64,000 bases of DNA, from assembly GCA_903892415.1 (NCBI GenBank), contig CAITIQ010000288.1, forward strand, positions 1-64,000, in the 5' to 3' direction. How positions within the stretch are numbered: the stretch's first letter is position 1; each line of letters begins with the position of its first letter. A program made the position numbers and the translations under genes. Positions 1 to 64,000 of this stretch are shown in pieces. The notes under the pieces are model-generated. The model saw nothing but the letters and a program-made list of their open reading frames with translations, had not been told where the DNA came from and made no database searches. The stretch is from an uncultured delta proteobacterium. Lineage in GTDB: Bacteria > Myxococcota_A > Polyangia > Polyangiales > Polyangiaceae.

Positions 1-797
1 ACGGGACCAGCATGCTTATCTTTGCGAGCATCGTAACTGCTATCCCGAATGCCGCAGGCAACTACATCCAGGCGAAGAGTGGGGACTTTCAGCCTCTCCC
101 GGTCATGTTGTTCCTTGTGTGCGTGGTTGGTCTGATTGCCACGGTCGTGTTCTTCGAGAATGGTCGTCGTCAGATACCCATCGTCTATTCACGACGACAG
201 GTTGGTCAGCGGCTGTACGGCGCTCAGAATACCCACCTACCACTTAAAGTTAACGTGGCCGGTACGATTCCTCCGATCTTCGCGTCAACTCTGCTTCAAC
301 TCCCTGCGACCCTCGCATCGTTCAAGATTCCCGGTGTCGATCGGCTGATCGGCGTGATCAATCGAGGAGGGTGGCTGTTCAATACCCTCTACGTGATCCT
401 GATCGTCTTCTTCTGTTTCTTCTACACGAACATCTCTTTTCAAGCGGTGGACGTTGCCGAGAATCTCAAGAAACAGCAGGCCAACGTTCCGGGCATTCGA
501 CCCGGTAAACAGACTGCCGACTACATCTACGCCGTGGTGCAGCGCATAACGGTTGGTGGTGCTGCCTACGTAGCAGCCATCTGCGTTGCGACGGATGTCA
601 TCGCCGCTTGGTTACTTGATCAACAGATGACCTACTGGGGCACCTCGTTGATGATCGTGTGTGGCGTGGCTCTTGATACGGCCAATCAGATTGAGGCGCA
701 CCTCATCACTCGAAACTATGAGGGGCTAACCAACGCTGGCGGCGGTGGGCGCCTCCGCGCTCGACGACTTGTGGAGTCGGGGGGTGAACAAACATGA
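1..797 (+). CDS. secY: Preprotein translocase subunit SecY, C-terminal part (5' truncated by window edge)
   Basis: SecY forms the protein-conducting channel of the Sec translocase in the inner membrane. The reading frame is open from the first bases of the window (codons run from base 3), and the opening residues GTSMLIFASIV match the family's GTS-hydrophobic segment, so the true start lies upstream. The visible part has hydrophobic segments near residues 30-45, 120-142, 180-205 and 212-225, and the conserved cytoplasmic loop with AENLKKQ and IRPGKQT that precedes the last two transmembrane helices. The 3' end overlaps adk by 4 bp (ATGA), so the two are translationally coupled, as in many spc operons. 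Confidence 0.95.
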   Translation, partial: GTSMLIFASIVTAIPNAAGNYIQAKSGDFQPLPVMLFLVCVVGLIATVVFFENGRRQIPIVYSRRQVGQRLYGAQNTHLPLKVNVAGTIPPIFASTLLQLPATLASFKIPGVDRLIGVINRGGWLFNTLYVILIVFFCFFYTNISFQAVDVAENLKKQQANVPGIRPGKQTADYIYAVVQRITVGGAAYVAAICVATDVIAAWLLDQQMTYWGTSLMIVCGVALDTANQIEAHLITRNYEGLTNAGGGGRLRARRLVESGGEQT

Positions 798-1444
798 TCG
801 TCATTCTCGTCGGCCCTCCCGGATCGGGCAAAGGCACGCAGGCAGAGTTTATCTGCAAGCGTTTTGGTATCCCTCAGATCTCTACCGGTGACATGCTGCG
901 TGCGGCGAAGCGCGCCGGAACGCTCGATCCCAAATACCTGGCGATCATGGACTCTGGCGGCCTCCTTCCTGACGAGGCGATTCTTGGACTCATTGAGCGT
1001 CGGCTGGAGGAGGCGGACACAAAGGCCGGCTTCCTCCTCGATGGCTTTCCGCGGACGGTTCCTCAGGCAGACGGATTGGCAGCTTTGCTGGCCACTCGCG
1101 GAGTTGCGCTCGATGCTGTGGTTCAGCTGGATGTCCCGCGTGACCTACTTGAGGAACGCCTTGTGAATCGAAGGACCGACCGAAAGAGCGGCAGAATTTA
1201 TCACCTGGTTTACAACCCGCCTCCGGCCGACGCAGACCTGGAGCACCGGGAGGACGACAAGCCGGCCACGGTGGCCCGCCGTCAAGACGCCTACGAGGCT
1301 CAAACCGCTGCTCTGCTGCCCTATTACGACGCAAAAGGTCTGCTTCGGCGGGTCGACGGTGTTGGTGCCGCGGCGGATATCACTCAACGAATCGAGAGAG
1401 CTTTGGGCAGCGTTCCTGCCTCCGGCGAGGAGAAAGCAACTTGA
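794..1444 (+). CDS. adk: Adenylate kinase
   Basis: It converts AMP + ATP to 2 ADP in the cytoplasm. Its 216 residues match the long-form family (about 214). The P-loop GPPGSGKGT is at residues 7-15, the AMP-binding ISTGDMLR follows near 30, and [12 protein letters not shown] lies near 82-93. The lid (GRIYH...YNPP, near 133-142) lacks the four cysteines of zinc-type lids. The ATG overlaps the secY stop by 4 bp, and the stop overlaps the TTG of infA by 4 bp, so three genes are chained by stop/start overlaps. No methionine aminopeptidase gene sits between adk and infA, unlike many spc operons. Confidence 0.97.
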
Positions 1445-1701
1445 AGCGCGGTAAGGCCAACCGGACGAGTACCGGGCCGAAAGAACCCAAGGGCGACAAG
1501 CTCGAGTTCGACGGCGTGGTGCAAGAAGCATTGCCTAATGCGATGTTTCGCGTCTCGGCCGACAACGGTCTCGACGTGTTAGCGACCATCTCCGGTCGCA
1601 TGCGGCAGTACTACATCAAGATCCTCCCGGGGGATCGGGTGACGGTCGAGGTTTCGCCCTACGACCCCAGTCGCGGAAGAATTACGTACAGGCATAAGTG
1701 A
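1441..1701 (+). CDS. infA: Translation initiation factor IF-1 (TTG start, N-terminally extended)
   Basis: IF-1 binds the 30S A site during initiation. The S1/OB-fold core is clear ([41 protein letters not shown]). The protein has 86 residues against about 72 usually, because of a basic 14-residue N-terminal extension. The start must be TTG at 1441: no other start codon lies in frame before the core, and an AGGAG ribosome binding site stands 8 nt upstream. The TTGA overlap with adk suggests coupled and perhaps limited translation. Confidence 0.93.
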
Positions 1702-1775
1702 ACAGTATTCGCGCGGTGGATTTTGTGGCATCGGGCACAACCACTTGCGAACCGGCTCATCTGTTAGAGGCAGTC

Positions 1776-1895
1776 ATGAAGGTCAGACCCAGCGTTAAGA
1801 AGATTTGTACCAGCTGCATCGTTGTGCGCCGCAAGGGCGTGGTGCGCATCATCTGCAAGAAGAACCCCCGCCACAAGCAACGGCAGGGCAACTGA
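1776..1895 (+). CDS. rpmJ: 50S ribosomal protein L36
   Basis: A 39-residue zinc-ribbon ribosomal protein ([14 protein letters not shown]...). The zinc ligands C11, C14, C27 and H33 are all present, so this is the zinc-binding (C+) form. The frame is open upstream to 1698, but the family begins at MKVRPSVKK, so ATG 1776 is chosen; an AGAGG stands just upstream. It follows infA by about 75 bp. Confidence 0.95.
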
Positions 1896-1956
1896 GATCT
1901 TGGGCTCTGCCTTGATCGCTCTCAACCTCGCTCGATAGCTCCGAAGGAATCTGGAA

Positions 1957-2340
1957 ATGGCACGTATCGCAGGCGTTGACCTACCCCGACGAAAGCACTT
2001 GGCCTTTGCGCTTCCCTACCTCTACGGAATTGGTCCGAAGACGGCACGGGAGATCTGCGCAAAGACCGGCATCCCCGAGAACAAGCGGGTCGAGGAGCTT
2101 TCCGACAATGACGTGAAAGCCATCCGCGAAGTGCTTGATGCGGACTACAAGGTCGAGGGCGATCTTCGTCGCGAGGTTCAGATGAACATCAAGCGATTGA
2201 TGGATCTGGGTTGCTACCGCGGCCTCAGGCACCGGAAGGGGCTGCCGGTCCACGGACAGCGTACCCACACCAATGCGCGCACGCGCAAGGGGCCGCGCAA
2301 GGGCATGGTTGCCCGCCGTCCCACCCCCGTGAAGAAGTAA
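1957..2340 (+). CDS. rpsM: 30S ribosomal protein S13
   Basis: 127 residues, the usual length for bacterial S13, a 30S head protein contacting 5S-rRNA-side bridge elements and P-site tRNA. It shows the opening [13 protein letters not shown], the helix-hairpin-helix region [11 protein letters not shown], and the basic C-terminal tail [17 protein letters not shown]. An AAGGA ribosome binding site lies 8 nt before the ATG. It heads the alpha-operon block S13-S11-S4-RpoA-L17. Confidence 0.97.
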
Positions 2341-2371
2341 TTTTCGAGTCAAGAGAAGGAAGCGGAACGTC

Positions 2372-2770
2372 ATGGCCACGCCGAAAACAGCTAAGACCAA
2401 GCAGAAGAAGAAGGTCAAAAAGAACGTCGCTGCGGGGATTGCTCATATCCAATCCACGTTTAACAACACCGTCGTGACGATCACGGACATCAACGGCAAC
2501 GCCGTTGCTTGGTCTTCGGCTGGTGCTCGCGGCTTCAAGGGTTCACGCAAGTCGACGCCCTTTGCCGCTCAGCTCGCCGCCGAAGAAGCTGCCCGTAAGG
2601 CGCAGGAGCACGGTATGCGCTCAGTTGCCGTGTTCGTGAAGGGTCCGGGAGCTGGCCGCGAGAGCGCGCTGCGAGCGCTTCAAACGGCTGGGTTCAAGGT
2701 GACTTTGATTCGCGACGTAACGCCGATTCCGCACAATGGTTGCAGGCCGCCCAAGCGTCGGCGCGTCTGA
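2372..2770 (+). CDS. rpsK: 30S ribosomal protein S11
   Basis: 132 residues. A lysine-rich N-terminus leads to the conserved core ([51 protein letters not shown]) and the C-terminal [13 protein letters not shown] typical of S11, which binds 16S rRNA in the platform. It starts 31 bp after rpsM, with AAGGA upstream. Confidence 0.97.
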
Positions 2771-2871
2771 GGCATCGGTTTCTCCCCGGGTTCACCTTTA
2801 GGTGCTTGCTCTGCAACTGACGAGGACTCCTCGTCGGTAGCTCTTTTCTGCGGTTGTGAGGAAGTTAGGTT

Positions 2872-3501
2872 ATGGCTCGTTACGTTGGTCCGGTCTGCAA
2901 GCTCTGTCGTCGCGAAGGTATGAAGCTCTACCTCAAGGGGGAGCGCTGCTACTCGGAGAAGTGCGCGTTCACCCGTCGCCCCTACCCGCCCGGGCAGCAT
3001 GGGCAAGGCCGCATCAAACTTAGCGAGTACGCCGTGCGGCTTCGCGAGAAGCAAAAGGTTCGTCGTGTTTACGGCGTCCTTGAGCGTCAGTTCCAGGGTT
3101 ATTACCAGGAGGCGAGTCGTCGCAAAGGCCGAACGGGCGAGGAAATGCTCTCCTTGCTTGAGCGCCGCTTGGACAACGCCGTCTATCGCGCAGGCTTCGC
3201 GGGGTCTCGCTCTGAGGCTCGCCAATTGGTTCGTCACGGTCACGTGAAGATCAACGGCAAGCGCGTCGATATCCCCAGCTACGTCCTTCGCAATGGCGAG
3301 AAGCTGGAGCTGGTCGAGGAAGCAAAGAAGTTCGCGAAGGTTCTGGCTGCGGTAGCCGCCTCTGAGAAGCGCAATCCGGCATCGTGGATTGAGATCGACA
3401 AGGCCGGTCTCTCCTTCACGATCAAGGGCGCGCCCGCTCGCGAGGAGTTGAACGAGCCTGAGATTCGTGAGCAGCTGGTCGTCGAGTACTATTCACGCTG
3501 A
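2872..3501 (+). CDS. rpsD: 30S ribosomal protein S4 (zinc-binding form)
   Basis: 209 residues, full length. S4 nucleates 30S assembly and can act as an operon repressor in other bacteria. Four cysteines (C9, C12, C26, C31) form the zinc knuckle of the C+ type. The S4 RNA-binding domain (LERRLDNAVYRAGFA...ARQLVRHGHVKING) spans about residues 98-160. The ATG has a GAGGAAG ribosome binding site. About 100 bp separate it from rpsK. Confidence 0.97.
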   Translation: MARYVGPVCKLCRREGMKLYLKGERCYSEKCAFTRRPYPPGQHGQGRIKLSEYAVRLREKQKVRRVYGVLERQFQGYYQEASRRKGRTGEEMLSLLERRLDNAVYRAGFAGSRSEARQLVRHGHVKINGKRVDIPSYVLRNGEKLELVEEAKKFAKVLAAVAASEKRNPASWIEIDKAGLSFTIKGAPAREELNEPEIREQLVVEYYSR

Positions 3502-3623
3502 GCTTTGGCCGCGTGAAGCGGCTTGCTTGGCAGCATGTTTCTAACGGGTGATGGCGGTCGGCTGCTTTCGAGTGCGGAGCAGCCGACGGGACCTAGCTCG
3601 AACCCTTGTCTATGGAGCCTGTG

Positions 3624-4652
3624 ATGTCGAACATGACGATGATTTCCCGTAACTGGCGTGACTTGATTCGTCCGAAGAGCATTACGCTGGACCCGGAAGG
3701 TGCAAGCGAATTCCATGGCCGCTTCGTAGCGGAGCCGCTTGAGCGAGGGTTCGGAACGACGATTGGCAACTCGTTGCGACGAGTACTGCTTTCGTCGCTG
3801 CAAGGGGCTGCAATCACCGCGGTTCGCATCGAAGGGGCGTTGCACGAGTTCACCACTGTTCCCGACGTCGTCGAGGACGTGAGCGACCTGATCCTGAATC
3901 TCAAGGAGGTCGTCTTCAAGGCTGCTCAGGCGAAGACCTACACGGTTCGAGTCGAGAAGGAGGGCCCTGGCCCGGTCTACGCAAAGGACATTCAGGCCGT
4001 CGACGGTCTCGAGGTGCTCAACCCCGACCACCTGATCGCTGTGCTCGACAAGAAGGGTCCGTTGTCGATGGAGCTGACGGTCAATGTTGGTCGCGGCTGG
4101 TCGGCTGCCGACCGCAACAAGACGGCAACGATGGCGATCGGCACCATACCGGTTGATGCGCTCTTCTCCCCAATCCGCAAGGTGAACTTCACGGTTCAAA
4201 ATGCTCGCGTCGGTCAGGTGACTGACTACGACAAGCTGACCTTGGATGTCTGGACGAACGGTGCGGTGAAGCCCGCGGATGCGGTTGCGTTCGCCGCCAA
4301 GATTCTGAAGGAGCAGTTGAGCATCTGGATCAACTTCGAGGAGACCGAGGAGACGAGCTACCAGTCCACCTCCAGCGAGGATGAGCCGCTCAACGAGAAC
4401 CTCTTCCGTTCTGTTGAGGAGCTTGAGCTCAGCGTACGCTCGGCTAACTGCCTCCAGAACGCAAACATCACGCTCATCGGCGAGTTGGTGCAGCGCTCGG
4501 AGCAAGACATGCTCAAGACCAAAAATTTCGGCCGCAAGTCTCTGAAAGAGATCAAGGAGATCCTCGCAAGCATGGGTCTGTCTCTTGGACTCAAGATTGA
4601 CAATTGGTCTCAGCTGCTCGAGCGCTGGAAGACGCAGCAGGCGCAGGCCTGA
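3624..4652 (+). CDS. rpoA: DNA-directed RNA polymerase subunit alpha
   Basis: The alpha dimer nucleates RNA polymerase assembly and contacts UP elements and activators. The N-terminal domain has [22 protein letters not shown] (positions about 34-55 in the called protein); the C-terminal domain has [16 protein letters not shown] and [17 protein letters not shown]-type helix-hairpin-helix residues near 270-320. The frame is open from 3606, but GGAG at 3614-3617 places the start at ATG 3624 (342 residues); TTG 3606, ATG 3612 and GTG 3621 are in-frame alternatives. Confidence 0.95.
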
Positions 4653-4711
4653 TTCGCTCGGTCAACGGTTTTCGTTTTTCGCGTTGTTTTCAAAAAGAGT
4701 AGGTTTTCGTC

Positions 4712-5230
4712 ATGCGTCACAAGAAAGCAGGCAGGCAGTTCAGTCGAGACACTTCGAGCCGGCGCGCGATGCTGCGCAACCTGGCGGCGAATCTCATCAC
4801 GCATGAGCGGATTGAGACGACCGACGCCAAGGCCAAGGAGCTTCGGCGGATCGCCGAACGGCTCATCACGAAGGCTCGTCGACTCGGCCCCGTCGCTTAC
4901 ACGCCGCAGACGGAGTTGTCCGCCGATGGCAAGGCGAAGCGGCTTCACGTCACTCGGTTGCTTTCGGCCTATCTTCCGCGCTTTGGTGTGAAGACCGATG
5001 GTTCGACCGTTGATATCGTTGAGAAGGTTCTCGTCGACCTCTCCAAGCGATTTGCGGAACGGCCGGGCGGTTACACGCGAATTGTCAAAGTTGGCTTCCG
5101 CCGCGGTGACAATGCGCCGATCAGCATGATCGAGTTTGTAGATGCAGCGGCACCGGTCGATAAGGTGAAGATCGCACCGGTTGAAGAGCCGGTCGAGGAG
5201 CCTGAAGCTGCTGCTGAAGCAGCTGGCTGA
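4712..5230 (+). CDS. rplQ: 50S ribosomal protein L17 with acidic C-terminal extension
   Basis: The first ~120 residues are canonical L17 (MRHKKAGRQFSRDTSSRRAMLRNLAANLI, then RPGGYTRIVK). The protein has 172 residues against about 120-130 for most bacteria. The extra tail is rich in Val, Glu, Pro and Ala (EEPVEEPEAAAEAAG), acidic where the core is basic. It is the last gene of the operon and is followed 19 bp later by an intrinsic terminator. Confidence 0.96.
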   Translation: MRHKKAGRQFSRDTSSRRAMLRNLAANLITHERIETTDAKAKELRRIAERLITKARRLGPVAYTPQTELSADGKAKRLHVTRLLSAYLPRFGVKTDGSTVDIVEKVLVDLSKRFAERPGGYTRIVKVGFRRGDNAPISMIEFVDAAAPVDKVKIAPVEEPVEEPEAAAEAAG

Positions 5231-5248
5231 GGGTTGCTGGGAGTGGTT

Positions 5249-5280
5249 GGGCGCACGTTCATCGATCGTGCGCCCTTTTT
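5249..5280 (+). terminator. Rho-independent terminator of the ribosomal operon
   Basis: A perfect 9-bp stem GGGCGCACG / CGTGCGCCC (5249-5257 with 5267-5275), a 9-nt loop and five T residues right after the stem. It sits 19 bp after the rplQ stop and fits the end of the spc/alpha transcript. Confidence 0.93.
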
Positions 5281-5364
5281 CGTTCCATGAAGGCGGGCGG
5301 GCTGTCGTGGGTCAAGGGGACGGCGCGCCACCAATGAAATCTGCGGGTTTGGGAGGACGTGAGG

Positions 5365-6045
5365 ATGTCGCGGGACCACTCCGTTTACGTTAAGACGCAG
5401 CAACGCACCCTGAAGCAAGTGTTCGCTGTGGCGCAGGAATGCGCCCGCGAATTTGGGGTCACCTGCGAGCGCGAAGAGTTTATTGACGAGGACGAGAACG
5501 AGGAGATTCTCGTTGGTTCGTTGGGGGTCCTAACCGTGAAGCTCCACCGCTTCGGGGTCAAGCTCTCTGTCCCTTCAGGAACGGGTGTGAAGCGGCTCGT
5601 GGCGTTCATGGAGGACGTTGGTGCGGCTCTCGGAGAAACGCTGGATGCCGACGATGTGAAGGCACTCGTGGCGAAAGAGCAAGCGGATGGTTGGTCGCCG
5701 GCCAAAGAGCTTCCGCCGCCACCCACTGCGCCCGTTCCCGAGGTTGGCAAGCGCTTCGCTGGCACTGTAACGATTGAACTCGTGGGCGCCGACGGCGTGC
5801 GGCTTGTGGAGGCCACAACCACGGCGACGATGTTTCAGCGCCAGCTCCTACCAGGGGGCATGCTCAAGGCAAGCCCGGCCACTCCCAAGATGCCCGAGCT
5901 GCTGACGGATCAGGGCAGATTTCCTCATAGAGCACGCCAGCTGCTTTGCACCTGCAAGTTGGCTCAAGGCGGAGGCAAAGTTCGGTTTTGCTACCAACTC
6001 GACGGCTACGGGCGGGTGATCTCGGTCGAGGAAGAAACCCTCTAG
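5365..6045 (+). CDS. Hypothetical protein, soluble
   Basis: 226 residues, not recognised. It has no signal peptide or membrane segment. Residues ~1-85 form an alpha/beta-looking region with an acidic patch (EEFIDEDENEE); a Pro-rich linker (ELPPPPTAPVPEVG) near 115-130 separates a C-terminal region with a paired-cysteine LLCTCKL and an aromatic strand FCYQLDGYGRVISVEE. GGAGG stands 8 nt before ATG 5365; GTG 5359 is too close to it. Its stop shares the CTAG tetranucleotide with the stop of the converging gene, so the two genes overlap by 4 bp. Confidence 0.75.
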   Translation: MSRDHSVYVKTQQRTLKQVFAVAQECAREFGVTCEREEFIDEDENEEILVGSLGVLTVKLHRFGVKLSVPSGTGVKRLVAFMEDVGAALGETLDADDVKALVAKEQADGWSPAKELPPPPTAPVPEVGKRFAGTVTIELVGADGVRLVEATTTATMFQRQLLPGGMLKASPATPKMPELLTDQGRFPHRARQLLCTCKLAQGGGKVRFCYQLDGYGRVISVEEETL

Positions 6046-7631
6046 CGGGTTGTTGGTTCGGTGCTGGTTGGTTGGGGGGCTTTTCCAGGGGCCCCGCCGG
6101 CAGCTAGTGCTGTCGTTTTCCTTCGCCACGGTAGCAATGCAATCAACGCGGCGAGGAGGGCCGCTCCTGCTGCAATGCTGCCCGCCAGCACGTAGGGCGG
6201 CTTGGGCTGAACTGCCTGTGCCTCGCGTGACGCCTCTTGATCGAAGCTTGCGAGCAGTGCTGCGGCCTCGGCATGGTTGGGATCGAGTTCGACAGCGCGC
6301 TTGAGTAGGAAGCGGTCGGGCCTTCCCTCGGCCAGCAGCATCTTCGCCTCGGTGAAGGCAATCTCGGCATCGATGGTTGGTGCGCTCTGTTGGCCGAGCA
6401 AGCGACGGGCTTTGCGCAGCCGCGCGAGCCGCTCCTCGGGTTGTTCGAACGAAGTCGCCTTTCCAAGCTCGAAGTACGCCGGGCTCATTTCGGCTCGTCG
6501 GTCGAACTGCGGGTCGACGGCGAGAACCTTGTCGTACGCAGCCACCGCGCCCCCGTAGTCGTTGGCCTTCGCTAGCGTCGTACCGGTCTCGAACGTGCGC
6601 ACGACCTCGGCTGCTCGCGCGTTGTCGTAGAGCCAAAACATCCGCTTTGCGAGCGTGTCCCAGGGAACGCTCTTGTCGATCTTCTCACCGGTCAGATCTT
6701 GGTAGGCGTCGCGCAAACGAAAGCGTCCTGCCTCGCCAATCGCGGCAATTGCTTGGCGTGCGGCGTCGCGCACCTTGCGGCGGTCATGGTTGGCGAAGGA
6801 GAGCAGGACGTCGACCGCCTCCACCTCGCGCACGTAGCCAAACGCCTTCAGTGTGTCGGCGAGGACCTCAGGGTCCGTGGTGCTCACGGCCTCACCTGGG
6901 GTCACCTTTCCCAACGTATCGAGGGCCTTGTCGGCGAACTCACGGACCACGCTGGCGTCATGCTTCTTGGCCTCTAAGAGCGCAGGAACCGACTTGTCCT
7001 TCACCGCCAGGACTTGGCGCATGAGGTCAACCCGCAGCATTTCACCGAAATTCGCGCGCAACTCCAGCAACTCACGCACGGCGGCGGTCGTGCCCATCAC
7101 TCGCAGCATTCGCGTGATGGCCAAGAGCTCTACGACTTCACGCCAGGTTTCATCCTTGGGACGCGGCTGATCGAGCACGAACCGAAGCCAATCACTCTCC
7201 TCCTCGTCAACCGCACTCGCCTTCTTGCTTTTCTTTTCAGCCTTTCGAGCGTCGCGTGCCGACTTGCGCGCAGCCGCTATCGTTCGCGGGGCTTGGTCGC
7301 GGTCAAGCGACTCGCGAATGGTCTGAATGCGTCCATACACGGCGGGCAGCAGGCTAGCGTCCACCTTGTCGAGGTCCGCGAAGGCCGCCTCGCGAATGTC
7401 GGACTTCTCCGAGGTGAGGCGCGTTAGCAACTTGTCGACTTCACGCGTACTCTCCTGCTCGGCCTCAAGTCGTTTGATCGGCGGCAGCACTGCCAGTGCA
7501 GGGAGTTCGCCATCTGGCGGCGGCTTCGGCAGGGAGGTGCTTGACTCGGCGCCGGGGGAGCTGGGGCCCGAAAGCGCGGGCTGGGGCGCAAGGGCAGCTA
7601 GCAACAGGGCGGCGAGAAGGGCCCGAGTCAT
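6042..7631 (-). CDS. Exported HEAT/TPR-type repeat protein with C-terminal membrane anchor
   Basis: 529 residues from ATG 7631. The N-terminus (MTRALLAALLLAALAPQPALSG) is a convincing signal peptide, then a Pro/Ser linker and helical repeats: HEAT-like around 230-330 (ADTLKAFGYVREVEAVDVLLSFANHDRRKVRDAAR) and TPR-like around 350-470 (AAYDKVLAVDPQFD, RAVELDPNHAEAAALL). A final hydrophobic helix near 485-505 followed by WRRK anchors it. The chosen start codon lies inside a palindromic repeat unit, and the frame stays open through two repeat units upstream (to 8018), which would add a non-signal-like N-terminus; there is no clear ribosome binding site. A periplasmic scaffolding role is inference. 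Confidence 0.75.
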   Translation of the reverse strand: MTRALLAALLLAALAPQPALSGPSSPGAESSTSLPKPPPDGELPALAVLPPIKRLEAEQESTREVDKLLTRLTSEKSDIREAAFADLDKVDASLLPAVYGRIQTIRESLDRDQAPRTIAAARKSARDARKAEKKSKKASAVDEEESDWLRFVLDQPRPKDETWREVVELLAITRMLRVMGTTAAVRELLELRANFGEMLRVDLMRQVLAVKDKSVPALLEAKKHDASVVREFADKALDTLGKVTPGEAVSTTDPEVLADTLKAFGYVREVEAVDVLLSFANHDRRKVRDAARQAIAAIGEAGRFRLRDAYQDLTGEKIDKSVPWDTLAKRMFWLYDNARAAEVVRTFETGTTLAKANDYGGAVAAYDKVLAVDPQFDRRAEMSPAYFELGKATSFEQPEERLARLRKARRLLGQQSAPTIDAEIAFTEAKMLLAEGRPDRFLLKRAVELDPNHAEAAALLASFDQEASREAQAVQPKPPYVLAGSIAAGAALLAALIALLPWRRKTTALAAGGAPGKAPQPTSTEPTTR

Positions 7632-7760
7632 TCTGTTTGCTGCATCCGCCTTCGGCGGAATGACTCGTGCCGAGGTTGAAAGGGGAAGGGGCCTGCGGCC
7701 GAATACTTCGGAGAGTGCCCGAGTCATTCTGTTTGCTGCATCCGCCTTCGGCGGAATGAG
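7621..7760. repeat. Palindromic repeat array 1 (two units, ~96 bp period)
   Basis: Unit 1 core at 7625-7666 begins GAGTCATTC and ends GAATGACTC, enclosing the hairpin CCGCCTTCGGCGG; unit 2 starts at 7721 and loses its right arm after 7757. The interval between unit starts is 96 bp and contains a second hairpin GGCC-TGC-GGCC. The same element occurs at 8293-8553 and 40406-40504 with CCACC/GGTGG in place of CCGCC/GGCGG, a paired change. The left end overlaps the first codons of the gene at 6042-7631. The rest of the gap up to 7863 shows nothing recognisable. Confidence 0.85.
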
Positions 7761-7863
7761 GTGTCGGCCAGGGGGCGTCATGGGATCAAGGGGCATCATC
7801 AGGTCAAGTGGAGCTAACGCTTTGACACCGTTCGCCGCTTCCCACAATAACGAGGTCCCCGAA

Positions 7864-8217
7864 TCAGTCCGAGGTGCACCGCGGATCCTCTGGATTTGCA
7901 CCGCAGAAAAAACCTGCGCAGACCGAGTAGCTACCGACCGGAGTTCCACAGTCGCTGACGTTGCAGATGTTCGGCAATGCGCCCAAGCAATCAATAAGGT
8001 TCTCGTATTCAACTTCACAGCCGAGGTGCTCCGCGGTGTCGTATTCCGCTTCGCACTTGTCGAGGCAGGAGTAAGAGCCCCCCTCGCAGTCGTTGGCTAG
8101 GTCACACTGCTCAACGCACGCGGCAACCACGGCATTGGAGGCTTCTGAACCGCACGCCACCCCGCAGGCGGCAAAGAACCGCAACACATGAAGGGACCAG
8201 CGCGGGGGTGACTCCAA
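7864..8217 (-). CDS. Small Cys-rich putative lipoprotein
   Basis: 117 residues from a TTG at 8217. Spaced cysteine pairs (CVEQC, CEGGSYSCLDKC, GCEVEY, CNVSDC, CAGFFC) are typical of short myxobacterial secreted Cys-rich proteins. The hydrophobic start (VLRFFAACGVACG) ends in a possible lipobox cysteine, but it is short and the start is uncertain (GTG 8187 is the alternative, giving 107 residues). It lies between the two repeat arrays. The function is unknown. Confidence 0.6.
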   Translation of the reverse strand: MESPPRWSLHVLRFFAACGVACGSEASNAVVAACVEQCDLANDCEGGSYSCLDKCEAEYDTAEHLGCEVEYENLIDCLGALPNICNVSDCGTPVGSYSVCAGFFCGANPEDPRCTSD

Positions 8218-8292
8218 GCGCCACAGCCTAGCCCGGCGAACGCTTGCTTGCGACCACCAACGGCTGAGTACACGTCGCTCGAAAACTCCTCA

Positions 8293-8553
8293 AATGACTC
8301 GGGCCACTGCGTGGTCTGTCCACTCCGGTTCTGTCTGCTGCATCCACCTTCGGTGGAATGACTCGTGCCAAGTCAAAGGTCCAACGGGGCCTTCGGCCGT
8401 TGTTCTAGAAGAGGGCCCGAGTCATTCTTATTGCTGCATCCACCTTCGGTGGAATGACTCGTGCCAAGTCAACCCGGTCAATCGGGCCTTCGGCCGTCAC
8501 TTCCCGAAGAGGCCCGAGTCATTCTGTCTGCTGCATCCACCTTCGGTGGAATT
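8293..8553. repeat. Palindromic repeat array 2 (three units plus an inverted fragment)
   Basis: Units at 8329-8364 (left arm lost), 8419-8460 (complete: GAGTCATTC to GAATGACTC) and 8516-8553 (right arm lost), spaced 96-97 bp. Each carries CCACCTTCGGTGG; between cores a second hairpin GGCC-TTC-GGCC recurs. Complete arms extend to GGCCCGAGTCATTC and GAATGACTCGTGCC, a 14-bp inverted repeat with one mismatch. A lone inverted arm AATGACTCGGGCC lies at 8293-8305. The array fills most of the 378-bp gap before the histidine kinase gene; nothing else is recognisable there. Confidence 0.88.
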
Positions 8554-8595
8554 CAGCTTCAACAATTGACCAGGCTTCTCTACCTTGCAAGGTGG

Positions 8596-10842
8596 ATGCC
8601 TGCGAAGACGGCCAAACCTGGGACTTCGAGCGATGCTCGCCGCCAGGGCGGAGCTTTGCCCAAATCCCCAAGTAAGCCTCGAAAGCCGGAGGCGAAGAAG
8701 TCGGTTCGCCCTGAAGCACTCGTCGCACCGCCGTCTTCTCGTCGCCGGACCGACAAGGACGAATTCAACCGCCGAGTGTCCGAGCTCGAGGCCAAAGTTG
8801 CCGAGCTGGATTCGCTGTTGGGGCGAGCCGAGCGCACGGTGCGCGCCTTGCGCGATGTCGGGTTGGCCCTCGGTTCGACGCTTGATCTCGACCAACTCCT
8901 TGAGTTGATTCTTGGGAAGATCGCCGAGCTCCTCGAGGCAGACCGCGCCACGCTCTATCTGCTCGATGAGCAACGTCAGCGCCTGCTTTCGCGCATCATC
9001 ATCGGAGATGAGGCCAAGAGCATCGAGTTGCCAGTCGGCTCAGGGATCGCTGGTCACGTGGCGAAATTCGGGCAGACACTCAGGATCAAAGACGCCTATC
9101 GGGACCGACGTTTCTCTCGCCATTGGGACGAGATGACGGGTTACAGAACGCGCTCGATTCTTGCGGCTCCGATGAAAAATCACGTCGGACGAACCATCGG
9201 CGTGATCCAAGTGCTCAACAAGCGGAGCACAGTCGGGCTGAGTGCTCCTATCTCCGATCAAAGCGGTGAGTTTAGCCGGGCGCAGAGCAGTGGCTCGGCT
9301 CCACCATCGCGCCAAGGAAAGAAGCGCCCAACTCCCTTCGACGAGCCCGGCTGGGACGGCGAGTTCTCGCAGTACGACGAAGAATTGCTTACGGCTTTGT
9401 CGACTCAGGCTGCGGTGTCGATCGATAACTCCCGGCTCTTTTTGTCGGTGATTCAGAAGAACATGCAGCTGGTCGAGACGAAGGAGCAGCTCGAACACCG
9501 CGTGCAAGATCTGAAGCTGCTGTTCGAACTCGAGAGTTCGATGGCCCGCGCGTCCTCCTTCTCGGACTTGGCCAAAGCGGTGGTGGTTGAAGCCGCGCGA
9601 GCCTGTGGAGCAGAGGCCGGTGGCATGATGGTGGACGAGGGCGAGGAAGGCGTATTCCTCTATTTCGTCGATGCTACGAAGGGCAAACACCCTGAGGTCA
9701 AGCGTGTGGGCGTTCGGCGAGGGGAGGGCATTCTCGGCCTTGCGATGCGGACGAACGAGGCACAACATCTCCCGCCGTCCAGCGCATCCCGCATGACGGG
9801 GCCCCCGGTGTCATCGCGCTTGGGCTCGGTGCTTGGCATCGAAGTGAAGAGTTCGGTGGCGATGCCGCTCGAGGGCTCCGACGATTCGCCGATCGGCGCA
9901 TTGGCCCTTTACAACGCCACACGCCAGGGCGGCTTCTCGCAGGACGCACGGGCGCTCTTGCGGCTCATCTCGGCCAACGCCTCGACGGCGGTAAGGCTGT
10001 TCGTCTCGCGCATCGAGCGTGAACAAGGTCGTCGGCTTTCGTCGCTTGGGCGTTTGTTCTCGGGAATCGTGCATGACCTGCGCGGTCCACTGGCCGTCAT
10101 CAGCGGCTACGCCCAGCTGATGGCGACGACCGACGACCGGGCAACACGCGGCGAGCAGGCCAAGGTGATCCTCAAGCAGTTTGACGCCATCGCAGCGATG
10201 CAACGCGAGATCCTCGAGTTCGCTCGAGGCGAGCGGAGTTTGCTGATTCGTCGGCTTTTCCTCGAGAAGTTCTTCAATGAGGTCGAGCAGCAGCTGCAGC
10301 GAGATCTCGAGGGTACTAAGGTCAAGATGCAGCTCGAGCTCAAGGACCGCGGCACCGCACGCTTCGATGAGTTGAAGATCAGCCGCGTGATCGCGAACCT
10401 CGCGCGCAATGCGATCGAGGCCATGAGCGAGCGCGGCGGCACCCTTACGTTGCGCGTCGAGCGCGACGGCGATGACCTCGTCATTACCGTGGCCGATACG
10501 GGACGCGGCATTCCGGAAGAGGTCCGACGAAAGCTGTTCGCCTCGTTCGTTACCAGCGGCAAGCGTGGGGGTACCGGACTTGGCTTGTCGATCGTCAAGA
10601 AGATCGTCGACGACCATCGCGGTACCGTTTCGGCAGAGTCATCGGCGGCCGGAACGAAGTTTATCGTGCGGTTGCCACAGACCGAAGCCGAAGGTTTGGT
10701 GATGCGGCCAATCGATGACGAGGTCGAATCCGCGCCGGCACGACGTAAGTCGGCGCCGCCCCCAGCATCGAAAAGTCGTGGCGCGGCTCCGACGGTTCGC
10801 GAGCGACGTGAGCTACCACGCGAGGGGAAGTCAGGCTCGTGA
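8596..10842 (+). CDS. GAF-GAF sensor histidine kinase, cytoplasmic
   Basis: 748 residues from ATG 8596. Order: basic Pro/Lys-rich N-terminus (1-60), coiled coil (60-90), GAF 1 (~95-290, with a Ser/Pro-rich insertion at ~210-255), GAF 2 (~310-475), HisKA with H493 in GIVHDLRGPLAVISGYAQ, and HATPase with the N box (NLARNAIEAM), G1 (DTGRGIP) and G2 (GGTGLGLSIV). The C-terminal ~50 residues are basic and Pro-rich. There is no membrane segment, so it senses a cytoplasmic signal or a partner. No response regulator is adjacent. The frame is open upstream through the repeat array, but that part is repeat-derived. GTGA overlap with the next gene. Confidence 0.9.
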   Translation: MPAKTAKPGTSSDARRQGGALPKSPSKPRKPEAKKSVRPEALVAPPSSRRRTDKDEFNRRVSELEAKVAELDSLLGRAERTVRALRDVGLALGSTLDLDQLLELILGKIAELLEADRATLYLLDEQRQRLLSRIIIGDEAKSIELPVGSGIAGHVAKFGQTLRIKDAYRDRRFSRHWDEMTGYRTRSILAAPMKNHVGRTIGVIQVLNKRSTVGLSAPISDQSGEFSRAQSSGSAPPSRQGKKRPTPFDEPGWDGEFSQYDEELLTALSTQAAVSIDNSRLFLSVIQKNMQLVETKEQLEHRVQDLKLLFELESSMARASSFSDLAKAVVVEAARACGAEAGGMMVDEGEEGVFLYFVDATKGKHPEVKRVGVRRGEGILGLAMRTNEAQHLPPSSASRMTGPPVSSRLGSVLGIEVKSSVAMPLEGSDDSPIGALALYNATRQGGFSQDARALLRLISANASTAVRLFVSRIEREQGRRLSSLGRLFSGIVHDLRGPLAVISGYAQLMATTDDRATRGEQAKVILKQFDAIAAMQREILEFARGERSLLIRRLFLEKFFNEVEQQLQRDLEGTKVKMQLELKDRGTARFDELKISRVIANLARNAIEAMSERGGTLTLRVERDGDDLVITVADTGRGIPEEVRRKLFASFVTSGKRGGTGLGLSIVKKIVDDHRGTVSAESSAAGTKFIVRLPQTEAEGLVMRPIDDEVESAPARRKSAPPPASKSRGAAPTVRERRELPREGKSGS

Positions 10843-11915
10843 CGCGGCTCAGTCTGCCGATGGTGGAACAGCGAAGTTCCCAACTCGAGAAGTGCGTCTA
10901 TTGCCCGAAGCTTTGTCGGGCGGCGTGCCCGATCTCGAATGCCGAGCCCAACGAGACGCTGACCCCCTGGGGCAAGATGTCGTCGGTCTACTTTGCTGGC
11001 CGTGGGCTCGCTCCGCTGGACGCAGAGACCGCCAGTCTTGCCTGGGCGTGCACCGGGTGTTTGGCGTGCAAAGAGCGCTGTGACCACAAGAACCCGGTGG
11101 CCGACGTACTTTCCGAGGCGCGAGGTCCGCTCGCGGAGCTCGGGCTGCAACCGAAAGAGAGTTCCGCCATCGTCGCTCGCGGAGAGTCGCGCCGACTCCG
11201 TCTCAAGCAGGCCGTCGCCGAGTTATCGCAAGAACTTGGACCCGCGGTCGTTGGCGATGGTCCGCCGCTGCTCTTGGGGTGTGGATACACGCTGAAGCAC
11301 CTGGAGGTCGCGGGTCTCGCGGCGCGCGTTGCCGCCAAGCTGGTCGGAGGCCCCGTATCGCTGTTGGACGGCTGTTGCGGCTATCCGGAGCGCATGGCCG
11401 GCGACGCAGCTGGTTCCGCGCATCTGTCGAAGGAGCTTGCATCGACGTGCTCTGGGCGCGCTCCGCTGGTGCTCGATGTTGGGTGCGCTCAGTCGCTACG
11501 CCCTGCGCTGAGCGACGTTCGCCTCGTGCTCGACCTCGCCTTCGAGAACCTGGACCGCTTCAAGCCCATCGCGATTGAGCCGAGCGAGCTGCCTCGCTAC
11601 CACGATCCATGTTTGCTCGGCCGAGGCTTGGGTCGCTACGAAGAGCCCCGGCGTCTCCTCGGCAAGGTACTCGGTCAGGCTCCGCTGGAATTCCATCGCA
11701 ATCGTGCGGCGGCCGATTGTTCAGGCGCTGGTGGACTCGTACCCGTCGTGCGGCCGGAGACCTCAAAGACGATGGCGGAGCAGCGGCTGGCCCAGGCCGA
11801 CTCGGGACCCCTCGTCACGGCCTGTGCATCGAGCTTGACTCGATTCCGTCGTTCGGGTGCAAAGGTTGACGACCTGGTGGTCTTCCTCGCAAAGGGCCTC
11901 GGTCTCACGTCGTAA
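10839..11915 (+). CDS. (Fe-S)-binding oxidoreductase with CCG domains (GlpC/HdrD/LutA-like)
   Basis: 358 residues. Two 4Fe-4S motifs: C19, C22, C26, C30 and C71, C74, C77, C81. The C-terminal part has CCG-type motifs, GCCGYPERMAG and YHDPCLLGRG, as in the Fe-S subunits of glycolate oxidase, lactate utilisation proteins and heterodisulfide reductase. No flavin subunit is adjacent. It starts with GTG overlapping the kinase stop by 4 bp and ends 9 bp before a second histidine kinase, so it is co-transcribed with both; a redox relay to the kinases is inference. The substrate is unknown. Confidence 0.87.
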   Translation: MTRLSLPMVEQRSSQLEKCVYCPKLCRAACPISNAEPNETLTPWGKMSSVYFAGRGLAPLDAETASLAWACTGCLACKERCDHKNPVADVLSEARGPLAELGLQPKESSAIVARGESRRLRLKQAVAELSQELGPAVVGDGPPLLLGCGYTLKHLEVAGLAARVAAKLVGGPVSLLDGCCGYPERMAGDAAGSAHLSKELASTCSGRAPLVLDVGCAQSLRPALSDVRLVLDLAFENLDRFKPIAIEPSELPRYHDPCLLGRGLGRYEEPRRLLGKVLGQAPLEFHRNRAAADCSGAGGLVPVVRPETSKTMAEQRLAQADSGPLVTACASSLTRFRRSGAKVDDLVVFLAKGLGLTS

Positions 11916-11924
11916 CGGCAGCTC

Positions 11925-13457
11925 ATGCGTAGCTTCTCCGTCACGCGTCGACTGTTGTTCGGCTACGCCCTGTTGCTGATGGCCTTCGCGGTGACGATGT
12001 CGTTGGGCGTTCGCGATATGCGAAACGCTGCGGAAGAGTCGGCGCTTTTGCGCAAGGGCTTGGTGCCTCTTCAGCTTTCGGTTGGGCAGGCCTTGGCCGA
12101 ACAGAACGTTCTGCTCACTCAACTCAACCACGCTACTGCAGCGAAGAACCCCGGCGACGTGCGTGACTGGGTCGAAACGCAACGGCGCTCGAGACCGCTC
12201 ACGCTCGCCGCGATTCGCGAGGCGCTCGATGCGCTCGCGGATGGCGGCTCCGCGGTCGAGCGCATGCGGCTCGAGGCGCGCTCCGAGATGGACGCCATCG
12301 AAGAGCGACAAACCAGCGAGGCCGATGCCTATTCGCGCCTGTTCGAGGCGCTCCTGTCCGGGAACTCCGAGCGTGCTGACCGTTTAGCGAGTGAGCTGGT
12401 GAAGGTTGAAGCAGACACCGCCTCGCGACTTCGTGCAGTGCGAAGCAAAGCGGAGACGGCTGTTGAGCGGCTCGATCAGGCCGCCATTCTACGAGAACAG
12501 CGCGCGTTGCAATTATTGCTACTGCTCAGCTTTGCCACGCTCTGCGTGGGCGCCGGTATTTCGATCTACGCCCAGCGTATGTTGCGACCACTCAAGCTCG
12601 TGACCGAACGAGCGAAGAGCGTCGCCGCTGGCGACCTCACCCCCAAGGTCGCGGTCGACGATGGCAGCGAGATAGGCGAGCTGGCCGGCACCTTCGAGAA
12701 GATGGTTGGCGCCATTCGCGACGCTCGCAGTGAGGTGGTTCAGTCCGAGCGGCTGGCTGCAATTGGAAAGATGGCCGCCCACATTACGCATGAAATTCGC
12801 AACCCATTGTCGGCGATGTCGCTCAACCTCGAACTCTTGGAGAGCGAGCTCTCCGAAGGGGCTGTCGACGATGCAGCTTTGGAAAAGCGTGAATTGGTCA
12901 AAGCGATCAAAGCCGAGGCCCAGCGACTGGCTCGTCTTTCGGAGCAGTACCTCAGCCTGGCCCGACGACCCTCTCCAACCCTCGCCAACGAGTCGATCTC
13001 CGAACTCCTAGCCGAGTTGGTGGAGTTCCTGGGTGTGGAGATGCGGCGTGCAAAGGTGCACGTGAGCTTGGTGGTGGAGTCCGACGCTCCAGACGTACCG
13101 CTCGACGAGAGCCTCGCGCGCCAGGCCTTCCTCAACCTGATGCGCAACGCCCGCGAAGCAATGCAAGACGGCGGCAACCTCACCATCAGCGTAAAAAAGG
13201 GGGCGGACCTGGGCGTGGAGGTGCTTATTGAGGATGATGGGCCAGGCATCCCAGACGCGGTAAGGGCCAGCGTCTTCGATCCATTCTTCACCACCAAAGA
13301 GCGTGGAACAGGCCTCGGGTTGGCGGTTACCCGCGAGATCGTCGAGGCCCACGGTGGGACCATCAGCTGCAGTCCGCGGCTGCCGCGGGGCACGACCTTT
13401 CGGTTGTGCTTCCGCGGCCCAAACGAGAAAGCCCCGCTATCAGCTCACGCCGGCTAG
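11925..13457 (+). CDS. Membrane sensor histidine kinase with HAMP domain (NtrB-like)
   Basis: 510 residues. Transmembrane helix 1 (~9-28), a helical extracytoplasmic region (~30-190), transmembrane helix 2 (~195-216), HAMP (~217-268), HisKA with H289 in THEIRNPLSAM, and HATPase with NLMRNAREAM, EDDGPGIP and GTGLGLAVT. The sensor region resembles four-helix-bundle sensors and has no named domain I recognise. It is third in an operon with a GAF kinase and an Fe-S protein. The 3' end overlaps the converging SulP gene by 18 bp. Confidence 0.92.
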   Translation: MRSFSVTRRLLFGYALLLMAFAVTMSLGVRDMRNAAEESALLRKGLVPLQLSVGQALAEQNVLLTQLNHATAAKNPGDVRDWVETQRRSRPLTLAAIREALDALADGGSAVERMRLEARSEMDAIEERQTSEADAYSRLFEALLSGNSERADRLASELVKVEADTASRLRAVRSKAETAVERLDQAAILREQRALQLLLLLSFATLCVGAGISIYAQRMLRPLKLVTERAKSVAAGDLTPKVAVDDGSEIGELAGTFEKMVGAIRDARSEVVQSERLAAIGKMAAHITHEIRNPLSAMSLNLELLESELSEGAVDDAALEKRELVKAIKAEAQRLARLSEQYLSLARRPSPTLANESISELLAELVEFLGVEMRRAKVHVSLVVESDAPDVPLDESLARQAFLNLMRNAREAMQDGGNLTISVKKGADLGVEVLIEDDGPGIPDAVRASVFDPFFTTKERGTGLGLAVTREIVEAHGGTISCSPRLPRGTTFRLCFRGPNEKAPLSAHAG

Positions 13458-14963
13458 GCCGCGAACTTCAACCTCGAGCGACCTCTTGGCGGCGTTCTTC
13501 TTGAAGTCCCGAACCGTCTCACGAACGTCACGGTGAACGCTGGTCGCTTGCTCGGCATCCACGATCACGCTCGCGGCAGGTGGAATCGAGTCGAGCGCTG
13601 CCTGAAGCTCCGCCCGTGCGAAGAACGGAACGTCTCGCACGAGCCGTACGATGAAGTGCCCCTCTTCCTGCGCGACCTCGACCACCGGCCCGAGTCCACG
13701 TCGAACGGCGAGGGCGAGAGCGACGACCAACCCGGCGGCAACACCCTTGAGCAGGTCCAAGGCGACCACGCCGACGATGGTCGCAGCGAACGGTAGGAAG
13801 TGCTCAAAGCCTTCCTTCCATGCGGCTTTCATCACGAACGGTGAAGCCAGCTTGTAGCCGGTAACCAGCAGGATCGCCGCAAGGCAGGAGAGCGGAATAC
13901 GCTCGAGGAGCGGGGCCAACGCGACGAAGGTCAGTAGAATGAGCAGCCCGTGGTAGAACGCTGCTCCTCGCGTCCGCGCGCCGGCTTGCATCGCCGCTGA
14001 ACTGCGCACGACGACGGAGGTTACCGGCAGACCACCAAGCAGCCCCGAGATGGTGTTGGCGATCCCTTGGGCGACCAGCTCGCGGTTCATCGGAGAGCGG
14101 CGTGATAGCGGGTCCAGCTTGTCCATCGCTTCAACGTTGAGCAGGGACTCGATGCTGGCCACTGCGGCGACAGTCAAAGCCACCATCCAAACGTCCGTGC
14201 GCACGAACGTTGCAGCGTTCGGTAGGGCAAGCGAATCAGTGAACGAGCTGATCGGCGGAATGACCACCATATGCTCGCCTGATAGCCCAAACGTTGGGTT
14301 TACGAGCCGCGCGATTTCGTTGACGCCAACGCCGACGAGCACTGCCACGAGCGGTGCGGGAACCAGGGAGCCCCCACGGCTCTTGGCGAACTTGTCCCAG
14401 CCGATGAGCGAGGCGATGGCCGTGACCGCGACGATGATGGCCGTTGGGTTGATCGACGCAAGCAGCGAATTCACCGCTGGTGACGTCGCTCCGTCTTCCA
14501 CAGCAAAGGCGTCACGGTCGAAGCCCACCGCGTGCGGGATCTGCTTCAGGATCAACAAGACGCCGATCGCTGCGAGCATGCCGCTGACCACTCCGGTAGG
14601 GAACCAGCCGGAAAGCTTGCCCAGCCGCAGGACTCCCATCCCCACCTGGATCAAGCCCGCCAAGATTAGGGCGACCGTGAAGGCTTGGAAACTCCCGAGC
14701 GACGTGATGCCGGCCAGCACGACCGCGGCGAGTCCGGCTGCCGGCCCGCAAACGCTAAGCTCCGCGCGACTGATCAACGGTACGACGAGCCCGCCGATCA
14801 TTCCGGCAATCAATCCAGCCAGCAACGGCGCTCCCGAGGCCAGAGCGATACCGAGACACAAAGGTACGGCGACGAGAAAGGCAACTATGCCAGCCGGCAC
14901 ATCGAATCGAACACTCTCGATTACGCTGGGCGTCCCGTGAGAGGAAGAGGCTTGATTTTCCAT
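13440..14963 (-). CDS. SulP-family anion (probable bicarbonate/sulfate) transporter
   Basis: 507 residues with about 11-12 hydrophobic segments and the SulP signatures FDVPAGIVAFLVAVPLCLGIALASG (split here: opening helix ~20-45) and SSAAMQAGARTRGAAFYHG. The C-terminal ~80 residues look like a degenerate STAS domain (PFFARAELQAALDSIP...VIVDAE). The ATG has GAGGAGC upstream and sits 15 bp after the end of a beta-carbonic anhydrase remnant. SulP/carbonic-anhydrase pairs are a known arrangement for bicarbonate uptake, so bicarbonate is the likely substrate. Confidence 0.88.
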   Translation of the reverse strand: MENQASSSHGTPSVIESVRFDVPAGIVAFLVAVPLCLGIALASGAPLLAGLIAGMIGGLVVPLISRAELSVCGPAAGLAAVVLAGITSLGSFQAFTVALILAGLIQVGMGVLRLGKLSGWFPTGVVSGMLAAIGVLLILKQIPHAVGFDRDAFAVEDGATSPAVNSLLASINPTAIIVAVTAIASLIGWDKFAKSRGGSLVPAPLVAVLVGVGVNEIARLVNPTFGLSGEHMVVIPPISSFTDSLALPNAATFVRTDVWMVALTVAAVASIESLLNVEAMDKLDPLSRRSPMNRELVAQGIANTISGLLGGLPVTSVVVRSSAAMQAGARTRGAAFYHGLLILLTFVALAPLLERIPLSCLAAILLVTGYKLASPFVMKAAWKEGFEHFLPFAATIVGVVALDLLKGVAAGLVVALALAVRRGLGPVVEVAQEEGHFIVRLVRDVPFFARAELQAALDSIPPAASVIVDAEQATSVHRDVRETVRDFKKNAAKRSLEVEVRGLAGVS

Positions 14964-14978
14964 GGTTATGCTCCTCGC

Positions 14979-15570
14979 TCAAATACCGACGATTGAACGC
15001 ATGGGTCGCACGGAGGTCCGACGCTGCTGGGGAATGCTGGCAATCTTCTGGTTGAAGGATTCGAACTGCCCCGAGGCATCACTAAAGTGGAAGGCCTCGC
15101 CCGTCTCCATCTTGTAGACCCACCCATGCAATGTGAGCTGCCCACGCGACAGTCGAGAGCGAACCGCGGGGTGGGTGCGTAACGACTCGAGCTGCGAGAG
15201 CACGTTCTCCTCCACCATGACGGTCTCCAAGGCTTCACCGCTGAGGTGCGTGTAGTTGTCTTTGACGTGGCGTCGGGTTCCCTCACACGACGATGTGCTG
15301 AACACCCAAGCCTTGCACCGCGAATTCGATGGTTGCGGCCTCCCCGCTTCCCACAGGGGAGAAGGCCGGGATGATGTTCCCAGCATTGCGCAGAATGAAA
15401 AGCTCACCAGGCTCTGCCTGCGTCAGCAGGTTCGGGTTGATGCGGCTGTCACTGCAGGTGATGAACAGCGTCTCCGGACGTTGCCCATCCGCGAGCGCTT
15501 CGAAGAAGTCTCGGCGCGGTCCATAAACTTCGGACTGGAACTTGTGGAACCCGTCAATCAGCTTCTGCAT
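14979..15570 (-). pseudogene. Beta-carbonic anhydrase, inactivated by internal deletion and frameshift
   Basis: The first half (15570 down to 15283) encodes a good beta-CA N-terminus: [15 protein letters not shown] with the zinc/catalytic pair Cys and Asp, and LRNAGNIIP. After GVQHIVV the frame meets TGA. The second half (about 15290 down to 14979, other frame) is a normal beta-CA C-terminus ([49 protein letters not shown]). The stretch that should lie between, with the other zinc ligands in the GHSxCGAM motif and about 30 residues in all, is absent. Such a protein could not bind zinc normally. The 5' end keeps a plausible ATG with GGAG upstream. It precedes the intact SulP gene in the same orientation. 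Confidence 0.85.
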
Positions 15571-15665
15571 TGGCGAAACACTCCGTGCGCGGCGCCTCCG
15601 AGGAGCACGCCTTATCGTGGCTGGAAATGACTTGGAGTTGGCTTGCGGTTGGTAAGCCGCTCAAC

Positions 15666-16031
15666 TCAATTCAGCCACCGAAGAAGTGTCTTGCGCTGAG
15701 CTGGGACGATGAGAGTGGCCTCGGGCGGTGCTGTTGCATGCAGCTCCCCGAGCCAGTCTCCGTAGTTGTGGACAAGCCGTCCCGAGGGAGGTCTGCGAAG
15801 CGTTGTTGCCGAGGCCCGCGCACCCGTGCTCTTGGCCTCTGCTTCCTCGAGTTGTTCCTCTTGGTTGCCAGAAGCGAAGGTTGACGTTTCCGCTAGGGCC
15901 GCGGCCGCAACCCCAGGAACACCGGAAAAAGCGAGTACTAGCAGGGCCGCAACCAAGCCCAGCCAGCTCGTTACGAGGCGGCGCGCCAGGCAAAGTAGCG
16001 GTCTGGGCGTCTGCTTTTTCCGGAAAGACAT
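15666..16031 (-). CDS. Hypothetical single-pass membrane protein
   Basis: 121 residues from ATG 16031. A basic N-terminus is followed by one long hydrophobic helix (~20-47, LVTSWLGLVAALLVLAFSG), then a Glu/Ala-rich stretch and a basic tail ending in PAQRKTLLRWLN. It may be an uncleaved signal anchor or signal peptide. There is no strong ribosome binding site and no recognised family. The same frame runs on upstream to 16709, but that part is antisense to the SDR gene and is not used. Confidence 0.5.
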   Translation of the reverse strand: MSFRKKQTPRPLLCLARRLVTSWLGLVAALLVLAFSGVPGVAAAALAETSTFASGNQEEQLEEAEAKSTGARASATTLRRPPSGRLVHNYGDWLGELHATAPPEATLIVPAQRKTLLRWLN

Positions 16032-16130
16032 AGCAGCCAATAGTTCGAGAACCTCGAATCTAAACTTCGCCCGAATCTTAGCACAACATTCCTTGAAGTC
16101 CTTGGCTTGTGCAGCTTTGCGGAGGCCGAT

Positions 16131-16883
16131 ATGCCAAACGGAGTGAAGAACACGCTGATCATTGGTGCAACCTCGGCGATAGCGGCCGAATTGAGCGTTG
16201 AATGCGCCGCACGCGGCGAGCGGCTGTTTCTGGTTGGTCGCGACCCCGTCAAGTTGCAGAAAGTCGCTGGGGCAGCGGGCGCGGCTGTTGTCGGCGTCGC
16301 GGCCGCGGACTTTCGCGAGCTCGAGCAAGGCACAGCGCTGGTTGCGCAGGCGCAGGCTGCCCTCGGCTCGATTGACTCGGTCTTCATCGCCCACGGACTG
16401 CTCCCGGACCAGGAGGAAACCGAGCGTTCGTTCGCCGCCGCCGAGGAGGCCTTCGTCGTGAACCTGTTGTCGGTCGTCTCTTTCGTGATTCCGCTGGCCA
16501 ACCTTTTTGAGAGTCAGCGGCGAGGCTCGCTTGTCGTGATTGGTTCCGTCGCCGGAGATCGAGGCAGACCGCGCAACTACACCTACGGTGCCGCCAAGGG
16601 CGGGCTCGCCATCTACTTGCAGGGCGTGCGCTCTCGCCTGGCCTCGAGCGGTGTGCGCGTAGTGACCATTCGGCTCGGGCCGGTGGACACGCCGATGACC
16701 CGCTCCCATCGCAAGAACGCTCTCTTCGCTCAGCCCGGTGCCGTAGCGAAGACCATCGCCCTAGCCCGCGAGCACGGACCGGACGACGTTTACGTGCCTT
16801 GGTTCTGGGCGCCCATCATGCTGGGAGTGCGCAGTTTACCGGAGGCGCTGTTCCAACGGCTCCGCTTCCTCTCGGGCCGCTAG
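16131..16883 (+). CDS. Short-chain dehydrogenase/reductase (SDR)
   Basis: 250 residues, the usual SDR length. The nucleotide-binding glycine motif appears as IIGATSAIA near residue 10-17 (a variant of TGxxxGxG), with AHGLLPDQ in place of NNAG, a serine in VIGSVAGDRG and the YGAAK (YxxxK) active site. It probably reduces or oxidises a lipid- or polyketide-like substrate with NAD(P)H, but the substrate cannot be told. GGAGG stands 5 nt before ATG 16131; the upstream TTG 16107 lacks one. It converges with the ABC1 kinase gene 10 bp away. Confidence 0.85.
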   Translation: MPNGVKNTLIIGATSAIAAELSVECAARGERLFLVGRDPVKLQKVAGAAGAAVVGVAAADFRELEQGTALVAQAQAALGSIDSVFIAHGLLPDQEETERSFAAAEEAFVVNLLSVVSFVIPLANLFESQRRGSLVVIGSVAGDRGRPRNYTYGAAKGGLAIYLQGVRSRLASSGVRVVTIRLGPVDTPMTRSHRKNALFAQPGAVAKTIALAREHGPDDVYVPWFWAPIMLGVRSLPEALFQRLRFLSGR

Positions 16884-16892
16884 CAAGGAGCT

Positions 16893-18281
16893 TCAGGGCA
16901 CTGGCAAAACGGGACTTCGAATCCAGGGCTCGGTCATCGGACGAAAGTGCGCGTGCGTTCCGAGCCCGGCCATGACGCTGGCGAGGCCCCACTGCAGGCG
17001 ATTCACGAACGTGAAGTCCTGCGGCATCTTCGGCACCTTCGGTAGCTTGGGAAGTTCACCGTCTTTGAGCGCGATCTTGCGGATGCCGCGCGAGAGGTAG
17101 GAGACAGTCTCGCGGGCTTTCTCCTGCGAGCAGACCCAAATCTCGCGAGACATCAGCGGGGCGAGTAGTTCGAGCGTGTAGCCGCGGTAAAGCTCCCAGG
17201 TCTCGTCTTCCGGATCGTAACCGAGCACCTCGACGCAGGCGCGATCGAACTCGACCCAGTCTTCGTCGAGCGCCGCGATCATGTAGCGCTTCATGCTCAT
17301 CACGAGCTCTGGCGGAAGCAGCTTGATACAACCAAAATCCAAGAAGCCGATCTTCCCGCCGCCAAGGAAACGATAGTTGCCCGGATGCGGATCGGCGTAG
17401 AGATGGCCGTATTGCATCAGCGATTTGAAGGTGAAGGTCCAAATGGTCACGCCGGCTGCGTTGCGATCTTCCTGGGAAGCCGAGGCAACGAAGTCCGCGT
17501 AGCTCTGCCCGCCAAGTAGCTCAGTGGTGAGCACGCGCTTGGTGGTCAACGAGTGAAAGACCCGCGGGATGACCACGTTGTTGTCCCCCTCATGAATGCG
17601 TCGGAAGGCGTCGGCTCGCGAAGCCTCTAGCCCGTAGTCCAGCTCCTCCCGGAAGACCTTGCCGATCTCGTCGAGGGTTTGGGCGCTGTGAATCTTCTTG
17701 GCCACCGGCGAGAGCATGCTCTGAAAGAACTGGATGCTCTTGAGGTCCGCTTCGATCGCCTTGTCGATGCCGGGGTATTGAACCTTGACAGCGACGGTTG
17801 CGCCGTCCTTCGTCTTTGCGCGATGCACCTGGCCGATGCTGGCCGCAGCGAAAGGCTCCGACTCCCACTCGGCGAAGACCTGATCAGGAGGCGCGCCGAA
17901 CTCTTCGGTGACGACTTTGACCGCGGCCTCGGGCGATAGCGGCGGTGCCTTGTCGAGCAGCTTCTTCAGCTCGGCTTTGAAGCGCTCTTCGTAGCCGGGC
18001 GGAGCCAGCCCGTCGATGTAGCTCACCATCTGGCCAACCTTCAGCGGCAGGCCCTTCATTTCCCCGAGCGTCTTGAGCAACGCTTCCGCCGCCTTTTTTG
18101 CGTCTGCGGCGACCTTGCGCTTCTCTTCAACCGTCGGCGGCTCATCCTTGTTGCGCATCCCGAGCGCGCGCTTGGCGCCCTCGAACGCGAGCGGCATTCC
18201 CTTCGGCGCAAGAGCGGCGAGCCGGGCCAAGCGGCCGAGCCTGGAGGTGGGGGGGCGATCCTTGGGCTTGTCGTCAGCCAT
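16893..18281 (-). CDS. ABC1/UbiB (AarF)-family atypical kinase
   Basis: 462 residues. The family's KxGQ motif (LKVGQMVSYIDGLAPP), the Ala-rich nucleotide loop replacement (AAASIGQVHRA), VAVKVQYPG with the catalytic-type lysine, LYADPHPGNYRF and LDFGC are all present. UbiB-like proteins support quinone biosynthesis or membrane lipid handling and have ATPase activity. This one lacks the C-terminal transmembrane pair of UbiB. No quinone-synthesis genes are nearby, so the role is open. Confidence 0.87.
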   Translation of the reverse strand: MADDKPKDRPPTSRLGRLARLAALAPKGMPLAFEGAKRALGMRNKDEPPTVEEKRKVAADAKKAAEALLKTLGEMKGLPLKVGQMVSYIDGLAPPGYEERFKAELKKLLDKAPPLSPEAAVKVVTEEFGAPPDQVFAEWESEPFAAASIGQVHRAKTKDGATVAVKVQYPGIDKAIEADLKSIQFFQSMLSPVAKKIHSAQTLDEIGKVFREELDYGLEASRADAFRRIHEGDNNVVIPRVFHSLTTKRVLTTELLGGQSYADFVASASQEDRNAAGVTIWTFTFKSLMQYGHLYADPHPGNYRFLGGGKIGFLDFGCIKLLPPELVMSMKRYMIAALDEDWVEFDRACVEVLGYDPEDETWELYRGYTLELLAPLMSREIWVCSQEKARETVSYLSRGIRKIALKDGELPKLPKVPKMPQDFTFVNRLQWGLASVMAGLGTHAHFRPMTEPWIRSPVLPVP

Positions 18282-18376
18282 GCAGTGACTCGACGTTACA
18301 CGAATGCGGCCGCTGTGTCCTTCTGACAGCCACTGCGCCCTTGAGATCTCGAGGCGACCGTGCGGAGATAGGACGC

Positions 18377-19759
18377 ATGCGATTCCGCCGCTTCGCGTGC
18401 ATGTCTGTCCTATCGCTGGCTGCGCACGGCTGCGAGGTCGAAGAGACGTTGCCAGAGTCCAGCGAGGTGGTCGATGTGACGGAGGACGCGCTCGTGGTCT
18501 GTGCTCCCGAGCAGGTCGTTTACGGCATCGATGTGTCCTACTACCAGGGCAACATCAACTGGGAGGCGGTCGCCTCGGATGGCTACTCCTTCGCGATCAC
18601 GCGCATCAACCACGCAGACTTCATGGACCCGCAGTTCGACGCGAACTGGGCGGGCATCAAGCAGGTGGGGCTCATCCGAGGCGCCTACCAGTACTTCGAG
18701 CCGGGGGACGATCCGGTGGCGCAGGCCAACATTGTGGTCGAGAAGGTAGGCAAACTTGGCCCGGGTGACCTACCGGTCGTCATCGATGTGGAGACCACGA
18801 GTGGCTTGACGGACAAGGCCGCCATTGTCGATTCGATTGCTGCCTGGATGGATATCGTCGAGTCGGGCACCGGCAAGAAGCCGATCATCTACACCGGTAA
18901 GTACTTTTGGCAGGACAACATCTCCTCCAGTGATTTCGCCGATTATCCGCTGTGGCACGCGCAATATCCCAACGCTTGCCAACCTCCTGCCGCCGCTCCT
19001 CCAGGGTGCGGTTCGTGCGCCAACATTGCGGATCAATGGAGTGATTGGTTGCTTTGGCAATACACCTCCTCGGGCTCGGTCGCGGGCATCGCCGGTAACG
19101 TCGATACCAACGTGTTCAAAGGCAGCTACGAAGACCTCGTTGCCTATGCGAGTCAGGGAGGCTTCGGCGCTACCGTGGAGTCGCTGACGGCGCCCAAGAC
19201 GGTGCTCGCATCGGAGTCCTTCTCGGTATCGATCGCGGTCACCAACACGGGCGGAACCACTTGGGGCCCCGCTACGAAGCTCGCAACGACCGAGCCTCGA
19301 GATCGTGAGAGCTTGTTCGCCGACGCAAGTTGGCCCGCCAACAACCGGCTCGCCGCGGTCTCTACGCCTGTGGCGCTCGGAGAGAGCTACAGCTTCGAAC
19401 TCACCTTCGTCGCGCCCGCCGAGCCCGGCACCTACACCGAACATTTTGGTCTTGTCGAAGAGTCGGTGGCTTGGTTTGGTGATCAAGCTGGCCCGCCTGA
19501 TAACGCGATTGCGTTCACCTTTCAGGTCGTCGCCGACCCCACCGGAGCGGGCGGAAGCACGAACGGCTCCGGGGGAGAAGCCGGCGCTAATGGGGAAGGC
19601 GCTGGTCCCGATACAAGCGGCAACGGTGGTGGGGACGCTCAGGCCTCTGCATCGAGCTGCGCCGTGCAAACACCGTCTTCCCGATCGTTCGCTGACCTCG
19701 GCTGGGTTTCACTGCTTGCGTTGGCTGCAGCGGCGCGGCGCCGGCACAGGTCGGTCTGA
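18377..19759 (+). CDS. GH25 muramidase lipoprotein with FW (Nbr1-like) domain and MYXO-CTERM-like tail
   Basis: 460 residues from ATG 18377 (AGG a few nt upstream; the longer open frame is not signal-like). The lipobox LAAHGC puts the acylated cysteine at C19. GH25 lysozyme domain ~48-265 with D52 (YGIDVSYYQG) and the DVE pair at 139-141 (PVVIDVETT). Then an Ig-like domain (~275-385, VTNTGGTTWGPATKL) resembling the Nbr1 FW domain, a Gly/Ser linker, and a C-terminus with Cys, a hydrophobic helix (LGWVSLLALAAAA) and RRRHR, the MYXO-CTERM plan. It should cut peptidoglycan glycan strands, for self-remodelling or prey lysis. Having both a lipobox and a sorting tag is unusual. Confidence 0.85.
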   Translation: MRFRRFACMSVLSLAAHGCEVEETLPESSEVVDVTEDALVVCAPEQVVYGIDVSYYQGNINWEAVASDGYSFAITRINHADFMDPQFDANWAGIKQVGLIRGAYQYFEPGDDPVAQANIVVEKVGKLGPGDLPVVIDVETTSGLTDKAAIVDSIAAWMDIVESGTGKKPIIYTGKYFWQDNISSSDFADYPLWHAQYPNACQPPAAAPPGCGSCANIADQWSDWLLWQYTSSGSVAGIAGNVDTNVFKGSYEDLVAYASQGGFGATVESLTAPKTVLASESFSVSIAVTNTGGTTWGPATKLATTEPRDRESLFADASWPANNRLAAVSTPVALGESYSFELTFVAPAEPGTYTEHFGLVEESVAWFGDQAGPPDNAIAFTFQVVADPTGAGGSTNGSGGEAGANGEGAGPDTSGNGGGDAQASASSCAVQTPSSRSFADLGWVSLLALAAAARRRHRSV

Positions 19760-19786
19760 GTTAGAGACCAACCCGTCCCTTCAGAG

Positions 19787-21421
19787 TCATTTGAGTCCGA
19801 CGATGACTCCGTCGACCAGGTTGATGTTGACCGCTTGCGGCACGCGCGGAAGTCCCGGCATGCGCATGATCTCGCCGGTCAATACCACGATAAATCCGGC
19901 TCCAGCGCTGATCTGAAGGTTGCGCACGGTGACCGTGAAGCCCTGCGGGCGCCCACGCAGCTTTGGGTCGTCGGATAGGGAGTTTTGCGTCTTTGCTACG
20001 CAGATGGGGAGCTCTGCGTAGCCGAGCTTCTTGATCTCACGCAGATCTCGCTCGGCGCTTTTGGTGAAGCTCACCGCCTCAGCGCCATACATCTTGCGAG
20101 CGACAGCCAACACTTTGTCTTCGATCGATTGGCTCAGCTCGTAGAGCGGTGTGAAGGGTTGCGCTGGTTGGCTGGTCAGCTCGACGATGTGGCGTGCGAG
20201 CTCAGCTGCGCCTTCGGCGCCCTGGGCGAAGTGTTCACACAGCGCGACCGGCACCCCGCGTTTTGCGCAGGCCTCTTGCACCACGGCGATCTCCTCGGCG
20301 GTGTCGGTGCCAAAGCGATTGATCGCGACGACGACCCGCTTGTTGAAATGAGCCACGTTCTCGAGATGCTTCTCGAGGTTGGGTAGCCCCGCGAGAACCC
20401 CGCTGGGATCTGGCTCGTTGATACGATCGAGCGCGATGCCGCCGTGCATCTTGAGCGCCCGGATGGTGGCGACGAGCACCACCGCGTCTGGGTCTACGTT
20501 GGCTCCTCGGCATTTGATGTCGAAGAACTTCTCCGCGCCGAGGTCGAAGCCAAACCCGGCTTCAGTTACCACCCAATCCGCGAGCTGCAAGCCCGCGCGC
20601 GTCGCGATCACGCTGTTGCAACCGTGCGCGATGTTGGCGAACGGGCCGCCGTGAACGATCGCTGGCGTGCCATGCTCGGTTTGCACCAGGTTGGGCAACA
20701 GCGCGTCGCGTAGCAAAGCCAGCATCGCCCCGGTGACGCCGAGCTTGCCGGCGAGCACCGGCTCGCCTTTGTGCGTAAAGCCGATCAGCGTGCGGTCGAT
20801 GCGCACGCGCAGATCCTCCGCGTCGTCGGCCAAACAAAGCATCGCCATCAACTCCGAGGCCGCCGTGATGTCGAAGCCCGTCTCCCGTGGAATCCCGCCG
20901 GTGTCCCCGCCGAGCCCAACGTTGATCTGCCGTAGGCTGCGATCATTCATGTCGAGCGCGCGCTTCCAAACGATGCGCCGTGAGTCCAGCCCGAGCTGCC
21001 CACCGAAGTGCAGCTCGTTGTCGATCGCCGCCGAAAGCAAGTTGTGCGCGCTGGTGATGGCGTGGAAGTCTCCGGTGAAGTGAAGGTTGATGTCGTCGGT
21101 CGGTTGCAGCCGACTGCGACCGCCGCCGGTGCCTCCGCCCTTCACGCCGAAACACGGTCCGAGTGAGGGCTCTCGCAACACCGCCACGGCTCGATGGCCA
21201 GCCAGTTTCAGTGCGTCGGCCAAGCCGATCGTCGTCGTGGTCTTGCCCTCGCCGGCGGGAGTGGGAGTGATGGCCGAAACCAGGATGAACTTGGCAGGCT
21301 TGTCACTGCTGCGGGGACGGGTGAGCACCGCGCTGCTGAGCTTGGCCTTGTCTCGTCCGAAGGGAACTAAATCATCGCTGGTAAGGCCGAGTTGCTCGGC
21401 CACGTGCGTCATCGGCAGCAT
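19787..21421 (-). CDS. fhs: Formate-tetrahydrofolate ligase
   Basis: 544 residues; makes 10-formyl-THF from formate, THF and ATP in one-carbon metabolism. The ATP-binding loop TPTPAGEGKTTTTIGLADAL, REPSLGPCFGVKGGGTGGG, INLHFTGDFHAI and the C-terminal GEIMRMPGLPRVPQA are hallmarks of the family (usual length about 555). ATG 21421 is used; ATG 21412 is also possible. No folD or other C1 gene is adjacent. Confidence 0.96.
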   Translation of the reverse strand: MLPMTHVAEQLGLTSDDLVPFGRDKAKLSSAVLTRPRSSDKPAKFILVSAITPTPAGEGKTTTTIGLADALKLAGHRAVAVLREPSLGPCFGVKGGGTGGGRSRLQPTDDINLHFTGDFHAITSAHNLLSAAIDNELHFGGQLGLDSRRIVWKRALDMNDRSLRQINVGLGGDTGGIPRETGFDITAASELMAMLCLADDAEDLRVRIDRTLIGFTHKGEPVLAGKLGVTGAMLALLRDALLPNLVQTEHGTPAIVHGGPFANIAHGCNSVIATRAGLQLADWVVTEAGFGFDLGAEKFFDIKCRGANVDPDAVVLVATIRALKMHGGIALDRINEPDPSGVLAGLPNLEKHLENVAHFNKRVVVAINRFGTDTAEEIAVVQEACAKRGVPVALCEHFAQGAEGAAELARHIVELTSQPAQPFTPLYELSQSIEDKVLAVARKMYGAEAVSFTKSAERDLREIKKLGYAELPICVAKTQNSLSDDPKLRGRPQGFTVTVRNLQISAGAGFIVVLTGEIMRMPGLPRVPQAVNINLVDGVIVGLK

Positions 21422-21438
21422 GCGCGAAGGCTAGCCGT

Positions 21439-22392
21439 TCAGTGTGCAATCGTCAGCACAACCTTGTCGATCGAGCCGGCGTCCGAGCCGGCGCTGTCAC
21501 CAGCGCAGAACTTCCAGGCGCCTGCAGCCGATTGCCCGTTCAACGTAGTGAGATTGCCCGCAGCGGCTGCTCCATTGTTGGGCGCGAAGTCGCAAATCCC
21601 ATTGTCGAGACAGATGACGCTGGTGTTGACGCCCATTTGCTCGGCGCTCGTCGCGGCGCCGGTGACAAAGGTGATCGGGCTACTGGCGACGAGCTCGCCG
21701 CCATTGAAGATGAGCTCTGAACCGTCATCCAAGAGCTCGGTCCCGCCGGGGCGACTCACGAGCGTGATCACGGTGTTCGCCGGGCTCACCAACTTGAACA
21801 CGAGGTCCCCCACATAGCCGTGAATCGCACCGACCTCGACCTCGACCGCGCTGATCGTGTTGTTGGCGACCGAGGGCACGTTGAGCGTGGCACAGGCCAT
21901 CGAGTTGATTGCGCCCGAATAACCGTTATCGGGGATTGAGAGGTTCAGCCCTGGTCCGACGGTGATCACTTGATCGGTGGCGACTGGGGTGCAGACGCTT
22001 GGTTCGCCAGCGCAGGTGAATCCGCTCTCGATGGTGCAGGTTGAACTACATCCATCTCCGCTCCCGGTGTCTTGATCATCGCACTCTTCTGCGCCCTCGG
22101 TTTGGCCGTCCCCACAAACGGGGCCTTGCATGGAGCCCCCCATGCCACCTCCACCGCTGGTTGCGCCTCCGTTGGCCGAGCCGCCGTTGCCCATCGCACC
22201 ACCGCCGCCCGAAGTCGGTGCGCCACCGCTGGCGACGCCTGCCCCTGTGCCGTTCTCTCCGCCGCCACCACTCGAGCTTGTCGTCGCGCCACTTCCTTCA
22301 GAAGAGCTGCTGCCACCATCGCCTGGTGGAATAGTTCCGCCGTTCGCACAAGCGGAAGCGAGTAGCAGGGCAGCGGCAAAGGCGGAGCGCAT
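21439..22392 (-). CDS. Lipoprotein with Cys-rich DUF4215-type repeat and P (proprotein convertase) domain
   Basis: 317 residues from ATG 22392: lipobox LLASAC (C19), a long Gly/Ser/Thr linker (~25-95), then one myxobacterial Cys-rich repeat ([23 protein letters not shown]..., ~100-145), then a beta-rich P/homoB domain (~150-317: [40 protein letters not shown]). P domains usually accompany subtilases, but no protease domain is present here, so binding or display on the outer surface is likely. The frame continues upstream to 22482 without a signal-like start. It is divergent from the VWA gene. Confidence 0.8.
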
Positions 22393-22486
22393 GTGCGCAT
22401 TCTCACACGTTTTTGCGATTCGATGAATGCGTAGCGAGCACGAGGCTTGGGACTTCGGATAGCCTCGCCAGAGGAGCTCCAACCCG

Positions 22487-25400
22487 ATGCGAACTTCTGA
22501 TGTAGCGCGTGGTCTTGCTTGGCTAGGCCTCTATTCATGCTTGGTACTTGGTGCGCTGCTTGGGGTCTCTGGGACCGCCATGGCAGTGCCGCTTTCGATC
22601 GATGGCGCTGTCGCAGGGCCCGCCAATTGCCCTGGCGGAACGCCGGTTGATTCGAGCTGCCAGGTCAACGCAACGGCCTCGGTCAATCGAGGCTGCTTAT
22701 ACGGCGGCGAGCATGAGTTCGACTCGATTACGTTGCAGAACGGCGCGACGCTCTGCGTTCCCCCGTACAACGGCACGGACGAAGTCAACACGGGCAACCT
22801 CGTTCTCAAGAGCCTCACCACCATCGTGGTCGATGCGAGCAGCCGCATCACAGCCAAGGGCAACGGGTATCGCGCATTCCTCTGCAACGAAGGCGAGGGT
22901 CCGGGCTTCTCGGGTGGCCGCGGTGGCTGCTCGGTGCTCGATTCAGGTGGTGGTGGTGCACACTTTGGCAACGGCGGGCGCGGTACCAAAGACTGCTTCT
23001 TGGTCGCGCCAAACACGAGTTGTCAATTCCCGCAGGAGTATGAAGAAGACTGCGGCAATCTCAATGTCGCCGGTAACGGCTGCGTTGCAGCGGCTGACCC
23101 CAACGCAGCTGTTTGTTATGGCACTACCAACGTTAACGGCGCTGGTGATGGCTTTCCAAGCGTCGCCGGGCAGTCCTTCGAGCACAGCATTTACGATATT
23201 GAGTTTGGGGCGGCCGGCGGAGACAAGGGCTGTCGCGATGGCTTCGACAACAGTCTACGGGCTGGTCGAGGGGGTGGCCGCATCGTGCTCTTCGCCGCCA
23301 ACGCGGCTCAAACCGGCTCCATCTCAATTGCGGGTAAAGTCAACGCGGACGGCCATCGCGGCTGCTCATCCGGCAATGACTCGGCTGGCGGTGGAGCGGG
23401 CGGTAGCATTCTGATCGTCGCCGACCAAATCACCGTCGATGCATCAGCACGCATCAGCGCTCACGGTGGACGCGGAGGAGATTCGCAGCCCAAGTGTTTG
23501 CCTTGCACCACCAACGCCCAATGCCAGGCCGGGCAGACCTGCCAAGCTGGTCGATGTGGTCCCTGCAACTGCACCCCGTGCACCAACAACGCACAGTGCG
23601 AGACCCTGCTGGGACAGACCTGTAGAAATTTGGGTGGAGACCTAGGCAACGTTTGCGCGGATGCCGCCAATCAGTGTTCTCCTTTCGACCCGGGCGAAGA
23701 CGAGCGCGAGTGCGTCGCTACCCAAAACAACGGCACCTGTGACGACTGTGCCGGCGGCGGTGGCGGCGGCATCATCAACCTCCAGTCGCGCGCTTCCGAT
23801 ATCGACCCGCTCGCTATCTTCAACGTTCGCGGAGCTCCCGGCGGCATCTGCCCCATCTGCGCGGGCGAGGCCGGTGGCGGAGCCGGTGAGCTTCAGATCG
23901 ACGGCGGATATGTCGGTGAGGTCTGTGACGGTTACGACAACGACTTCGACGGGCAAGTCGATGAGAACCTGGGCGTGCAGATCTGCCCAGACGGTTCGAC
24001 CATCAACGTCTGCGCGGGCGGCGTTCCGCTGCTCTGCGACTACAGCGATCCAACGCCTTGCCTCGTGCAGGCGACCGACGCTCGCCCGCGCTTCACCCTC
24101 GTCGTGGATACCTCGGGATCGATGCTCAACGATATCGGCGGCAACCCGACGTTCGGTGACGGTTCGGTGCTCTTTCCCGGCGTGGATACGGCCAGCGATG
24201 CCGACGCTGTGGCGGGCAACAACAGTCGCTTGTTCATCGCCAAGCGCGCCCTGACGTCAGTGCTCTCGGCGTTCCCGGAGAGCGACTTTGCGCTGGCTCG
24301 CTACTACCAAGACGTGGGCGTCAATCGCTCGTGTCAAACCGCCTCCAACTTCGAGTGCGCTGCCAGTTGTTGCTCTTACGATGACCCGACCGACAACTTG
24401 GTACCGGGCTATCCGTCGAACTACCCGGACAATACCTGCGTACTTTCGAGCATCTACCCGGGAGCGGGTTACCCGGCGACCCCAACCTTTACTGGCAATA
24501 TCAGCATCGACTGGGCCGCCGAAGGCATCGAGGATCCGCCGACGAGCGATTGCATCAACTACGCAGGCTCATGCGGGCCACCGCGCCGCGGAGCGCAGGT
24601 GCTCGTCGGCTTCAACGAGAGCATCAATCGTTATCTCGATTGGCTCGATGGCGCAGAGGACAACGACGCGACCTTTGACAGCGGTACGCTCTCGGCCGAC
24701 CACTGTCCTACGGGCAATTGTGAGTTGCGGGGAACCGGGCCGACGCCGCTCGGTAGGTCGCTCGACGCGACCTACGACTTTCTTACTCCGGTGGTTTCCT
24801 GCGACACCGCCAAAGATTGTCGGTCGTACTCGGTCATCCTGCTGACCGACGGCGCAGAGAGCTGCGGTGATACCCCTGTAGCCTCGGCAGCAGCGCTGCT
24901 GGCCGGTATCTCAGGCAAGCCGGTCCAAACCTACGTGATTGGCTTCTCGGTGTTGGCCTCGGAGCAGACCCAGCTCAATGCGATCGCCGCTGCTGGCGGA
25001 ACTACCCAAGCGTTCTTCGTTTCGTCGGAGAATGAGCTGGCCAACGCTTTGGCCACGATCATCGGCGCGAATCAGAAGTTCGAGCTGTGCAACGACCTCG
25101 ACGATGATTGCGATACGCTGGTCGACGAAGATTTCCCCGAGAAGGGGCTGCCTTGCACCGATGGTGAACTTGGCGTCTGTCTCGGTATCGGCGAGTTCGT
25201 CTGCAAGGCGGATGGCAGCGGCACCGAGTGCCAAATCACCAATCCGGGTGGCGTGCCCGGCGTCGAGATTTGTAACCAGCTGGACGACGACTGTGACGGC
25301 CTCATTGACGAGGACGATGCAGGTTTGCCGTTGCCGTGTCCCAACTGCGTTCCCGGGACCGAGATCTGCGATGGCCTCGACAACGATTGCGACCTTGCGA

Positions 25401-26068
25401 TTGACGAGCAGGGCGACGTCGAGACCAACCAGCCAGACATCTTTGGTCAGCCGTGCGGGGTTCTGACGCCGCCCAATGATCAGGCGCCCTGTCAGTTGGG
25501 GACCGTGGTGTGCATCAATGCCGGGCCGTTGTGCATTGGCTTCCAGGGGCCAGGCAATGAGATCTGCAACGGTGTGGACGACGACTGCGACGGCATCGCC
25601 GACGACTTGGCGCCTTGCCCGGGCAAGACCCAATGCATCGAGGCGCAGTGTGTGGCTCCTTGCCAATCAGGAGAGTTCCCCTGTCCCAACGGCTTTGAGT
25701 GTCAGGAGGGCTTCTGCTTCCCGATCAGCTGCAACGGCGTTGTCTGCGAGCCAGGCGAGGTCTGCGAAGGCGGCGTGTGCATCGACGCGGCCGGTGGCGG
25801 CGGGCAAGGCGGCGCGGGTGGTAGCGGAACGGGCGGTGCTGCTTCCGGTGGCAACAGCGCTGGCGGTGCAGCCGGCTCGAGCCAAAGCGGAGGCAGTAGC
25901 AGCGAGGGAGGCGCTGGCGGAGACGGCGGCAACGGCGTCAAGGGCAACTGGGGGCTTGCTACCGGAGGTGGCGGTTGTGCGACGAGCCCTGCAGGGGACA
26001 GCAAGTTTGGTTGGCTGCTCTTGGCGGTGCTCGGTCTCGCGCTTGCGCGCAAGCGAGGTGGCCGGTGA
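22487..26068 (+). CDS. Large secreted VWA/MopE-repeat surface protein with MYXO-CTERM tail
   Basis: 1193 residues, with GAGGAG before the ATG and a signal peptide (~1-33). Order: a Gly- and Cys-rich beta-helix-like region (~35-480) with a run of Cys-knot segments ([18 protein letters not shown]); a MopE-type motif ([14 protein letters not shown]); a von Willebrand A domain whose MIDAS DTSGS begins at D541; four more MopE-type motifs ([56 protein letters not shown]); another Cys cluster; a Gly/Ser linker; and a terminal GGCATS + hydrophobic helix + RKRGGR. MopE-like motifs bind Ca or Cu in known proteins. Role inferred as adhesion or metal-dependent surface binding. The next gene overlaps by 4 bp. 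Confidence 0.88.
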
Positions 26069-27495
26069 ACCGTACTTCAGCGCGTGCGACGAGTGCGCTC
26101 GGGCTCTTGCTGCTCAGTGCACTAGGCTGCGACATCAAGGCCTATTGCTTCTCCGATTGTGAGGACGGCTCGAGCGTTGGCGGCGCAACCAACGGAGGTA
26201 GCGGAGGGGAGGGCGCTGCTGCGGGTAGCGGAGGCGCCTTTGGTGGAGGCTTCATCACCGGCGGAAGTGGGGGAGGAATGGATTGTGGCGACACCGAGAT
26301 GTCGCTCGAGAATTGTGGGGCTTGCGGGGTGCCCTGTGCTCCCGCCGGCGCTATTCCGCTGTGCCTCGCCGGAGAGTGCCTCGTGCAGGCTTGTTTGGAA
26401 GGGCAATACGATATTGATGGCTTGCCGCAGAACGGCTGTGAGTACGCCTGTCCGGTTCCAGTGCCTGGCGTAGAGCTTTGCGACGGAGTCGATAATGATT
26501 GCGACTCGCTGATCGACTCGGCCGACCCCGACCTGGAAGTCCCCGACACCCTTTGCAATACAACGTTAGGGACGCCTTGCGAGAACACGCTGGTGGTCTG
26601 CAACGGGCAAACCGGTTGGTCGTGTGAGTACCCGCCTGAGGTAGAGACGGTCTCAGGCTTCATTCGGCTAACGGAGACGCTGTGCGACAACCTCGACGGT
26701 AACTGCGATGGCACGGCCGACGAGTGGTTTACAGCGTTGGGCAGCGTCTGCACCGATCTGGCCTTGGGCCAGTGCCAAGACGCTGGTCTCGTGGTTTGTG
26801 ACCCGGCCGATCCGCAGAAGACCACGTGTGACTTGAGCGCGCCGCCGCTCCCGGGCGTGGCTGCAGCTGAGGCCTGCGACGGCATCGACAACGACTGCGA
26901 CGGGCTGGTGGATAATGGGCTATTGCCCAGCGCCTTCGCAATGGTGCCCATTCCAGGCGGTAGTGGGGTGTTAGTTGATCGCTATGAAGCCTCCCGTCCC
27001 GACGCACAGACCGCGTCCGCGGGCCTGCTGGAGAGCGTGGCTTGCTCCAACCCAAACGTATTGCCTTGGGCGGCGGCGGGCTTCGAGGAGGCAAAGGCCG
27101 GCTGTGAAGCGCGTGGCCCCGGCTTTCGCGTTTGCAGCTTGGATGAGCTCGAGGCCGCGTGTAGAGGCACGGCCGATACCGATTACCCGTATGGGGACGC
27201 CTACGTAGGTATGACCTGCAACGGCGTGGACAACGCCGTTGGCGGGGTCATGCCCACCGGCGCCGAGGCTGCTTGCGCCACAGCCGGGGCGGTGTTCGAT
27301 GCCTCAGGTAACTTGGCCGAGTGGACGAGCACCCAGACCAACGTAGCCGCGATTCCCAACCGCATCTTCGCCTTGAGCGGCGGCTCCTATCTATCCCCCG
27401 AGCTAGGGCTCGCCTGCACCATCGATCTAGTGCCGCGCGCGGTGGAGACGACCCTCCTACCAAATATCGGCTTTCGCTGCTGCAAAGACCCTTGA
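26065..27495 (+). CDS. Lipoprotein with MopE-type repeats and FGE/SUMF1-like domain
   Basis: 476 residues from GTG 26065, which overlaps the VWA gene stop (GTGA), so translation is coupled. The signal ends in a lipobox SALGC (~C22). After a Gly-rich linker come three MopE-type motifs (CDGVDNDCDSLIDS, CDNLDGNCDGTADE, CDGIDNDCDGLVDN). The C-terminal ~190 residues form a formylglycine-generating-enzyme-like fold (VDRYEAS, FRVCSLDELEAACRG, GNLAEWTS, GGSYLS, IGFRCC). This domain often has lost catalysis and serves binding. Coupling with the VWA protein suggests they act together at the outer surface. Confidence 0.85.
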   Translation: MNRTSARATSALGLLLLSALGCDIKAYCFSDCEDGSSVGGATNGGSGGEGAAAGSGGAFGGGFITGGSGGGMDCGDTEMSLENCGACGVPCAPAGAIPLCLAGECLVQACLEGQYDIDGLPQNGCEYACPVPVPGVELCDGVDNDCDSLIDSADPDLEVPDTLCNTTLGTPCENTLVVCNGQTGWSCEYPPEVETVSGFIRLTETLCDNLDGNCDGTADEWFTALGSVCTDLALGQCQDAGLVVCDPADPQKTTCDLSAPPLPGVAAAEACDGIDNDCDGLVDNGLLPSAFAMVPIPGGSGVLVDRYEASRPDAQTASAGLLESVACSNPNVLPWAAAGFEEAKAGCEARGPGFRVCSLDELEAACRGTADTDYPYGDAYVGMTCNGVDNAVGGVMPTGAEAACATAGAVFDASGNLAEWTSTQTNVAAIPNRIFALSGGSYLSPELGLACTIDLVPRAVETTLLPNIGFRCCKDP

Positions 27496-27497
27496 GC

Positions 27498-28316
27498 TCA
27501 GGTCGGGCAGAGCTGGTTCCACAGCCATGTCCCGGCGGTGAGCAGCTGGGGGCACTGCCTTAGCGGCGACAACACGAGCTCATGCTCGCATCCTGCTTGC
27601 TCGAGCGCGTCGGCCAGCTCCCCGGCGCGCTTGGGGTCTTGCCTTGCTAGTTGCGTAAGGCTCCGAATCTTCTCGCTGGACCAGCTCGCTGACCACTCTC
27701 CGCCAGGCAGAAAGAGCGCAAGCAAACGCGATTGGTTCTGGCGTTCCTCGGCTGGGTCAGCCGCAGCGAGGGCCGCGTCGTCGGCCCAGGTCGAGCTTGC
27801 TCCAGGTGGTGGGGATGACTCATAGAAGGCGTCCAGCGAGGCACAGGCATAGGCCGCCATGCCTGCTCGTATGCGGCGGTCAAACCCATTAGCGAACGCC
27901 GTCGCGATGGTGAGCGCGTCATAAGGTGCATAGGCTTGCTCGTGAGCTGCGTCGGCGGCGCGGTAGGCCTGATCGAGCGCCTTGTGCAGTCGGGAGCGAT
28001 CGGCCGCCGTTGGTTCTTTCAGTTGAGCATAGTGTGCCACCTCGAGCATGGCTTGCCGCGGGCGAGCGTCCTCGGGGAAAATGTGCTCAAAAACGGGAAG
28101 CGCCCGCGCCGCAAAACACATCATGATCTGCAGACGCACGCGAGCCGCTGGAAAGTGCTTTTGTATCCAGCGGTGGCGCTCCTCGTAACTGCGGGGGGCA
28201 CCTCCAAGTCCCCAATACCCTGGGACGGGCTTCAAGAAGCGCGGCAGTTCCGGGAACGGCATTTGCCATTGTTTTCCTTCCAGAGCAGCGAAGCAGTTCA
28301 TCTGTGGACTCAACAT
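27498..28316 (-). CDS. Hypothetical protein
   Basis: About 272 residues, mostly helical and soluble, with no signal peptide or recognised domain. It has a Trp/Pro-rich N-terminal region (KPVPGYWGLGGAPRSYEERHRWIQKHF), an Ala-rich helical middle, and a Cys near each end of a late helical pair (EQAGCEHELVLSPLRQCPQLL). The start is uncertain: GTG 28322, ATG 28316, ATG 28301 and ATG 28264 are in frame, the last preceded at some distance by GGAAGG. It converges on the FGE lipoprotein gene with a 2-bp gap. Confidence 0.65.
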   Translation of the reverse strand: MLSPQMNCFAALEGKQWQMPFPELPRFLKPVPGYWGLGGAPRSYEERHRWIQKHFPAARVRLQIMMCFAARALPVFEHIFPEDARPRQAMLEVAHYAQLKEPTAADRSRLHKALDQAYRAADAAHEQAYAPYDALTIATAFANGFDRRIRAGMAAYACASLDAFYESSPPPGASSTWADDAALAAADPAEERQNQSRLLALFLPGGEWSASWSSEKIRSLTQLARQDPKRAGELADALEQAGCEHELVLSPLRQCPQLLTAGTWLWNQLCPT

Positions 28317-28394
28317 TGGCACTTGGTTTGGCCAAGCTAATGGTGTCGTCGTTGCCCATTTCGATCACGACCCCGAACGAGTAATTGCAGATTG

Positions 28395-29372
28395 ATGTCC
28401 AATCCCGCAGACCCTCCTACGTTGGTCAATCCGCCCAGCTTGGCCGAAGCGATGGGGCTCCTGCCGCTTCCACTGCGCGCGCGGCAAGCGCTGCTAGCCC
28501 TCGCTGGCGGTGAACAACTACCAAAGTCCCACTACGACCTTTCGAGTCTGGCCTTGTTACGGCCGCGGCTGGGCATCCCGCTCTGGCGTGGCAAGTTCGT
28601 GGTCCCGCGTACGGCCATTCTTACCAATCTATTCAATCATCGTCAGACGCCAACGAGCGAAGGTTGGAGCGTCAAGCGCACCCAGGTGGAGGACTTCCGA
28701 GGTCTCGCCTCCACCTACGATAGTCACAACGGCACAGACCTATGCATTCCGGTTGGCTCGCTGGTTTGCGCACCCGCCGCCGGCGTCGTCGCGCGGGTAT
28801 GGAGCGAGTTCAATCGCGGAGGGCTCAAAGTCGCTATTGACCATGGTAATGGTCTGACCACGTCGTCTGCGCATTTGGCGCGGAGCTTGGTGAAGGTGGG
28901 ACAGCCCGTGCGCGCTGGCGAGCCTTTTGCCGTCTCGGGTTACAGCGGATTGGACGGCTTTATCACCTTCCCGTGGGGCATCCCGCATATCCATTTAAAC
29001 GTTTGGTTGGATGGGCAGCCTGTTGACCCCTTTGCTCGCGAAGGGCTCGCTGAAGCTCCAATCTGGATAGGTGGGTTTCCGCGGCCGACCAAACAAGCAA
29101 CGGATAGCTTTGAACGCTCCGTCTTCAATCCAGTAGCGGTCGAGAAGGCCATCGCCGGGTGTAACCATGAGCCAACTCGGCAGGCGATTCAGGGCGTCTC
29201 TGACTTATGGGAGCGCGGTCAGTACTTGGTCGCCGAGCGCAACTATTACCCAACTCGGTTTTCGGAGTGGGTGGAGGTTTACGAAGGGCCGCATGAGCGG
29301 CGCGAGATGCTCGCGCTGCCCTTTGACCCGGCTAAGATTGATACGGTGATGTTTGCCGACCAACTAAGCTAA
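28395..29372 (+). CDS. M23-family (LytM/peptidase) metallopeptidase-like protein
   Basis: 325 residues from ATG 28395. The M23 motifs are present in order: HNGTDLCIPVG (HxxxD zinc ligands, ~118-124), a central VAIDHGNGLTTSSAHL, and HIHLNVW (HxH, ~200). These enzymes cut peptide crosslinks in peptidoglycan. No signal peptide is seen, unusual for a wall hydrolase; either it acts in the cytosol, is released by lysis, or the start is wrong. It converges with the next gene, 3 bp away. Confidence 0.8.
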   Translation: MSNPADPPTLVNPPSLAEAMGLLPLPLRARQALLALAGGEQLPKSHYDLSSLALLRPRLGIPLWRGKFVVPRTAILTNLFNHRQTPTSEGWSVKRTQVEDFRGLASTYDSHNGTDLCIPVGSLVCAPAAGVVARVWSEFNRGGLKVAIDHGNGLTTSSAHLARSLVKVGQPVRAGEPFAVSGYSGLDGFITFPWGIPHIHLNVWLDGQPVDPFAREGLAEAPIWIGGFPRPTKQATDSFERSVFNPVAVEKAIAGCNHEPTRQAIQGVSDLWERGQYLVAERNYYPTRFSEWVEVYEGPHERREMLALPFDPAKIDTVMFADQLS

Positions 29373-29375
29373 CGA

Positions 29376-29915
29376 CTACTTGCAGACGATCACGGCGTTG
29401 TCCAAGCGGTAGCCTTCATAGCTGCCACGCGTCCCAGGGGCGCCGCCGAGCTTGACCGAGCGCAAGGTACCCGTCGCCGTTAGCTTTCCTTTGCAGGCAA
29501 TGGCCTTGTCGGTGAGCACGACCACCTGGCGCCCCTCGGTGTCGATATAGTCTTGCACCTGCTTGGACCCTGGCATCGTCGCCATCGGGTGCTCCATGAC
29601 CATCTTGGCCTTCTCGCCGCTCAGCTCGACCTGCTGGTCTGCACAGGCGTCCCAGCTCTTACCGAGTTTGCACAGACCGGCCGTTGCGCTTGGGGTTGCT
29701 GCTTCGGCGGCGGTTGCTGTGGTTGTTGCGGCAGCTGTAGCGGAGGCGAGGGTTGAGGTTGATTGCGCTGTAGCGGCGGCGGTTGGGCTCGCCGTCTGCT
29801 CAGGCGCTGCGGTCTTCGCGCTCGGCGGTGACTCGCCCGCGGGCGTCGAGGAGCTACAGCCAAGGGCAGCGACGAGCATTGTCGCTGCGAGCTTCTTAAC
29901 CAAACCATGCTTCAT
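29376..29915 (-). CDS. Lipoprotein with Ala/Thr-rich linker and OB-like C-terminal domain
   Basis: 179 residues from ATG 29915 (AAGGA 7 nt upstream). The lipobox AALGC lies near residue 20, then a long low-complexity Ala/Thr/Ser/Pro linker (~25-80). The C-terminal ~95 residues (CKLGKSWDACADQQVELSGEKAKM...DYIDTEGRQVVVLTDKAIACKGKLTATGTLRSV) look like a small OB fold related to bacterial tRNA_anti-like/DUF4920 domains. The function is unknown. Confidence 0.78.
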   Translation of the reverse strand: MKHGLVKKLAATMLVAALGCSSSTPAGESPPSAKTAAPEQTASPTAAATAQSTSTLASATAAATTTATAAEAATPSATAGLCKLGKSWDACADQQVELSGEKAKMVMEHPMATMPGSKQVQDYIDTEGRQVVVLTDKAIACKGKLTATGTLRSVKLGGAPGTRGSYEGYRLDNAVIVCK

Positions 29916-30014
29916 AGCTGAATCCTTATCGGGCGAGAGTTGCGGCCAAGCTATCACCGCTGCGAAAGACTGCGCCATTGCGCTGAAGATGGAGCGATCC
30001 CGAGGGCGAGTCCT

Positions 30015-31499
30015 TCAGTTTGCTTCTCGCTGCCAGCCGTAGAGCCACGCGCGGTTGCTCCCAAAGTTCCCGGCGTAGGTCTCGACCATGCCGCAATCAA
30101 CGGCCACGTAAGCGCGATCATTCGTTACGAGGACGTCGGCCGATACGTTGCTCGTGGGAGTATCCTGGCCCTGAAGTCCAGTATGGCAGCTATCGGGTAA
30201 GAGCTGGCGCAAGGACCAAACCAGGTGTCCCTGGGCGTCCAGCTCGAGCAGCTCCAGGTCGACAGCGACGCCCGTCGCGGTCGGCTCTGTGTCGGGTGGT
30301 AGCTCCGGCGGCTCGGCGTGGCGCCACAGCGTAGCGATCGCGGTGCCACCTCCAGGCACTCGAGCTACGTCGAGCAGCTCTTGGAACCTGCGCGGGGCCT
30401 CCCCATCGAACAAGCGTACCCAACTGGTCTTGGGCTCCGGCCCCATGATCAGCTGCGCAACGCCGAAGCCAAAGCCGCGAGGAAGAGGCCCCGTGCCAAA
30501 GTCGGGGGGGCCGCTGCTCGGCAACATCTCGAAGCCCAGGACCACCTTTCCGTCGTGCGCCGCTGCGTGGTCTACGCGGGCTTTGTAGGGTACCCGTTGG
30601 CTCGCAGTCTGCGCGCCTTCTCGCGACCAGCTCGAGATCTCGACGTGCGAACCGGTCGTCGAAGATACATACGTAAAACCGCCGCCACCATCGGCGCGCA
30701 GCCGTCCGGGGCCGGTGTTCGTGGCCCATTTTGCTAAACCATCATTGTCGAGACCCGCCAGCAAGAAGCCTTGGAGGCGCTCGAGATCGTCTGCCTTTGC
30801 TGAGTCACTCAGGTCTTCATTGCCACCGCCGAAGCCAGCGAGGACGGTCGTCTCACCAACCGCCAATACTTCGCGCATTGCCGAGGGAAGCGAGCGCACG
30901 AACAACGGTTTTGCTTTGCTATTTAAACGGGCGACAAACGCGCCGCGGTATCCAGTGCTATCCGAGAAGTCTTTGCGCTTTGGGACTCGGGTGCGACCGA
31001 TTTGAAGTTCGTTGAAGGTGCCAATGAGCGCCAGCTCTCCCGTCGCGGATGAAGCGGCGTCAGCGAGTGCCCATTGGCCCGTTGCAAAGACCTCGGAGAG
31101 CTCGACCGTACCCGTGGCAGAAATACGCCGCAGCCTTCCGGAACTCTCGATGAACCAAACGCTGCCTTCTGGGCCTGGCTCGATGAAGGTGGGTTGCGCC
31201 TGTGCGGCGGTCTCGATGGTGAAGCGCAGTGTGGGCGCCGCCCTTTGTGCAACCCCTGCATCGAGAGCCAGGTCGTCGGCGTCTGTTGGCGGCGGCACAT
31301 TCGTGTTCGATGGCGCGGCCGCGCTGGTCGCGGCGGATGGTAGGTCCGCGCTGGTCGCGGCTCGTGCAAGCACCCGCGCGGGCGGTCGGTCTTGTAGTGC
31401 GGAGCAGCCAATGCTCGCGATGAGGCTGAAAGCCGAAATTAGCGCGCTCCAGCGATTGGCGTGCTTCCGCGGTCGCTCGGGGCGCGCAAGGCAGTTCAC
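30015..31499 (-). CDS. Lipoprotein, predicted beta-propeller-like
   Basis: 494 residues from GTG 31499. The signal (ALISAFSLIASIGC) has a lipobox cysteine near 32. An Ala/Pro-rich linker leads to repeated beta-rich blades such as WFIESSGRLRRIS, GELALIGTFNELQIG and GAFVARLNSKAKPLFVRSL, the pattern of uncharacterised myxobacterial propeller lipoproteins. It starts 31 bp after the ECF sigma/zinc-finger gene and is probably in its operon. No strong ribosome binding site. Confidence 0.75.
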   Translation of the reverse strand: MNCLARPERPRKHANRWSALISAFSLIASIGCSALQDRPPARVLARAATSADLPSAATSAAAPSNTNVPPPTDADDLALDAGVAQRAAPTLRFTIETAAQAQPTFIEPGPEGSVWFIESSGRLRRISATGTVELSEVFATGQWALADAASSATGELALIGTFNELQIGRTRVPKRKDFSDSTGYRGAFVARLNSKAKPLFVRSLPSAMREVLAVGETTVLAGFGGGNEDLSDSAKADDLERLQGFLLAGLDNDGLAKWATNTGPGRLRADGGGGFTYVSSTTGSHVEISSWSREGAQTASQRVPYKARVDHAAAHDGKVVLGFEMLPSSGPPDFGTGPLPRGFGFGVAQLIMGPEPKTSWVRLFDGEAPRRFQELLDVARVPGGGTAIATLWRHAEPPELPPDTEPTATGVAVDLELLELDAQGHLVWSLRQLLPDSCHTGLQGQDTPTSNVSADVLVTNDRAYVAVDCGMVETYAGNFGSNRAWLYGWQREAN

Positions 31500-31530
31500 G
31501 CCACGATCAGAGGCGCCCGCCGAGCTACCG

Positions 31531-32184
31531 TCAACCTTCCTGGCGACTCTCTAGGCATAACCGAAGGACACGCGCCTTTGCGGACTCGTCCAAGGTTGGT
31601 AATGGCTGCCCGCGTAGCTCTTGAATGATGCGGCCAAAGCGCGCTCCGAAGGCCTCGCAGGTGGAGCAGCCCTGTACGTGCTCCGCCAGCTGCGAGAGCT
31701 CCGCCTCGGCAAGCTCACCGTCAAGGTAGGCCGAGAGCCGTGCGAGCACCTCACCACAGGTAAAATTTCCAACGCGTCGATTGAGGTTCATCGCGGCAAG
31801 GCTCCTATCAATTTGAGTCGCGCTCGATCCCCAGCCCGCGGCGGTTCCAAGGGCCTCGAGGTCATCGAGGTCCTTGGGCTCTTCACGTTGATGGCGTCGG
31901 AGCCTGAAGGCCGTATTGCGAGCAATGGTGTAAAGCCAGCCGCGTACGCTGCCTTCCCCGCGATAGCCGTGCGCCGAGCGAAACACTGCTAGGAAGGTCT
32001 CCTGCAGTGCATCCTCTGCCGCGCTATCGGAGAGAAACGTTCGCAGATAGCGCAATAGCGCAGGCCCGTGACGGTTCAGCAACTTCTCGAGCCCGTGCGA
32101 GTTGGGGATCGCAACCTCGGCGAGCGCCTGGCGATCCCCAGCGTCTGAATCCATCTCATTCATTGCTTTGTCGCTTTGCACCAT
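31531..32184 (-). CDS. ECF sigma factor region 2 merged in frame with anti-sigma zinc finger; region 4 missing
   Basis: 217 residues. Residues ~35-100 are sigma-70 region 2 (LLRYLRTFLSDSAAEDALQETFLAVF, RGWLYTIARNTAFRLRR). The sequence then goes through a short AAGWGSS linker to M132, from where it is a zf-HC2 anti-sigma finger: C143 and H169-x3-C173-x2-C176. The ~55-residue region 4, which reads the -35 element, is absent. An AGGAG lies 10 nt before ATG 31791 (M132), so the finger probably once was, or still is, a separate gene. Likely product of an in-frame deletion; a natural fusion is the alternative. It precedes a lipoprotein gene. Confidence 0.75.
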   Translation of the reverse strand: MVQSDKAMNEMDSDAGDRQALAEVAIPNSHGLEKLLNRHGPALLRYLRTFLSDSAAEDALQETFLAVFRSAHGYRGEGSVRGWLYTIARNTAFRLRRHQREEPKDLDDLEALGTAAGWGSSATQIDRSLAAMNLNRRVGNFTCGEVLARLSAYLDGELAEAELSQLAEHVQGCSTCEAFGARFGRIIQELRGQPLPTLDESAKARVLRLCLESRQEG

Positions 32185-32202
32185 CTGTGCCGGAGTGCTG
32201 CG

Positions 32203-32412
32203 CTAGCGCGTGCGGACCCGACAGGTGCTGATGCCAAACAGCGTATAAAGCGGACAGCTCCCGAGCACGCCCGTCGCTAGCGGTACCAAGCCGAACCAAG
32301 CCCAGGGCGTCTGCGGGCCAACGAAGGCGAGCGAGATGACCGCAAGGCCAATCACAACGCGCAGCATGCGCTCGACGACGTGCTCATTATTCGGGAAAAT
32401 ACGCTCCAGCAT
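32203..32412 (-). CDS. DUF2892-type small inner-membrane protein
   Basis: 69 residues from ATG 32412, with GGAGG 7 nt upstream. It opens with MLERIFPNNEHVVERMLRVV and has two hydrophobic helices (~18-35 and ~40-58), then CPLYTLFGISTCRVRTR. This matches the DUF2892 (YgaP transmembrane-like) family, including the conserved CPLY-G-STC ending. It lies 18 bp upstream of the ECF gene on the same strand. The longer open frame upstream is not used. Confidence 0.85.
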   Translation of the reverse strand: MLERIFPNNEHVVERMLRVVIGLAVISLAFVGPQTPWAWFGLVPLATGVLGSCPLYTLFGISTCRVRTR

Positions 32413-32564
32413 GGTCTCAGCCTCCAGACCCTCCGTGTTGGGTCTGCAGCTAAGAGTCACCCGATGAACAAAGGATTCTCGCGAGCCGAATAAATCCCCC
32501 GAAGTCGTCGCTCCGCAGGTGTACGCGCGCGTCTTGCATCTGGGACGCAAGCTCTGCGTGCCAC

Positions 32565-33272
32565 TCAGTTGCTGCAGGCCTGCGGGCAGCTCGCGCCAGC
32601 GCAATCGATCACAGCTTGCAGCTCATCAATGCCTTGCTCATGCGTGTTGTAACAGCCGTTTTGGCACTCGAGATCGGCGTCAGGGCAGTCATTGAGACAA
32701 TTCCAAAGTCCGAAGCACGCCGGCTCGGCGAGGCAGGTATTCATGATGCCTTCGCACTGTTGATAGAGGCACTCTTCACATGGGCCAGCCTGTTCCCCGC
32801 CGTTCGGGCAGCTCGCGGCGCAAGGGCCGCCACTGCAGCTGGCGACTAACAACGCGGCTGACGCTCCAGCCTCATAAGCGATAAGGCATTGTTGGTTACA
32901 GGCTTGGTCGCCGTTGCAATCCTCTGCGCAGGGAAATAAGGCCAGGCAATCGGGGTTGGCGACGCAGTTGCACCAATCAACGGGGCACTCCACGGCAACG
33001 CAGGCAGTGCACTCGGTGCCGAAGTCGTTGCAGATGGTTTGGCTCGAGCTCGTGCTGCCGCCGTCCCCAACGCTGCCGCCGTCCCCCGCGCTGCCGGCGA
33101 CGTTCGAACCTCCGCTGCTGGTGGTGGTAGCCGAGATTGAGCTGGAGCCGCCGTCCGCCGTGGGGGCACCTCCGGAATTGGAGGTGCTATCCGAACCACC
33201 GGTTTGTCGCTCGACATTGCTGGAACAGCCCAAAGCCAACGACAGCAGGAACCAGGAGTAGGTGGACTTCAC
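32565..33272 (-). CDS. Cys-rich lipoprotein
   Basis: 235 residues from GTG 33272. Signal with lipobox LALGC near residue 16, a Ser/Gly/Thr linker (~20-75), then four to five Cys-rich segments (CTACVAVECPVDWCNC, CLALFPCAEDCNGDQACNQQC, CEECLYQQCEGIMNTC, CFGLWNCLNDCPDADLECQNGC). This recurring pattern is common in myxobacterial outer-surface lipoproteins of unknown role. GTG 33305 is an upstream alternative with a less signal-like start. Confidence 0.78.
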   Translation of the reverse strand: MKSTYSWFLLSLALGCSSNVERQTGGSDSTSNSGGAPTADGGSSSISATTTSSGGSNVAGSAGDGGSVGDGGSTSSSQTICNDFGTECTACVAVECPVDWCNCVANPDCLALFPCAEDCNGDQACNQQCLIAYEAGASAALLVASCSGGPCAASCPNGGEQAGPCEECLYQQCEGIMNTCLAEPACFGLWNCLNDCPDADLECQNGCYNTHEQGIDELQAVIDCAGASCPQACSN

Positions 33273-33415
33273 CAGTGGATTGTCCGCCCTCCTCTGCGAA
33301 CACACAAGACGCAGCGGTTCTGCGCTGCTCGCTCGAGGTCGGGAAGGGGTAGCAGTCGCCAGGCGTATCGAGGGAGCCCGGCGAGCGCAGCTCCTGGGCG
33401 GGAGGAAAAAGCTCG

Positions 33416-33805
33416 ATGATTTCGAAGATTCGTAGCGGGGTTGCGATGGCTTCCATGTTGACGTTGGCGGTTGCGCTCCCCGCGCTCGCTGGAAACGTTA
33501 CCGAGACCAAGGCGGAGTGCAGCAACGCTCGCGCCATTCTGCTGGGCGGCACGGGGGACAACGCGCAGGCCGAGCGAATCCGCAACTTCGCCTCGGCGAG
33601 CAGGCTTCCCATCGAGGTAACGGTGGTCTCTTGGGAGTTGGCCCACCCCGGTAAAGCCGGCACCACCGAGGCGGTGGGAGTTCGCTGCAAGAGCGGCAGT
33701 GATTGCAATTCGTTCGCGAAGGCCTTCGCGGCGAAGAACCCGGATAGCTCGCCGCTCGTCTTCTGCGGCGAGACGGTCATGCTCAAGAACGAGCGGGATC
33801 GCTGA
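33416..33805 (+). CDS. Small secreted protein
   Basis: 129 residues with a clear signal peptide (~1-25, ASMLTLAVALPALAG). The mature part carries four cysteines (AECSN, VRCKSGSDCN, VFCGE). GGAGG stands 10 nt before the ATG. The family is not recognised; it is likely periplasmic and disulfide-bonded. Confidence 0.72.
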   Translation: MISKIRSGVAMASMLTLAVALPALAGNVTETKAECSNARAILLGGTGDNAQAERIRNFASASRLPIEVTVVSWELAHPGKAGTTEAVGVRCKSGSDCNSFAKAFAAKNPDSSPLVFCGETVMLKNERDR

Positions 33806-33879
33806 GCCGCGACCCGGCCCGCCGATCATTGCGCGGCCATGGCTTTACGTAGCGCAAACCATCGTTATGGTGTCGGCCC

Positions 33880-34395
33880 GTGGGCTACCTGGCGTTGCTG
33901 TTCATCGTTTTGCCGCTCTTGGATCTGTGGCTGCTGCTGGTGATCGGTGATGTGCTCGGCTTTTGGCCCACGGTAGCGCTGACCATCGCGGTGGCATTGC
34001 TTGGTGGCTACTTAGGCAAACGGGAGGGCCTGCGGGTGCTCTCGCAGTGGAAGCGGGCGCTCGGTGAACTGAGCATGCCCGAGGACGGCCTGGTGTCAGG
34101 AGCGTTGGTGCTGGTGGGCGCCGTGCTCCTGGCAACGCCGGGGGTGATGACGGACGTGCTTGGTCTCTTGTGTCTGTTTCCGCCGAGTCGCCGGCTGATC
34201 GCTCGAGGCGTTTCTGCCTACGTGGCGACGCGGTTCGCGCGGGCGGCGGAGCAAGGCCGAGTGCAGGTCAACGTGGTCAGCTTCGACGGCGTAGGGCGAG
34301 CCAGCGACGTCAGCCACTTTGACGCTGATGACGCCGAAATTGTCGAGATGCCGTTGCTCAACGCCGGCAAGGTCAACGGCTCACGAGAAGAATGA
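33880..34395 (+). CDS. fxsA: FxsA-family membrane protein
   Basis: 171 residues from GTG 33880. Hydrophobic helices at ~3-24, 28-45 and 70-100, with the family's ALTIAVALLGGYLGKREG and LVGAVLLATPGVMTDVLGLL-type segments (TPGxxTDxxG). FxsA suppresses F-plasmid exclusion of phage T7 in E. coli; its general role is unclear. The C-terminal cytoplasmic tail is acidic. The 3' end overlaps the converging gene by 23 bp. Confidence 0.87.
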   Translation: MGYLALLFIVLPLLDLWLLLVIGDVLGFWPTVALTIAVALLGGYLGKREGLRVLSQWKRALGELSMPEDGLVSGALVLVGAVLLATPGVMTDVLGLLCLFPPSRRLIARGVSAYVATRFARAAEQGRVQVNVVSFDGVGRASDVSHFDADDAEIVEMPLLNAGKVNGSREE

Positions 34396-35434
34396 AGTAG
34401 GCGATCACCGCCACGGCGACGAGCAGCAAGATCCAGCTCTGATTTGACGAGTCCGGCGCTTCGCTGGTGGCGTTGTCGCTCACTTCGTGGTCGCGTGCGT
34501 CACTCCGACGTTGTTGTTGCTCCGCGAGCTTGCCCTTCGGTTTCCGCTTGTTCGTCTGCTTCTTCTTCTGCCGTGGCGGAGCCGAGGGCTTGCAAAATTC
34601 GTTCGGCGCCCCAACGTCGAGCGCGCGTTCAAAGGCGCCAGCAACCTTGCTCGGGTCCCCGTAGAACCGCACGGCGTGCGCCCAGGCCAATCGCAGCGGG
34701 ACTGACGTGCGCTCGCGACTCTGCGCAAGGTACTCGAGCAGGGCTTCGATCTGCTCGCGGCGACAGAGCTCGATCGCCACGGCGAGCATTTCGCGCTCCT
34801 TTGCGTTTGCCCCTTCGTGCAAAGCGCGCAGCTCGACTACCAACGCCTGCTCGCTAGCGTGGTCGTTCGACTCGAGTTGGGTGGCCAAGAGCCCGAGAAA
34901 AACGACCCTTAGCGAGGCTAGCTCGGAGGTAGGTTGGTCGCGGCGCGCGAGCAGCGTGAGCAGCTCGGCTTGGGCGCCATTGAGGCTCGCGGTTGCTTCA
35001 GGCTCCGCGTGCGCGGGCTCAGCGTGTGTGGGCTCAGTGTGTTCGGGCTCAGTGTGTTCGGGCTCAGCGTGCTCGGGCTCAGCGTGCTCGGGCTCAACGT
35101 GGGCGGATATTGCTTGTGCGAGCTGCGCGCTGAGCTGCGCCAAGTTCTCTCGGTCCCAGCTGCTCGTCGGCACCTCCAACTGCCCTGCCGGTAAGTCGAC
35201 GGAGGTGATGCGTACGACGTCACGAAGCCCCTGCTGCTCGAGCGTGAAGCCCACCGGCGCGGCGAGCTCGCTCAGCTCGGCGAGCAGGCTCGGCTTCCAA
35301 AAGCCGCGCAACCGCGCGCCATCAGCTACCAGCAGCGTCTCTCCCTGCAGTGCGCCTAACAAACGAACGCAAAGCTCCTCTCCGGGGTGGGAGAGGAGCT
35401 TTTGCACCTCGTCTGGAGCTTTGCCGAGAGACAC
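34373..35434 (-). CDS. Tail-anchored protein with 5-residue Glu/Pro/His repeats
   Basis: 353 residues from GTG 35434. Residues ~1-105 form an alpha/beta region of unknown family; ~110-145 are seven tandem units of the EPEHA/T type; ~150-265 are helical, weakly TPR-like; ~285-325 are strongly basic (KKKQTNKRKPKGK); the last 20 residues are a hydrophobic anchor (SWILLLVAVAVIAYFILLVSR, less one). It starts 24 bp after the tex stop and is probably co-transcribed with tex. Confidence 0.72.
   Translation of the reverse strand: MSLGKAPDEVQKLLSHPGEELCVRLLGALQGETLLVADGARLRGFWKPSLLAELSELAAPVGFTLEQQGLRDVVRITSVDLPAGQLEVPTSSWDRENLAQLSAQLAQAISAHVEPEHAEPEHAEPEHTEPEHTEPTHAEPAHAEPEATASLNGAQAELLTLLARRDQPTSELASLRVVFLGLLATQLESNDHASEQALVVELRALHEGANAKEREMLAVAIELCRREQIEALLEYLAQSRERTSVPLRLAWAHAVRFYGDPSKVAGAFERALDVGAPNEFCKPSAPPRQKKKQTNKRKPKGKLAEQQQRRSDARDHEVSDNATSEAPDSSNQSWILLLVAVAVIAYFILLVSR
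35001..35105 (-). repeat. Seven tandem 15-bp coding repeats
   Basis: Seven consecutive 15-bp units (ggctcagcgtgctcg type on the + strand) encode the Glu/Pro/His repeats of the tail-anchored protein. Neighbouring units are identical or differ at one to four positions, so the copy number may vary between strains by slippage. Confidence 0.9.
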
Positions 35435-35457
35435 CGCGCGAGTGTCCTCGACCGTGA

Positions 35458-37860
35458 CTACCGCTTCAAGAGCGACGCGAACGGATTGTAGGCAAACTGC
35501 GGCTGCTGCGCGGCCGGCTTCTTGTTGCTCGCGTTGTCCTGGCGCACCGGAGGCCTGCGGCCAGCGTTGTTTTGTTGGTGGCTCGGTTGCGGCCGATCAC
35601 CAAACGCACCAGCGGTGGAGCCAGCCGGCTTCTGCGCGCTCTCGCTCTTGGCCGAAAGACGAATGCGTTTGCGAGCGTGGTCCACCTCGAGCACGCGCAC
35701 CTTGAGCTTGTCACCGACCTTGGCGACCTCGCTCGGATCTTTCACGAAGCGGTCAGCGAGCTCCGAGACGTGCACGAGGCCGTCTTGGTGCACGCCGATA
35801 TCCACGAAGGCACCGAAGGCCGTGACGTTGGTCACGACGCCCTCGAGCTGCATACCCTCGCGCAGATCCTCGAGGCTGCGCACGTCGTCGCGGAAGGCCG
35901 GCGGCTCGAAGTTCTTACGCGGATCGCGGCCGGGCTTCTTCAGCTCCTCCAAGATGTCGGTGAGCGTGAACTCACCGACGTCGGCGCTCACGTACTTCTT
36001 CACGTCCACCTTGCGAATGGCCTCGACGTTGCCGATCAGATCACCGACCGGTACGCCGACGTCTTTGGCGATGCTCTCGACCAGCGCATAACGCTCGGGG
36101 TGAACCGCGCTCGCGTCGAGCGGATGCGCGCCGCCTTCCACGCGGAGGAAGCCCGCGCATTGCTCGAACGTCTTCGGCCCGAGGCCGGCGACCTCACGCA
36201 GGCCGAGCCGCGAAGCAAAGGCGCCGTTCTCATTGCGGTGCGCCACGATGCGCTTGGCCAGTGAAGGCCCGAGGCCGGCGACGCGTGAGAGCAACGGCGC
36301 GCTGGCGGTGTTCAGCTCCACGCCGACGTTGCTCACGCAGCTGACCACCACGTCGTCGAGCTTCTTCTCGAGCAGCGTGGGGCTCACGTCGTGTTGGTAT
36401 TGGCCGACGCCGATGCTCTTCGGATCCACCTTCACCAGCTCGGCTAGCGGATCTTGCAACCGGCGCGCGATCGAGATGGCGCCGCGCACGGTCAGGTCCA
36501 AATCCGGGAACTCCTCGCGGGCGACGTCGCTCGCCGAGTAGACGCTGGCGCCCGATTCACTGACCGGGATGGTGAGCACGTTGGGCACGCCGGCTTCACG
36601 CAGCGTGTCCCGCACGAAGGTCTCGGTCTCGCGGCCGTGCGTGCCGTTGCCGACGGCCACCGCCGCGACGCCGTGCTTCTTGACCAACGCCAGCAGCGTG
36701 CCGCGCGCGCGCTCCACCGACGAATCACCGAGCACGAGATTGAACGTGGTGTGCTCGAGCATTTTGCCCGTCGCGTCCACCACGGCGCACTTGCAACCGG
36801 TGCGCTGACCCGGATCCACACCGAGCACAGCCTTGGTGCCATACGGTGCTGCGAGCAGCAGTTCGCGCAGGTTGGCGGCGAACACGCTCACAGCCTCTTT
36901 GTCGGCGCGCAGCTTCATTTCCACGCGCACGTCGATCTCCGAGCTCACCGCGAGCAGGCGCTTGTAAGCATCATTGAGCGCCTTCTCGAGCTCGCCCGCC
37001 CACGGGCCCTTCTTGCCGAGCCCAACCTTGACCGACATCTGCGAGAGCAGCGCCGGAACGTCGATCGAAATGCCGGCCGAGAGCACGTTCTCCGCTTCAC
37101 CGCGACGGATCGCCAGCACGCGGTGCGAGGGCATCTTCGACACCGGCTCTTCGTAGTCGGCGTAGGTGTCGAACTTGGTGGGCTTGTCTGCAAAGTCCTT
37201 CGACTTCGAGACGCGCAGTACGCCGGTTTGGGCGGTGGTTTCGCGAACGAGCGCGCGAACCTCGGCCGTGTCGGCGATGCGCTCCGAACAAATGTCGCGG
37301 GCGCCGGCGAGCGCGGTCATCACGTCGGGGACCTCTTTGGCTGCGTCGACGAAGGCAGCGGCTGCGGCCTCCGGGCTGTCCGCGCCTTGCGCCCACATCA
37401 GATCCGCCAGCGGCTCGAGACCGCGTTCACGGGCGATCATCGCTCGCGTGCGACGCTTCGGCTTGTAGGGCAGGTACAGATCCTCGATCTCGGCCTTGGT
37501 GGTGGCCGCGCGCAGTTTGCCCTCGAGTTCGGGCGTCAATTTGCCTTGCTTTTGGATCTCGGCGAGCACCTGGGCGCGGCGCTCCTCGAGCTCGACCAAG
37601 TAGGCGCGCCGCTCTTCGATCGCGCGGATTTGCACCTCGTCCAGGCCGCCGGTCGCTTCTTTGCGGTAGCGGGCGATGAACGGCACCGTGGCGTTTTCCG
37701 CCAGCAACTTCACGACTGCCCGCACCGAGGCTGCCGGCAAACCCAGCTCAGCCGAGAGCACCGGCACTGGGTCGAAGGTGGACCGGGCTTCGCGCGAGTC
37801 AGCGCCCGAGTCGAGGGTGGACGACGTTTCTGCGGGGTTTTGGCTGGTGGAGGTTGTCAT
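35458..37860 (-). CDS. tex: Tex-family transcription accessory protein
   Basis: 800 residues; Tex is a cytoplasmic nucleic-acid-binding protein linked to transcription. N-terminal Tex helices (FIARYRKEATGGLDEVQIRAIEERR), YqgF/RNase H-like domain (GVDPGQRTGCKCAVVDATGKML), helix-hairpin-helix region (RVAGLGPSLAKRIVAHRN, VAGLGPKTFEQCAGFLRV), and the S1 domain (GMQLEGVVTNVTAFGAFVDIG...VRVLEVDHARKRIRLSAK). The C-terminus adds a Gln/Asn/Pro-rich tail, and the N-terminus a ~25-residue Ser/Thr-rich extension. Confidence 0.95.
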   Translation of the reverse strand: MTTSTSQNPAETSSTLDSGADSREARSTFDPVPVLSAELGLPAASVRAVVKLLAENATVPFIARYRKEATGGLDEVQIRAIEERRAYLVELEERRAQVLAEIQKQGKLTPELEGKLRAATTKAEIEDLYLPYKPKRRTRAMIARERGLEPLADLMWAQGADSPEAAAAAFVDAAKEVPDVMTALAGARDICSERIADTAEVRALVRETTAQTGVLRVSKSKDFADKPTKFDTYADYEEPVSKMPSHRVLAIRRGEAENVLSAGISIDVPALLSQMSVKVGLGKKGPWAGELEKALNDAYKRLLAVSSEIDVRVEMKLRADKEAVSVFAANLRELLLAAPYGTKAVLGVDPGQRTGCKCAVVDATGKMLEHTTFNLVLGDSSVERARGTLLALVKKHGVAAVAVGNGTHGRETETFVRDTLREAGVPNVLTIPVSESGASVYSASDVAREEFPDLDLTVRGAISIARRLQDPLAELVKVDPKSIGVGQYQHDVSPTLLEKKLDDVVVSCVSNVGVELNTASAPLLSRVAGLGPSLAKRIVAHRNENGAFASRLGLREVAGLGPKTFEQCAGFLRVEGGAHPLDASAVHPERYALVESIAKDVGVPVGDLIGNVEAIRKVDVKKYVSADVGEFTLTDILEELKKPGRDPRKNFEPPAFRDDVRSLEDLREGMQLEGVVTNVTAFGAFVDIGVHQDGLVHVSELADRFVKDPSEVAKVGDKLKVRVLEVDHARKRIRLSAKSESAQKPAGSTAGAFGDRPQPSHQQNNAGRRPPVRQDNASNKKPAAQQPQFAYNPFASLLKR

Positions 37861-37986
37861 TCGGAGCCAGCGCGTCTAACAGAGAAACGCAACGTTTGTC
37901 CAGGCCGGACGGAGTGGTCCGTGTGCCGGCGTCCTTCAGAACACGGTCTCTACCGAGATCGTGAGTGAGGCTGCAGAACAGCAGAA

Positions 37987-38016
37987 TTGTTTTGCGCTTT
38001 AGGCTGAAAGTAGGAT
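37987..38016 (+). promoter_or_regulatory. Possible sigma70-type promoter for the OmpA-family gene
   Basis: TTGTTT (37987-37992) and TAGGAT (38011-38016) with an 18-bp spacer, 33 bp before the ATG. Three of six and four of six positions match the classical boxes; the assignment rests on position and is weak. Confidence 0.3.
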
Positions 38017-38049
38017 GCCCCGTCTTTTGAAACTTTTCGTGAGGTCATT

Positions 38050-39888
38050 ATGAGGTCTCGTGTGTGGATTGCGCGAATTGGTGGGCTGTGTGCCGCCGCC
38101 TGTGCCCTGCTCTGCGCCGCTGCGGCGGAGGCCCAGGAAACCCCCGCGGTCGATCTGCCGAAGTTTAATCCTTCGGTCGCTGGCGATCGGTTCTTCGGCG
38201 TGCCCTCGCCTTTCGCAGCGGGTGAAGCGACGTTCCACGCGATGGCCCTGCTCGACTACGCGCGGGAGCCGCTCGTGCTCGTGCGTGACACCGGCACGGA
38301 CTCCGAGGACATCGGCTCCGTCGTTTCTGACCAGATGTTCGTCCACATCGGTCTGAACTTCTCCATCATCAACCGCATCGCGATCAACGCGGACATGCCC
38401 TTCGCGGTGCTCAGCTCCGGTGAAGCGCCGAGCGGCGGTGGTATCGAGTTCCAAGAGCCGAGCGGCGCAGCCGTCGGTGATCTGCGGCTCGGTGCGCGCG
38501 TCCGCATCTTCGGGGACTACCATGAGGCCTTTCAGTTTGGCGTTGGCGGCTACGTGTGGTTGCCCACCGGCGTAGACACCAGCTACGTGACCGACGGCTC
38601 AGTGCGCGGTCAGCCGCAACTGCTGCTCGGCGGTCGCGCAGATCGCTTCATTTGGTCGATGATGGCAGGGCCCACCTTCCGCAGCAGCACCTCCCTTTCC
38701 ACGGTGACGCTCGGTCACCAAATGAACTGGGGCGCCGGTGTCGGCGTGCTCCTGCTGGAAGACCGCATTCTGCAACTCGGCGCTGAAACCGCTGGCGGCG
38801 TAGACATCGAGACGCCGGACGGTCGCACCACCAACGCAGAGTTGCTCGCTGGCGCGAAGCTCCGCATTCCGTCGGTGGAGTTCCTCGAGCTCGGGCTTGC
38901 TGCCGGCCCCGGCCTCACCACCGGCATCGGTACCCCGGCCTTCCGCGGCGTCTTCCAATTCGCCTACACCCCCGTGATCGAAGAGCCCAAGGCTGACACC
39001 GACGGCGACACGATCTACGACGACGTGGACGCCTGCGTGAAGGTCCCCGGCGTCAAGAGCGACGACCCGGCCAAGCACGGTTGCCCGGCCGATGGAGACA
39101 CCGACAAGGACGGCATTCTCGACAAGGACGACGCCTGCCCCACGGTTCCTGGCCCGCGCAACGAAGACAAGACCAAGAACGGCTGCCCGCCGCCCAAGGA
39201 TCGCGACGGCGACACCATCCTCGACGACGACGATGCCTGTCCCGACGTCGCCGGCATCCCCAGCGAAGACAAGAGCAAGCACGGCTGTCCGCCCCCGGCT
39301 GACAAGGACGGCGACGGCGTGCTCGACGGCGATGACGCCTGTGTCGAAATTCCCGGCCTCAAGACGGATGACAAGGCCACCAACGGCTGCCCCGGTGACA
39401 CCGACGGCGACGGCATTCGTGACGACAAGGACGCTTGCCCGCGCGAGAAGGGCGAGCCCGACGCAGACGCCTCCAAGAACGGTTGCCCCAAGCTCGTTCG
39501 CGTGACGGATCAAGAGATCGTCATCCTCGAGCAGGTTCAGTTCGACACCGGCAAGGCGACGATTCGCTCGGTCTCCAACCCGCTGCTCGATTCGGTGGCT
39601 CAGGTCCTCAAGGAGCACCCGGAAATCCTGCGGCTCGAGGTTCAGGGCCACACGGACAACAAGGGCGCCAAGGTGATGAATGACAAGCTCTCCGGTGACC
39701 GCGCCAAGTCGGTCAAGGACGCTCTCATCAAGCGCGGCGTCGACGCAGGTCGGCTGACCTCCAAGGGCTACGGCATGGATAAGCCGGTCGCCGACAACAA
39801 GACGGATGAAGGTCGTCAGAAGAACCGCCGCGTGCAGTTCATCGTGACCGAGAAGAAGGCCACCGGAGCCACCGTCCAAACCAAGTAA
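38050..39888 (+). CDS. OmpA-family outer membrane protein with thrombospondin type 3-like repeats
   Basis: 612 residues. Signal peptide ~1-30 (ALLCAAAAEAQ); a beta-barrel-like region ~35-305 with repeated aromatic/Gly strands; about five Asp-rich calcium-binding repeats (DTDGDTIYDDVDAC, DTDKDGILDKDDAC, DRDGDTILDDDDAC, DKDGDGVLDGDDAC, DTDGDGIRDDKDAC) at ~315-475; and an OmpA C-terminal peptidoglycan-binding domain ~490-605 (LRLEVQGHTDNKG, RAKSVKDALIKRGVD, GRQKNRRVQF). It links the outer membrane to the wall. A hairpin terminator follows. Confidence 0.93.
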   Translation: MRSRVWIARIGGLCAAACALLCAAAAEAQETPAVDLPKFNPSVAGDRFFGVPSPFAAGEATFHAMALLDYAREPLVLVRDTGTDSEDIGSVVSDQMFVHIGLNFSIINRIAINADMPFAVLSSGEAPSGGGIEFQEPSGAAVGDLRLGARVRIFGDYHEAFQFGVGGYVWLPTGVDTSYVTDGSVRGQPQLLLGGRADRFIWSMMAGPTFRSSTSLSTVTLGHQMNWGAGVGVLLLEDRILQLGAETAGGVDIETPDGRTTNAELLAGAKLRIPSVEFLELGLAAGPGLTTGIGTPAFRGVFQFAYTPVIEEPKADTDGDTIYDDVDACVKVPGVKSDDPAKHGCPADGDTDKDGILDKDDACPTVPGPRNEDKTKNGCPPPKDRDGDTILDDDDACPDVAGIPSEDKSKHGCPPPADKDGDGVLDGDDACVEIPGLKTDDKATNGCPGDTDGDGIRDDKDACPREKGEPDADASKNGCPKLVRVTDQEIVILEQVQFDTGKATIRSVSNPLLDSVAQVLKEHPEILRLEVQGHTDNKGAKVMNDKLSGDRAKSVKDALIKRGVDAGRLTSKGYGMDKPVADNKTDEGRQKNRRVQFIVTEKKATGATVQTK

Positions 39889-39912
39889 GTCCCGCTGACG
39901 GACTGAAGAGAG

Positions 39913-39944
39913 AGGCCGCTCGCGAGAGCGGCCTTTCTGCTTTT
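39913..39944 (+). terminator. Intrinsic terminator after the OmpA-family gene
   Basis: A 9-bp stem AGGCCGCTC / GAGCGGCCT (39913-39921 with 39926-39934), GCGA loop, followed by a T-rich stretch (ttctgctttt). It lies 24 bp after the stop codon. Confidence 0.88.
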
Positions 39945-40095
39945 GTGTGCCGCTTGCTCCGGGACGTCGTTAAACGAACGCGGTTTGGTGCAGCGTGCTA
40001 GGGTCTCGTCGGTCGCGCAGAGCCTCATCGCAACGCGACCAACCATTGGACCTCGGCGGAGAGCTGGCGGGGTTTTCCTCCGCCAAGGTACAGCC

Positions 40096-40371
40096 ATGTC
40101 CAAGCGACTATTTTTCGGTCCCGATCCGGAGCGCTCGCGGCTCCGCGCCACGGTTACTTCCATTGAGAAGGCCCTGCACGAGCTGCCCAGCGACGCCGCA
40201 GGCACCAAGGACCTGCAAGACTCTTTCTCCAGCTTAGTAACGCAGCTCGCGCTCGGGCCGGAGCCGGAGCTGCGCCAATGCCCCAATTGCTCCTACTTTG
40301 GTATGCGCGCCGCCTCGGTGTGCGGGCATTGCTGGACCAAGTTGGTCCCGCCGGCCTCGATAGAGAACTAG
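40096..40371 (+). CDS. Small zinc-ribbon protein
   Basis: 91 residues from ATG 40096. A helical N-terminal half (RSRLRATVTSIEKALHEL) and a C-terminal zinc ribbon CPNC-x10-CGHC (QCPNCSYFGMRAASVCGHC). No family is recognised; nucleic-acid or protein binding are both possible. The frame is open back to 39943, but the upstream part overlaps the terminator and lacks a start site signal. Confidence 0.75.
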   Translation: MSKRLFFGPDPERSRLRATVTSIEKALHELPSDAAGTKDLQDSFSSLVTQLALGPEPELRQCPNCSYFGMRAASVCGHCWTKLVPPASIEN

Positions 40372-40405
40372 CGAAGTCACGCGATGAAGCTGCCTTCAGT
40401 CCTCT

Positions 40406-40504
40406 GATTCCACCGAAGGTGGATGAGTGAAAAGAATGACTCGAGGCCTTTTCGAGAAAACGGCCGAAGGCCCGATTGACCGGGTTGATTTGGCACGAGT
40501 CATT
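40406..40504 (-). repeat. Palindromic repeat copy 3 (one and a half units, minus orientation)
   Basis: On the minus strand it reads AATGACTCGTGCC, then the spacer with GGGCCTTCGGCCG, then CGAGTCATTC and CCACCTTCGGTGG: the right half of one unit followed by the left part of the next, as in the arrays at 7621-8553 some 32 kb away. Its AATGA supplies the TGA stop of the sigma54 activator gene. Confidence 0.85.
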
Positions 40505-42149
40505 TTGCCGAGGACTGTTTGCTCAGTACGCCCCAGCCCTTTAGCTTGCGATACAGCGTCGCCGAGCCAATTTGCAATTGCTCGGCGGTGCGGGTCTGGT
40601 TGCCTAGATTGACCTGCAAAGCGGCGAGGATGTACTCCTTCTCTATGTCAGAGAGCGGCCTAACGCTGCCCAAGGTTACCTCCGGCTTAGTTTTTATTTC
40701 TCGTACCTCCTCCGGCAAATCCTCGAGCTCGACCCGCGTCCCGCGAGCCAGCGCTACCGCTCGCTCCATAGCGTTCTCGAGTTCCCTCACGTTACCGGGC
40801 CACGGATAGCGAAGTAGCTGGTCTGCGGCCTCCGGGGTAAGGCCGGCGATGTTGCGCCGCATACGCACGGCGGCCTCGGCCAGCAGAATGCGCGCTAGTG
40901 GCAGCAGGTCATCTCTGCGTTCCCGCAAGGAGGGCACATGCAGCTCGACTACCTTCAGGCGGTAATAGAGGTCTTGGCGAAAGCTGCCGCCTGCAACGCC
41001 GTGCGCCAGCTCACGGTTGGTCGCTGCTAGCACGCGCACGTCGATGCGACGACTCTTGTTCTCGCCCACTCGGCGTATCTCGCGCTCTTGCAAGACACGC
41101 AATAGCTTTACTTGCATAGCGGGGGAGACCTCGCCCACCTCATCGAGCAGGAGCGTCCCGCCGTTGGCCGCCTCGAATAGCCCCGGCCGATCTTGCGTCG
41201 CGCCGGTGAAGGCACCGCGGGCATGGCCGAAGAGCTCGCTCTCGAGCAGCGTCTCACTGATGGCTCCGCAGTTGACCGCGATGAAGGGGCCGGCTGCGCG
41301 CGTCGATTCATCATGCACCAGACGAGCGATTCGCTCTTTGCCCGAGCCGCTTTCCCCGGTGATGAGGACGGTTGAATCCACCTTGGCGACCCGTTGCGCA
41401 ATGTCCAGTAGCTGGCGCATGAGCGAGCTCTTGGCCACGATGCCCAGCGGCTCCTCCACGCCATCCGTGAGGCGCACCAATACCCGCTTATGAGAGAGCA
41501 GCTTGCGCTCGGCGATCTTCAGTGACTCAACCACCCGCTGAAGTGAAACCTCCAAGGATGCTTGTAGTCGTTTGCCCTCGAAGAACTGCAACTCATCACC
41601 GCGCTCTCGCCCCCACTCCTCGCGCGAGCGCGCCATCAAGTGACAGGCTGCGTCTCCCCGCCCAGCGCAGCGGCCCTCCAAAGCAAAGACCTCCTTGCCG
41701 GAGACAAAGCTGAGATAGCCACTTATCAACCCGGCAATGGTCCAGCACACAGGGCTCTCCGAGCGACCAAAGTGCAGTAAATGTTGCTCCGCTTCATAGG
41801 AGCCAATCAACATGGCGCCCTTCTCCGAGCTCGGATCGGTGCCGCCTGCTTCGAGCCGGAAGAGCCCCTCGAGCGTGTGGAGGCGCATGCTCGCTAAGCG
41901 CCAATCGTCGTCGGTTGTCCAATGGAACTGGGCCTTCATTGCCTCGGCCATGCGCCAACCCTGCGAGAAGCCGAACTGCGTGAGCACGGTGCGCGCCGCG
42001 ATGGCGCCAAAATTCTCAAATAGGTATTTGCGCAACAGCCCCATCGAAACCGCGTCGACGATGACCGCTCGCTGACCCGCAAACTTTAGTGACCCCGCCT
42101 CCGAATCGAGCTCGAGCAGCTCTCCGTGGTCCAATTCATCGGCTCGCAT
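40500..42149 (-). CDS. XylR/DmpR-like sigma54-dependent activator (XylR_N + V4R + AAA + Fis HTH)
   Basis: 549 residues from ATG 42149 (AGAGG 7 nt upstream; frame open to 42278). Sensor ~15-180: the XylR_N helix (ARTVLTQFGFSQGWRMAEAMK) and V4R domain. C135, E158, C161 and C169 have the same spacing as the zinc site of MopR-type phenol sensors (C155, E178, C181, C189, from memory). The His of the ligand pocket (HTLEG, H91) is present, but the phenol-contacting Trp is Leu (L114). AAA domain ~235-470 with Walker A GESGSGKE (265-272) and GAFTGA (312-317) for sigma54 contact; Fis-type HTH at the end (TRTAEQLQIGSATLYRKLK). Divergent from the chaperonin operon, its likely target. Confidence 0.93.
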   Translation of the reverse strand: MRADELDHGELLELDSEAGSLKFAGQRAVIVDAVSMGLLRKYLFENFGAIAARTVLTQFGFSQGWRMAEAMKAQFHWTTDDDWRLASMRLHTLEGLFRLEAGGTDPSSEKGAMLIGSYEAEQHLLHFGRSESPVCWTIAGLISGYLSFVSGKEVFALEGRCAGRGDAACHLMARSREEWGRERGDELQFFEGKRLQASLEVSLQRVVESLKIAERKLLSHKRVLVRLTDGVEEPLGIVAKSSLMRQLLDIAQRVAKVDSTVLITGESGSGKERIARLVHDESTRAAGPFIAVNCGAISETLLESELFGHARGAFTGATQDRPGLFEAANGGTLLLDEVGEVSPAMQVKLLRVLQEREIRRVGENKSRRIDVRVLAATNRELAHGVAGGSFRQDLYYRLKVVELHVPSLRERRDDLLPLARILLAEAAVRMRRNIAGLTPEAADQLLRYPWPGNVRELENAMERAVALARGTRVELEDLPEEVREIKTKPEVTLGSVRPLSDIEKEYILAALQVNLGNQTRTAEQLQIGSATLYRKLKGWGVLSKQSSAK

Positions 42150-42206
42150 GGGCCACCTCTCAGTCGCTTTGAAAGGGGGACCATACTTCATCGTGATGGG
42201 ACAAAG

Positions 42207-42219
42207 CGGTTTATAACCG
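42207..42219. promoter_or_regulatory. Inverted repeat CGGTT-TAT-AACCG in the divergent intergenic region
   Basis: A perfect 5-bp inverted repeat, 21 bp upstream of the sigma54 promoter and 58 bp from the activator's start. It could be an operator for the activator or for autoregulation. It is closer to the promoter than usual sigma54 enhancers, so the role is uncertain. Confidence 0.4.
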
Positions 42220-42240
42220 ACAACCGACCGAAGCGGGGCT

Positions 42241-42256
42241 TGGCCCGGATGTTGCA
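42241..42256 (+). promoter_or_regulatory. Sigma54 (-24/-12) promoter of the chaperonin operon
   Basis: TGGCCCG-GATG-TTGCA matches the consensus TGGCACG-N4-TTGCA with one substitution; the invariant GG and GC elements are correctly spaced. It faces away from the sigma54 activator gene. Transcription should begin near 42266, only about 5 nt before ATG 42271. Confidence 0.82.
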
Positions 42257-42270
42257 CAAGAGGCCGCACA

Positions 42271-42453
42271 ATGAACAAGCAAACAGTTCAAACTGACGTT
42301 GGGGAACTGGTGGCGACCGTATTCGACAATGCCCGTAGTCTCACCGACGACCCCGTCGAGCAGCTGCGGCTAACAACCAGTGCGGTCAACCATTTGATTT
42401 GGCGTATGCGCCTGCCCGCCACCACGAGCAAGCAGGTGGTCCATGGCAGCTAA
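42271..42453 (+). CDS. 60-residue protein at the head of the chaperonin operon
   Basis: A short helical, soluble protein ([20 protein letters not shown]...), not recognised. It overlaps the chaperonin start by 11 bp. AAGAGG lies 7 nt before the ATG, but the sigma54 start point is expected at or after it, so translation would be nearly leaderless unless a second promoter exists. It may be a true small protein or a leader coupled to chaperonin translation. Confidence 0.6.
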
Positions 42454-44041
42454 GAGCATCCTCTACGACGCGGCCGCTCGCGACGAGCTCCTATGGGGCT
42501 TGGACAGCCTGGCCGATGCGGTCAAGGTCACCCTCGGACCAAAAGGCCGCAATGTACTGCTCGAGGCCGCTTACGGGCCTCCTACGGTCACCAAAGACGG
42601 TGCGACGGTCGCTGCACCCATTGAGCTAGCCGACCGCGCGGCCAATCTCGGAGCTCAGATGGTGAAGGAGGTCGCAGCCAAGACAGCCGAGATCGCTGGC
42701 GACGGAACCACCACCGCCACCGTGCTCGCGCAGGCGCTCTTCCGAGAGGGCATCAAGTTGGTGAGCGCTGGCATCAATCCGATGGAGCTCAAGCGAGGCA
42801 TCGAGGCGGCGGTACAGTGCGCCGTGGCTGAGCTGGCGACCGCCTCCCAGCCGGTCAAGGGAAGGGACGATATCGCGCGCATCGCTACCATCAGTGCCAA
42901 CGGCGACAGCACGATCGGCAACTTGATCGCCGACGCCATGGAGAAGGTCGGTGAGTCCGGCGTCATCCTGGTGGAAGAGGCGAAGTCAGTAACGACCAGT
43001 CTCTCGATCGTCGAGGGCGTCCAGCTCGACCGCGGTTACCTTTCGCCGTACTTCATTACCGATCAAGCGCGCCTCGAGGTGGTACTCGACAATCCGCTGA
43101 TCCTGTTCTGCGGACGCAAGCTGTCTCAGCTAGCCGATTTGATGCCTGTGCTCGAACTGGTGTCTGCCGCAGGCAGGCCGCTCTTGGTCCTGGCCGAGGA
43201 TGTGGAGGGCGAGGCCCTCGCTACCTTACTGGTCAATAAGCTGCGCGGGACCCTCAATGTCTGCGCCGTCAAAACCCCAGGCTACGGGGACCGCCAGCGG
43301 GTGCTATTGGAGGACCTTGCTGTGATGTGTGGCGGCCAGGCCATCTTCGACGAGCTGGGAACCTCGCTCGAGAACGTGGCGCTCACCCAGCTGGGGACGG
43401 CCAAGACCGTGCGGATTGACAAGGAACACACGACCATCGTGGAGGCGGGCGGTAGCGCAGTAGAGCTCGCTGGGCGCATCAAACAGCTCCGGCATCAAAT
43501 GAGTGAAGAAACCTCCAAGTACGATAAGGAGAAGCTCGAGGAGCGGCTGGCCAAGCTCAGCGGAGGGGTCGCCGTACTAGCCATTGGCGCCTTCACCGAG
43601 ACCGAGCTCAAAGAGAAGAAGTTCCGCGTCGAGGACGCGCTTCACGCTGTGCGCGCTGCTATCGCTGAGGGCGTGGTTTCGGGCGGAGGGGTGGCGTTAT
43701 TGCGTACGCTGCCAGCTCTCGCGCGTCTGCGTGTGCCCGGGGAACAACAATACGGTGTAAACCTGGTGATGCGAGCGCTCGAGGAGCCGCTGCGTCAGCT
43801 TGCCGAGAATGGTGGGACCTCGGGCGCGGTGGTGGTGGACAAGGTGCGAAACGGCGCTTTGGGCTACAACGTAGCAACCGAACAGTACCAAGATCTCGTC
43901 GCGGCTGGGGTGATTGACCCAACCAAGGTCGTGCGTGTTGCGCTGGAGAATGCAGCCTCGGTGACAGCGCTAATGCTGACGACGCAGGCCATGATTACGT
44001 CGCTGGTCGTGGAAGGAAGTGGAGCGAATGAGTACTCGTAA
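42443..44041 (+). CDS. groEL: GroEL-family chaperonin paralogue without GGM tail
   Basis: 532 residues with full-length GroEL organisation: ATP site [32 protein letters not shown] (near 85-95), apical domain (~190-370: [37 protein letters not shown]), and C-terminal equatorial part ([44 protein letters not shown]). The usual Gly-Gly-Met tail is missing; it ends EGSGANEYS. There is no groES alongside. Sitting behind a sigma54 promoter, it is a regulated, specialised chaperonin rather than the housekeeping copy (inference). Overlaps both neighbours (11 and 14 bp). Confidence 0.95.
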
Positions 44042-44204
44042 GACTGAGGTAACGCCGCTCGCGCGTGTTCTCGATAAAGATCTAGTTGCTCGTGCGCTCG
44101 ACGAGCATGAAGGCAAAGCCAAGTTGCCGCGTGATGAGTCCTTCAGCCCACAAGCGCGGGCTCTCCTGATCTTGGCCGCGACGCGTTGGTTCGGTGCGAT
44201 GTGA
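44028..44204 (+). CDS. 58-residue protein between chaperonin and pirin genes
   Basis: A small helical protein from ATG 44028 ([20 protein letters not shown]...), ending in [13 protein letters not shown], not recognised. GGAAGGAAGTGGAG stands just upstream. It overlaps the chaperonin stop by 14 bp and the pirin start by 11 bp, so it is embedded in the translation chain; this favours it being real. Confidence 0.65.
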
Positions 44205-44931
44205 ACTCGCACCTCGTATCGTGGTAACGGCGCTCCTGCGTTCGGCCGACCGCATCTATGAGACTCGGCGCAAACAGCGACTATGGCGAAGCTTCCCGCA
44301 GCCCAAGCGGGGGGCGGAGCAGTTCAGCATGGGCTGCGTCAGCTTCCTCGAGGAGGTCCGGCTACCGCCGGGGGAGGACCTGATGGTCGGTAACGAAGAG
44401 GCCAGCGAGATTGTCACCTACGTTCGTGAGGGGGCCTTCTCCTATCGTGATTCTCAAGGTGCCTCGGGCCTACTTTGTGGCGGCGAGTGGCAACGCCTGG
44501 TGACTCGCCCAGGCGTGCGCGTGGTCCGAACGAATGCGTCTGAGAAGGAGGATGCTCATATCGTTCGCATTGGACTCGATCACTCCAAGATCGTCCTCAA
44601 GCCCGGTGCCCAGCAATATTTGGTCGGCGTCTCGGCACGCCGCGGTCGGCTATGCACGGTTGCTTCGCCCGACGGTCGTGAGCAGTCGTTGCGACTTCAG
44701 CATGCGGCGCTGGTGTTCTGTACGTTGCTCGACCCGGGTCAGCATGTGATTCACGAGCTGGTACCGGAGCGCGTAGCTTGGCTTCAGGTCATCGAGGGAG
44801 AGGTGTCCGTCTCCGGTCACGTACTTTCGGCGGGGGATAGCCTCACCATAAAGGGGGAACGCTCGGTCTCGCTTACTGCCGTGAGCTCGGCGGAGGCCGT
44901 GCTGGTGGACGTGCCTCAGTTGGTCGCGTAG
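44194..44931 (+). CDS. Pirin-like bicupin protein (YhhW type) lacking metal ligands
   Basis: 245 residues from GTG 44194 (GTG 44221 also possible). Two cupin halves: EIVTYVREGAFSYRDSQGASG with CGGEWQRLVTRPGVRVVRTNASE, and a C-terminal VAWLQVIEGEVSVSGHVLSAGD. The order and spacing fit the pirin/quercetinase family, but the usual metal-binding HPH...E and HSE positions read NEE and TNASE-like, so no normal metal site remains. It is likely a binding or regulatory protein, not an oxygenase (inference). Overlaps its neighbours on both sides. Confidence 0.75.
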   Translation: MRCELAPRIVVTALLRSADRIYETRRKQRLWRSFPQPKRGAEQFSMGCVSFLEEVRLPPGEDLMVGNEEASEIVTYVREGAFSYRDSQGASGLLCGGEWQRLVTRPGVRVVRTNASEKEDAHIVRIGLDHSKIVLKPGAQQYLVGVSARRGRLCTVASPDGREQSLRLQHAALVFCTLLDPGQHVIHELVPERVAWLQVIEGEVSVSGHVLSAGDSLTIKGERSVSLTAVSSAEAVLVDVPQLVA

Positions 44932-46208
44932 TGAACCCGCCCTCGAGTGAAACGGTGGTTTTGCTCGACGGCGGGACCGAGACGTACCCGCGAATGTTGC
45001 GAGCGATCGAAGCTGCGCGCGTGAGCGTGCATCTCGAGGTGTATGCGTTCTCCACTGTGGGCGTGGGTCAGCTATTCCTGGCGGCGCTCGGGGCTGCGGC
45101 TGCGCGCGGGGTAAAGGTTGAAGTCTCGGTGGATGGTTGGGGCTCGGCGCGCTTTGGGCTTTCGCTGGTGGCGGCGTTGCGGAGGATGGGCTGCACAGCG
45201 ACCGTGCATCATCGCTTGTTCGCGCTGCTCCTCGGCAAACTCGGGCGCAACCATCGCAAGATCTTGCTGGTGGATGATGAGGTCGCCATCCTCGGGGGCA
45301 TCAACATCGGCGACGAGAACCTGAGCTGCAACGGCCATTCGAGCTGGGCCGACGTAGCGGTTTTGCTGCATGGTCCGCAGTGCCTTCATCTGGGCCAGTG
45401 GCTGCGCGCCGGGTTGGCAGAAGGGCCGAAGAAGCGCGCTTTGCGCTCGCTCCTGCAAGTGGGCCCTTTGCGTATCTATTTGTCCGCCCTCGGGCGCGGC
45501 TATCAGCTCCGCCGCCGCTATATGCTGGCGGTGCACCAGGCCGAGAAGCGTATCAGCCTTGCGCACGGCTACTTCTTGCCCGACGCTGGTATGGTTCGCG
45601 CGTTGGTCGCAGCGCGAGCCCGCGGCGTGGAGGTCGTGCTGCTGCTGGCCGGGCGCAGCGATATCCCGTTAGCGCGCGCGGCGACCCGCAGCGTCTACCG
45701 TCGACTGCTGCCCGCCGGCGTCATCATCTACGAATGGAGCGCCTCTGTATTGCACGCCAAAGTCGGCGTGTTCGACGGGGAGCTGCTGCTGGTTGGCAGC
45801 TTCAATCTCGACCCTTTGTCGATGACCAACATGGAGGTCCTGGTCGAGGCCGAGTTGGGCGAGGTCGCTCAGGCGGGCGAAGCTTGGGTCGCCAATCACG
45901 TGGCTCGCGCGCAACGGGTTACGGCGATCCAAGCCAACGGCACCTACTGGCGCTGGGTAGGCGACCCACTGGGCCGCGCGTCCATTGGCCTGGTCAACGC
46001 CTTCGCGTGGCTGCTGAAGACGCCTGTTCCCGCGCCGCTAACGCCGCTGAGCTTGGCTCGGCTGCTGAGCCTGATGCTCGCTACCGTTGTGGGCGCTACC
46101 GCGCTGGTGCAGCTGTGCGGCCTACCGGTGCTCGGCTCGACCGCGGTTGGTACAACCGTGCTGGTCGTCGAGTTCTTCTGGTTTCGCGCGAATGAGCAAC
46201 GCGGGTAG
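44931..46208 (+). CDS. Phospholipase D family protein, cardiolipin synthase-like (ClsB type)
   Basis: 425 residues. Two PLD motifs: NHRKILLVDDEVAILGGINIG (HxKx4D, ~105) and LHAKVGVFDGELLLVGSFN (~275). One or two hydrophobic helices close the protein (LARLLSLMLATVVGATALVQL, then VLVVEFFWF). Family members join two phospholipids to make cardiolipin at the inner membrane. Its GTG overlaps the pirin stop by 1 bp, so it is the last gene of the sigma54-driven operon. Increased cardiolipin is a known membrane-stress adaptation. Confidence 0.88.
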   Translation: MNPPSSETVVLLDGGTETYPRMLRAIEAARVSVHLEVYAFSTVGVGQLFLAALGAAAARGVKVEVSVDGWGSARFGLSLVAALRRMGCTATVHHRLFALLLGKLGRNHRKILLVDDEVAILGGINIGDENLSCNGHSSWADVAVLLHGPQCLHLGQWLRAGLAEGPKKRALRSLLQVGPLRIYLSALGRGYQLRRRYMLAVHQAEKRISLAHGYFLPDAGMVRALVAARARGVEVVLLLAGRSDIPLARAATRSVYRRLLPAGVIIYEWSASVLHAKVGVFDGELLLVGSFNLDPLSMTNMEVLVEAELGEVAQAGEAWVANHVARAQRVTAIQANGTYWRWVGDPLGRASIGLVNAFAWLLKTPVPAPLTPLSLARLLSLMLATVVGATALVQLCGLPVLGSTAVGTTVLVVEFFWFRANEQRG

Positions 46209-46246
46209 ACCGGGCCGCGGTCATCGGCACCGAGGGTGCAGCGCGC

Positions 46247-47713
46247 TTAGAAGCCTAGATCCGGGCCGCTTTGCCAGGCAGTGGACGCAGGCTTGGGCGT
46301 AGCCGGCTTGGCCACGGGTTGAGCCTGCGGCTTGCTCGGCTTTGCCGCGCGCGGCTCCGGCTTGGGCTCCGGCGCAGGGGGCTCAGGCGCCTTTGCTGGT
46401 GGTGCTTCCTGCGGGCTCGGCGAGCCACCTTGGTTCTGCGTCAATGCAGCGGGCGCCTGCGGTTCTGGGGGGCTCTCCGGCCGGGCGGCGGACTCGGCGG
46501 TTGAGACAGGCACAGCCGTCTTCGAATCGCCACGCTTGACGCTCATATAGGTGATGGTGCCCGCAATGGCGAAGGCCAACACCGCCGAAACTGCCCACCA
46601 AATGATCGAGGCTGTCGAGCGTGGCTCAGGCGTACTTGCCGGCGTGCTGGCAACTGGATTGAGCACCGACGTCGGGGCGTCCATCGGCGGAGGGAAGCCA
46701 GAGGGCGGAATATCGAACACCTCGCCTTGGGCTTTGGCGAGCGACTGCATGCGTTCCACGACCGCTCGTGAACGACGCGGCGCAAAGGGCAGCAGTTGCA
46801 CCGCAAGCTCGCTAGCCGAAGTGACCCGTAGCTCCGGCTGCTTCGCTAAACACCAATGCACCAACTCCACGAGCTCCGGTGGCAACTCCGGATTGATCGC
46901 CAACAGGCTCTCTGGCTCTGTTTCGAGGATCGACGCGGAGATCTCGGTGACCGTGGTTCCTGGAAAAGGCAGCTTGCCCGACAGTAGCTCGTAGAGCACG
47001 ACGCCCATCGCCCAAATATCAGACATTGGGCCGGCATCTTTGCTACTGCGAATGCACTCTGGAGCCATGTAGTGCGGCGTCCCGAGCAGGTCTTTGGTGT
47101 CTACGTGGCGCCGAAGCGTGGTGTTGAGCGTCTCCGGATCAATCAGCTTGGAGATGCCGAAGTCGAGCAGCTTGACCGTTCTCCAGCCGTCACGACGAAC
47201 CGTCAGAAACAGATTCTCCGGCTTGATGTCGCGGTGAACGAGGCCCGCTGCGTGAGCCTCCGCGAGGCCCTCACAAGCTTGGATGATGAACTCAACAGCT
47301 TCTTCGGCGGAGGCGCTTTGGACGCGATAGAGGTAGTCCCGAAGGTCCTCGCCCTCTAGCAACTCCATGACGATGTACGGCATGTCTTGGTGGATGCCGA
47401 CATCGAACACGCGGCAGACATAGTCACTGCGCAGCTGGGCCGCAGCGCGCGCCTCCTGCAAAAATCTTGAAACTATGTTCGGGTTTGCCGCGTAGGCTGG
47501 GCGAAGCACCTTGACCGCGAAGCGCTCGTTGAGGTGAACGTGCCTCGCACTAAACACGACGGCCATGCCGCCGTCCCCAGCTAAGCCGTCGATTTCATAG
47601 CGCCCAGCAACAATGTCCCCCGTCGTGAGGGCCGGAACGCTCTCGTTCGGACCGACTCGCAACGGCGTTGCCATTGTTTCTGCGTTGGTACCAAACGGTT
47701 GTGATTGTGCCAT
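46247..47713 (-). CDS. Ser/Thr protein kinase with Pro-rich tail ending GPDLGF
   Basis: 488 residues. Kinase domain ~38-310: GDGGMAVVF glycine loop, VKVLRP lysine, HRDIKPENLFL, DFGISK and GTPHYMAPE. One transmembrane helix ~375-397 (IIWWAVSAVLAFAIAGTITYM, one residue trimmed), then a long Pro/Ala/Lys tail predicted outside the cytoplasm. The last six residues GPDLGF are shared with the next kinase. ATG 47671 is an alternative start. It lies 111 bp after that kinase on the same strand and converges with the PLD gene. Confidence 0.92.
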   Translation of the reverse strand: MAQSQPFGTNAETMATPLRVGPNESVPALTTGDIVAGRYEIDGLAGDGGMAVVFSARHVHLNERFAVKVLRPAYAANPNIVSRFLQEARAAAQLRSDYVCRVFDVGIHQDMPYIVMELLEGEDLRDYLYRVQSASAEEAVEFIIQACEGLAEAHAAGLVHRDIKPENLFLTVRRDGWRTVKLLDFGISKLIDPETLNTTLRRHVDTKDLLGTPHYMAPECIRSSKDAGPMSDIWAMGVVLYELLSGKLPFPGTTVTEISASILETEPESLLAINPELPPELVELVHWCLAKQPELRVTSASELAVQLLPFAPRRSRAVVERMQSLAKAQGEVFDIPPSGFPPPMDAPTSVLNPVASTPASTPEPRSTASIIWWAVSAVLAFAIAGTITYMSVKRGDSKTAVPVSTAESAARPESPPEPQAPAALTQNQGGSPSPQEAPPAKAPEPPAPEPKPEPRAAKPSKPQAQPVAKPATPKPASTAWQSGPDLGF

Positions 47714-47772
47714 TGTCTGTTGACAACCCTAGCTGCTTATTGTTGACGGCTCAACGATTGAGGACTTGAGCA

Positions 47773-47818
47773 CGCAGCTAAGTAGGAGCTGCGCGCAGAA
47801 GGGCGCAACTTCTGCGCG
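47773..47818. repeat. Two overlapping hairpins between the kinase genes
   Basis: A perfect 10-bp inverted repeat CGCGCAGAAG / CTTCTGCGCG (47792-47801 with 47809-47818) lies 6 bp past the stop of the upstream kinase, next to a 7-bp one CGCAGCT / AGCTGCG (47773-47779 with 47787-47793). They share two bases, so they compete. No T run follows, so this is a poor intrinsic terminator; attenuation, RNA processing or 3'-end protection are possible. Confidence 0.6.
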
Positions 47819-47824
47819 GAGTGG

Positions 47825-49375
47825 TTAAAAGCCGAGATCGGGACCTGCTCCCCAACTTTGGGGTTTGCTCGTGGGCTCCGTGGGCTTGGGGAGGGGCCTA
47901 CCGTGGCTTGAAGGTTTTGCTCCGTGGGAGGAGCTTTGCGCACTGGGGGTGGCGCTCGGCGGGCCGGGCTGAGTCGCGGGCGCGGCAGTCTGAGCGGGCC
48001 GTTCACCTTGAGGCGCGGCCGCAGCCGTTTGCGTAGCGACGTTTGCCGAAGCTGGTTGTTGGGGCGTAGCCACGGCTGGAGGGGCCGTCTCCGTCCCACT
48101 ATTGCCGTTCCTCGAGACCACGAAGGCGAGCACCACGCCTCCGACAGCAGCTCCCGCTAGTAGCGCCAGTGGTAACAGCAGATTGCGGCGAGGCGGTTGC
48201 TGCCTGCGAGCGCTGGGCGGCGCACTCACGACATGACTCAGACTGCCCGTTCCGGTCAGACTCGGAGTGAAGGAAACCTTGGAGTTGGAAGCGAAGGATG
48301 GACTGCTCGGACTGCTCGGTGTCATCGAGTGCGGGCCAGGCATCGAAATCCGCGGCAACGAATCACTGGTCGCCAGCGCCCAGCCGAGCGCTCGCGCCGC
48401 ATCTCGCATCGCCGTGCGCCGCTGCTTGCGCATGTCACCAAGGTAGCGCTTGGCGCAGGCGCTCAGCTCGTCATCGGCCACCGGTGTGCCCAGCGTCAAT
48501 TGGACTTGGTCGAGGGCCTGGGCCAGTTTGGCCATGTCGGAGTAGCGCTTGGCAGGCTCTTTCTCCAGGCACCGCATGACGACCTTCTCGAGCTCGACCG
48601 GGTATTGCGAATGGAGGTGGCTTGGCAGGGTGGGCGTGACTCCGCCGACGATGTTGGCGATGGTGAGCCCCTCGGTGCCGCCGATGAATGGGTGCTTTCC
48701 CGTGGTGAGCCGATAGAGCAGCGTGCCCATGGCAAAGATGTCGGTGCGACGATCGATGGCTTCGCCCGCAGCTTGCTCGGGCGCCATGTAAGGCACCTTG
48801 CCTTTGAACTGCCCAACTTGCGTTGCTCCGAGTTCGGTCTGACTCTTGGCCACGCCAAAGTCCACGACCTTCACGTGGCCGTCGTAGCTGATCATCACGT
48901 TTTGTGGAGACACGTCGCGATGAACGATGCCAACAGGCTGATCATCGTCGTCGGTCACTTCATGCGCGGCATGGAGTCCTCTACAGGCCTTCGTACAGAT
49001 GGCTAGCGCAAGCCGCAGTGGGAACCGCTCCTCGGCGTTCTCGACGGCTTTCATCAGCATCGAGAGCGACTCACCGTCTACCCACTCCATCACGAGGAAC
49101 AACTGCCCGCCGTCTTCACCGAGATCGAGCGTCTCAACGACATTGGGGTGATGCACCCGCATCGCCAGACGGGCTTCAGCCAAAAACATCCGCTCGAACT
49201 GCGGATCGTGGCTCAACGCGGGGAGCATGGTCTTGAGCGCAACCGTCTTGCGGAACCCATGCAGGCCCGACTGCCGCGCTGCCCACACGGTCGCCATTCC
49301 TCCTTGCGCAATCGGAGTGAGCAGCTCGTAGCGGCCGAGATGTCCTCCGGGAGCGAGTGGCGTGAGAGTGGTCAT
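47825..49375 (-). CDS. Ser/Thr protein kinase with Pro-rich tail ending GPDLGF (HRDVSPQN type)
   Basis: 516 residues from ATG 49375 (AGGA 6 nt upstream). Kinase domain ~12-285: AQGGMATVW, VALKTMLP, HRDVSPQNVMI, DFGVAK and VPYMAPEQA. The catalytic-loop lysine of HRDxKPxN is Ser, a variant common in myxobacterial kinases. A transmembrane helix ~405-427 (LLLPLALLAGAAVGGVVLAFV) is followed by an Ala/Pro/Ser tail ending SWGAGPDLGF. It is first of a kinase pair and divergent from a TPR-like gene. Confidence 0.92.
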   Translation of the reverse strand: MTTLTPLAPGGHLGRYELLTPIAQGGMATVWAARQSGLHGFRKTVALKTMLPALSHDPQFERMFLAEARLAMRVHHPNVVETLDLGEDGGQLFLVMEWVDGESLSMLMKAVENAEERFPLRLALAICTKACRGLHAAHEVTDDDDQPVGIVHRDVSPQNVMISYDGHVKVVDFGVAKSQTELGATQVGQFKGKVPYMAPEQAAGEAIDRRTDIFAMGTLLYRLTTGKHPFIGGTEGLTIANIVGGVTPTLPSHLHSQYPVELEKVVMRCLEKEPAKRYSDMAKLAQALDQVQLTLGTPVADDELSACAKRYLGDMRKQRRTAMRDAARALGWALATSDSLPRISMPGPHSMTPSSPSSPSFASNSKVSFTPSLTGTGSLSHVVSAPPSARRQQPPRRNLLLPLALLAGAAVGGVVLAFVVSRNGNSGTETAPPAVATPQQPASANVATQTAAAAPQGERPAQTAAPATQPGPPSATPSAQSSSHGAKPSSHGRPLPKPTEPTSKPQSWGAGPDLGF

Positions 49376-49492
49376 GCAGGTCCTCGGCTTGAGAATACGA
49401 GCTTATGGGGCGTTTCAGGTGACAGTTTTGAAACAGGCCTTTCTTATGCAGGCCTCTGGCATGTTTGCCGCGTACCACATTAACATGGCGGC

Positions 49493-50518
49493 ATGAGTTT
49501 TTCGCTTCGGCGCCGAGTTGCGCTGGCCGCTCTTTCTTCCGGGCTCTTACTTCCTGCTTCTGCCTTCGCACAGGACGAGGCTCAGCTGTCCGCGGCACGG
49601 ACCCTCGGTCAAGAGGGTGTGACCGCTGCGCGCGAGGGTCGGTGCGAAGAGGCGGTTGACAAGCTCAGTCGCGCCAAGAAGCTACTTCCAGTTCCCTCGA
49701 TCATCGTGCCGCTTGGTGAATGCCAGGTCTCGTTAGGCAAGGTCGTAGCGGGCACCGAGAACCTGCAGGCCGCCGCACGCGCCGTGCTTCCGGAGCGGGC
49801 GCCGGACGCCTTTGTCGAAGCGCAAAATCGCGCGCGGAAGGTTCTGCCCGAGGCACTCAAAAAGCTGGCCCGCCTGAAGCTCGAGGTGGAGGCCCCAGCC
49901 AATACCGCAATCACTGTCACAGACAACGGCGAGCCGGTGGACAGCGTGTTGCTCGGCGTAGACCGCCCGGCCGACCCGACCAAACACTTGATCAGCGCGT
50001 CTGCCCCGGGCTTTATCACGGCGACGGCGGAGGTGACCCTGGTCAGCGGTCAAACGGAGAAGTTGGTGCTCAAACTCGAGCCCGATCCGAACGCCGTGAA
50101 GCCTAAGCCCGAGGTGACTCCGCCAGGCGACCCAGGGACGAAGCCAGAGCAGCCGGTGAAACCACCGCTACCCCCTTCGGACTCGGGCTCGAGCCCATTG
50201 ATTCCGGCGGGCGGTATCGCGCTCGGTGTTGGCGGCGCAAGCCTGATCCTCGGTGCTGTGTTCGGTGGACTCGCTTCGGGCAAGCAATCAAGCCTGGATG
50301 AGATCTGCGTCGAGGGCCTGTGCCCTGCGTCGGCGCAGTCGGACATCGACAGCATGAATACGTTCGCCAGTGTTTCGACGGCCACCTTCATCATTGGTGG
50401 CGTGGGCGTAGCCCTCGGTGCAACGCTCCTCGGAATTGGGCTCGCGTCCGGCGATTCAGGTGAATCGGTGGGACTCTTCATTGGACCCCAGAATTTGTCG
50501 CTGCAAGGGAGCTTCTGA
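49493..50518 (+). CDS. Exported TPR/PEGA-like protein with C-terminal membrane helices
   Basis: 341 residues. Signal peptide ~1-26 (LLLPASAFAQ); a TPR-like region ~30-115 (ARTLGQEGVTAAREGRCEEAVDKLSRA); a beta-rich PEGA-like segment ~125-190 (LEVEAPANTAITVTDNGEPV...HLISASAPGF); a Pro-rich linker; and two hydrophobic segments (~235-260 and 290-315). Such proteins commonly neighbour Ser/Thr kinase genes in myxobacteria. The next gene starts 2 bp after its stop. Confidence 0.8.
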   Translation: MSFSLRRRVALAALSSGLLLPASAFAQDEAQLSAARTLGQEGVTAAREGRCEEAVDKLSRAKKLLPVPSIIVPLGECQVSLGKVVAGTENLQAAARAVLPERAPDAFVEAQNRARKVLPEALKKLARLKLEVEAPANTAITVTDNGEPVDSVLLGVDRPADPTKHLISASAPGFITATAEVTLVSGQTEKLVLKLEPDPNAVKPKPEVTPPGDPGTKPEQPVKPPLPPSDSGSSPLIPAGGIALGVGGASLILGAVFGGLASGKQSSLDEICVEGLCPASAQSDIDSMNTFASVSTATFIIGGVGVALGATLLGIGLASGDSGESVGLFIGPQNLSLQGSF

Positions 50519-50520
50519 AA

Positions 50521-52029
50521 ATGCGCACCTCCAATATCGGCTCCTTGGTTTTGGTTCTATCGCTCGCCGGTTGCGATCTCATCATCGGCGCTGGTGACTA
50601 CCGCGTTGGTCTCGATGGCGGTGGTGGCACGGCCGGCAACGGTGCATCCGGCGGCTCGGGCGGAGCCGACGGCGGCGGCGGTGCAACCAACGGCGGCGGC
50701 GGTATGGGTGGAATGGCCAGCGGCGGCATGGGTGGAATGGCCAGCGGCGGCATGGGTGGCATGGGCGGCATGGGCCCCAACCCGTGCGACCTTCCGATTG
50801 AAGATAAAGCCACCGTGACCGTGGAAGGCGAGATCACCTCGGACTTCACGCTCACCTGCGACAAGAACTACAAGTTGACCGGCGAGGTCTTCGTCCAGGC
50901 GCCCGCCGTGCTCACGATTGAGGCCAACACCACCATCTTCGGAGACAAGATGACCGGTGCGGCCTTGGTGATTCGGCCTGGCGCCAAGATTGACGCCGTG
51001 GGTGAGCCGGACCGACCGATTGTTTTTACCAGTGAAGGTGGGGAATTCTCCGATCCGGGTGATTGGGGCGGTTTGGTGATCCTTGGTAACGCGCCGATCA
51101 ACGTGCTGGATGCCAACAGCATGGAGATTCAAGGGACCGTTGAAGGCATCGTTGACGTGAACGGCGCCAAGTATGGCGGCAACCTCCCCAACGACAACAG
51201 CGGAAGGCTTGAGTACGTGCGGGTGGAGTACGGCGGCAAAGCGATTGCGCCCAACAACGAACTAAACGGCGTCACCTTTGGTGGTGTTGGGAGTGGCACC
51301 GTGGTCAGTCACGTCATGGTTCGCCAAACCACCGATGACTGTTTTGAGTTCTTCGGCGGGACGGTGAACGTTAGCCACTTGATTTGCCAAGCGCCCGGCG
51401 ATGACGGCTTCGATTGGGACTTGGGCTACAGCGGTAATATGCAGTTCCTCGTCCTGCAGCAGGACGTGGCCTACCCCGTTCCCCAAGATATGAACGGCTT
51501 TGAAGGGGACAACGACGCTGCCGGGTCCGGCAATCTGCCTCTCAGCGAGCCAACCATCTACAACGTGACGCTGTGTGGGCAAGATTACAATGCAGGGCAG
51601 CAATACGGGATGCTCCTGCGCAAAAACACGCGTGCTCACATTTTTAATGCACTTATCTCTGGGTTTGAGGCGGGGGTGGACGTGCGGAATGGCTCCGGTC
51701 CTCAGCTCGAGTTCGAGAACTCGGTGCTCTTCGGTAATACGCTAGCCGCCTATCCGGAGAATGCCGCTGCGCCCTACAACGATGATGACGCGGGCTTTGA
51801 CGAGCTGGCTTGGCTCGCAACCCCTGCCAACAACGTTGGTTCAGCCGACCCGGGAATCCCCGGTTGCGACAACATGAACATGCTCAACCTCGTTCCGGCC
51901 AATACTCCGTCGAACGGCGTTGCGCCGGTGGGGAGCTTCTTCGACACGACGGCCAACTTCGTCGGCGCCTTTCGCGACGCCAACGACGACTGGGCGCAAG
52001 GCGCCTGGGTGGTCTGGTCGGCGAACTGA
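50521..52029 (+). CDS. Lipoprotein with Gly/Met-rich linker and right-handed beta-helix-like domain
   Basis: 502 residues. Lipobox LSLAGC (C18). The linker (~30-88) holds repeats of GGMGGMAS encoded by 24-bp units. The remainder (~100-500) is a repetitive beta structure with GDWGGLVILGNAP, GRLEYVRVEYGGK, NGVTFGGVGSGTVVSHVMVR and DDCFEFFGGTVN, as in a widespread family of surface beta-helix lipoproteins in Bacteroidota and Myxococcota. Co-transcribed with the TPR/PEGA gene. Confidence 0.83.
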   Translation: MRTSNIGSLVLVLSLAGCDLIIGAGDYRVGLDGGGGTAGNGASGGSGGADGGGGATNGGGGMGGMASGGMGGMASGGMGGMGGMGPNPCDLPIEDKATVTVEGEITSDFTLTCDKNYKLTGEVFVQAPAVLTIEANTTIFGDKMTGAALVIRPGAKIDAVGEPDRPIVFTSEGGEFSDPGDWGGLVILGNAPINVLDANSMEIQGTVEGIVDVNGAKYGGNLPNDNSGRLEYVRVEYGGKAIAPNNELNGVTFGGVGSGTVVSHVMVRQTTDDCFEFFGGTVNVSHLICQAPGDDGFDWDLGYSGNMQFLVLQQDVAYPVPQDMNGFEGDNDAAGSGNLPLSEPTIYNVTLCGQDYNAGQQYGMLLRKNTRAHIFNALISGFEAGVDVRNGSGPQLEFENSVLFGNTLAAYPENAAAPYNDDDAGFDELAWLATPANNVGSADPGIPGCDNMNMLNLVPANTPSNGVAPVGSFFDTTANFVGAFRDANDDWAQGAWVVWSAN

Positions 52030-52065
52030 GCAGTAAGCTTCAGCCGTGAGCGCCGGGGTCGTTGG

Positions 52066-52555
52066 TCATCTCCCGGCGCCGTCGCGTTTGTGGTTTGCGC
52101 CGTTGTGGTTCACGCCGTCCATGTCTTTGGGCGCTACATGCTCGGACGGCTTCTTTTCGTCGGCGTGATTGCTCTCGATGCGCACCGGCTCGGGGGGGAC
52201 CGGCGCTAGATGGGTACCAGGCACTTGTTTGGCCGGGAACAGGGTGCGCTTGGCGCGCGTGACGATCTGCGTGCGAAGCTCTTTGCCGGAGCTGGGCGCG
52301 AGCATGAGGCCGGCGGCTGTACCGACGAGCACGCCGGAGGAGAACATGCCGAACTGCGCCCATGGGCTCGACTTGCGTCGTAGGCCGATGCTGCTGAGCA
52401 ACTCCGGGAAACCAAACGCTCGCGCCGTCTTCAGCAAGCGACCTCCGCGCTCCATCAGCTCAGCGAAGCCATCTTTTGACCTCGTGGTTGACCGCGTTCG
52501 TCGTCTCGCTGACATCCTGCGTAGCGTCCGCAAGTGCGGATTGAATCGTATTCAT
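52066..52555 (-). pseudogene. YtxH-like envelope protein gene, frameshifted
   Basis: ATG 52555 has a good AGAGG 5 nt upstream and opens MNTIQSALADATQDVSETTN...HEVK, but then runs to TGA within 32 codons. Removing one A from the AAAA run on the coding strand (52474-52477) joins it to the frame that continues DGFAELMERGGRLLKTARAF, a short hydrophobic Gly/Ala segment (FSSGVLVGTAAGLMLAPSSGKELR, the YtxH signature) and a basic/acidic tail to 52066. The rebuilt product has about 162 residues. A real frameshift, a homopolymer sequencing error, or +1 recoding could explain it. Confidence 0.75.
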
Positions 52556-52616
52556 AGATACCTCTCGGGCATTGTGGGTTCCGTGACTCGCTGCAAGTGA
52601 CAGTCTGGGCCCGGGG

Positions 52617-52856
52617 TCATAAGGCTTTTAACCAGGTATCGACCTGCTTGGTTGCCGTGAGCAGGTCGACGCCCTGACGCTGCATCACTTTGCCGATCAT
52701 CACCTCGCGGCTGCCGTTGCACTCGGCGATGTCGTCGTCGGTCATGGCTCCCCAGCTTTGCCGGATGCTGCCTTTGGCCTTCTCCCAGGCGCCTTGCGCC
52801 ATATGCCAACTATGTTCTGCGTGCATGCTCGTGCCCTTTGCGGGTGCGCTGTTCAT
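52617..52856 (-). CDS. CsbD-like small stress protein
   Basis: 79 residues from ATG 52856, or 69 from ATG 52826, which has AAGGG about 7 nt upstream. The AQGAWEKAKGSIRQSWGAMTDDDIA segment is the CsbD pattern (KGKxKExWGxLTDDDL), followed by REVMIGKVMQRQGV. CsbD proteins are general-stress induced in other bacteria. It lies directly upstream of the YtxH-like gene on the same strand. Confidence 0.78.
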   Translation of the reverse strand: MNSAPAKGTSMHAEHSWHMAQGAWEKAKGSIRQSWGAMTDDDIAECNGSREVMIGKVMQRQGVDLLTATKQVDTWLKAL

Positions 52857-53032
52857 AGCCTGAACTCAGCAACCGCTATGCCAGCGGCTCCTGTGCTCAA
52901 GTCGTGATGTGGCTGAGGACGCAGGGCCGTGCGCTGCCACAGTGAGGCTGTTTTGCAGAGCGAGGCTGTCTCGTTGGCCTGCGCACAACAAACTTCTCAA
53001 ACTCAAAGCAGGCGTGCCAAGGAGGAGGCTTC

Positions 53033-53575
53033 ATGTTGTGGGTGTTCGCCTACGGCTCGTTGATGTTCCGACCTGACTTCCCGTTTGAGCGACGGGTGGA
53101 CGCGGGCATCGTTGGCTTTGAGCGGCGCTTCTTCCAAGGCTCAAGGGATCATCGCGGTGTGCCCTCGGCGCCGGGACGTGTGGTGACGATCGTGCCGAGT
53201 CCGGGTGTCACCTGGGGCATGGCCTACTCGGTTGCCGAAGAACACGAAGCGGCGGTGCTGGCGCGGCTCGACCATCGTGAGCGCGGTGGTTATTCACGCA
53301 TGCTGCTACCGCTGATCGATCGCGACGGGGCGGACTTGGCCACCGATGCGCTCGTCTACGCTGCGTTGCCGAACAACCCCGATTGGTTGGGTGAGGCGGA
53401 TTGGCAGGAAATGGTGGCGCAGATTCAAGCCGCGTCCGGCCCGAGCGGCAGCAACCTCGACTATCTGGTGGGCTTGGCGCGTACTTTGGTCGAGCTTTCG
53501 CTGGACGATGAGTACGTATTTGCCCTGACAGACGCGGTCTTTCCTGCGTGGCGCACGGCTCCAGTAAGAAAATAA
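53033..53575 (+). CDS. Gamma-glutamylcyclotransferase (ChaC-like)
   Basis: 180 residues. The family's opening WVFAYGSLMFRPDFPF, FQGSRDHRGVPSAPGRV, WGMAYSV, and LDHRERGGYSR with the probable catalytic Glu E83 are present. ChaC proteins cleave glutathione to 5-oxoproline and Cys-Gly in the cytoplasm. Upstream (52857-53032) is a 176-bp gap with nothing recognisable except AAGGAGGAGG-like purines just before the ATG. Confidence 0.88.
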   Translation: MLWVFAYGSLMFRPDFPFERRVDAGIVGFERRFFQGSRDHRGVPSAPGRVVTIVPSPGVTWGMAYSVAEEHEAAVLARLDHRERGGYSRMLLPLIDRDGADLATDALVYAALPNNPDWLGEADWQEMVAQIQAASGPSGSNLDYLVGLARTLVELSLDDEYVFALTDAVFPAWRTAPVRK

Positions 53576-53642
53576 ACTGGCACACTACCAGACTGCTTCT
53601 AGGTGTGCTTTGCTGCGCGTGCACCAAGGGAAGGGGTCCGAG

Positions 53643-54119
53643 TTGAACGACAGCGACGAAAGAAGCCGAGCTAGCAATCTTCTGAGCAGCTCGCCTCGTG
53701 AACTCGGGGAATGGTTGGCTCAGTGGGCTTTGCGCCGAGAGAAGGTGCTCGAGCTCTTGGATCGCCGGGCAGCGCATGCCGCGCGGCTGTTGGCGGATCG
53801 CTGCTTTCAGCTAAGCCGCCGGCAAGCGACGCTACCGGCTGCAGAGTGGAAGCGAGCCTGGCAGTCGCTCAAGTTGGAGGTCTCCGGCTTCTTGGCCGAG
53901 CGTCGCAGTTCTGGCGTGATGCCCGCCGTCACCGGTTCTTCGGTCCCGCCTACCAGCAGCTCACGTAACTCGGTGGTTCCGGATCCGCTGCGCAGTCCAA
54001 CGCTTCACCCGAGAGATCCGCTCGGTCCCCGTAGTGAGATCCGCGGCATCCTCAGCTCCGATGATCCGAACGACGTGTCCAAGCCGATCGGTCGTGATGC
54101 TGCTGGCTTCAAGGCGTAG
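53643..54119 (+). CDS. Hypothetical protein
   Basis: 158 residues from TTG 53643 (AAGGGG 7 nt upstream); TTG 53610 and GTG 53619 are alternatives. A basic helical N-terminal half (ELGEWLAQWALRREKVLELLDRRAAHAARLL) and a disordered Ser/Pro/Arg C-terminal half. No signal peptide and no recognised family. Confidence 0.6.
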   Translation: MNDSDERSRASNLLSSSPRELGEWLAQWALRREKVLELLDRRAAHAARLLADRCFQLSRRQATLPAAEWKRAWQSLKLEVSGFLAERRSSGVMPAVTGSSVPPTSSSRNSVVPDPLRSPTLHPRDPLGPRSEIRGILSSDDPNDVSKPIGRDAAGFKA

Positions 54120-54283
54120 TGGTTCCTAGCGGTCCTGACATTCAGCGCTGCTTGTCCGAAGACGTTCCGTCGGCGCAAGGGCGGGTGAGACTAGCTGTGC
54201 TCGGGATTTGGAAGCCTGCTCCTCCACGAGTCAGCGGCATTGGCACTTCGAATCCGATCCGACTTCGCCAGCGAAAGCTCATC

Positions 54284-55132
54284 GTGACCACAAAGCTCTT
54301 TCGTATGTGCGCCTCCGGCTTGTTCGTTACGGTCCTCGTTGCTTGCGGCGGCAAGGTGACGTTCAGCGAGGATGACGGCGACAGTGAAGGGGGCGGCGGT
54401 GAAGGCGGCGGCGTTGCCGTGGGGAACGCACAGGTTCGCGTCGCGCATCTCTCGCCGGATGCACCTGCTGTCGATTTCTGCCTGCTCCCAGAGGGCGCAC
54501 CCGCCGTGGGCCCGGTGTTGCAATCCGTGGGCGTGAACGCCGGCTTGTCCTACCCCAATGTCACAGGCTACTTGCCTGTTGCCGCCGGGACGTACGGAGT
54601 GCGTCTTTTGTCGGCAGACGCGCTCAGCTGCGACGACACTCTCGGTATCCCCGACGTTGCTGGAATCACAGTTAGCGAAGACACCAACTACACGGTAGCG
54701 GCGACGGGAATGGTGAGCCCCGCTGGCAGCGATGCAAGCTTCTCCTTGAAGGTCTATGTCGATAGTCTGGACGTTCCAGCGGGCCAGATCAGCGTGCGCT
54801 TCATCCACCTCTCGCCTGATACGCCCAATGTCGATGTCGGACTCGGTTCGGGGCCCGACTTCAGCCCGCTCTTTAGCAACGTGTCGTACGGCTCGGTCGG
54901 GCAGGTCGCGGGTGGGGACTATCTGCAGACAGACCCTCTCTCCGGTGTCACGCTCAGTGCACGCGCGACTGGCAGCTTCAGCGATGCCTTGGTGCTACCC
55001 GGCGTCTCTGTTCCTGCGGGGGCCGTCGTTACGGCGTTCGCGATCGGCAACCTCGACGGGAGCCCTGCGGCCCTCCGGGCGCTGGTCTGCGTCGATAACG
55101 CCGCTGCATCCTCGTGCACCGTCTTGCGGTGA
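54284..55132 (+). CDS. DUF4397 lipoprotein
   Basis: 282 residues from GTG 54284. The signal MTTKLFRMCASGLFVTVLVAC ends in a lipobox Cys (split: C21). An acidic Gly-rich linker (~25-45) precedes two DUF4397-type Ig-like units, marked by VRVAHLSPDAPAVDFCL and VRFIHLSPDTPNVDVGL. These domains are extracytoplasmic and of unknown ligand. Open frame upstream to 54119 is not signal-like. Converges with the STAND gene 20 bp away. Confidence 0.82.
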   Translation: MTTKLFRMCASGLFVTVLVACGGKVTFSEDDGDSEGGGGEGGGVAVGNAQVRVAHLSPDAPAVDFCLLPEGAPAVGPVLQSVGVNAGLSYPNVTGYLPVAAGTYGVRLLSADALSCDDTLGIPDVAGITVSEDTNYTVAATGMVSPAGSDASFSLKVYVDSLDVPAGQISVRFIHLSPDTPNVDVGLGSGPDFSPLFSNVSYGSVGQVAGGDYLQTDPLSGVTLSARATGSFSDALVLPGVSVPAGAVVTAFAIGNLDGSPAALRALVCVDNAAASSCTVLR

Positions 55133-55152
55133 GTGGACGGAGTGCGTGGCGC

Positions 55153-57906
55153 TCAGTCGGCCGTGGGCGCGCTTTCGAGTACGACCTTCTCCGCAGCACG
55201 CAGGGAATAGCCGCCGGGGCTGCTCACGAGCACGCCGCGTAAGCCGAGGTTGCGCAAGGTCGTGAGGGCAACGTGAACGCGATTGTTGCCGGCGCGGTCG
55301 CTCACGCGCTCGCCGGGCCAACCGGCGGCGAGGATCTCTTCGACGTCCAGCCCTTCGCCCGGCGCATCGAGGCGCCGTTGCGCGAGCGCAACCAGGATGC
55401 GCCTCAGCGGTGCGCGGCGCGAGAGATCGACGTCCGCGTTCGACCCGGGCAAGCGGAAGCCGCTGCCGTTCGCTCGTACGAGCAGGGCATCGGGTGTGTC
55501 ACCGGGGGCCGGCTCGGTTCGTGCGGAGAGCTCCAAAAGTCGCAGGGCGAAGCGCGTGTCGTCCACCGCGTGGCCCAGCGCCAGAGCCTGTGCTTCGGCC
55601 TTGCGCTCGCGCGCTTCGGCTGGGTTTTTACGGCCTTGTAGGTTGAGTCGATGCAGCGCAATTGTCGCGAGCAGCGTGCCTTCGCTGCTGCAGGCCTCGA
55701 GCGCCTGAGCGGCCTGTTGCAAGTGCGCTTCGGCCGCCGCAAAGTCCCCGAGCACGGCCATCAGCACCGCCTGGGCGCCTTGCACCAAGGCCACATAACG
55801 CGGCGCCGAAACCGACTGCAACAAGCGCAGCGACTGCTCGAAAATGCGCGCGGCATCCGACCATTGCGCGCGCTCGAGATAACAACCACCAAGGTAGTAA
55901 AGCGCGCTCGCTTCGCGATGCCGATGGCCCAACTCACGGAACAGCTCCACCGCTTGCTGATGCAGCTCCAGGGCGCGTGGCAGCTCGCCACGCTCCTGCT
56001 GATAGATGCCCAAGCCGGAGAGCAACGCGCCCTCGGCCAAGCGCGCGCCGTGCGCGCGCACCAAAGGAAGCGCCTCATCGAAGCGCGCCAACGCTTCGTC
56101 GTAGCGCTGCCGAAACATCGCCACCACGGCCGCTTCATAAAGGCACAGGCCGAGCCCCTCATCGTCGCCAGCGGCGCGATAGAGCACCTGCGCTTCGAAG
56201 ATGCGTCGTTCGGCCTGCTCGAGATCGCCCTCGCGGCGCAGGGCATGCGCGATGCGCCGGCCCACCTCGGCGCGGAATTGCGCGCTTGGCGAATCGGCGT
56301 CGAGTTCGAGCGCACGCGCAAAGTAGCTGCGCGCCTCGGCGGTGGCGCCGGCCGTCTCGATCATTTCGCCCAAACGCAATAGCGCCTGCGCCTCGACGCG
56401 CGGTGCGTGCTCACGCTGCGCGAGCTCCACCGCCTGCTCGAGGTCTTTGCGCGCCTCCTGGGGCAAGCCCAAATCGCGCGAGGCCTGTCCACGAGCGACC
56501 AACGCTTCTGCCAACTGCAACGCGCTTTCAGGCTGCTGCCGTGCGCTCTCCACCGCCTCGTCGAGCAGCTCCTTGAGCAGCCGAAAGAGGCCGCGTCGCG
56601 AAAGCAGCGGGGTGAGCTGCAGCGCCAAGAGCGCCGCTTTGCTGCGTGCCGCGGACGAGGCGTCGGCTTTGAGCGTGGCATGGGCGAGCAGCAGGTTCTC
56701 GAGCTCCTGCTCCATGCGAGCCAGACCGGCGGCGCGATGGCTCGGCGACTCGAGCGCCCAGGTCTGCACCGCGTTTCGATAGTAATCTGCGTGGCGCGCC
56801 CGCAGCTCCGCCTGCGCCTGCTCCGACTCCAACATGCCTCGGGCGAACTCGCGGATCGCCTCGAATAGCGTAAAGCGGAGCTCGCCTTGCGCAGCTGGCT
56901 CGGCCTCTGCCGTTCGCCTCGAGCGCGCCTCTTCCGCCCGCACCAGCGAATGGGCTACGAGTGTTTCCAGCGCTGCCAGCGGGCTCCCGCCTTGTGGCAA
57001 GACCGACTCAGCCGCCGACAGCGTGAAGCCCGAGCGAAACACCGACAGCGCTGCCAAACAGCGTTGCTCGTAGTCGCCGAGTTGGCGCACCGAGTCGGCG
57101 ATGGCGCTGCGCATCGAGCCGTGTTTTCCGGCGTCCGAGCTGCGCTGCAGCACCTCGAGAGGCTGAGTCAAGCGCTGCAGGAGCGCGCTCGGGGAGAGCA
57201 CCGCCGTGCGCGCCGCTGCCAGCTCGATCGCCAGCGGGATGCCGTCCAAGCGTCGCACGATGGTGGCGATCGAACGTAGGGCCTCAGGCGAAAGCGCGAG
57301 GTTCGGCCGCACCTGGGTGGCTCGTTTGATGAACAGCTGCACCGCTTCGCTCTCGGCCAGGACCTCTGGCCGTTGCTCCTCTTCACCTGGTGTAGCGAGT
57401 GGAACCAACGGCCATTGTTGCTCACCAGCGATCCCGAGCGCGACCCGTGAGGTCACCAGGAAGCGAGCGAGCGGTGCTTCCTTCATCCACTGCGCGAGCG
57501 TCTCTGCTGCGCAGCTGACGGCCTGCTCGAAGTTGTCGAGCACGAGCAAGATGCGTTTGCGCCGTGCGATGGCGCGGGCAACCGTGGTGCTCTCTTCGCT
57601 GCTGCTCAGCGTGACGCCGAGCACTGCGGCCACCGCAGCGTTCACGCCCAAGGCCGTATGGGCCTCCGATAGATCGCAGAACCAAGCTCCGCCGCCGCCG
57701 TGAGAGGAGAGCGGCTCGGCTTCGGTTGCCGCCAAACGAAGCGCGAAGCGCGTCTTCCCGATGCCGCCGAGCCCGGTCACGGTCACCAGGCGCGCGCCGC
57801 TCTCGAACAAGGCGAGCACGCCCGCCTGCTCGTTTGCCCGGCCAATGAAGGACGTCAGGTCTCCGAGTAGGTTGGTCTTCGCCGGAGCGGAATCTGTACG
57901 GCGCAT
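55153..57906 (-). CDS. STAND ATPase with TPR array and C-terminal winged helix
   Basis: 917 residues. N-terminal NB-ARC-like ATPase ~15-300: FIGRANEQ, Walker A VTGLGGIGKTRFAL, Walker B ILLVLDNFEQ, sensor FLVTSRVALGI, and GIPLAIELAAAR. A helical and TPR array ~370-760 (repeated LELHQQAVELFRELGHRHREASALYYLGGCYLER-type units, quoted in part). The last ~90 residues resemble an OmpR/SARP-type winged helix (ILVALAQRR...EEILAAGWPGER...NNRVHVALTTLRNLG...GYSL). In SARP regulators that domain is N-terminal; here it is at the end. Likely a large ATP-switched transcription regulator; target unknown. Confidence 0.85.
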   Translation of the reverse strand: MRRTDSAPAKTNLLGDLTSFIGRANEQAGVLALFESGARLVTVTGLGGIGKTRFALRLAATEAEPLSSHGGGGAWFCDLSEAHTALGVNAAVAAVLGVTLSSSEESTTVARAIARRKRILLVLDNFEQAVSCAAETLAQWMKEAPLARFLVTSRVALGIAGEQQWPLVPLATPGEEEQRPEVLAESEAVQLFIKRATQVRPNLALSPEALRSIATIVRRLDGIPLAIELAAARTAVLSPSALLQRLTQPLEVLQRSSDAGKHGSMRSAIADSVRQLGDYEQRCLAALSVFRSGFTLSAAESVLPQGGSPLAALETLVAHSLVRAEEARSRRTAEAEPAAQGELRFTLFEAIREFARGMLESEQAQAELRARHADYYRNAVQTWALESPSHRAAGLARMEQELENLLLAHATLKADASSAARSKAALLALQLTPLLSRRGLFRLLKELLDEAVESARQQPESALQLAEALVARGQASRDLGLPQEARKDLEQAVELAQREHAPRVEAQALLRLGEMIETAGATAEARSYFARALELDADSPSAQFRAEVGRRIAHALRREGDLEQAERRIFEAQVLYRAAGDDEGLGLCLYEAAVVAMFRQRYDEALARFDEALPLVRAHGARLAEGALLSGLGIYQQERGELPRALELHQQAVELFRELGHRHREASALYYLGGCYLERAQWSDAARIFEQSLRLLQSVSAPRYVALVQGAQAVLMAVLGDFAAAEAHLQQAAQALEACSSEGTLLATIALHRLNLQGRKNPAEARERKAEAQALALGHAVDDTRFALRLLELSARTEPAPGDTPDALLVRANGSGFRLPGSNADVDLSRRAPLRRILVALAQRRLDAPGEGLDVEEILAAGWPGERVSDRAGNNRVHVALTTLRNLGLRGVLVSSPGGYSLRAAEKVVLESAPTAD

Positions 57907-58004
57907 TACGGATGCGCAACGATAGCGGCGATTGGAGGGGCGCTCAATGCGAGGGGGTGGGGCGGTAGTTGAAGCTTCGCGGCGGAGATCCGCTAAGGGG
58001 TCTC

Positions 58005-58475
58005 ATGGCTGAGGTGCTTTGGGTCGAGCCAGGGTTCGCATTCGGGATGGTTGGACCGACGATGGTTCAAGTCTGGGAGGCCGAGTGCCAGCCGAACGGG
58101 GCGCGTATGACGCGCATCCTCGAGGCGTTGCAGCGACTGAAGCCGAGCTATCCGCGCCTTTTCATGTTGGCCTATGTCGGCGAGCGATCTCCCTTTCCCG
58201 ACGCTGAAGCTCGCAAGGTTGCTTCAACCTTTCCTGCCTACTTTGAGTTCTACGTGGGCGTTCATCCCGGTAGTAGCTTCCGCATGTCGATGGTGCGCTC
58301 GGCGATGGCCGCGCTCGTCATGATGAGCCCGGTGCGTTCACGTTTCGAGGTGTTCGAGAAGTTGGACGAAGCGGTGCGGCGGCTAGCGAAGCAAGCCCAT
58401 CCCGAGGTCAACGCGCTCAGCTTGATCGAGGAAGTCAACGAGCTTCGACGGGTCGCTCTGGCTGGTCGCGTTTGA
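58005..58475 (+). CDS. Hypothetical protein
   Basis: 156 residues from ATG 58005 (AAGGGG just upstream; TTG 57969 is an alternative). Soluble, alpha/beta-looking, with AEARKVASTFPAYFEFYVGVHPGSSFRMSMVRSAM in the middle (quoted in part: FYVGVHPGSSFRM). No recognised family; resembles STAS-like or DUF proteins found next to regulators only in size. Confidence 0.6.
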   Translation: MAEVLWVEPGFAFGMVGPTMVQVWEAECQPNGARMTRILEALQRLKPSYPRLFMLAYVGERSPFPDAEARKVASTFPAYFEFYVGVHPGSSFRMSMVRSAMAALVMMSPVRSRFEVFEKLDEAVRRLAKQAHPEVNALSLIEEVNELRRVALAGRV

Positions 58476-58480
58476 CGAGC

Positions 58481-58499
58481 ACTTAAGCGCGCTTTAAGT
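58481..58499. promoter_or_regulatory. Inverted repeat ACTTAA-N7-TTAAGT
   Basis: An AT-rich 6-bp perfect inverted repeat in GC-rich surroundings, 5 bp after one stop and 53 bp before the ferritin-like gene start. It could be a regulator site for that gene. No T run makes it an unlikely terminator. Confidence 0.35.
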
Positions 58500-58551
58500 C
58501 GCCTAAGCGCTCAATCGGGGGCACCATCACCATCTGACCTTGGAGGCCCCA

Positions 58552-59847
58552 ATGAATGAACGACTAGCTTTTCGTACCGGACTATTGCGCCAATTGCTCG
58601 TTGCCTCGGCTGTCGCGAGCGCGGCTTGTGGTGACAGCGGCAGCGGCTCGGGTACCGGCGGCGGTGGCGGTGGCGGTGAAAGCGCCGCGGGCGGTGGTGG
58701 TGAAAGCGCTGCGGGCGGAGAAACAGCTGCCGGCGGTGGTGGTGAAAGCGCTGCGGGCGGCCAGGGCGGTGCAGGCGGCCAGGGCGGCGCGGGCGGTCAA
58801 ATGGCGGCAGGTGGCAGCAACGCCGGCGGTCAGGGCGGAATGGCCGGCGCAGGCGGGTCTTCCGGCTCAGGCATGAACGACGTTGAGCGCTGCTTCTTCG
58901 GCGCGCCGCCTTGCCCACCGGCTGCAGAGGCCGTCAACGTGTTTGGCTCCTGCACCGACCAGCTCGAGCTCGTCACCGAATGGATCTCGGGGCCCACCGA
59001 GGTCAATGGCACCTGCTGCTACCAGGTGAACGTCTCGGCACCGAACGCCGGTGAGTGCGCGGCGATCGGACGTCCCTTCATGGTCGAAAATCAAGCCCGC
59101 GTGGCCTCGCTTCGCACGGGAGATCGGCGTTGGGAGGCAGCCGGGCTAACGCCTGTAGTGGCCGGTCTCACGCCGGAGCTCCGCGCGCAACTCGGTCGTG
59201 AGTGGGCGCACGACGCAGCCTATGAACACGCGAGCATCGCCAGCTTCGGCAAGCTGGCGCTCGAACTCCTGGTGTTTGGTGCGCCGGCGGATTTGATTGA
59301 GCGCACGCATCGCGCGGCGGCCGATGAGATTCGGCATGCGCAGGCGGGCTTCGCGTTGGCCTCGAGCTACCTCGGTCAGCCGGTTGGTCCTTCGACGTTG
59401 CCGGAGGCTGCGCGCTTGGTGCTCGCCGGTTCGCTCGAGGAGTTGGCTGCGGCCGCGGTGCGCGAGGGCTGTTGTGGCGAGACGCTGGCCGCGCTGGTTG
59501 CCGACGCGCAACGCGACGCCGCGAGCGATCCGGTGGTGCGCGAGGTGCTGACGCAGATCGCGGCGGAGGAGGCTGAGCACGCAGCGTTGTCCTACTCGGT
59601 GGTGGCTTGGGCGATCGCAACGGGCGGAGAATCGGTGCGCACGGCGGCTCACCGCGCCTTCATCGAGAGCGCGCACAACCTCGAGCAGGCGTGCGCCAAC
59701 GCCGAGCAAAACGGGCCCGTGTCGCAGAATGAAACGTTGCGCGCGCACGGCCGGCTGAGCGCGCAGGAAGCGCTGCGCGAGCGGCTGCGTGGGATGCGTG
59801 AGGTGGTCGCGCCGGCCATGGCGCAGCTGCTCGGCGAAGCGAGCTGA
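58552..59847 (+). CDS. Ferritin-like domain lipoprotein
   Basis: 431 residues from ATG 58552 (GGAGG 5 nt upstream). The signal ends in a lipobox ASAAC (~C26). A Gly/Ala linker (~30-105) of near-repeats ([24 protein letters not shown]), a Cys-containing region (~110-165), then a four-helix ferritin-like domain ~195-350 with the diiron pattern: YEHASIASF (E..H), DEIRHAQ (ExxH), EGCCGE, and EEAEHAALSY (ExxH). The domain could oxidise iron or another substrate outside the cytoplasm; a lipid-anchored ferritin-like protein is unusual. Confidence 0.83.
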   Translation: MNERLAFRTGLLRQLLVASAVASAACGDSGSGSGTGGGGGGGESAAGGGGESAAGGETAAGGGGESAAGGQGGAGGQGGAGGQMAAGGSNAGGQGGMAGAGGSSGSGMNDVERCFFGAPPCPPAAEAVNVFGSCTDQLELVTEWISGPTEVNGTCCYQVNVSAPNAGECAAIGRPFMVENQARVASLRTGDRRWEAAGLTPVVAGLTPELRAQLGREWAHDAAYEHASIASFGKLALELLVFGAPADLIERTHRAAADEIRHAQAGFALASSYLGQPVGPSTLPEAARLVLAGSLEELAAAAVREGCCGETLAALVADAQRDAASDPVVREVLTQIAAEEAEHAALSYSVVAWAIATGGESVRTAAHRAFIESAHNLEQACANAEQNGPVSQNETLRAHGRLSAQEALRERLRGMREVVAPAMAQLLGEAS

Positions 59848-59984
59848 GTTCGCACCTCGAAGCGGCGATCCCTTGCCGACCCTTTAGCTTCTCGACGATT
59901 GGCTCGCTTATCGAGTGGGCCGTTCGTCTGTCCCCTCCGCGGAACGTGCTTCATGCGTGCCGCGCCTTGGTGTAGAGCCTCATC

Positions 59985-61967
59985 GTGGTGGATTCTGCGA
60001 GTTCTCCGTCTCCCAGCTCGTCGCCGCCGAGGCTCCCGCTCGGACAGACGGTGCTTGGGCTCGGCAAGGGAGCGCGCGGCAATTCGCAGGGTGGTTCGCG
60101 TCGCGCTGCGCGGCTCGATCGCGCGCTTGGACTCGTTGGGCGCGTGCTCAAAGGCAAGTGGCGGCTGGACGAGGTGCTCGGGATCGGCGGCATGGGCATG
60201 GTGTTCACCGCCACGCACCGCAACGGCTTTCGCGGGGCGATCAAGATGCTCCACCCCGAGCTGGCGAAGGACGCCACCTGCCGTGCGCGCTTCCTGCGCG
60301 AGGCCTACGTAGCCAATCGTTTTTCCAAGGGCGTCGCCGCCATCCTCGATGACGACGAGACCGAGGATGGAATCGTCTACTTCGTGATGGAGCTGCTCGA
60401 GGGCTGCACCGTCGGCGAGCTTGCGCGCAAAACCAAAGGCCGGCGTCTCGATGTGAGTTACTGCGCCTCGATCGGTCTTTCGCTCTTGGACGTGCTCGAG
60501 GAAGGCCACCTCATGGGCGTCGTGCACCGCGACGTTAAGCCGGACAACCTCTTCTTCACCATCGAGGGTGAACTCAAGGTGCTCGACTTCGGCGTGTCGT
60601 TTGCGGCCTTCGATGGCGGCTGGGCAGACGCCGGCGTGCGCAAGAAGGTCGCACGGCTAACCACCAATTCCGCCAGCCTCGGCACGCCGGCCTATATGGC
60701 GCCGGAGCAAGCGCTCTGCCGCTGGGATTCGGTGGGCCCGGCGAGCGATGTTTATTCGGTTGGGGCAACGTTGTTCTCGCTCGTCGCGGGTCATCCGCCG
60801 CATGGGTCGCTTTCGGCCGGTGAGTTGGCGCTCGCGGTTGCGACCAAGCCTGCGCCGTCGCTGCGCTCGGTCGCCACCGAGGTGCCTGCCGGCTTCGCCG
60901 AGGTGGTGGACAAGGCGCTGCAATTCAAGATCGAAGATCGTTACCCCAGCGCGCGAGCGATGCGCGCGGCGTTGGCCTCCTGGCTGCTCCTGAACGCACA
61001 CAAAGAGGTTCGTTTGGCCGGCGCGGTCGGGCCCAGCCAACACCCAACCGAGATCGCCGTTCAGGCTCGTCCCAGCGCCGCTCCCACGCGCTCGGGCAGC
61101 GAGCCGCGACGCTTCGATCCGGAGGCTGCAACGGCGGATCCTTCGGAGCTCGCCTTCGGTCTGGATCTCGACGGCCTCGACGACCTTTGGGGGCTGCTCG
61201 GTCAGATCGCGCCGCCGGCTTCGGTTAAGCCGCCAGCTGCGCCGACCGGTCCGACGGCTGCCGCGCCGAGCGTTCCCCTCGCTGAGCCAGCCCCGCTGGC
61301 GGAAGCAGCTCCTGCGCGGCCGACCGCCAAAGGCACGCTGGTGATGGAGGTCGAGCCTCCAAATCGAAAGCAGGGCACCTTGGTGATGGAGGTCGAGCCA
61401 ATCGTCCCCTCCGCACCGATAGCCGCAGCTGCGCGGCCTGGTAGCAACCCGGAGGTCGTGCTTGGTCGGCCTGGGAGCAATCCGGAGGTTGCGCTTGGTC
61501 GACCTGGGAGCAATCCCGAGGTTGTGCTCGCGCGGCCTGGGAGCAACCCGGAGGTCGTGCTCGCGCGATCCGGGAGCAACCCAGACGTACGAGAGCCTAG
61601 CCGCCCGGATGAGCGCGAACGGCGTGCTTCCAAGCCCGAACTCGAGTCGCAGGCCGAGCGCGTACCAAGCCAGCCCGACGCTTCGCTCGTCCTTCTGCAG
61701 GAGCAAGCGGCGGTCGCTGAGTCTCGGCGGAGTTCACCGCTGCTCGTAACGCAAGAGCTCCAGCCCGAGCCGCCGACCGCGACGTCGAGCGTGGTGCCGG
61801 AGGAAGAGGCCCAGGTTTTACCTGCCTATTCCGCCGAGCTACCGACCTATCGCCCGCCGGCTGCGATTGCGCCTGCGCCTGCACCGTCGCGCAGCCGAGC
61901 CCTGGCGCTCGGCTTCATTGCGCTGATGATCGCGGTGTTGGTGGTCGAGTACTTCGTCTTCAAGTAG
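59985..61967 (+). CDS. Tail-anchored Ser/Thr protein kinase with 11-residue repeats
   Basis: 660 residues from GTG 59985 (GTG 59988 equally possible). Kinase domain ~58-330: GIGGMGMVF, GAIKMLHPE, HRDVKPDNLFF, DFGVSF and GTPAYMAPEQ. The long linker holds two KGTLVMEVEP-type units and about five copies of RPGSNPEVVLG (encoded by 33-bp repeats). A hydrophobic anchor of about 20 residues ends the protein (LALGFIALMIAVLVVEYFVF), leaving no external tail. Not followed by a partner gene on the same strand. Confidence 0.9.
   Translation: MVDSASSPSPSSSPPRLPLGQTVLGLGKGARGNSQGGSRRAARLDRALGLVGRVLKGKWRLDEVLGIGGMGMVFTATHRNGFRGAIKMLHPELAKDATCRARFLREAYVANRFSKGVAAILDDDETEDGIVYFVMELLEGCTVGELARKTKGRRLDVSYCASIGLSLLDVLEEGHLMGVVHRDVKPDNLFFTIEGELKVLDFGVSFAAFDGGWADAGVRKKVARLTTNSASLGTPAYMAPEQALCRWDSVGPASDVYSVGATLFSLVAGHPPHGSLSAGELALAVATKPAPSLRSVATEVPAGFAEVVDKALQFKIEDRYPSARAMRAALASWLLLNAHKEVRLAGAVGPSQHPTEIAVQARPSAAPTRSGSEPRRFDPEAATADPSELAFGLDLDGLDDLWGLLGQIAPPASVKPPAAPTGPTAAAPSVPLAEPAPLAEAAPARPTAKGTLVMEVEPPNRKQGTLVMEVEPIVPSAPIAAAARPGSNPEVVLGRPGSNPEVALGRPGSNPEVVLARPGSNPEVVLARSGSNPDVREPSRPDERERRASKPELESQAERVPSQPDASLVLLQEQAAVAESRRSSPLLVTQELQPEPPTATSSVVPEEEAQVLPAYSAELPTYRPPAAIAPAPAPSRSRALALGFIALMIAVLVVEYFVFK
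61434..61598 (+). repeat. Tandem 33-bp coding repeats in the kinase linker
   Basis: Units begin at 61434, 61467, 61500, 61533 and 61566 (the last degenerate) and encode RPGSNPEVVLG-type peptides. Units differ at few positions, suggesting recent duplication and possible length variation. Confidence 0.9.
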
Positions 61968-61991
61968 CCGCGCGTCTTGGTCGGTCGGGCG

Positions 61992-62933
61992 TCAGTCAAT
62001 CGTCACGATGACCTTCCCGCGTGCCCGTCTCGTCTCCACGCGCGCTTGCGCCTCGCGGATGTCTGCCAGAGAGAAGCGCGAGTCGATCACCGGCTTCAAA
62101 ATGCCTGATTCGGCCCACGTGGCTAGCAGAGAGAGGTCTTTGGCGCGCGAATGGACGATCACCAGGCGGCATCGCTGACGCGACAGCGCGGTCGTCGCCC
62201 AACGCAGGAACACATGGCGTTTGGGGACCGTGCTGACATAGGTCCCCTGCGCGCTCAGCATCGGCTGCACCTGCTGAAAGCTCTGATTGCCATAGACATC
62301 GAAGAAGACGTCGCAGCGACGCTCGGGATCGACGACCCGGCCTTGCCGATAGTCGAGCGCGACGTCCGCGCCGAGCGAGCGACACAGTGCGAGGTTTCCG
62401 TCACTGCTCGTCGTCGTCACGTGCGCCCCGAGTTGCTTGGCGATCGCGATCGCGAAAACCCCCACGCCGCCAGAGGCGCCGTGAATGGTCACGTGAGCGC
62501 CGGCCGGCATACGGGCCACGTCGCGGAGTGCCTGAAGCGCCGTGAGAGACGCGAGCGGAAGCGCGGCGGCTTGTTCGAAGCTCAAGTTCTCAGGAGCCAG
62601 CGCGAGCTCCGATACGTTGGCGGCGAGGTACTCGCTGCACGCCCCCGCCGTCCACGCTTGGATCATGCCGAAGACGCGTGCTCCGACCGGTGGCCAAGAG
62701 ACACCCGGACCTAGCTCGTGGACCTCGCCAGACCAGTCGTATCCCACGCGCTTCGGAAACGTCAGCCCGTCGAGCAACGGAAACTTGCCACGTCGAATCA
62801 ACACGTCTTTGGGGTTGAGGGCTGCGGCGCACACGCGAACGAGTACCTGGTTCCGCCCGGCGCGAGGCATAGGGACGTCGCGGATCTGAAGCACCTCGGG
62901 TTTGCCATAGCGGTCGTAGACGGCAGCTTTCAT
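61992..62933 (-). CDS. NAD(P)-dependent quinone oxidoreductase-like medium-chain reductase
   Basis: 313 residues. A GroES-like N-terminal domain (LRQ-type MPRAGRNQVLVRVCAAALNPKDVLIRRG, YDWSGEVHELGPGV) and a Rossmann domain with HGASGGVGVFAIAIAKQLG (~145-163). No zinc-binding cysteine set, as in zeta-crystallin/QOR. It would reduce quinones or enals with NADPH. The ATG overlaps the hydrolase stop by 4 bp, so both form an operon, probably controlled by the divergent LysR gene. Confidence 0.88.
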   Translation of the reverse strand: MKAAVYDRYGKPEVLQIRDVPMPRAGRNQVLVRVCAAALNPKDVLIRRGKFPLLDGLTFPKRVGYDWSGEVHELGPGVSWPPVGARVFGMIQAWTAGACSEYLAANVSELALAPENLSFEQAAALPLASLTALQALRDVARMPAGAHVTIHGASGGVGVFAIAIAKQLGAHVTTTSSDGNLALCRSLGADVALDYRQGRVVDPERRCDVFFDVYGNQSFQQVQPMLSAQGTYVSTVPKRHVFLRWATTALSRQRCRLVIVHSRAKDLSLLATWAESGILKPVIDSRFSLADIREAQARVETRRARGKVIVTID

Positions 62934-63772
62934 GGGGTGTGACTCCGGGCAAAGCGGTCGATGAATGCCGCGACCTCGGCGGGAGACTCGACCTGCGGGT
63001 AGTGACCGACAGGCAGGGACAAGACCTCGGCGTCCGGACGCGCACTACGCGCCCAGTCGAGCACGTGCTCGCCCGATACGGGATCTCGCGCGCCCCACAC
63101 GAGCCCGACCGGCGTGCTTCGATCCGCAAACGACTCGACCCAGCGCGTGCGGCGTACGCGCCGCTCCGCGATGTAGTGCAGGAGCTCGTGCGCGCGCAGG
63201 TGAGCACCACGAGCACGGACGGCCTCCCAGTGCTGCTCGAAGTCGAAGCGCTCTGGGCGGGTGAGCACCCGCTGCAGCGAGCGGGTGAACGTTGCGCGGC
63301 GCACCAGGAGCGGAGCGATGACCGCCCCGAGCGGCCCTGCGAGCAGTCGCTGGATGAAGAGGGCACGGTGAAGGGCTGGTTCGAGCCCGCCATTGAGGAA
63401 CACCACCCCATCGAGTTCGAGCGCTTCCGGGCGACGTGCGAGCAGCTCCTGCGCGACGCTCACGCCGTAGTCGTGGGCGACCACAATTGCTCGGCGGATG
63501 CCTGCATGGGCTGCGACCGCGAGGGCAAGCTCGGTCTGATGGTCGTAGCTGTAGCGGACGGGGGGCTCGGAGTCCCCGAAGCCCGCGAAGTCGAACGAGA
63601 TGCACTGCCAGCGCGTCTCCAGCGCCGCGATGACCTCGTCGAAGTCGTAGCTCGTCGTGGGGAACCCGTGCAAAAAGAGCAGCGGCGTGCCGGTGCCTGC
63701 GATGCGCACGAACACTTCGTGGCCGCACAGACGCACGCGTGAGCCACCAGCGCGCCATGCGATGTAGTCCAT
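62930..63772 (-). CDS. Alpha/beta hydrolase with Asp nucleophile (dehalogenase/epoxide hydrolase-like)
   Basis: 280 residues from ATG 63772 (GTG 63805 is an alternative; no strong ribosome binding site for either). The HGFPTTSYDFDEV oxyanion segment, nucleophile motif AHDYGVSVA with D101 in place of Ser, GLVWGARDPVS for the acid, and LPVGHYPQVE for the His are present. An Asp nucleophile points to haloalkane dehalogenase or epoxide hydrolase chemistry. Coupled with a reductase, it could detoxify a small organic compound (inference). Confidence 0.85.
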   Translation of the reverse strand: MDYIAWRAGGSRVRLCGHEVFVRIAGTGTPLLFLHGFPTTSYDFDEVIAALETRWQCISFDFAGFGDSEPPVRYSYDHQTELALAVAAHAGIRRAIVVAHDYGVSVAQELLARRPEALELDGVVFLNGGLEPALHRALFIQRLLAGPLGAVIAPLLVRRATFTRSLQRVLTRPERFDFEQHWEAVRARGAHLRAHELLHYIAERRVRRTRWVESFADRSTPVGLVWGARDPVSGEHVLDWARSARPDAEVLSLPVGHYPQVESPAEVAAFIDRFARSHTP

Positions 63773-63844
63773 GCCAGAGACATAACCTGCGCGACGCCTT
63801 TGCACTACTGCGCGAGACGCTTCGTTATGCTGCGTTCAACGCAC

Positions 63845-64000
63845 ATGCTCAACCTAGAAGATCTGGAGACCTTCGTGGCCATCGCGCGTGGTGGCAGCCT
63901 TACGCGCGTGGCCCGTAGTCGGGGCGTCGCCCAGACCACGCTCGGCCGTACCGTGGACCGGCTCGAGAGGTCCCTCGGCGTGCAGCTCTTGAACCGCACG
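63845..64000 (+). CDS. LysR-family transcriptional regulator, N-terminal part (3' truncated by window edge)
   Basis: The frame runs open to the end of the window. The 52 visible residues are a LysR winged HTH: LNLEDLETFVAIARGGSLTRVARSRGVAQTTLGRTVDRLE (quoted in part) and RSLGVQLLNRT. ATG 63845 fits the family start; ATG 63827 lies 6 codons upstream. Divergent from the hydrolase/reductase operon, which it probably controls. Confidence 0.85.
   Translation, partial: MLNLEDLETFVAIARGGSLTRVARSRGVAQTTLGRTVDRLERSLGVQLLNRT

Follow-up and report, generated by a model that had tools for sequence, protein, structure and literature searches.

REP-type repeats are best studied in Gammaproteobacteria, where tag, repeat and RAYT go together, and the REP/BIME elements of Escherichia coli form arrays of palindromes near gene ends. 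REPINs are REP doublets of Pseudomonas and others (PMC3116915); the canonical REP tag is GT[AG]G, with a flanked RAYT (PMC6006769), and the stems of E. coli REP/BIME are imperfect, with a conserved mismatch (PMC8266576). Also described are CGTC-tagged REPs, palindromic repeats without a dedicated transposase gene, and TIRtrons/TIRYTs, which are TIR repeats in genomes with RAYT-like HUH genes (PMC3733652).

The ~100-nt repeats that we describe here in a myxobacterium are alike to REPINs (PMC3116915) in being species-specific, high-copy, dispersed and mainly extragenic, in joining two inverted arms ~70-110 nt apart into one long hairpin, and in occurring both as singlets and in tandem arrays. 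They differ from REPINs by the foot of the arm, which is GAAT/NAAT instead of GTAG/GTGG (GT[AG]G), by an extra asymmetric tail hairpin, and by the absence of a RAYT gene flanked by the ~100-nt repeat. A conserved-mismatch stem, here a T.C mismatch at columns 11/71 of the arm in about half of the copies, recalls E. coli REP/BIME; however, there is no sequence in common, the tag is another one and the unit is ~100 nt long. For this family, as for the CGTC REPs, no dedicated transposase gene was found, but the tag is GAAT and not CGTC (PMC3733652). TIRtrons/TIRYTs fit the second palindromic family of this genome (the GGACGTTTTGTTGA family), whereas the ~100-nt family does not flank the HUH gene. 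Hairpins near the ends and asymmetric ends are shared with IS200/IS605 elements and their minimal derivatives, and two of three cases below suggest that insertion beside a fixed tetranucleotide without duplication may be as well; in contrast, the unit contains no tnpA, and the Pfam model Y1_Tnp has no match in the genome.

We therefore file the family as a REPIN-like variant rather than a proven REPIN, because it has no GT[AG]G tag and no RAYT gene was found between its copies. It is probably a REPIN-like element mobilised in trans by a Y1 enzyme, and seems to add a new family to the parasitic mini-elements of the 'REP' kind. The original prediction, made from the window alone, had likened the repeats to REP/BIME or MITE elements of no named family. 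The first likeness is borne out by repeats that are dispersed, extragenic, arranged as inverted doublets and tandem arrays, species-specific and recently mobile, in a genome with a RAYT-like gene; nor does Rfam 15 contain a match of the unit above the gathering score.

Repeat units in the window and the genome

The window, that is, the whole 64-kb stretch of DNA analysed, contains four complete ~100-nt units and degenerate ones, one of which provides the start of a gene:

6042..7631, minus strand: gene for a HEAT/TPR-like secreted protein, start codon in the arm of the truncated unit 7620..7660
7620..7660, plus strand: truncated unit lacking the left half; it keeps the right arm GGCCCGAGTCATTC, the linker and a tail hairpin, CCGCCTTCGGCGG
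7658..7757, plus strand: complete unit, G-C tail allele, full 10-bp arm stem in the fold
8292..8359, plus strand: degenerate, interrupted unit in which the arm AATGACTCGGGCC and a tail hairpin are accompanied by what is left of a second hairpin module (GTGGTCTGTCCACTCCGG)
8356..8455, plus strand: complete unit, A-U tail allele, RNA z -3.67, DNA z -3.80
8452..8552, plus strand: complete unit, A-U tail allele, in tandem with the unit 8356..8455
40407..40505, minus strand: isolated complete unit within an 8-bp inverted repeat (CAGTCCTC / GAGGACTG)

Five tail hairpins CTGCATCCRCCTTCGGYGGA lie at 7640, 7736, 8338, 8434 and 8531, and one more, at 40409, is on the minus strand (6 found against 0.01 expected). 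The arms, GAATGACTCG(T/G)GCC, are found at 7620, 7658, 7716, 8292, 8356, 8414, 8452, 8511, 40434 and 40492, and the GAAT of unit 7658-7757 is common to the preceding truncated unit. In some units a hairpin module, CCGGAGTGGACAGAGTCCACGAAGTGGACGGAGTCCACGGAGGTCTACGGAGTGCCGAAGGCACGAAGTGAA, lies between arm and tail (L123:1-228, L072:7737-7815, L129:4138-4206 and window 8305-8330); this module also occurs in tandem with a period of 53.

The assembly is a fragmented draft of 10.85 Mb in 673 contigs, 92.8% complete and with a contamination estimate of 6.3%. Its RpoA shares 91% identity with the RpoA of a Polyangiaceae bacterium MAG, which places the host in the Polyangiaceae (Myxococcota). Copies were counted by whole-genome pattern searches, and direct reading covered about 9% of the genome, in stretches flanking known copies. 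An exact 14-nt arm occurs 170 times in the assembly, against 0 for a reversed-pattern control. The pattern of the whole unit has 97 matches, corresponding to ~92 distinct units on more than 60 contigs once double-strand duplicates are removed. At least 10 contigs start or stop within repeat arrays, so that the true copy number must be above the one counted; arrays at contig ends account for part of the fragmentation of the assembly. Among 96 relatives the ~100-nt family has no copies, the few single 13-mer matches being attributable to chance. The exact repeat pattern has no match in named genomes, and no high-copy palindrome of similar kind was seen in 231 kb of the sister G001. The repeat family is real, and both objections foreseen with the original prediction fail, since copies occur across the genome and stem changes are nearly always paired. 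The predicted 14-bp arms and two hairpins are confirmed, although their anatomy needs correction in detail. No match to a plasmid, phage or viral origin was obtained; integron attC sites were rejected by inspection, as the matching motif is absent, and so were CRISPR arrays, as variable spacers are absent.

Architecture, folding and covariation

Each unit follows the plan NAAT|GACTCGTGCC - ~44 nt with a GGCC-TNC-GGCC hairpin - GGCMCGAGTC ATTC - linker - CRCC-TTC-GGYGG - AAT. The consensus of 69 distinct full-length units (98-102 nt, fixed architecture) reads (G/A)AAT-GACTCGTGCC-AAGTCGAAGGTCCAACG-GGGCC-TNC-GGCCG-TTTTTCTCGAAGAG- in its left part, continued after TTTTTCTCGAAGAG by GGC(A/C)CGAGTC-ATTC-TGTTTGCTGCA-TCCRCC-TTC-GGYGGA-AT; the arm sequence of the family is given as AATGACTCG. 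A 72-nt palindrome has the arms GACTCGTGCC/GGCMCGAGTC at its two ends, is closed by AAT/ATT and carries the GGCC-TNC-GGCC hairpin at its centre. The original prediction correctly put a GGCC-TTC-GGCC hairpin inside the interval between the arms, but the CCACCTTCGGTGG hairpin lies outside the palindrome, as a 3' tail that serves as linker in tandem arrays. Copies occur singly or in tandem, and in arrays (period ~96) the tail GGAAT of one unit is at once the start of the next and leads into its GACTC. The tail hairpin as an independent mobile module was considered and rejected, 100 of 111 tails being joined to arms.

Whether taken as RNA or as DNA, most units fold better than shuffled sequences, with z scores of about -3.7 to -4.5, whereas unit 7658-7757 as a whole folds unremarkably (z -0.8). 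In the alignment, 94.6% of stem cells form standard pairs, as compared with 28-46% when partners are slid, and seven stem pairs show two-sided changes; base changes in the stems are almost always paired. The first base before AAT is unpaired in 21 of 67 cells, which would be expected of flanking sequence. The strongest stem pair is the tail pair of the original prediction, A-U in 36 units, G-C in 33 and never broken; the adjacent pair is C-G in 62, A-U in 5 and broken in 2. The exchange of CCGCC/GGCGG for CCACC/GGTGG thus occurs as predicted, and a third state, CAACC/GGTTG, is present elsewhere in the genome.

A tree of the remaining part of the unit implies 23 changes of tail allele, no fewer than the 23.5 of shuffled labels, and two adjacent units in L106, only 2 columns apart elsewhere, carry different tail alleles. 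Since tail allele and remainder of the unit vary independently, the paired change may have had few origins, followed by reassortment. The tail hairpin is kept paired, but recombination or conversion reassorts its two versions, unless the tree simply carries too little signal. Stem covariation is real, yet selection on the stem is not proven, since with reassorting alleles paired changes are no proof of many independent selected events. Of the earlier proposal that the stem is under selection or recently copied, the maintenance of pairing stands; the case for selection is weaker than was stated.

Genomic placement and insertion sites

Genes were called with a simple codon-usage model (84% coding). 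On this basis 48 of 53 classifiable clusters are intergenic, and the five overlaps with genes may be miscalls. For seven genes the stop codon is the TGA within the NAATGA of the element; three more stop 1-2 nt into that end, while on the tail side four convergent genes stop 1-2 nt past the tail; some copies sit between divergent genes. In the window, the stop codon of the gene 40500-42278(-) is the TGA of the NAATGA end of unit 40407..40505. The gene 6042..7631(-) starts inside a repeat arm, its first codons being ATG ACT CGG GCC (MTRA), and its orthologue from a related Polyangiaceae MAG (L192) begins near this position with another signal peptide. The family shows directly both settlement on stop codons and the supply of a start codon. 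A second gene, beside the unit at L071:13081, begins at the element junction, and like the gene at 7631 of the window it opens with ATG ACY CGN GCC (MTRA) at the element boundary. Some units lie in the loop of a flanking inverted repeat, strikingly so at window 40407-40505, L107:8120-8219 and L086:7841-7940. Insertion into stem-loops is not claimed, as the excess is weak: the mean stem is 4.07, against 3.67 in shuffled flanks, and 4 of 200 shuffles were as high.

Eight genes flanking the element have orthologues in both same-genus sister species which keep the gene end (or start) without the element, and the syntenic locus of the window array is likewise without it in two related MAGs. The eight sites empty in both sisters indicate recent movement and, judging from these comparisons, the family spread after the split from the sister species. 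A functional element under selection, such as a transcription end, an mRNA-stabilising 3' structure or a nucleoid/gyrase site, might be expected from the gene-end placement, the compensatory tail changes and the stable folds. We nevertheless regard such a role as improbable, since copies also lie between divergent genes, orthologous ends in both sisters do without them, tail alleles reassort freely and Rfam offers no match.

The left boundary is nearly always AAT, mostly preceded by G or A, and the right boundary is GGAA, the next base being T in 34 of 46 cases. Flanks compared side by side by eye have no common variable bases that would mark a variable target duplication, and the boundary letters are fixed. 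Three comparisons of filled and empty sites cover the insertion itself. In the first (contig C7), a unit is nested in a copy of the GGACGTTTTGTTGA family; its flanks, joined at GAAT|T, align without gaps over 114 bp to an empty copy, and the duplication models considered leave the empty sequence one T short. In the second (L093), a unit interrupts 51-bp local repeats with a net gain of 96 nt, the unit minus GAAT; a neighbouring repeat copy reads GCGCAGCGAATAGCC, and a 4-bp GAAT duplication fits equally well. These two cases disagree by one base, the final T being part of the element or not. In the third (L063 on contig C9, compared with L097), a unit interrupts a gene copy with a net gain of the unit minus 4, the empty site is AAGC and not GAAT, and the copies differ solely at the junction within 160 nt. 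The unit lies at L063:9805-9903 and the duplicated segment at L097:5248; contig C334 carries, besides an intact copy, a truncated one that has the same right junction.

IS200/IS605-type enzymes insert beside a fixed tetranucleotide without duplication. The first two cases suggest an insertion of this kind, beside GAAT and without recognisable duplication, as for HUH/Y1 elements, and the first agrees with it exactly. The third misfits, and GAAT-adjacent insertion is not always seen.

The MITE half of the original comparison fares less well. A DDE-type MITE, derived from a lost IS that duplicates a fixed GAAT (or AAT/GAA) target at both ends, would account for a left boundary of GAAT (or AAT) and a right one of GGAA(T), and the L093 insertion has a compatible length. 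This origin is unlikely, however: the left end GACTCGTGCC and the right end CCRCCTTCGGYGG, a self-paired hairpin, are not inverted repeats of each other, no target duplication of variable sequence is recognised, it would be unusual for the duplicated sequence never to vary, and the nested C7 case lacks one T.

In the unit L122:9333-9432 the linker is replaced by CCGGCACTGC, the complement of the left flank GCAGTGCCGG, and the palindrome is extended into flanking DNA, as by template switching. One could imagine that the palindromes spread by replication template switching or gene conversion, with paired changes as copying errors; the L122 linker, the tail alleles independent of the rest of the unit and the four target bases replaced in one insertion all agree with this. 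Yet template switching alone fails to place ~92 units of similar length at unrelated sites, and we give it little credence.

Proposed mobilisation and the RAYT-like gene

We favour, with modest confidence, the view that the repeats are a non-autonomous mobile element of ~100 nt, of the REPIN type, whose mover is a trans-acting HUH/Y1 enzyme that joins it 3' of a GAAT-like site. The folded single strand would be recognised by a RAYT- or IS200/IS605-like enzyme supplied in trans, and would be joined 3' of the GAAT-like tetranucleotide without target duplication. Since each copy ends in GGAAT, it would offer a fresh target at its own end, which would build head-to-tail arrays. The copies that persist would be those that do no harm, chiefly at gene ends, where NAAT|GA, the entry end, could restore a TGA stop.

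A candidate mover is the RAYT-like protein of the genome, the only one matched by the NCBIfam RAYT model NF047646, with 48 bits, below the cut-off of 80:

L278:7331-8257 (contig C444 of G000, about 111330-112256): RAYT-like HUH transposase gene, 308 aa, single copy

The protein has the motifs HUH (PDHVH), RYVALNPVRA and WPWST and orthologues in both same-genus genomes, and a profile of these three proteins matches E. coli TnpAREP 4er8 with E=4e-5. Its gene adjoins the second palindromic family, GGACGTTTTGTTGA, and not the ~100-nt family. This second family has 39 exact copies (half-units) in the genome and 0 in the other same-genus genomes. The RAYT homologue of the sister G002 has an inverted repeat of ~97 bp on either side, with yet another sequence (L281:6049-6130 and 7106-7202). 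These two neighbourhoods indicate that RAYT-repeat pairs exist in the genus.

The ~100-nt family is not the partner of the sole RAYT found in the assembly: the search proposed with the original prediction did find one RAYT-like gene, but with another repeat in its flanks. The sampled copies included no autonomous partner; nor was a transposase gene flanked by the ~100-nt family found in the 92.8% complete assembly, or an IS110-type transposase (PF01548) in the genome. The partner RAYT may be unassembled or lost, or the family may be cross-mobilised by another.

It is possible, if doubtful, that the C444 protein mobilises both the ~100-nt and the GGACGTTTTGTTGA family in trans. No second RAYT-like protein was found in the assembly and no other Y1 or IS110 transposase was detected in the genome, and each of the two families consists of species-specific palindromic doublets. 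As a rule, however, a RAYT has a single partner family, whose repeats flank its gene (PMC6006769, PMC3116915); here this is the GGACGTTTTGTTGA family, and the two repeats have no evident common arm sequence. More speculatively still, a GAAT-tagged element of three hairpins might spread as single-stranded DNA through a foreign enzyme, a borrowed RAYT or an undescribed HUH protein, make its own next target and use restored stop codons. This myxobacterium combines a single RAYT-like gene with two species-specific palindromic families, of which the larger does not flank the gene; the spread of REPs without a transposase becomes testable, with one protein and two substrates.

The GGACGTTTTGTTGA family follows the pattern GGATGGGCG..GGACGTTTTGTTGA....TCAACAAAACGTCC.. 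at L289, L293, L308 and other loci, and the ~97-bp inverted repeats of G002 carry internal GACTC/GAGTC motifs in a TIRtron-like arrangement.
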